Assembly (NCBI GenBank): GCA_002284615.2
Contig: MU069549.1
Location: 355,162 to 390,538 of the forward strand
Reading direction: 5' to 3'
Length of the DNA stretch: 35,377 nt
Source: Dunaliella salina
Taxonomy: Eukaryota; Chlorophyta; Chlorophyceae; Chlamydomonadales; Dunaliellaceae
The number at the start of each line of letters is the position of its first letter. Positions within the stretch are counted from its first letter, which is position 1. Under the pieces are notes generated by a model that saw only the letters and a program-made list of their open reading frames with translations, searched no databases and was not told the origin of the DNA. Positions 1 to 35,377 of the stretch are shown here, one piece after another. The translations under genes and the position numbers were made by a program.

Positions 1-283
1 GTGCATTAAGGGAAGAACCCCTAACAAAAGTTAGAGGCCTCACCAGAGGACGCTCTACCTAAACTCGACAGAACTAGCCTAGGAGAGAGCAAGAGACAAA
101 ACTAATGGGGATCCGGAGAATTGCTTGCCATGCCCCTGAGCGCTTGGATTCTGCTTCTTCCATCCTCAGCCGCCTCCACGCGCCCAGCAAAACCCCTCCC
201 AGATGCCCCCTGAAAGCAGAGTGCATGTCTAGTGTTGATAATGGTGGATGATCTTTGGATGGCATAGTCCCTAAGCTGGGATG
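1..283 (-). mobile_element. LINE-B 3' end, minus orientation, truncated by the window edge
   Basis: Read on the minus strand this matches the 3' part of the LINE-B copies at 26450-26767 and 18396-18668. It has the end of the element ORF, the GC-rich segment with GGGGTTTTGCTGGGCGCG, the CTCTCCTAGGCTAG motif, then TGGTGAGGCCTCTAACTTTT and the terminal TTCCCTTAATGCAC. The CTTTT tail would lie to the left of base 1. The frame still reads like the C-terminus of the element protein. It is a 5'-truncated dead copy. Confidence 0.8.
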
Positions 284-325
284 CCCTTGTAAACCCTTGC
301 AAACCCTTGTAAACCCTTGTAAACC
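284..325. repeat. CCCTTGTAAA 10-mer tandem repeat
   Basis: About four copies of CCCTTGTAAA (one with CCCTTGCAAA) lie exactly between two oppositely oriented LINE-B 3' ends. The motif resembles the plant CCCTAAA telomere unit only loosely and is not a telomere repeat. Confidence 0.8.
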
Positions 326-615
326 AAGAATGATATCCATCATTAACACCAGACATGCTCTTCATTTTCAGGGGACTGCTGGGGGGAAGGGTTCGCTGGG
401 TGCGCAGCGGAGGACAGCAGGAGGAGAGTCTGGTTGTCCTGCAGGAGCATGGCGGACAACCCCCCCGATCCTCATTAGCTCTGTTCCCGGCTCTCTCTTA
501 GGCTAGCTGTGTGTAGAATAGATTCTGACTCAGANTCTCGGAGGGCCCTTTGGTGAGGCCTCTGACTTTCTGTTAGGGGTNCTTCCCTTCATGCATGCGG
601 CCTTGGGCTTGAGTA
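326..615 (+). mobile_element. LINE-B 3' end, plus orientation, diverged copy
   Basis: It begins with CATCATTAACACCAGACATGC, as the other LINE-B 3' parts do, and runs through TTTTCAGGGG, GGTGAGGCCTCTGACTTTCTG and CTTCCCTTCATGCATGCGGCC, ending in a T-rich stretch near 610-630. It is clearly more diverged from 26499-26767 than the copy at 1-283. Two single N bases (535, 582) fall inside it. It is a non-autonomous fragment. Confidence 0.75.
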
Positions 616-630
616 GACTTTTTTCCAATT

Positions 631-1696
631 TTCTTCACCAGAGAGGCCAAATGCAACTCGCCTACTGACCTGGTTGAAAGTCACCCAGGCACTGAAATAG
701 CCTTTGCGACATGGTAACTGCCGTGGTTTTATACATTGTGGTGATGTTTGGGGAATCGAATCTTGCACTAAATTTCGTCCTGACACATGTTCTAGTACCG
801 CACATACCTGGCGTGTTTCTTAAAAATGTGTTGCTCTAGACAGCTAAAGGCTGGCAGCAACTTGTCTTAATAGACTGGCCAGCATTGTTGGCTGCAGGTC
901 CCAGGTCTAGACGAGATCTGGATTGGGTCAAGAAATCCACCATTTCTTCGTCTTTTGCATACTCTCATAATTACAAAGGATGAATTGACTATTCAAGGTN
1001 CAAAAATGACAGAAAATAACAATAAAATGAGACAGGCGGAAAATTGAAGAACACAGTCAAATTGGAAGTGGAGGGATGGGGCATGCTCGTCCTCNTGCAA
1101 AAGCTGCCCTACGCAACAGCTGCTGGCTATCCTAGGTACAAGCAAACACACATCGCTTACAAAAATAAGGGCCAACTTCAAGGCAACACCTTGACAACAA
1201 GTTTTTGGCCCTCAAAGATGGTGACAAGTCTTCCCACAACAAAAATCCATAGTACCAAATGAATTGAGATGCATTTCACCATCCAGCCAATCATGCCTCA
1301 TCTGTGTTTTCAAGCACGATTAAATGCGTGCTGCTGGAATGAATCAGATAGAAGAAAAAGAAGAAGTCCGTGCAACAAAATGCAGCCCATTAATTAGATA
1401 CCGTACGTACCAGATATCAATACCATAAACAATAAACCAAAGTCAATACCTTAGTGCCATAAGTCAACTAAGATGAAAAATGTGAGCGTCACAGTGGTCG
1501 CGCTTGCTTGTCCGATTATCCAATTATCCAACCCCTTGCTAAAGCAAGTGTGAAAGCTGGACTTGTAGCATCACCACTGTTCTAAAGCTCAGCATATGAA
1601 AAGTTCTCCTGACTGGCAGGGCTTTCAAGCTCCATGTTGGAAGTGGCCTACCTTGGGCAGCTGTGCTGTGTGGCCCCTTGGCCTTCCTGAGAAAGA
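631..1696. other. No gene seen
   Basis: AT-rich sequence with only short, unsupported open frames and two N bases (1000, 1095). It may contain the 3' untranslated region, or further 3' exons, of the minus-strand membrane protein gene that starts at about 2930. Confidence 0.5.
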
Positions 1697-2930
1697 TCAA
1701 GTAACGTACCAAAGCAACAGAAACGATGACGAGAGAGCCACCAATGCACCACCCACAGCGCCACCAATGACACTACCCCCATTGCTGCCGTCATCCGAAC
1801 CTGCACAGTGTGTGGAGCAGTGCACCAGAATAAAGATGCTGATCCTGAAGCTCATGAACGACAACAGGGTGCAGCGACGCAAACAGAATGGACATCAGGG
1901 ACGCACTTCCAGCAGGATGGAACAGAACACTTGCAGGTGCATCAGAGTTTCATAAGAGTATGCCAAACCAGCAAGGTTCAATCTTCATTGGGGCAATTGA
2001 TTCCTACCTTCTCCAGCATTGTCAGGGTCGTTGCTCACGGTTTTAAGTTCCTGTGTGTTGCAATGGGATTCAGGCACATGAGACAATCTCACAGGACCTG
2101 AACTCTCAGATGGATTTTTAAGTGTGGTGCGCACGGCTTCAAGTGAGGTACTACTCAGCCTTGCAGTGAGCTGTTCTGACCATCTGCAGAACATAAGTGG
2201 ATTCGCAGAGCACTTACCACCGAATTTTGAAACCTGGAGCCCAGGAACAGTTCTTTGGGCTCAACGTCCGCAATCTCGTTCTGCAAAATGATTTGTAGGT
2301 GCTTGTCATGGCAGCTTCAAGCTCATGGCTTCAGTTACAACAGCCTCATTTGCCTTTGGCTTGCAAGAACTTACCTTGACGTCATCCTGCGTCATTCCTT
2401 CTGCCCCAATGTACAAGGGCACAATTATCGAGCCTCGGCGAATCTCCCCAACAACCTGCACTCAAAAGAGCCCAGTGTCTGAGAAACTATGTCGTCGCAA
2501 AGTTTCATCGTAAGCACAACAAAACGGATGTGTTCCTTTTCCTGTACCTGAACAACCATATCTTGACCAAAGCGGTTGTCCAAGTTGGCCTTCAAGGCAC
2601 CAACAAACTCAGTGATAAACGCATCTTTAGTCTCTTCACTGGCCATAATTTCATCATAGTCTTCGTTGACCTGCACTGCATTTGAGTCAGGTTCTGGAAA
2701 GTTTTTTTTTTCTGGAAAGAAGATCAGAAACAATGGTGTTCATGCATTTTTCATCAACAATGCAAGCTTGGGTAAATGGAGTGCAGCGAAGCATGTTGTT
2801 TTGCGCTCACCGTTGCTTCAAAAGATGCCTGTGCATCAGGGTTGACTGGTGATGGAGGTGGAAAAGGAGAAGGGGGAGGAAATGGAGGGGGCGAAAAAAG
2901 GTATGTGAGGCTGAGTGGAGGATTGAACTT
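1697..2930 (-). CDS. Pro-rich, SEA-like, single-pass membrane protein (partial gene, six exons)
   Basis: Minus-strand exons: 2811-~2930, 2548-2670, 2375-2455, 2218-2280, 2008-2170 and 1710-1800. Every border is GT..AG and every phase fits. In order the product has a Pro/Ser linker (SPPPFPPPSPFPPPSP), then FEATVNEDYDEIM, helical ETKDAFITEFVGALKANL, the strand motif EIRRGSIIVPLYI, an Asn/Ser-rich stalk, and a hydrophobic segment GGAVGGALVALSSSFLLLW. The pattern of 'helix, then GSIIV strand' is typical of SEA-like ectodomains of algal and protist surface proteins, and the PPSP linker resembles hydroxyproline-rich wall proteins. The 5' exons (signal peptide expected) are not found. The last exon either splices at TTTG|GTACGT (1710) to an unseen tail exon or reads on to a stop at 1697-1699, leaving a tail of about four residues, as in a GPI-anchor signal. 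Ligand and role unknown. Confidence 0.7.
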
Positions 2931-3091
2931 TGCCTTATCGCTGGTGCTACACGCTGCCAAAGCCCACTAGATTAGCATTAGCGCCTTATTACCTTTAGAT
3001 AAGGAGGCTCACGGCTTTTGGGGCCAATGCCTCTCTTTTCATGTTTGGACATCCTCTCTGCCTATGTATCATTGAACTTAAGTCCAGTGTA

Positions 3092-3719
3092 CCGTAGCGA
3101 CACTGGGGGTTTTACGATTAATTAAATAATTATTGAGGCATCTCGTAATATGGAGTGACTTTTAAAATTGCTTTTTTCAAGTGCTCGTAAAAGATGCGGA
3201 TTTGTATTAAGCAATTAGTAAGGCTGCACAATGCAGCCACATGTCCCCGGGACAAAGAACCCTGTTTGACATGGGAGCTGCCAAGCATGCAAGATGTGGC
3301 AGCTAAGCTTAAGGCTGCTGCAGGTGTGGGGGAAGCAGGCTGGGGAAGCATGCTTGGAGAAGCTTGCAGGCATTGTTCATGACTTTATGGACCCCACTGC
3401 TCAGGGCGAGGGGACAGGCAGGGGCAGGGGCAGGGGCAGGGGCTGGAGCAAGGGCAAGAGGAGCAGAGGGCGAGGAAGGGCTTCCACTGGAGTTCCAGGA
3501 ACCGATGAAGGGTCCGAGGTCACCACGGAATCCTCAGATGAAGAGATGGAAGAAGCGAGAGACAAAGAGCCTATGTCGGAGACGCAAAAGTGCAGGGGTT
3601 CGCAAACTTTGACTTGTTTTGGCGGACCTCGTAAAACCTTCATGCTCACAAATTAATTAATGGAATTATTCTGGGACCTCGTAATAAATCAGTGTCGTAA
3701 TACATTAGTGTTGCTACGG
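3092..3719. mobile_element. Small TA-flanked inverted-repeat DNA transposon (Tc1/mariner/pogo type)
   Basis: The ends are inverted repeats of 13 bases, CCGTAGCGACACT (3092-3104) and AGTGTTGCTACGG (3707-3719), with one mismatch, and each end is flanked by TA (3090-3091 and 3720-3721). The motif CTCGTAAT recurs near both ends (around 3142-3149 and 3628-3685), as subterminal repeats would. TA duplication with short terminal repeats fits the Tc1/mariner/pogo group; no DDE motif is visible, so the copy is non-autonomous or heavily deleted. Confidence 0.65.
3194..3656 (+). pseudogene. Coding remnant inside the inverted-repeat transposon, frameshifted
   Basis: Two overlapping plus-strand frames carry protein-like sequence. 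One (3194-3382) has RLHNAATCPRDKEPCLTWEL and DVAAKLKAAAGVGEAGWGSM; the other (to 3656) has VHDFMDPTAQGEG, a GRGRGRGRG run produced by a GGGGCA microsatellite (about 3417-3446), and an acidic tail SSDEEMEEARDKEP. A one-base shift near 3370 would join them. It could be the C-terminus of a transposase or a captured host fragment. I do not recognise a domain. Confidence 0.35.
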
Positions 3720-3724
3720 TATGT

Positions 3725-4184
3725 AAAAAAGAAAGGAAGAAAGATTGACACTTGCCAGTTAGCCGCATACATTAATAATCTTAGTAAGGAGAGACCAGGG
3801 TGACGTGGCAGCGGCAACTAGGCATCAGACTGCACAGGCATCCGTCATTTGGTTTGTCAATGCCACCAAAGTTTATGAGGGGCTGCCCATTTCCAATCCT
3901 TGCGCCAAAGGTTTTGTTTTGGCTTTTGTTTGCGTTGACCCAAGGTCATCGCTATGTAACAAACAAACGAGTAAAGACGCAAATTACAGCCAAATTGATC
4001 AGGCAAGACCATAAATTTAAGGAACCTTCACAACATGTCATGAATATACAGATGTTTTCGTGGAGAGTTTGGGTTTCAAACAACTCCCCAAATCACTGGC
4101 TATGATCTTTCCCCCTTTTTTTTTTCAAAATCAACCATGCTAACCATTTCTATTCTTTAAGTTATCATGTTCGGTAAAAAATCA
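3725..4184. other. No gene seen
   Basis: AT-rich spacer. The open frames at 3800-4105 have no splice or composition support. Confidence 0.5.
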
Positions 4185-4460
4185 TGAAAATTGGAGGCTC
4201 CCAGATCACTCTCCTGGCCTCAGATCACTCTAAAATGGCCCACAGCTCCACCCTGGGACCATTTTTCACTTCCTAACTTTTGTATATTAAACTCTCATAT
4301 GCTATGTTAACATCTTGCGTATTAAGAAATAGGAAAGGAAAGCAAAATTCGACCTTTTTGGCACCCCCTGTGCTGCAATTCCCCTAAGGGAAATGGCTGT
4401 AATTCTGTTCTCACCAACTACTGGGTCTTTTATCCCACTTTTTTGCAACGATATTGTTAT
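4185..4460 (+). repeat. Dispersed repeat family C, copy 1
   Basis: It shares an ordered series of blocks with 20585-20860: CAGATCACTCTCCTGGCC, GGGACCATTTTTCACTTCCT, TTAACATCYTGC, then CGACCTTTTT, CCCCTGTGCTGCAATT, TAAGGGAAATGGCT and CTGGGTCTTTTATCCCA. Less similar copies are at about 12040 and 16262. A later block of the family (TTTGGTCCAGTGGGTGGTCAG) appears at about 5428-5460, after the LINE-A relic, as if LINE-A had inserted into this copy. No coding capacity; the nature of the element is unknown. Confidence 0.7.
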
Positions 4461-4471
4461 GGTATAAGGAA

Positions 4472-4545
4472 ACTTCTAACTGGACAGTGCTGCGTCACTT
4501 CTAACTGGACAGTGCTGCGTCACTTCTAACTGGACAGTGCTGCGA
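4472..4545. repeat. 25-base tandem triplication
   Basis: Three nearly perfect copies of ACTTCTAACTGGACAGTGCT plus GCGTC lie head to tail (starts at 4472, 4497 and 4522), directly ahead of the LINE-A relic. Confidence 0.9.
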
Positions 4546-4547
4546 GA

Positions 4548-5215
4548 GTGTGGCCATGAGCCCTTACAATTCTTTTGGTTCGGATCTGTGATCAAGCTGT
4601 ACAACAGTATGCTGGACTGCAACAGCACAACCCCCTCTTAAGAAGGTATTTTAGGCTAATTGCAATATGCACTCCAGGGCTGCAGCTGCTGGATGTTGGA
4701 CTGCCCAGATGCTGGATGGATTTCAAGGGTTGGGGAAGTGTGATGAGTGTGTGCAAGCAGTACGGAGGGGTGCACCGATCAAGATTCAGGAGTTTGCTGA
4801 TGATCTGAGACTGAGGCTACGGGTTGTCTGGAACACTGCTGCTACCGATGCGATAAGCGTGCCTCAAAACTATGTGTCCCTCAATCAGTCTTATCTAAGC
4901 GTTCTTTTTCATTCTAACCTGCGTGCCTTGGTGCGAACTCCTTGCCACTTATCTCTGAACCTCTCTGGCCATATCCTGCGTAATGCTTGTCGATTCAGAT
5001 TGCGTGTTCACACCCTGCGTGTTGACAGAGCTATTTGGTCCCAGGGTGAGGATTCTGCCATTTGTGATAGGTGCAACCTGCAGGAGGATCAAGATGTGGC
5101 CCATGTCCTCTTTAAGTGCCTGTGTCCTGAGGTGTACCAAGTTAGGCGCTATTTTTTTGAGCTGTTTCGGCAGTAAGGCAGTTTCTCTTGAATTGAATCT
5201 TGCGTGCAACATGCC
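4548..5215 (+). pseudogene. LINE-A relic: C-terminal part of a non-LTR retrotransposon protein
   Basis: The first part (from about 4551, another frame) reads GHEPLQFFWFGSVIKLYNSM and matches the frame at 21730-21790 (VPLQCYWFRAATRFYNSLL). A shift leads into the long frame ending at 5176, with HILRNACRFRLRVHTLRVDR and a CxxC...HxxxxC knuckle, ICDRCNLQEDQDVAHVLFKC. This is the usual C-terminal zinc knuckle that follows the reverse transcriptase of LINEs. There is no reverse transcriptase in the window. The copy is 5'-truncated and frameshifted, hence dead. Confidence 0.75.
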
Positions 5216-6459
5216 ACCGTGCCCTTGGTCTTTGATTTTCTTTCCCAGAAAGGCAACAAGCTTTTCTTTTACATTTCTGAGCTCATGGATTTATTTTTGA
5301 CTGGCGTAGACCAATCACAGACGGATCAGCCGAACGCTCTGGCTGGAGGTCCCTGAACATCGTAACCATTGTAACCATATGGAATGCATTGATACAAGGA
5401 CTCCAAGACACTCAAAACTAAAAAACAATTCAATTTGGTCCAGTGGGTGGTCAGGAATGAAGATTTGATGAACACAAAGGTGGGAAAATTACACCTGCAA
5501 GAGGTCTATAACGCAAGCCAATGAAAACCAATGCTGCAAGCCTTGTCAAGGCAGTATCTTTGCTGCTACATTTTCTTTGCTTGGCTAGCTTTTCTTCTTC
5601 GTTTCTGAGGTATATGTTTAGACTTTAGGCCTTAGCTAAAGGCTCACCATTTGCAAGGAGGTCAGTTGATAAGCTACAAAGACTGGAAGTGCACTTCTAT
5701 GCTATAATCTGGTTAGATTCACGTTTTTGCGTGTGAAGTAGAAGTTGTAGATCCTTGCATAAGTAGAAGGAAAGTGATGCCCTTATTTTGGTTTAAAGCA
5801 ATTTTGAAACTAAGTAGGTTTTTTTGTACACCTAGTTTCATTTACAAGTTCTCTGAGACCCTTAAAGAAAATGCAAACAGGCAGTGCATGATCCACTGAT
5901 GAAATCCTGCAAATTGCTTGGTGTTTCTGTTTTGCGGGTGTAGTTGCAATGGAATAGGATTGTGCATTACTCCTTGTATTGCAGTTGGAAAAAAAAGGAG
6001 CATTGTCACTTGCATGTCACTGGCAAAGATAATTCCATGATCCGTTCATGCTTCTTCAGTGTGCAGCACTGAATTAGCCAGGTTACAAGTCTGTAGGCCT
6101 CCAGTCATCCTATGCTTTCCTTTTAACTATCCAGGAGCAATAGTAACAAAATTGTTTGTGGGAAGCGCAAATTGGCAAAGAGACTGGGGTCAGAGTTGGG
6201 GAAAAAAGGAGCATGATCATCCATATCAAAAAGCTGTTTAAGTTAGCGCACGGGCAAACTTTGCTGCAAAGAAAAAGCTGATACTCACCCTTTGAAAAGC
6301 CTAGCGTCCAGGCAGAGAAAGAAAAGATAATTCAGCAGGCAATGAGAAAACTCTCCCACATCATCTTGAAATGATGTTGAACCTAAGGTACATTGTCAGC
6401 CTCGTATCAAAAAGAAAATTTCTTCAGATGAAATCAGGATGAATTGGTTGATTAAGCAA
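5216..6459. other. No gene seen
   Basis: AT-rich. It holds the family C block near 5428-5460 and otherwise only short unsupported frames. Confidence 0.5.
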
Positions 6460-7095
6460 CTAACTTTTGCGCAGCCCAACACGCACTGTTGCAGTCAAGC
6501 ACATGGCTGTCACGATAGCCAGTTTCACAAGATCTCAAAGCCTACCAAATTAAAACATATTGCCATGAATGCATCATCGAACAACAACGGAGAGCTTCTT
6601 GAGACCACACTTGTCCGGAAGCCAGGCATCACACCAACATCAGGCTCAGGCTTTGTGTCAAACTAAATGTTTTGTGTGGACTTTTACCCAGCCCAAAATG
6701 ACGCATTGTTGCAATCAAACGTATGACTGCTGCTAAACTCAAAGGTGACACAAGGTCCCAAAGCTCACTAAATCCAAAATTGTTGTCATGAACGCATCGT
6801 CTAACAGCGAGGGGAAACCTAAGAAGCTCACATGTGAGGAAGCCAGGCATCACACCTACATCAGGCTCAGGCTTTGCATCAAACTGATGAGGAATATGCA
6901 ACTTTCACTCACTTTATCATAACGGTTGTCGCTTCAAACTCAGTTTCACAGGGTTTTGAAGCACAACAGAACACAAATTTTCGCCATGAATGCATTGTCT
7001 GACAGCAAGGGGATACCTTAAAAGCTCACATGTGAGGACGCCAGGCATCTCACCAACATCGAGCTCAGGCTTTACACCAAACCAACAAGTTTTAT
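6460..7095. repeat. Three diverged tandem repeats of about 200-220 bases
   Basis: The blocks GCCAGGCATC...CACC, CATCAGGCTCAGGCTTTG, CCATGAATGCATCRTC and ACGCAYTGTTGCARTC recur in the same order, with the GCCAGGCAT anchor at 6621, 6842 and 7041. On the minus strand the last two copies keep an open, similar frame (KPEPDVGVMPGFLTCELLRF versus KPELDVGEMPGVLTCELLRY). Confidence 0.8.
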
Positions 7096-7163
7096 AAGGA
7101 GGATCAATCCTAGGATTTCCTGTAAGGAGGATCAATCCTAGGACCTAGGTTGACCTTCCCTGT

Positions 7164-7168
7164 TTTAT

Positions 7169-7169
<1 letters not shown>
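7164..7169 (-). promoter_or_regulatory. AATAAA polyadenylation-like signal
   Basis: On the minus strand AATAAA begins inside the stop codon of the receptor-like gene (GTG TAA ATA AAA). A polyadenylation signal this close to the stop would give a very short 3' untranslated region, so the true signal may lie farther left. Confidence 0.3.
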
Positions 7170-17421
<10,252 letters not shown>

Positions 17422-18395
17422 CTGCGACCATTGCGCATGCACAGAAAAATGCATGAATATTTCGTAAATGTTGAATGAATGAGGATTGAGTGCAGAGCTG
17501 GCGCAAATGTACATGTGCAATTAAATTGTGCAATATTGCGACATCACATTGTAACAGGAGACATGGAGTTTGTTTGGTGCAGAGCGCTTGTGTACTCAGC
17601 ACTGCTGGTGGCACCGAGCGCGGGGGGCTGTATGCTTACCCTGATAGGAAGGCTAATGTGCACCATGATGAAATTCATTTGCAACAATGCAGTGACAGCA
17701 CAACAGCAGAACTTTGGACCTTAAGGTTGTGCCTGCCTATTTTTCTGTCTTGGTGCTTAGGAGCTGTGCCGTTCCGCGTGAGCCCCTCTTTTCCTTCTTT
17801 ATGTCCTTCTGCCTGCCTGTAGGTCTATCTCCCCAAGAGCTCTCTATTTCTGCAGCAGAGGCCCTCAAGGGACATTGCTGTCCTTGGGCACGTGTGACTG
17901 GAAAAACTACAGCAAGCAGCACTCAAGTCAAGTTTGCAAATTCAATTGCAAACAAGATTGCAAGCAGCACTCAAGTCATGCTTGCAAAGTCAATTAATTG
18001 CAATATTGCAAACGAGATTGTGCCCTGTGACCATGACACCCAGCTCTCACCCAGAATTTGTCATGAGGGTTGGCCATGAATCCTTGGCTAAGTTGCACAA
18101 TACGGGAATACGGATACGGGTACGAATACGAATACGAGTACGGATACGGCAAAAATCCAGCAACATTTTTTTGATTTCAAATGTGCATCTGGTTGAGGAA
18201 AAATTGTGTGGAAAAAAAAAAAGGACATGGTGGGCAAGGTCTTGTGCAAACTTCAACAAGCTGGCACCCACACCTAGGAGACAAGGAATTAAAAAGACTG
18301 CAGTGAAAAGACTTTCTACATCAAATAACGACAAATAAAAACAAAAGAAAAGACAAACCACAAAGGGTGAGAAAATCTCCTTACATCAGTGAAGG
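17422..18395. other. No firm exon; expected to hold upstream parts of the receptor-like gene
   Basis: The minus-strand receptor-like gene must continue here or farther right. A hydrophobic minus-strand frame at 17850-17920 (VVFPVTRAQGQQC) is signal-peptide-like but has no splice support. A hexamer microsatellite, (ATACGR)n of about eight units, lies at 18103-18150 and gives an artificial Arg-Ile-Arg-Thr frame. Confidence 0.4.
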
Positions 18396-18668
18396 ACATG
18401 CACTTTGCTTTCAGAGGGCATCTGGGAGGGGGTTTGCTGGGCGCGCGGCGGCGGCTGAGGATGGAAGAAGGAGAGTCCAAGCGCTCAGCGGCATGGCTAG
18501 CATTCCTTCAGATCCCCATTAGTTCTGTCTCTTGCTCTCTCCTAGGCTAGTTTTGTCTAGTTTAGGTGGAGGGCCCCCTGGTGAGGCCTCTAACTTTTGT
18601 AAGGGGTTCTTCCCTTAATGCACGCGGCCTTTGGCTTGCGTAGCCTTTTCTTTTCTTTTCTTTTCTTT
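18396..18668 (+). mobile_element. LINE-B 3' end, 5'-truncated, with target duplication
   Basis: It matches 26505-26767 closely, from ACATGCACTTTGCTTTCAGA to the terminal CTTAATGCACGCGGCCTTTG, GCTTGCGTAGC and a (CTTTT)n tail. TGAAGG lies on both sides (18390-18395 and 18669-18674), a likely target duplication. With only 273 bases it is SINE-sized. Confidence 0.85.
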
Positions 18669-18674
18669 TGAAGG

Positions 18675-19869
18675 GAAAAAAAGGCTCATTGCCTCTGAAG
18701 AAGGATGAGTCCTTTGCATCACAAAGATTGTATTTGAGAGAGCCAGTTGGGATCTGGAGGATTGCTAGGGAAGTACCTGGCTCTAGAATCTGGTTATAAG
18801 GGGGAACTGTGCTTTGTAGATACAAGCATGTGGTCATTTCTCAACACTGGGGGCACGAGCTTTGCGTGCAAGCTTGATGGTGCATTCATGGCATTCCAGT
18901 CCTGGTTGTTTGAATTGGATAAGGCTATGCACAGCATCACATGTTCCACAAACACCCATGAGAAAAGTGCAAAGAGCATCAGCTTCCGAGATCAATAATT
19001 TGCAGAGATTTGAACCCTGCCACTGTGACACATTTTTGGTGGTGCACCAGCTGCTGTAGTGTGGCTCAGCCTGGCAACATGTCATGAGTCTGCACAAGGT
19101 GCTGCTAGACAGAGACCATGAGTGCAATTCAGCTTCTATTAAACAACGGAGTTCTCTCTGGTTTCCCGGCCACACTTGGCGCCTGGGGATACATGAACGT
19201 AGCATGTTTTTCCAGTTAGATCGAGCACTCGCAGACAACAGAGTTCTCAACCTTTTGTGTACATAAAGGCAGGGTAGCAGAAGCAATGGCCAAGCCTTCA
19301 TTTTGGTTATAGATTTGGAGGAGTTCCTGCCATCAAGGGTTGGAATTTAATGCCATCAGGGCGACTGAGTTGTGTATTTGGTGGCAGATGGGAGAAACCG
19401 TAGGAGATGCTTCTTTGCATACCATCAGGGATTTCCCTTTTGAAGGAGTATTGATTTTTATACTGCGTTCATAGCAACAATGCAGGATTCGGAACTTCCT
19501 TCACTTGTTTCTTTACTACCAGGATAAAATTCCTTTGCTGCTTTCCTCACAACCTGGAGAAAAGCTGGCAAAAGAGCGATCCTATAAGTTTGCACAGTAA
19601 AGAAGGTGCTCAGAGGTGTAGTTTTCTTGGCTTGGGGCTGCATCAACGCGTGCTCACTTCCTGGCTACAGTTGGCCCCAGTGCAAGAGCGGGGCCAATGC
19701 TGAGATGTTGGATAGCTTTCTCTGAGGCTAAGGGATGGGTCTCGCGTTGGCAGGACAAGGCCTCCTGGCAGTAGTTTCACAAGTTTCCTAGCTGCAGGCC
19801 TACTTGCTGAAGTAGAGTTCTGTGCTGATCTTTCTCTAAGTCTTAACTGGTGGGGCTCACTCTCAGCTT
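18675..19869. other. No confident gene
   Basis: A 155-codon minus-strand frame (18834-19301, with CxxC pairs) overlaps plus-strand frames that look just as protein-like. Without splice support none is accepted. Confidence 0.4.
19458..19553 (-). CDS. Possible terminal exon of an unidentified minus-strand gene
   Basis: A strong acceptor on the minus strand (CTCTTTTGCCAGCTTTTCTCCAG up to 19554) is followed by 31 codons, VVRKAAKEFYPGSKETSEGS onward, and a stop at 19458-19460. The composition is protein-like, but no partner exon was found. Confidence 0.25.
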   Translation of the reverse strand, partial: VVRKAAKEFYPGSKETSEGSSESCIVAMNAV

Positions 19870-20018
19870 TAGCGTTGACTGTTGGGTCTTCTTTAATGCA
19901 CGCTGGCTTTTGCCCAGCGTAGAAGGGGATAAATATTGCCTTGGCCCTAGGTATCCTCTTTTCCCCAATTGATGTGGAGAGTGTTTCTTCTCTTTTCCAG
20001 CATAGACTTCTTCTTCTT
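19870..20018 (+). mobile_element. LINE 3' ends: LINE-B-type hairpin tail followed by a LINE-B2 3' segment
   Basis: TTTAATGCACGCTGGCTTTTGCCCAGCGTAG (19891-19921) is a LINE-B-type terminal hairpin with a perfect ACGCTGG/CCAGCGT stem. It is followed by about 50 bases (TTGGCCCTAGGTATCCTCTTTTCC, AATTGATGTGGAGAGTGTTT) shared with the LINE-B2 3' end at 25405-25455. These are dead fragments. Confidence 0.65.
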
Positions 20019-20578
20019 CACCACAAATGCTGAGACCTTGGTGAACAATCTGTACCCTTGTTTTTCTCCGTGCTGGGCAGTGCACCTCAGAAGTGTATTG
20101 GAGATGCTGTCAAGTTCACGTTGTATGCAGCGTGGCCCGCTTTCGTGTACATGTCCATACTCTGAAAGTTGAGCAAGCTTCCTGAGATGATAACATTCCT
20201 TCTACCAGTGATCTCTATGATGCGCAAAAAAAGTGTACAAGATGAACAACGTATCATTTTCAAGTGCCCCCGTGTCTGCTCTGTTCGGCATAAATATGCT
20301 TCTCTGTTTTCTGGTCCTCTCCTCCCTCCCTCTCATGCCTTTTCTCAGATGGCTCTTTACTTCCGCCATACTCCATGTCCAGCCTTCTTACGTGTCTTCT
20401 CTTATGACACCTAATCATGCAGCCAGCATCAGTCGTTTTGACTGGAGGCTTTCTATTTTCTCCAACCCTTTGATCCCGGAGGGTGTCAACAGGCCGAAAT
20501 CACTGGATATGTTCTTTCCCAACTTTTTACCCAGTCTAACTATGCCTGACATTATAACTCTATAAATTATCGTGTCCC
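20019..20578 (+). pseudogene. LINE-A relic, C-terminal region
   Basis: A shifted plus-strand frame contains VQDEQRIIFKCPRVCSVRHK and YASLFSGP, matching the zinc-knuckle end of LINE-A (compare VAHVLFKCLCPEV near 5110). Several frameshifts; no intact domain. Confidence 0.5.
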
Positions 20579-20584
20579 CCATAA

Positions 20585-20976
20585 ATTGATGAAAATCGGA
20601 GTCCCCAGATCACTCCCCTGGCCTTAGATCACATAAAAAAGGCCCACATCTCCACCTTGGGACCATTTTTCACTTCCTTCACTTCCAAATTTTTTTATCT
20701 TTAATACCCACATTAACATCCTGCATATTCACAACTAGGAGTGAAGGAGGTCAAAACTTGACCTTTTTAGCCCCCCTGTGCTGCAATTTCTCTAAGGGAA
20801 ATGGCTCAAATTCATACCTGACCAACCACTGGGTCTTTCCACCCCATTTTTTCATTGATGTTTATTTGGTACAAGGGCACCCATTCACCAAAAACGCCTT
20901 ATTTGGTGCAGTGGGTGGTCAGTATGGAGTTTTGGTGGTGAGAATCAGGGTTTACGCCGCGGCCCATTAGGTAGAT
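20585..20976 (+). repeat. Dispersed repeat family C, copy 4
   Basis: It has the longest run of family C blocks: CCCCAGATCACTCCCCTGGC, GGGACCATTTTTCACTTCCT, CTTGACCTTTTTAG, CTAAGGGAAATGGCT, ACCACTGGGTCTTT, then TGGTGCAGTGGGTGGTCAG and TTTACGCCGCGGCCCATTA. The last blocks align with 12680-12730. No coding frame is kept among copies. Confidence 0.7.
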
Positions 20977-21056
20977 GTGCCCCAACTGGCAGTTTTGAAG
21001 CTTAAGTGCTATGGGTACATTTGGGTAGAAGTCTTAAAAACTGCCAGTTGGGGCAC
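20977..21056. repeat. Perfect 20-base inverted repeat
   Basis: GTGCCCCAACTGGCAGTTTT (20977-20996) and its exact complement (21037-21056) form a hairpin around a 40-base loop at the end of family C copy 4. It may mark the element end. Confidence 0.9.
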
Positions 21057-21589
21057 ACATGCTCAAGGAACATTTGAAAAGTAACCCCATTTCAGCCCTC
21101 TGTCGCCCCCCTCTGCTGTAATCCCTATCCTATCAGGTGCACTACATGGAGAGCAAAGATCCTATCCGAGTCAGGCCCTGGGTGGCCAATGAAGCGTTCC
21201 TTTTGTGAGGTATGGGGAAGTCCAAGATCTTTCAAAGAGCTGAGCCGTGTATGGGGATGTACACCTCTTTGGGTTCCTCAAGCCAGTTTGTAATGGGATG
21301 TCTGGACTCTGAAGACCATTGTTTGTAGAGTGCTTCAAGCAATGTAATGCACCTGATATCTCCTGCTTATATGTGCACATATCAGGCTGCATGGGCAGTC
21401 ATGCTTCTGGAGCAGTGCAGTGCATACATGACGGTGGATACCTAGAATTGAAGTACGTAGCATACCATGAATGCATCGGACGTGGCCTTTTGGACCATTT
21501 TTAAAATAGTGCTGTTCTTTACCTCCCTGAGTGTCACGTGGAACACGGGAGTATTTTTCATGTACCTGACATTTTTTTGCCCTACTGAT
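21057..21589. other. No gene seen
   Basis: Only short unsupported open frames on both strands. Confidence 0.5.
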
Positions 21590-21904
21590 GGCATTTGTTT
21601 GCATGCACTCAGTGCAAAGCTGCCCTGATTGCTTGCTGCAAAAAGATCACGCCTGCTTCTTGAAGTGTGATCTGCTTGTGATGGGAGTTAAGCGGATTGC
21701 TTGTAATTGGTCCATGTTGAGGGAGAACGGACAGGTACCATTGCAGTGTTATTGGTTTAGGGCAGCGACAAGGTTTTACAACTCTCTCTTGTGTTGCAAC
21801 AGTACGACCATGAGGAAGGTGCTGCACACTGATGGGGCGTTGAGCATTATTCCTGGTGTGAAATGCTGGGCATCTGAAGTCTTGACTGCATTTGGGGGGC
21901 TGCA
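21590..21904 (+). pseudogene. LINE-A relic joined in frame to LINE-B
   Basis: The frame contains GVKRIACNWSMLRENGQVPL and CYWFRAATRFYNSLLCCNST, matching the LINE-A start at 4551. At about 21905 (AFGGLQ|RSKLYG) the same frame runs directly into the RNase H part of LINE-B copy 1, giving a chimeric 219-codon frame (21588-22247). The junction marks insertion of a 5'-truncated LINE-B into LINE-A. Confidence 0.65.
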
Positions 21905-23345
21905 AAGGAGTAAGCTGTATGGACCAATGCGCATGAGGAACCACCTGCATGCAGAGATCACTCACGCTGTATCAATCATATTACAGCATCCCCCGCACCC
22001 TGTTCATTTCTTCAAAGTCAAAGCCCACACTGGTAAAATAAGCAACAAAGGAGCTGATGCCTGCGCGCGCATGACAGCCCTCACAAACACTACAGACACT
22101 GCACTTCCAGATGCCAGTGACCCATTCCACAATTTCCACTGGCTCTCATTGAAGACCTCTCACGCACAAAACGATGGCATCCACCGATCCCATACTTCCC
22201 CGAACCAATATCTCACCAACCTGAATGACAAACTTAAACGTGCATAAAAAGCACAATTTTCTGCTGACACTTCTGGCTACTATCACAATAGATGTCAGAG
22301 GCTCAACTCTGTCCCACAATCTGCTTCCCCTATCACCACGGTCAACATCCAAGCTCACAGTCCAATTGAACTTGGAAACAAGGAGATCAGCAACTCCTTT
22401 TGGGAAAATCCTCAGGATACCCTAAACAGCAGGTAAATGTAATGAAGTGCTAAACAAATACACACGCCTTCAATTTCAACTTCTCTTCCAATCCTGGAAG
22501 CTGCCCACTCTGTGATGATGAAGATGACATTGATCGCATACTCCTCAGGTGTACCAACTCCCAAAAATGAAAGTGATGCACACCAACAGGTACCATGCAG
22601 GCCTTAGTCTCTGTGTAAATGCCATCATTAAAGGCCTTCATAGCTCATCTTTTCTCAATATGGATGGCTGCAGTAATGAGAGACTCCAGGAACAGGGCAT
22701 GCAAGTCCCGGACACTTGACTCAGGAAGAGAGTCAGTAATAGCAATATTCAGTAATAACATATATATTCAGTAATAGCAATATTCAGCAGTAGTAGTAGT
22801 AGTAGTAGTGTCAAAATAACAGAACAGTCAATAGGTTCAGGAGTAGACATTACGCGTAGCATTCCTGATTGGGTATTCCGTTATGGTACTGGCTCCTCAG
22901 CCTGCCACCAAAGCCGCCCGGATGCTCTTTGTGCGCTCTATACCAGGCTGACCAGTCCACCTGGATCCCTCCAAGATCCCTGAACCCTTAAGCCTAACCC
23001 TGATTGTGACAGGGTCATCCGCCTTGATGAATGAAATCGTGCTCCAACACCAACCCCTTCATCACTTTGGAACGGGCAGCAGCTCAATATTTTCACACTG
23101 TAACCAGACCTAAATCCTGCAGCTCAAGAAATCCAAACAATAATAACTCTGCATATCAAACTCTGCATATCATCTTAATTGGCGTGTCGGGCATTATAAA
23201 CAATGGTTACACAATCAAACCTCTTATGAAGTCTGGGCCTTACCGAGCACGCAGCTGAGTCAATAGCAACCGAGCTTAGCTGCCATGCCAGTCATGGATT
23301 TTGGCCAAAAATTGACAAACATCATTAATACCAGATATGCTCTTC
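21905..23345 (+). pseudogene. LINE-B copy 1 (RNase H end to C-terminus), decayed
   Basis: It starts with the second half of RNase H (LHAEITHAVSIILQ, HFFKVKAHTGKISNKGADAC). After a frameshift near 22245 it carries the zinc knuckle (CPLCDDEDDIDRILLRC, 22500-22550) and the C-terminal region (TLHIILIGVSGIINNGYTIK, 23155-23220). A microsatellite region (22735-22810, AATATTCAGTAATAGC and AGT units) has expanded inside it. The last match to the family is CATCATTAATACCAGATATGC at 23321-23341. Confidence 0.75.
22735..22810. repeat. AGTAATAGCAATATTC and AGT microsatellite
   Basis: Short tandem units followed by (AGT)8 or so, inside LINE-B copy 1; not present in copy 2. Confidence 0.85.
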
Positions 23346-23635
23346 ATCTCCAGAGACACAACTGATGAGGTTGCCATGCCCACACAAATGCCAGAGATAA
23401 CCACCTCTGAATAAGCCTGTATCTACAATACCAATGGCAAATGCATGGGCATGCTCACTATAGGAAGGCTCACAACCCTGCCTGAAGCCTACAAAGCAGC
23501 CAAAAGAGCAGGCATCCATGCCACCATTCAGCCCCCTGTCCAGGATTCAGCATCTGAAATCATGGGTCTGCTCTCACGCCAAAAGGCTCAACAGAAAAAT
23601 CTTTTGGTCCAGAGCAAAAGGTTTTCAATTCAAAC

Positions 23636-24505
23636 ATGCTTATTACCCCTTCCCACATCCGATCAGCCCTGCATAAATGGTGCATGGTCTCAGCGGAGAG
23701 GTTTTCCAGCCCTCTTGATCTTGAAAATACCTACAATACTTATTTCAGCACAAACTACCGAGACCAGGTCTTTGGGGCGCACGAAGACGCCCTCTCTGTG
23801 CGTTACACTGGCTTCTCCTTCTGCCATCCTCCACACGATGATGAAATTATGTTTAAACTCCTGCGCCACGCAGTGCACTCCTCCCTCCATTCCACAGATC
23901 CAGCTGCCACCTTCATGCTCCTGCCCCACTGGAGAGGCTTCAGCTGTAACACGTACATGAGCTGGCTGAAACAATACCCAGATACTGCAAAAGTTCTTGC
24001 CAAATTCCCTGCAAGGAAAATCCAATTCCAAGCACCACAACACTGGTTTGATACCATCACCAATCCTACTCCACCTTCCTATCCTATGCAAGTCATCGTT
24101 GTGCGGAACCCTAACGCCAGAGAAATACTAGATACCGCAAACAAAGACTGGTTTCAGTCCCTCCAGCAAGATGTAAAGCAAGTTACACCAGAAGCTTGTT
24201 GGCGAACTTTGGATACTCCAAATACTGTCACGCTGCTGCATACCCACCAACACCTAGCATCAAATACTTGGAAACATAAATCCCAATCACTCCCCCCTGA
24301 CACCCATAGCTGCTCACACAAGTGCCCTCAGGAGAGGGCAGAATTCAACCCTGCCAACTTCAAAAAGATGTTCACACCTGAAGTCAAGGACTGGAGGGAA
24401 ATTACCTACACCGATGGCAGTGTGATTAAGCGCAAAGATGACGACTCCCCACCCCTTTCCGGTTCAGGTGTTTACAAACCAGGAAGTGAAGTTATTGTAG
24501 CCTAA
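23636..24505 (+). pseudogene. LINE-B protein segment: PCIF1-like methyltransferase fold, then RNase H N-terminal half
   Basis: 289 codons. Residues about 22-180 look like the adenine-methyltransferase domain of the PCIF1 family. There is a block RFSSPLDLENTYNTYFSTN, then FGAHEDALS..GFSFCHPPHDDEIM (residues 47-72) where that family has NPPF, a helix (FKLLRHAVHSSLHS), the strand FMLLPHW (93-99), a segment LAKFPARKIQF, and the strand MQVIVVRN (151-158). The catalytic Asn of NPPF is His64 here, so cap-methyltransferase activity is doubtful unless this sub-family works differently. Residues 256-262 (ITYTDGS) are the first RNase H strand with catalytic Asp260. The frame leaves the element at 24490, where the SINE starts. 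The fold assignment is my pattern reading, not a search result. Confidence 0.55.
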
Positions 24506-24657
24506 CGGGTGAAACGCGGCCCTAGTGAACGCGGGAGGTCCGGGGTTCGACCCCGGGTACCGGTGAGGATTTGCCTTGAGCAAGTAGGTCCTTCCCTCAA
24601 TCAATGCTATCGGACAGTGTCTAATAGCGTAGCTTTTCTTTTCTTTTCTTTTCTTTT
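24490..24657 (+). mobile_element. tRNA-derived SINE with 11-base target duplication
   Basis: Inserted in the RNase H region of LINE-B copy 2. CCAGGAAGTGA occurs on both sides (24479-24489 and 24658-24668). The head has an A-box-like TAGCCTAACGGG (24498-24509) and a perfect B box GGTTCGACCCC (24544-24554) in a T-arm stem (CCGGGG/CCCCGG), so it derives from a tRNA and had an internal RNA polymerase III promoter. The tail ends CTAATAGCGTAGC followed by (TTTTC)n, like the LINE-B 3' end. Removing it restores the reading frame (PGSD...) of the host element. Confidence 0.88.
24498..24554 (+). promoter_or_regulatory. Internal RNA polymerase III promoter (A and B boxes) of the SINE
   Basis: A box TAGCCTAACGGG at 24498-24509 and B box GGTTCGACCCC at 24544-24554, 34 bases apart, the usual tRNA spacing. 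The rest of the cloverleaf is degenerate, so it is not a functional tRNA gene. Confidence 0.75.
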
Positions 24658-24669
24658 CCAGGAAGTGAC

Positions 24670-25075
24670 ACTGCTGCACCCTCCCAACACTTGCAAGTGC
24701 ACATATAACCCAATGGCCATGGGCCAACCAATACCGTCACCAGAGCAGAACTTGTGGGTATCCTTGTGGCACTCCAACACGAGCAAACTGAGATTGCCAC
24801 TGATAGTGCATCCTGCCTTTTTCAGATTTCTAATCAAACCCTTAACCCGACGCGCATGAGGTATCACCTACATGCAGAGCTCATTCATGCAATATCAACC
24901 ATATTAGAGCACTCCCCTCACCCTATCCATTTTTACAAAGTCAAAGCCCACTCTGGCACCAAAGGAAATGAGGGGGCTGACGCTTGCGCTCGCACCGCAG
25001 CCCTCTCTCACACCATAGATATTGCACTTCCGGACCCTTTCCGCAATTTTTATTGGCTTTCATTGAAGACCTCTG
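24670..25075 (+). pseudogene. LINE-B copy 2: second part of RNase H
   Basis: After the SINE the frame continues: TNTVTRAELVGILVAL with the catalytic Glu, EIATDSASCLFQI with the second Asp, and HFYKVKAHSGTKGNEGADAC with the His and last Asp. With Asp260 of the upstream segment all D-E-D-D positions of a type I RNase H are kept, although a stop interrupts near 24708. Confidence 0.75.
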
Positions 25076-25081
25076 CCACAC

Positions 25082-25477
25082 TTGTCATCTTTCTAGAGCC
25101 TCAGCTCAGGTCACCCTCCATACTATCCTGTTAGGTGTGGGAGGAGTCATCTACACCCCACACACATTGGAGCCTCTAAAGGAGCTTGGTCTTGACACTT
25201 ACAAGGCCACCAAGCTTGCTCGGAAGCTTCATACTCATTCTGTCCTGTATGCCTACAAACTTGCCAGCACCAGACGCGCTATTGAGAAAGCTTTCTTCAA
25301 CTCTCATCAACAAGATCAGGCACGAGCTACTGCCAGTAACCCACCTGATCCCCATTGACTTTTTGCTTCTGCTTTCTCTTGGTGGAGCGGATACACGGTG
25401 CCTCGGCCCTAGGTATCCTCTTTTCCTTAATTGATGTGGGGAGTGTTTTCACTGCCTTCGTAGTTTTTCTTTTCTTT
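25082..25477 (+). mobile_element. LINE-B2 3' fragment nested in LINE-B, with target duplication
   Basis: TCTGCCACAC flanks both sides (25072-25081 and 25478-25487). The insert codes for a C-terminus homologous to that of LINE-B (VTLHTILLGVGGVIYTPHTL, LARKLHTHSVLYAYKLASTR) and ends with a stop at about 25358. A different 3' untranslated region follows (GGCCCTAGGTATCCTCTTTTCC, AATTGATGTGGGGAG) and a TTTTC tail. So LINE-B2 is a sister family that transposed after this LINE-B copy. Confidence 0.85.
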
Positions 25478-25765
25478 TCTGCCACACAAAATGATGGCAT
25501 GCACCGCTCCCACACTTTCCCGATACACTATCTCACCAACCTGAGCGACAAACTTAAAACACACATGCACAAGAAACACAAGCTTGGCTCTGCTGACACC
25601 ACTGGATACCACTACCAGAGATGGCAAAAGCTTACCGATGCCACACTACCCACCACCAATGCTAACACTGAAGCTCACAGCCCAACCCCTCAACTTGCAA
25701 ACAAGGAGGTTAGCAACTCCTTCTGGAAAAGCCCAAAGATAACCCTTAAATAGCAAATAAATCTT

Positions 25766-26254
25766 ATGAAGTATCGACCGGATACACTGTACACACAGAG
25801 TCATGCCTCCAACTTCAACTTTTCAAGTTCTGAGAGGTGCCCACTTTGTGCAAATACAGATAACATTTATCATGTTCTGCTTAGGTGCACCAACCCAACA
25901 ATGAGTGGGATGCACACCAACAGACACCATGCGGCCCTTCGTCTCTGTGTAGAAGCCCTGAGTAAAGGCCGGTATGCCTCATCCCTCATTAGCATGGATG
26001 GCTGCAATCATGACAGACTTCTGGATCAAGGCATACAAATCCCTGAAAACACCTCTCGAGCTATTCCAGAATGGGTTTTCCCAAATGACATTGCCTCACC
26101 TGCTCGGCACCAAAGCCGCCCTGATGCTCTTTTTGTGCACCCCATCCCAGGCAGAGAAGCCCACCTTGATCCTACCAAGATCCCCCCAAAAGATAGGGAT
26201 ATTCACCTCGTCGAACTTAATTCTGCCCTAACACAAATCCCTTCATCACTTTAG
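25766..26254 (+). pseudogene. LINE-B copy 2: C-terminal zinc-knuckle segment
   Basis: 162 open codons. SERCPLCANTDNIYHVLLRC gives a CxxC...HxxxxC knuckle, as at the end of many LINE proteins. ASPARHQSRPDALFVHPIPG and DRDIHLVELNSA follow, the latter resembling a nuclease-like strand (D-hhxVELN), though I cannot show activity. It ends with a stop at 26252; the C-terminal block resumes in another frame. Confidence 0.65.
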
Positions 26255-26767
26255 AACGTGCACGGACTCAACATTCCCACACCATAACTAGACTTAAAAC
26301 ACGCAGCTTAAGAAACCCAAACGGGAATAACAAAGTGACTTTGTGTACAATCTTAATTGGTGTGGGTGGCACGATTTACAATGAGCTAAAAATTTCACCT
26401 CTCATAAATCTGGGTCTAAGCAAACAGAAAGCCAAATCACTAGCATCCAAGCTCAGGGACCATGCCATCCAAAGATTATCCACCATCATTAACACTAGAT
26501 ATGCACTTTGCTTTCAGAGGGCATCTGGGAGGGGTTTGCTGGGCGTGCGGCGGTGGCTGAGGATGGGAGAAGAAGAGTCTGAGCGCTCAGGGGCATGGCT
26601 AGCAATCCTCCAGATCCCCATTAGTTCTGTCTCTTGCTCTCTCCTAGGCTAGTTTTGTCTAGTTTAGGTGGAGGGCCTCCTGGTGAGGCCTCTAACTTTT
26701 GTTAGGTGTTCTTCCCTTAATGCACGCGGCCTTTGGCTTGCGTAGCCTTTCCTTTTCTTTTCTTTTT

Positions 26768-27045
26768 CAGAGGGCTATTTTTTTGGGGGGGGGGATGCTT
26801 GGCAGGGGCCGATGGACAGAAGAAGAAGGACTGTCTGGGCGTCTAGGAGCATGGCACGCAACCCCCGCCGAATCCTCATTAACTCTGTTTCAAGCGCGCT
26901 GTGTTAGCTGCGTCTAGTGCAGGTTTTGAATGCAGGTTTTGAGGGCTTTCAGGTGAGGCCTCTAACTTTCCAGCTAGGGGACCTTCCCTTAATGCATGCT
27001 GCCTCCGGCTTGCTCAAACTCTTTTTTCTTTCTTTTCCTGTATGA
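26768..27045 (+). mobile_element. LINE-B 3' end, diverged copy directly after copy 2
   Basis: It starts AGGGCTATTTTTTTGGGG right after the CTTTT tail of copy 2 and carries AGGTGAGGCCTCTAACTTTC, CTTCCCTTAATGCATGCTGC and a T-rich end near 27015-27040. It is about as diverged as the copy at 326-615. Confidence 0.7.
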
Positions 27046-27059
27046 ACAATGGGTCGTTG

Positions 27060-27590
27060 ATCAATGTTAAGGAGTTTGCAAAAGACTTGTGCACCGCTGT
27101 GTAAGGTTTGGCATGATTTGGTCAGCGCTGCCCCTTTTACAAAGCCCCTAGATGTCTTCATTTGGATTTGGGAAGACATGTGCAGCGGAATATTCCTCAT
27201 TTCAGGCTGAACCACACGATGGGAGTAGAGAGAGCTTGTTGGCAGGCTGGTGTGAATGGTCACTGTGATCTTTGTGATCTACAAAATTTGCAAAGTGAGA
27301 AACATCCCAGCCCTTTCCTTTTGTCAATGTGCAAATATTTGTGCTCTTTGGGACAAGTATGCTCATCTCTTCCTTGAAATTTCTCCTCAGACAATATTTC
27401 CCTTGGTCAGACTGGTTTCTGCTTTTCCGAGATTTGCAATGAGAACATTCGTCATTCTCTTGAGCAAGATTCGAATCAGCTGTGTCTTTCTCTCTGAGAT
27501 CATGGACGTTTTGTGGCAGGCAATGAACAGCAGGCTGAGCAGTCAACCCCCCTGGTATTGCCACTGCCACTAGCTTGACTCCTGCCATTA
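27060..27590 (+). pseudogene. LINE-A relic, C-terminal region
   Basis: Shifted plus-strand frames read HLDLGRHVQRNIPHFRLNH and GVNGHCDLCDLQNLQSEKHP, parallel to LSGHILRNACRFRLRVHTL and ICDRCNLQEDQDVAH at 4960-5110. FCFSEICNENIRHSLEQDSN follows. The minus-strand frame of 128 codons here is a shadow. Confidence 0.6.
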
Positions 27591-27660
27591 TCGAGTTCAG
27601 CCGACCTTGCAGTGAAATTGCATACTGGATTCTAATTAATTGGAATTCGTTCCAAAATGT

Positions 27661-27850
27661 TTAGATATTGGTGCCAGAGCCCCTGCCTCCTCCCATGCCC
27701 CATCCCCTGGCAAACTGGCTGCCTGTGGGGTCCTCAAAGCTGCTGTCCACCACAATGATCTCCTCGGGGCCTGCTAACCCCCACTGCACATCTTCTTCCA
27801 CACGGGTGGCAGCTGAGACACCTGCCAGGTCCTCATCCGCTTGATGCAAG
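27661..27850 (-). CDS. Probable terminal exon: acidic segment with Gly-rich C-terminus
   Basis: GC-rich in an AT-rich setting. The minus-strand frame reads ADEDLAGVSAATRVEEDVQW, then GPEEIIVVDSSFEDPTGSQF and ends WGMGGGRGSGTNI with a stop at 27661-27663. The best 5' edge is an AG at about 27848 or 27815; neither has a strong pyrimidine tract. It may be the last exon of the gene to its right if that gene splices out of its Ser-rich exon. No domain recognised. Confidence 0.4.
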
Positions 27851-27859
27851 GGCACCCAC

Positions 27860-28869
27860 GTCAGAATGTGACTCCAGAACTAGAAAGGCCACTAGTGGAA
27901 AAAAAAAACAGACCTTGGCTACTATTAGAAGCAACAAACCTGGAGGCTTTTTCAATCAAAGTTACAAAAGAGGAGACCTCAAAGGAGGAGACTGAGTCCA
28001 TGGACTGCGGGTGCATGCAGCTGTACAAAGGGTTCAGGACCAAGCCTGAGAGCCGTTTGTTGCAGTTCGCAGGCCTTCTTTCTTTGCCATGTTAAGGTGT
28101 CTGCGATATTGCTAACTTCTGAGACCCCTGGCAAGTCTCACCTCAAAAGTCACAAAAATACTATGAAATCATTTTGGGCACTTCGCAAGGTGGTGACAAA
28201 GCAAGATGCCGCATCTTGCCTATGATAGTGGCGTCGAAACGGTAAAAACCAAACAGAATGGGACTAAACTGCTGCTCTTGTGGACAGGTACAGCTACATA
28301 GTATGTGACCCTTATCCGTGTTAAGCTTTGTTTCCATTGGTGAGGGTGTCTGGATATTCATTAACATTGTTAGCGCTAACGCGAGCTGCTCCTGACTTGA
28401 GTTTATCATGCATGTTTTGTTTTGATGTTTCTTGGAGGTTTGAAAGTGTGCAAAGTCCTGTCTGAGAGCCAGGTTGGTCTAACTAGTTTAACCAGCCTGA
28501 AAAGCTTTGCTGCTGGAAAACCCCACGGGCTTTTGCAGATGCTTTTGTGTGCTGCGCATTTCCTTTTGAACAAAGACTACAACATTGCCATCTGTGAATG
28601 TTAGGCGTTGCCCATCAGGGATCTTAGGCTGTAGGGGTTGCATGTATGATTGTACGTTAGGTTTGATATTAATTTTGTCGTGCGTTCCGAAAACACACAC
28701 ACTTGTAAGGCGCAGCAGAGGCCATGAGGTGAACTAGGATATGCACTGCAACCACGCCTGAAGATAAACAGGGTAAAAAAGGATAAAAAGCATGGCATGG
28801 GGCACGCCTGAAAGTGCTGGTCTGGGTCTAGGGCTTTTCTGGACGCAACTGATTGCCCTATAAAAACCG
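27860..28869. other. No gene seen
   Basis: AT-rich. A minus-strand frame at 28161-28409 (FSPILFGFYRFDATIIG) looks faintly protein-like but has no splice support. Confidence 0.4.
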
Positions 28870-31800
28870 TCAGCGCGCCCCTTGCCTCTTGAGCTTCCGG
28901 TTCGCCACACTCCCTTTCCGATCCGCAGCACCACCATTTCCACCACCACCACCACCACCACCACCATCACCACCACCATTGCCATCGCCACCATGGACAC
29001 GGAACCCCGGGCCTTGACTGCCGCTGTCATTTGCTGAGAACAGGCGAGGACGTGAGGCACGTGGCGTTCGAGCGTGCCCAGCAAATGGCGGCACTCCATC
29101 CCCCTGAGGCAGAGGAAGTGCGCAATCCACGTGCTCAATTCCGCGCGCAGTCGCAGCAGCCACTGAGCTATGTGGTGATGGACGCACGAGTGGTACAGGC
29201 ATGCTTGGTGAAGACACTCTCGAGGGCAAAGAGTCGCAGAGTGGCAGATGGGATTGCTGCAGCTGTGGCTGCTGCTGCTGCTGCCATTCAGGCAGCGACC
29301 CCAAGCCCAACTTTCGGAAGGCGCCATTGGACAGAGGGTGCGTGGGCTTCTGAAAAGTACCATCGGGCAGTGGGTGCGTGGCCTGTGAAAGACGAGACGA
29401 GCCTCCTGCTGCGTTACTGCCGGTGCTGCGGTTGCGGTGGTCGCTAGTGCTGCGATTGTTATGGTTGCTAGCGCTGCGGTTGCTATGGTTGCTACTACTG
29501 CGGGTGCTGTGGTCGCTGCGGCCCCTCCTCCTGGTGCGTGTACCACTGCCAGGGTCTACCCCCTGGCTGGTAGAAATGGCCTGTGCAGAGTTAGGCGAGC
29601 CTCCTGCTGCGTTACTGCTATTGCTGCGGTTGCTGTGGTCGCTGCGGCCTCTCCTCTTGGTGCGCGCACCATTGCCAGGGTTTACTCCCTGGCTGCTGCC
29701 GACGCCGCTGCTGCTGCTGCTCGCTGAGCTTGTGAGTGCGCCACCATCCACACCTGCAAGTGCGCATAATGTGTCCAAGGTGGGCATGACGATTTTGGGT
29801 GATGTGTGCAAGTATCAAGTGAGTAGCGAGTAGGGAGCAAGTAATTAGCAATGAGTGAGGACCAGGTGCAAGTGGTGTAATGCATGATGTGTCTGCATGG
29901 TGGGCATGCTGTGTTTGAGTGATGTGTGCAAGGTACGTGTGTTTTTGACATGTAAAGGAGGTCTCCATGATGCCCATGAGATGCCCATAATGCCGCGTAA
30001 GTTGTATGGTGTGTGTATGGTGGTGTGTGTATGGTGCATGGTGTTTTCATGATGCGCATGATGCTTGCATGATGCTATGGTTGATGTGTGTGCAAGGTAC
30101 GCATGATGTGTTTCAGTGGTGTGTGCGAGTAACTGCTTGGTTTACAATGCTGAGGTTGGGTGATGTCAAATCCAGACTTTACAGCAAACAGGTTCTCAAC
30201 AACTGGTGGCGAGTTGCTGAGGCAGCCTAAGAACAAAGGTTACCGACTAACAAACTGTCTGCTCTACTATGATTCAGCAATAACCACAATTCATGACAGA
30301 GTAACGAGGGTTCATGGTATGCTAAGTGATGTGTTCAAGATGCACATGGTGCGCGCATGATGCGCACATGCATGATGCGCATATGCATGAGAAGCACGAA
30401 CATGATGCTGTGTATGGTGTGTGCAATGTGTGTCATGATGCGTCTACGTTTTGTTGAATGGTATGATCATTTTGGACATGGTGTGTGCACACCGCATTTG
30501 TGATCCGCTTCGGCAGTATCCACGGCTCCAAGGCTATCTTCCCAGCTGGTGCTGGGTGCCGCTGCCGCATGAGTCCAGCAATATGGATGCAGTTGCTTAA
30601 ACAAAAAAGGCTTAAAGCCCCCAACCCCATTCCAAAAATGGATGACATCCTGCTGGACATGTTTTATCCATTTCTGAATGTGAGGGATTGCTTGTTTGAG
30701 GGTAAGGGCTAGTCTGGCATGTTTGGGACAAGTGGGACACTTGGAAGTGGCTCAGGTGGAGCTCCGTGCATCAGAAACAGGCATTCTTCCATTTGGGCGC
30801 GCCAGTGCATGCCTTGAGGTGGCAAATATTTCCCTTTTAATATTTGAGCAATTAAGGAGCATAAGGTGTGCCTGATACCTGCACCTCTCCGTCACCCCTG
30901 GTGATGGCCATTCTTAGTGGGACCTCGCTCAGGCCCACACTGCAGCAGCGAGTGTTTGGGAAGCCTGCTGGTAATATTGCAGGATTTTGAGTTGTGGGGA
31001 GGACCCCTGATGCTCGTCGGATTTTCATCGCACGGACAGGCACGCACAACCGGGGAGGTATAGCAACTGGAGCTTTTCACAGCTACTGGAGTTTTTCAGT
31101 CACAAGTTTTTGCTCGTGGGGACACATCCAGTTTTGGGGCAGCCCCGTGTTTTGGTAAATGTGATGCTGTTTTAATCGACACAAATCTAACACTTGCAGC
31201 CTTGCATCTGTGGCTGTCAGCGGAAATTTGAACGATTGGAAGTCCAAGCACTCTTCTAACACCCCGCTGAAGCAATTACATTTCATTAATCATTAATGGT
31301 AAGGTGTTCCTTATCGTCATCACTCTTGGCTGACTTTTGAGCGCCTCCTGAGACAGGCCCCCGCCAGCTCGCTGCAAGTGGCCACCTGTGCACTCAGGGC
31401 GCATTTTGGGGTCCATCTGCAGGCTTAGGGTGCAGCTAGAGGGTTAGGGCAGACAGGGGATGGGTTTCGCTGACTGAGCGCACAAACATGCAGGCCTTGC
31501 ACACAGCATAGTTTACCAAATGGGACCAGCTCAGCGCTGAAAAATTGCTTTCTTAACTAGCTTTCAGGTGTTGTGCTCAGAACTGGCAGATGTGGCCCGG
31601 CTGGCAAGAGGCAGGATATCACACAGGGATCGGAGGGCTGACTTTAAAAGCCTTCATTTATTTGTTCCTTCCCCATCTTTCCCTTTCTTCTCTTCTTCCC
31701 CCAGCTGCTCATCTTCAAGCAGGTGGGAAACGTGTTACTATTCCTAAAATAAATCTTAACAGCTTTTAACAACACTCATCATTTTTAATATCATCATCAC

Positions 31801-32669
31801 TACCATTGTGGGCCAGCCTGAATATGGATCACTCGTGGATTCAAACAGCCCATTAAGTTGTACAAGAGTCAAAAATAGGACAAGAGTCAAAAAGATGGAC
31901 GGAAAAGCAGTGTGGGCAAAGTAAGCACACCATTATCATGATAAGACACAACTTTTGGCACTAGAAATTTACAGAGGGGGAACAGAAAAAGAATACAAGG
32001 GACGCCCAGGCGTTTGGTGAGGAAGAAGTGAGGAGCATGAGGAGCGACAGCTGGATGGTTTTACCACAGCGAGGAGGTCTTCAAGCTGTGGCTTGTCCCC
32101 TGGCAGAGCATCCACTCTTTTACTCATTCTTGTACTTTTGTACTTCAGCCTAGCGGTCATGCGTTTGGACTGATGGCTAGTGTGGCTTGACCCTTGGGAG
32201 AGCACCCACATTTTCACTGAAGCTTTTACTTTCGACTAGCAGTCATGCGTTTCGACTGATGGCTACTCTCTTGTGATCTTATGATCCTTATCCCCTGTCA
32301 GAGCACCCACACTTTCACTTGAGCTTTTACTCTAGCCCAGCAGTCATGCGTCAGGACCGACGGCTGCTTTCTTGTTAATGTCACAACCCACGTCCCCTGG
32401 CAGAGCACCCAAACCCTCCCTCATGCGCACGCACTGCATGACTCTCCAAGGCCAAAAGTTGACCAAAAGTGCTCACATTTAAGTTATGGCATGCCTCGCG
32501 CATCCCTCTTTTGGAAAATGTACCTGGGAAGTGCTCCTTGAGCGAAAATGAAGATGGGGGCTTGGAGGTCACCCACTCCTTGAAGATGTTCTTGCCCACC
32601 CTGACCCAGCCAAACCACCAATGACCCGGAACCTTTTGCAATGGTGTCAGCTGTATCACTGCTACACAC
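28870..32669 (-). CDS. Tentative four-exon gene with a Ser/Arg/Asn/Gly-rich tail (partial)
   Basis: Exons on the minus strand: 32524-32669, 30879-31066, 30493-30595 and 28870-29753, with GT..AG borders and fully matching phases (2-1, 1-0, 0-1, 1-stop), about 439 residues. The first reads GHWWFGWVRVGKNIFKEWVT, the second GFPNTRCCSVGLSEVPLRMA and ends GDGEVQ at a good donor. The third is weak. The long last exon is low complexity: RRGRSDHSNRSNSSNAAGGS occurs twice as a diverged internal duplication, then a Gln run, then a Gly run encoded by (CCA)n (28930-28985). The tail suggests a disordered nuclear or RNA-binding protein. The first two exons are the most credible; joining all four into one gene is inference. 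5' exons are missing. Confidence 0.4.
28930..28985. repeat. (CCA)n microsatellite
   Basis: CCACCA units with a few substitutions; on the minus strand they encode a Gly run in the tentative gene. Confidence 0.9.
29760..30480. repeat. Degenerate satellite rich in GATGTGTGCAAG and CATGATGCG
   Basis: Units containing GGGTGATGTGTGCAAG, GGTGGGCATG and GCATGATGTGTC recur irregularly (29765-30115 and 30300-30470). They are split by about 170 bases of unrelated AT-rich sequence at 30130-30300. They lie in the putative intron between 29753 and 30493. Confidence 0.65.
31070..32090. other. No firm gene; putative intron
   Basis: A minus-strand frame around 31200-31270 (GVLEECLDFQSFKFPL) looks coding but has neither a usable donor nor the right phase to join its neighbours. 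Confidence 0.4.
32090..32425. repeat. About 95-base tandem repeat, three and a half units
   Basis: GTCCCCTGGCAGAGCAYCCA, TTTTACT...AGCCYAGCRGTCATGCG and GACTGATGGCTA recur in order, with the anchor near 32095, 32190, 32292 and 32392. Confidence 0.8.
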
Positions 32670-32674
32670 CTGAG

Positions 32675-34249
32675 GGTAGAATTGACAAAATGGTGTAGGG
32701 GGGAAACTCCTGTTTTTAACTGCACTGCTCCTTTTTTCCCTTGTGAATACCCTCGCTCACACACCCAGCTGATCCCCCCACAACTTTTCCTGCTGAGTTG
32801 TGCCTGTAAACTTGCAGAACATGATTGCTAATTGCTAATGTAGGACATAAATGCATGGTGTACTTTGGGGAAGGCCAGGCTCATTAAATTTTCTTGCAAC
32901 ACTCCTCACCCCCAGTGGTAAAGTTAGGACCCTCTCAGACACAGCTCTGAGGCTGCCACGTGCGATGCCTCTTTGAGGCTCAGGGTAAGTGAATAAGGGG
33001 CCTTGGCTTATCTTGTCACGTGCCACGCGCACTTCATCTTTGTTACTTAAGCCAACGTGGAAGAGCCAACGCTCAGGTTGTGACACGACACACGCAAGCG
33101 GAATCAATCTTTCTAGACTATGCCAATGGTCAGATTTACGTGCCGATTTCATAGTCAGCATCTTCTGGCCCTTAATCATCTCCCAAATGCTGGACCTTTT
33201 TGAAGGTTAATATGATTCAAACACTCATTGGCATACCTTTCACCACTCCACCTGGAGCAGCTCCTTCTCCCAAGGGTTACTGCAGGAGCAGCCTCTTGAG
33301 AGCACAGTATACACGAGCACATCAGCTTTGTGGCAGCGTTGGGTGAGTTCAAAATTGTTGAATGCTTAGCAGGCTTTCCATAATGCTAAATCATAAGGAG
33401 GAATGATGTGAGGAATCATATCATTCCCCCTTATAATCATTTTTCCTGTTACTATTCCCCCCAGGCAGACACTCGTTGCATTTGCCATGCTTCATGCCCC
33501 CATCACTTTGATCTACACGGCTCACCACCAACATGCGCTTCCTCATCGTCAGGGTTACAAGGTTACAAGGTAGAAAGGCCTCCAGTCAAAACGACTGAGC
33601 GCTAGCTTGATCATAAAAATAGAGAATTTCATGAAGACTACTCATCGTCAAGCTATCTCATCAGGGCTCCCCACAATGGTGCACTTTCAGTGACCAAGCA
33701 CTCAAGGTTTCGGCAGTTGCCATGCAGCCTGCGCATCAGCTTACCTTGCACATGCGCTGCCTCGTGAAGGCTTGGTGTGTTCAAGCGGATGGATGCCCAT
33801 GACGCCATCCCCTGCAATCATAGGTAGGAGCGTGAGCAGCCATGAAGATGCTGAGTTCTGGGATCAAATGGAAGAGCGGCAAGCAACCATGATGATGCCA
33901 AACCCTGAAATTGCAAAGAAGTATAAGCAACCACAGATGCTGTAGCTTGCACATGTATGGAGGAAAAATTTTTTTTTTCAATGGTTAAAATCCTGCTGTC
34001 GTGAAGGCATGTTACCGCCCATTACGTCAAGTGATCTTGATCTAGGTCACTCTACAACAGCTAAAGAATAGGATGGGTAATAGGGACGATCATAATGGAG
34101 GCCAAGAATGGAACCTATCCGACCCAGAGGGAAAGAGAGAAGAAATAGGGAGGAAAATGATTGTTGTGACTACCTCATGGAGGAACATCAATTGGGTTGG
34201 TCAATTCGGTGCGTATACGGCGCATTTTTGGCAGTTTGAGGTGTGAATT
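32675..34249. other. No firm gene
   Basis: Frames at 32835-33179 (minus) and 32989-33210 (plus) overlap and are equally plausible, so neither is called. Confidence 0.4.
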
Positions 34250-34303
34250 TTGTCTAACAAAGGAAATGGCCAACTCTTGTTCAAAATAGAGACTTGGTTG
34301 CCC

Positions 34304-34516
34304 AAGGGTGGCCAGCATGGGGATCCAGCTGATCAGGGGATACAGAAATGGGTTGCCCTAACAAAGAGGACACCTCTCACCAGTCCCATGTATCATGCGG
34401 CGACGCTGCAAAGGGCCCTCCAGGAATCCTCACAGAAGTCCTGGGTTTTTCGACTTTGCTCAGGTGTCCTTGTGCAGGCAGACACAGCTAAGTACCCTAC
34501 CCTCACCTTCCCTCAG
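34304..34516 (+). CDS. Possible internal exon on the plus strand
   Basis: An open plus-strand frame reads GGQHGDPADQGIQKWVALTK, then MYHAATLQRALQESSQKSWV, and ends TLTFPQ at CCTCAG|GTAATC, a good donor. A second possible donor is GCTCAG|GTGTCC at 34464. The acceptor is uncertain (AG near 34304). No family recognised. Confidence 0.35.
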
Positions 34517-34519
34517 GTA

Positions 34520-35203
34520 ATCATGCCTTCAGTGCTGTGCTGTGCGGCGACCAAATGAAACCTCCCTTGCCCGAACCCGTTAGGCGGTGATTCATTTAGT
34601 AGCCACCCAATACTAAAGAAAAAGTGGACCACTGTGGAGACAGAAAGCCAATCTGTTTGCAGTGGATCGTTTCTGATGTGGCAGAAAGCCATTGCGCTCG
34701 CAGTGAGTTGTGGTGCAGAGTGATTGCGCTGTGTTGAAAACTGCACTTCCGGGTGATTTTGTGCACCCCTCGAAACATTATCCTTCACAATCCAACACCA
34801 CTCCCGAACCCATCTCGACAGCCAGTCTGTCCTATTCAGCACATTGTTGCAGGGCCGCTAGCCCTTTTTTCATCCTCGATGTTATCCAAAAAAGTGTTTC
34901 CACCCCCCCCCACACTTCTGTGCAGCCCATCTAATAATAATCCTTTTATTGTTGCACTGTCATCCCACAAAAACACTTTCTTATTTTGGCAGTATGCTCT
35001 GAAACATTGTGTAAGCTGGAGGGCATTAAAACGTCATCTTTGTGGGATGATTTTTGATTTTCAGTTCTACACTTGGTGAGGGCATAGGGTGCACGCTGTG
35101 TGAAAAAGTCAAGGAGTGCTGCCTCGAGCATGCTTTAATGGTCGTTCAGCAACCACTGCTCCTTGACTAATCTTTTTGACTTCCTTCTTCTATTTATCTT
35201 TTT
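34520..35203. other. No gene seen
   Basis: AT-rich, probably intronic if the two plus-strand exons on either side belong together. Confidence 0.35.
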
Positions 35204-35206
35204 CAG

Positions 35207-35274
35207 TGTGAATCATTTTGCACAGAGCCGCAGCGACAGCAAACCCTCAGGCAAACGCTGTGTTCAAACAGATG
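35207..35274 (+). CDS. Possible exon after a strong plus-strand acceptor
   Basis: A long pyrimidine-rich tract (TTCCTTCTTCTATTTATCTT and TTTCAG) ends at 35206. Two frames stay open for about 22-28 codons before a stop; which is used is unknown. Confidence 0.2.
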
Positions 35275-35305
35275 GCTAGCATCCCTGAATTGATATGGTT
35301 GATTG

Positions 35306-35306
<1 letters not shown>

Positions 35307-35377
<71 letters not shown>
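35307..35377. repeat. (CA)n microsatellite at the window edge
   Basis: An uninterrupted AC/CA run to the last base; its full length is not visible. Confidence 0.97.

Follow-up and report, generated by a model that had tools for sequence, protein, structure and literature searches.

The window, the whole 35,377-nucleotide stretch of Dunaliella salina DNA analysed here, contains a decayed copy of a LINE with a domain related to the methyltransferase PCIF1. We suggest, with a probability of about 0.55, that this PCIF1-derived domain of a Dualen/RandI-like LINE is a pseudo-methyltransferase, which has lost the N6-adenine chemistry and holds element RNA beside RNase H. Computation identified the domain, showed that it has a fixed place in the element and that most family members have replaced the catalytic Asn, and found purifying selection.

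LINE copies in the window

The features retrieved in this part of the window were the following.

21813..23355, + strand: copy A, an older fragment from the LINE family of copy B (RNase H end, linker, zinc knuckle, restriction-like endonuclease end)
about 23355..26770, + strand: copy B, 5'-truncated, carrying the PCIF1-like domain ((CTTTT)n-like tail at 26747-26770)
about 23636..24190, + strand: PCIF1-like Rossmann methyltransferase domain, HPPH (PF12237, Foldseek, VIA-align)
24398..24489, + strand: RNase H, first part, ITYTDGS (P0010 and P0013 match to 24484 and 24493)
24479..24489, + strand: target site duplication CCAGGAAGTGA, left (from the sequence)
24490..24657, + strand: SINE insertion, tRNA-like head and (TTTTC)n tail (stop codon at 24503-24505)
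24658..24668, + strand: target site duplication CCAGGAAGTGA, right (from the sequence)
24658..25081, + strand: RNase H, second part, and start of the linker (PF00075, E 5.4e-10 on 24709-25131; P0010 from 24658)
25082..25477, + strand: copy C, a 5'-truncated member of this LINE family inserted within copy B (flanked by TCTGCCACAC)
25478..25750, + strand: copy B resumed, linker after RNase H (P0013 matches 25487-25739)
25838..25891, + strand: zinc knuckle CPLC..H..C (from the sequence; PF13966 zf-RVT, E 0.0068, under the cut-off)
25997..26621, + strand: restriction-like endonuclease region, decayed, to a PPDPH-like end (tblastn 25997-26514 and 26592-26621)

For copy A, tblastn with the relatives P0013, P0014, P0020, and P0021 covered 21813-22561 and 23031-23237, and direct repeats sharing 71-84% identity with copy B extended to 23355. 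Copy B starts at the same point, where P0001 begins to match with 90% identity, and the fetched family loci covered 23355-24489, 24658-26206, and 26432-26768. Copy C contains the endonuclease end, the terminal NPPDPH, and a (CTTTT)n-like 3' tail. One genomic locus (L020) was 90% identical to it over 387 bp, the C-termini of P0014 and P0021 reached 25355, and the duplication TCTGCCACAC lies around it at 25072-25081 and 25478-25487. No RT, APE, Josephin, or PHD-region pieces were found in the window.

The window copy is dead because of its 5' truncation and two later insertions: the SINE cuts RNase H, and the second insertion occupies 25082-25477. This agrees with one of the options of the first-pass annotation. 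That annotation covered 23636..24505; the matched domain runs from about 23636 to 24190, and the stop at 24505 lies inside the inserted SINE.

Eight further frames of the window presented no Pfam match above a cut-off. By eye, the end of the frame at 4655-5173 resembles the zinc-knuckle region of a LINE (CDRCNLQEDQDVAHVLFKC); this frame had no Pfam match, and a comparable one is present in L040:4203-4577. On the minus strand, a 370-aa frame (7782-8891) combines a charged region of coiled-coil character with an extended TH/GT repeat; it also had no Pfam match and may be an exon belonging to a host gene.

Identity and fold of the PCIF1-like domain

The window frame (315 aa, + strand, 23558-24505) contains CHPPHDDEIM, FMLLPHW, MQVIVVRN, and ITYTDGS, in the order previously annotated, and its domain is a relative of PCIF1. 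Pfam PF12237 (PCIF1_WW) matched residues 30-131 to profile positions 49-149 of 176 at E 1.1e-9, scoring 38.6 bits against a curated cut-off of 31.1. When comparing the frame to PDB chain sequences with phmmer, two PCIF1 sequences were the only ones at E<=1 (7.1e-4 and 0.075), in an alignment that sets HPPH opposite NPPF. A profile of 16 family members found only PCIF1 below E 0.4 in the PDB (3.5e-4 and 7e-4). This profile used domain-only rows; with the alignment of whole polyproteins (A1), RNase H swamped the search and PCIF1 appeared at just E 0.025 and 0.029.

The AlphaFold2 model of the domain displayed the helix (69-85) and the two strands (ATFMLLPHW at 91-97 and MQVIVVRN at 151-157) that the first-pass annotation had proposed. 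Its mean pLDDT was 61.5, and it was weak at residues 19-66, where the cofactor side would be. For this predicted Rossmann fold, PCIF1 was the nearest fold: six PCIF1 entries ranked first in Foldseek, and Foldseek with VIA-align aligned model residues 1-185 to PCIF1 (human residues 490-668). Thus, the proposed PCIF1 domain was recovered with PCIF1 ranking first in each of the profile, sequence, and fold comparisons, rather than with no match.

A well-kept copy (L033) matched PDB PCIF1 only at E 0.14, the relatives P0014, P0025, P0027, and P0031 scored under the PF12237 cut-off, and P0024 presented no PF12237 match at all in the Pfam scan. Pfam scans, run on polyprotein pieces and on relatives, detected no WW domain of the kind present in animal PCIF1.

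Element architecture and genomic copies

We searched the 285 Mb assembly (1403 contigs) and found at least 150 PF12237 matches, all above the cut-off among the matches listed, with 881 candidates. The 30 best PCIF1 loci were fetched (L009-L038); RNase H was matched in 29 of them and the PHD region in 23. L035, the single locus without RNase H, has an assembly gap. A host PCIF1 gene instead of a transposon is therefore ruled out for these 30 matches.

Among the matches listed, PCIF1 was followed by RNase H on the same strand in 15 pairs (14 at 424-473 bp and one at 5668), and no pair had RNase H upstream or on the opposite strand. RT was followed by PCIF1 in eight pairs at seven PCIF1 places (seven pairs at 2218-2463 bp and one at 2938), with no pairs in other orders or strands, again among the matches listed. 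RT was followed by RNase H in 19 of the listed pairs, with none upstream and one on the opposite strand. These RT pairings drew on 126 of 129 RT rows. The first-pass annotation had proposed locating the RT, and it lies upstream of the domain, before the PHD-like finger.

The polyprotein order is Josephin, APE, RT, PHD-like finger, PCIF1-like domain, RNase H, zinc knuckle, and R2-type restriction-like endonuclease, as pieced together from several different copies rather than read from one intact copy. RNase H was clear (PF00075, E 2.7e-15 in L039), and the restriction-like endonuclease was present, its fold being seen on a better-kept copy (L005). The APE was matched by the Exonuclease III profile at positions 1-123 in L054 (E 2.6e-5) and 103-252 in L053 (E 0.0016), scores far under the model's own cut-off in broken copies, and by PF03372 at E 6.6e-4 and 0.013, both under the cut-off. 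A PDB match of the APE piece to factor H-binding protein (E 2.3e-5, residues 203-250) lies outside the nuclease part and was taken as chance. The public metagenome data provided a 1884-aa relative (P0024), 30% identical to P0014 over 98% of its length, with RT through endonuclease in one frame; its RT and PHD come from Pfam, its RNase H from the source's name and the alignment, and its PCIF1-like domain from the alignment alone.

Ahead of the APE, a Josephin-type cysteine-protease domain was detected in two stretches (L053:1284-2552; PF02099, E 7.1e-8). This deubiquitinase-like domain is unusual for a LINE, and a PDB search with the Josephin piece found no relative at E<0.1. Pfam scans of the pieces of the polyprotein revealed no cytosine DNMT domain (PF00145).

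Since both APE and restriction-like endonucleases are present, the element is a Dualen/RandI-like LINE by architecture. The assembly contains 11 matches to light-harvesting proteins, and the four that were fetched resemble green-algal LHC proteins, which makes a green-algal host probable. Several relatives (P0003, P0004, P0006-P0008, P0011-P0013, P0023, and P0026) are labelled Pelagomonas calceolata (EukProt) or come from MMETSP; against a green-algal host, these labels possibly reflect transcriptome cross-contamination.

Catalytic motif and selection

The alignment to PCIF1 confirmed the change from NPPF to HPPH annotated for the window copy, which thus lacks the NPPF catalytic motif. The family motif is HP[PI][HY] vs. 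NPPF of PCIF1. We compared 39 distinct copies, which are 42 rows minus three repeats (L016, L030, and L041). The position of the catalytic Asn was occupied by His in 35/39, Gln in 2/39, Arg in 1/39, and Asn in 1/39 (L022); the following Pro was kept in 39/39. An aromatic residue remains at the position of PCIF1 F556, Tyr in 33/39 and His in 6/39. In alignment A1, 26 of the 27 rows had His at the catalytic position.

Eleven diverse members presented His in nine cases, Phe in P0024, and Asn in P0031, and among them SPL, FGA, and the first Pro of the motif were invariant; SPL and FG align with PCIF1. P0024, a relative with about 30% identity, has FPGH as its motif. The first-pass annotation had asked whether HPP or NPP is conserved and had offered loss of catalysis in the sub-family as its other option: HP prevails, Asn appears only in L022 and P0031 among the copies and members read, and the catalytic Asn is mostly lost in the family. 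Because His prevails across copies and diverse members, the replacement of Asn is an old and mostly fixed trait of the family; its decay in the window copy alone is ruled out. A third subfamily has a CHPDYDD motif (L039:2-670 and L041, on the opposite strand and adjoining another copy), with L023 and L037 as the nearest.

The PCIF1-like domain is under purifying selection, about as tight as that on RNase H. For the domain of the HPIY subfamily, pairwise dN/dS had a median of 0.309 (range 0.238-0.876; 11 sequences, 55 pairs), and when L033 and L024 were each set against L004, L005, L007, and L039, the eight values were 0.26-0.32. For RNase H, the median was 0.374 (range 0.151-1.120; 55 pairs from 11 copies, two of these copies holding stops that were skipped). 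Six pairs of the HPPH subfamily, to which the window copy belongs, ranged from 0.143 to 0.491, where the three low values involve L029, with its last residues beyond a frameshift. The dN/dS of close pairs is raised by neutral decay after insertion.

SINE and its mobilization

The SINE query (24496-24650) had at least 41 genomic matches, window copy included, with 93-100% identity, and the SINE family therefore appears to be young. Rfam and ARAGORN found nothing on the window. Its tRNA-like nature is based on the repeat copies together with a motif that we take to be box-B-like. The SINE and the LINE have similar tails, (TTTTC)n vs. (CTTTT)n-like, and the target duplications, the 5' truncation, and the shared tail fit target-primed reverse transcription. 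The SINE was probably moved by this LINE. In Chlamydomonas, a (CTTT)n-tailed SINE is paired with RandI elements in a review table (PMC3747384).

What the domain may do

At the functional level, we infer that the PCIF1-like domain no longer performs the N6-adenine chemistry of PCIF1. It would hold the element RNA, either at the capped 5' end or as the RNA:DNA hybrid from target-primed reverse transcription, and would place it next to RNase H, which removes the template. The domain directly precedes RNase H, which must act on an RNA:DNA hybrid, and the substrates of PCIF1 are single-stranded RNA and, more weakly, RNA/DNA hybrids (PMC10544176). A fold kept for RNA binding, as the first-pass annotation had suggested, is plausible; its suggestion that the domain acts on cap or DNA adenines was not supported.

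The main rival of the pseudo-methyltransferase is an active enzyme with a changed site (C-H-P-x-[YH]-D), which would bind SAM and methylate another atom, base, or target, perhaps element RNA or cDNA. From their place in the predicted fold, SPL and FG seem to be on the cofactor side, and their invariance could mean that the cofactor site is still in use, counting against a pseudo-methyltransferase. The Asn of L022 and P0031, the weak stretch of the model at residues 19-66, the E-value of L033, and the low or absent PF12237 scores of P0014, P0025, P0027, P0031, and P0024 also weigh against the pseudo-methyltransferase. An active enzyme is also in line with the FGA and first motif Pro invariant in the 11 diverse members, the F556 position still aromatic in the 39 copies, a dN/dS of about 0.3, and the conserved methyltransferases known on retrotransposons (PMC5890265). 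However, mutants of N553 and F556 serve as the standard inactive form of human PCIF1 (PMC10544176), and most members lack the Asn, P0024 having FPGH. We consider an active enzyme rather unlikely, though a tentative option.

The domain might instead act as a structural spacer, or as a protein-protein contact to position RNase H, and have no role of its own on nucleic acids, but this seems quite improbable to us. In favour of it, the domain always adjoins RNase H where the two are paired within 1 kb (the 14 listed pairs at 424-473 bp); however, His-Pro, SPL, and FG are kept among members about 30-40% identical, which is not expected of a spacer. A chance or artefactual match to PCIF1 is extremely unlikely. 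The decay of the window copy, the mean pLDDT of its model, and the E-value of L033 alone against the PDB might suggest it, but the genomic matches above the cut-off, the 16-member profile, and the six PCIF1 entries at the top of the fold search argue against it, and we ruled it out by profile, PDB sequence, and fold searches.

As a wider and still speculative scenario, which we hold to be doubtful, a cap methyltransferase of eukaryotic origin may have been taken up by the LINE lineage and its active site remodelled, either to read the element's own capped RNA or RNA:DNA hybrid or for a new chemistry, coupled in one polyprotein to PHD-like, RNase H, and two unrelated endonuclease domains. No PCIF1 relative in a transposon was found by title or abstract opening in the literature searched, a set with most subscription journals outside it, and Dualen elements could have carried the domain for a long time without its being recognised. 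If the domain binds element RNA, the choice by a LINE of its own transcript and the coupling of template removal to reverse transcription become testable. Moreover, the family offers naturally occurring PCIF1 relatives in which the catalytic residue was changed and has stayed so, which helps to separate binding from catalysis.

Comparison with known systems

PCIF1/CAPAM, the cap-specific adenosine N6-methyltransferase, and the domain described here have the methyltransferase profile and fold in common, with SPL, FG, and the motif Pro kept. They differ in the motif (NPPF vs. HP[PI][HY] in the element) and in the WW domain, not found in the scanned frames of the element; unlike PCIF1/CAPAM, the relative here is part of a LINE polyprotein.

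Dualen elements are set apart by having both APE and restriction-like endonucleases, and RNase H was reported from Dualen/RandI (PMC4640811); they are present in green algae, in Chlamydomonas and relatives (PMC8226300). APE, restriction-like endonuclease, and RNase H are thus common to Dualen and our element, whereas the PCIF1-like, PHD-like, and Josephin domains differ from Dualen as given in its later descriptions, the basis of this comparison. Compared to R2, the element adds the APE, RNase H, Josephin, PHD-like, and PCIF1-like domains.

Retrotransposons with cytosine DNMT or Dam-like methylases, SymbioLINE-Dnmt and DIRS elements, are known (PMC5890265), and they share with our element a conserved methyltransferase-type domain on a retrotransposon. 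Their enzymes are DNA cytosine or Dam-like methyltransferases, whereas the domain here is related to an RNA cap methyltransferase, has its catalytic residue changed, and lies within the RT-bearing polyprotein of a two-endonuclease LINE.
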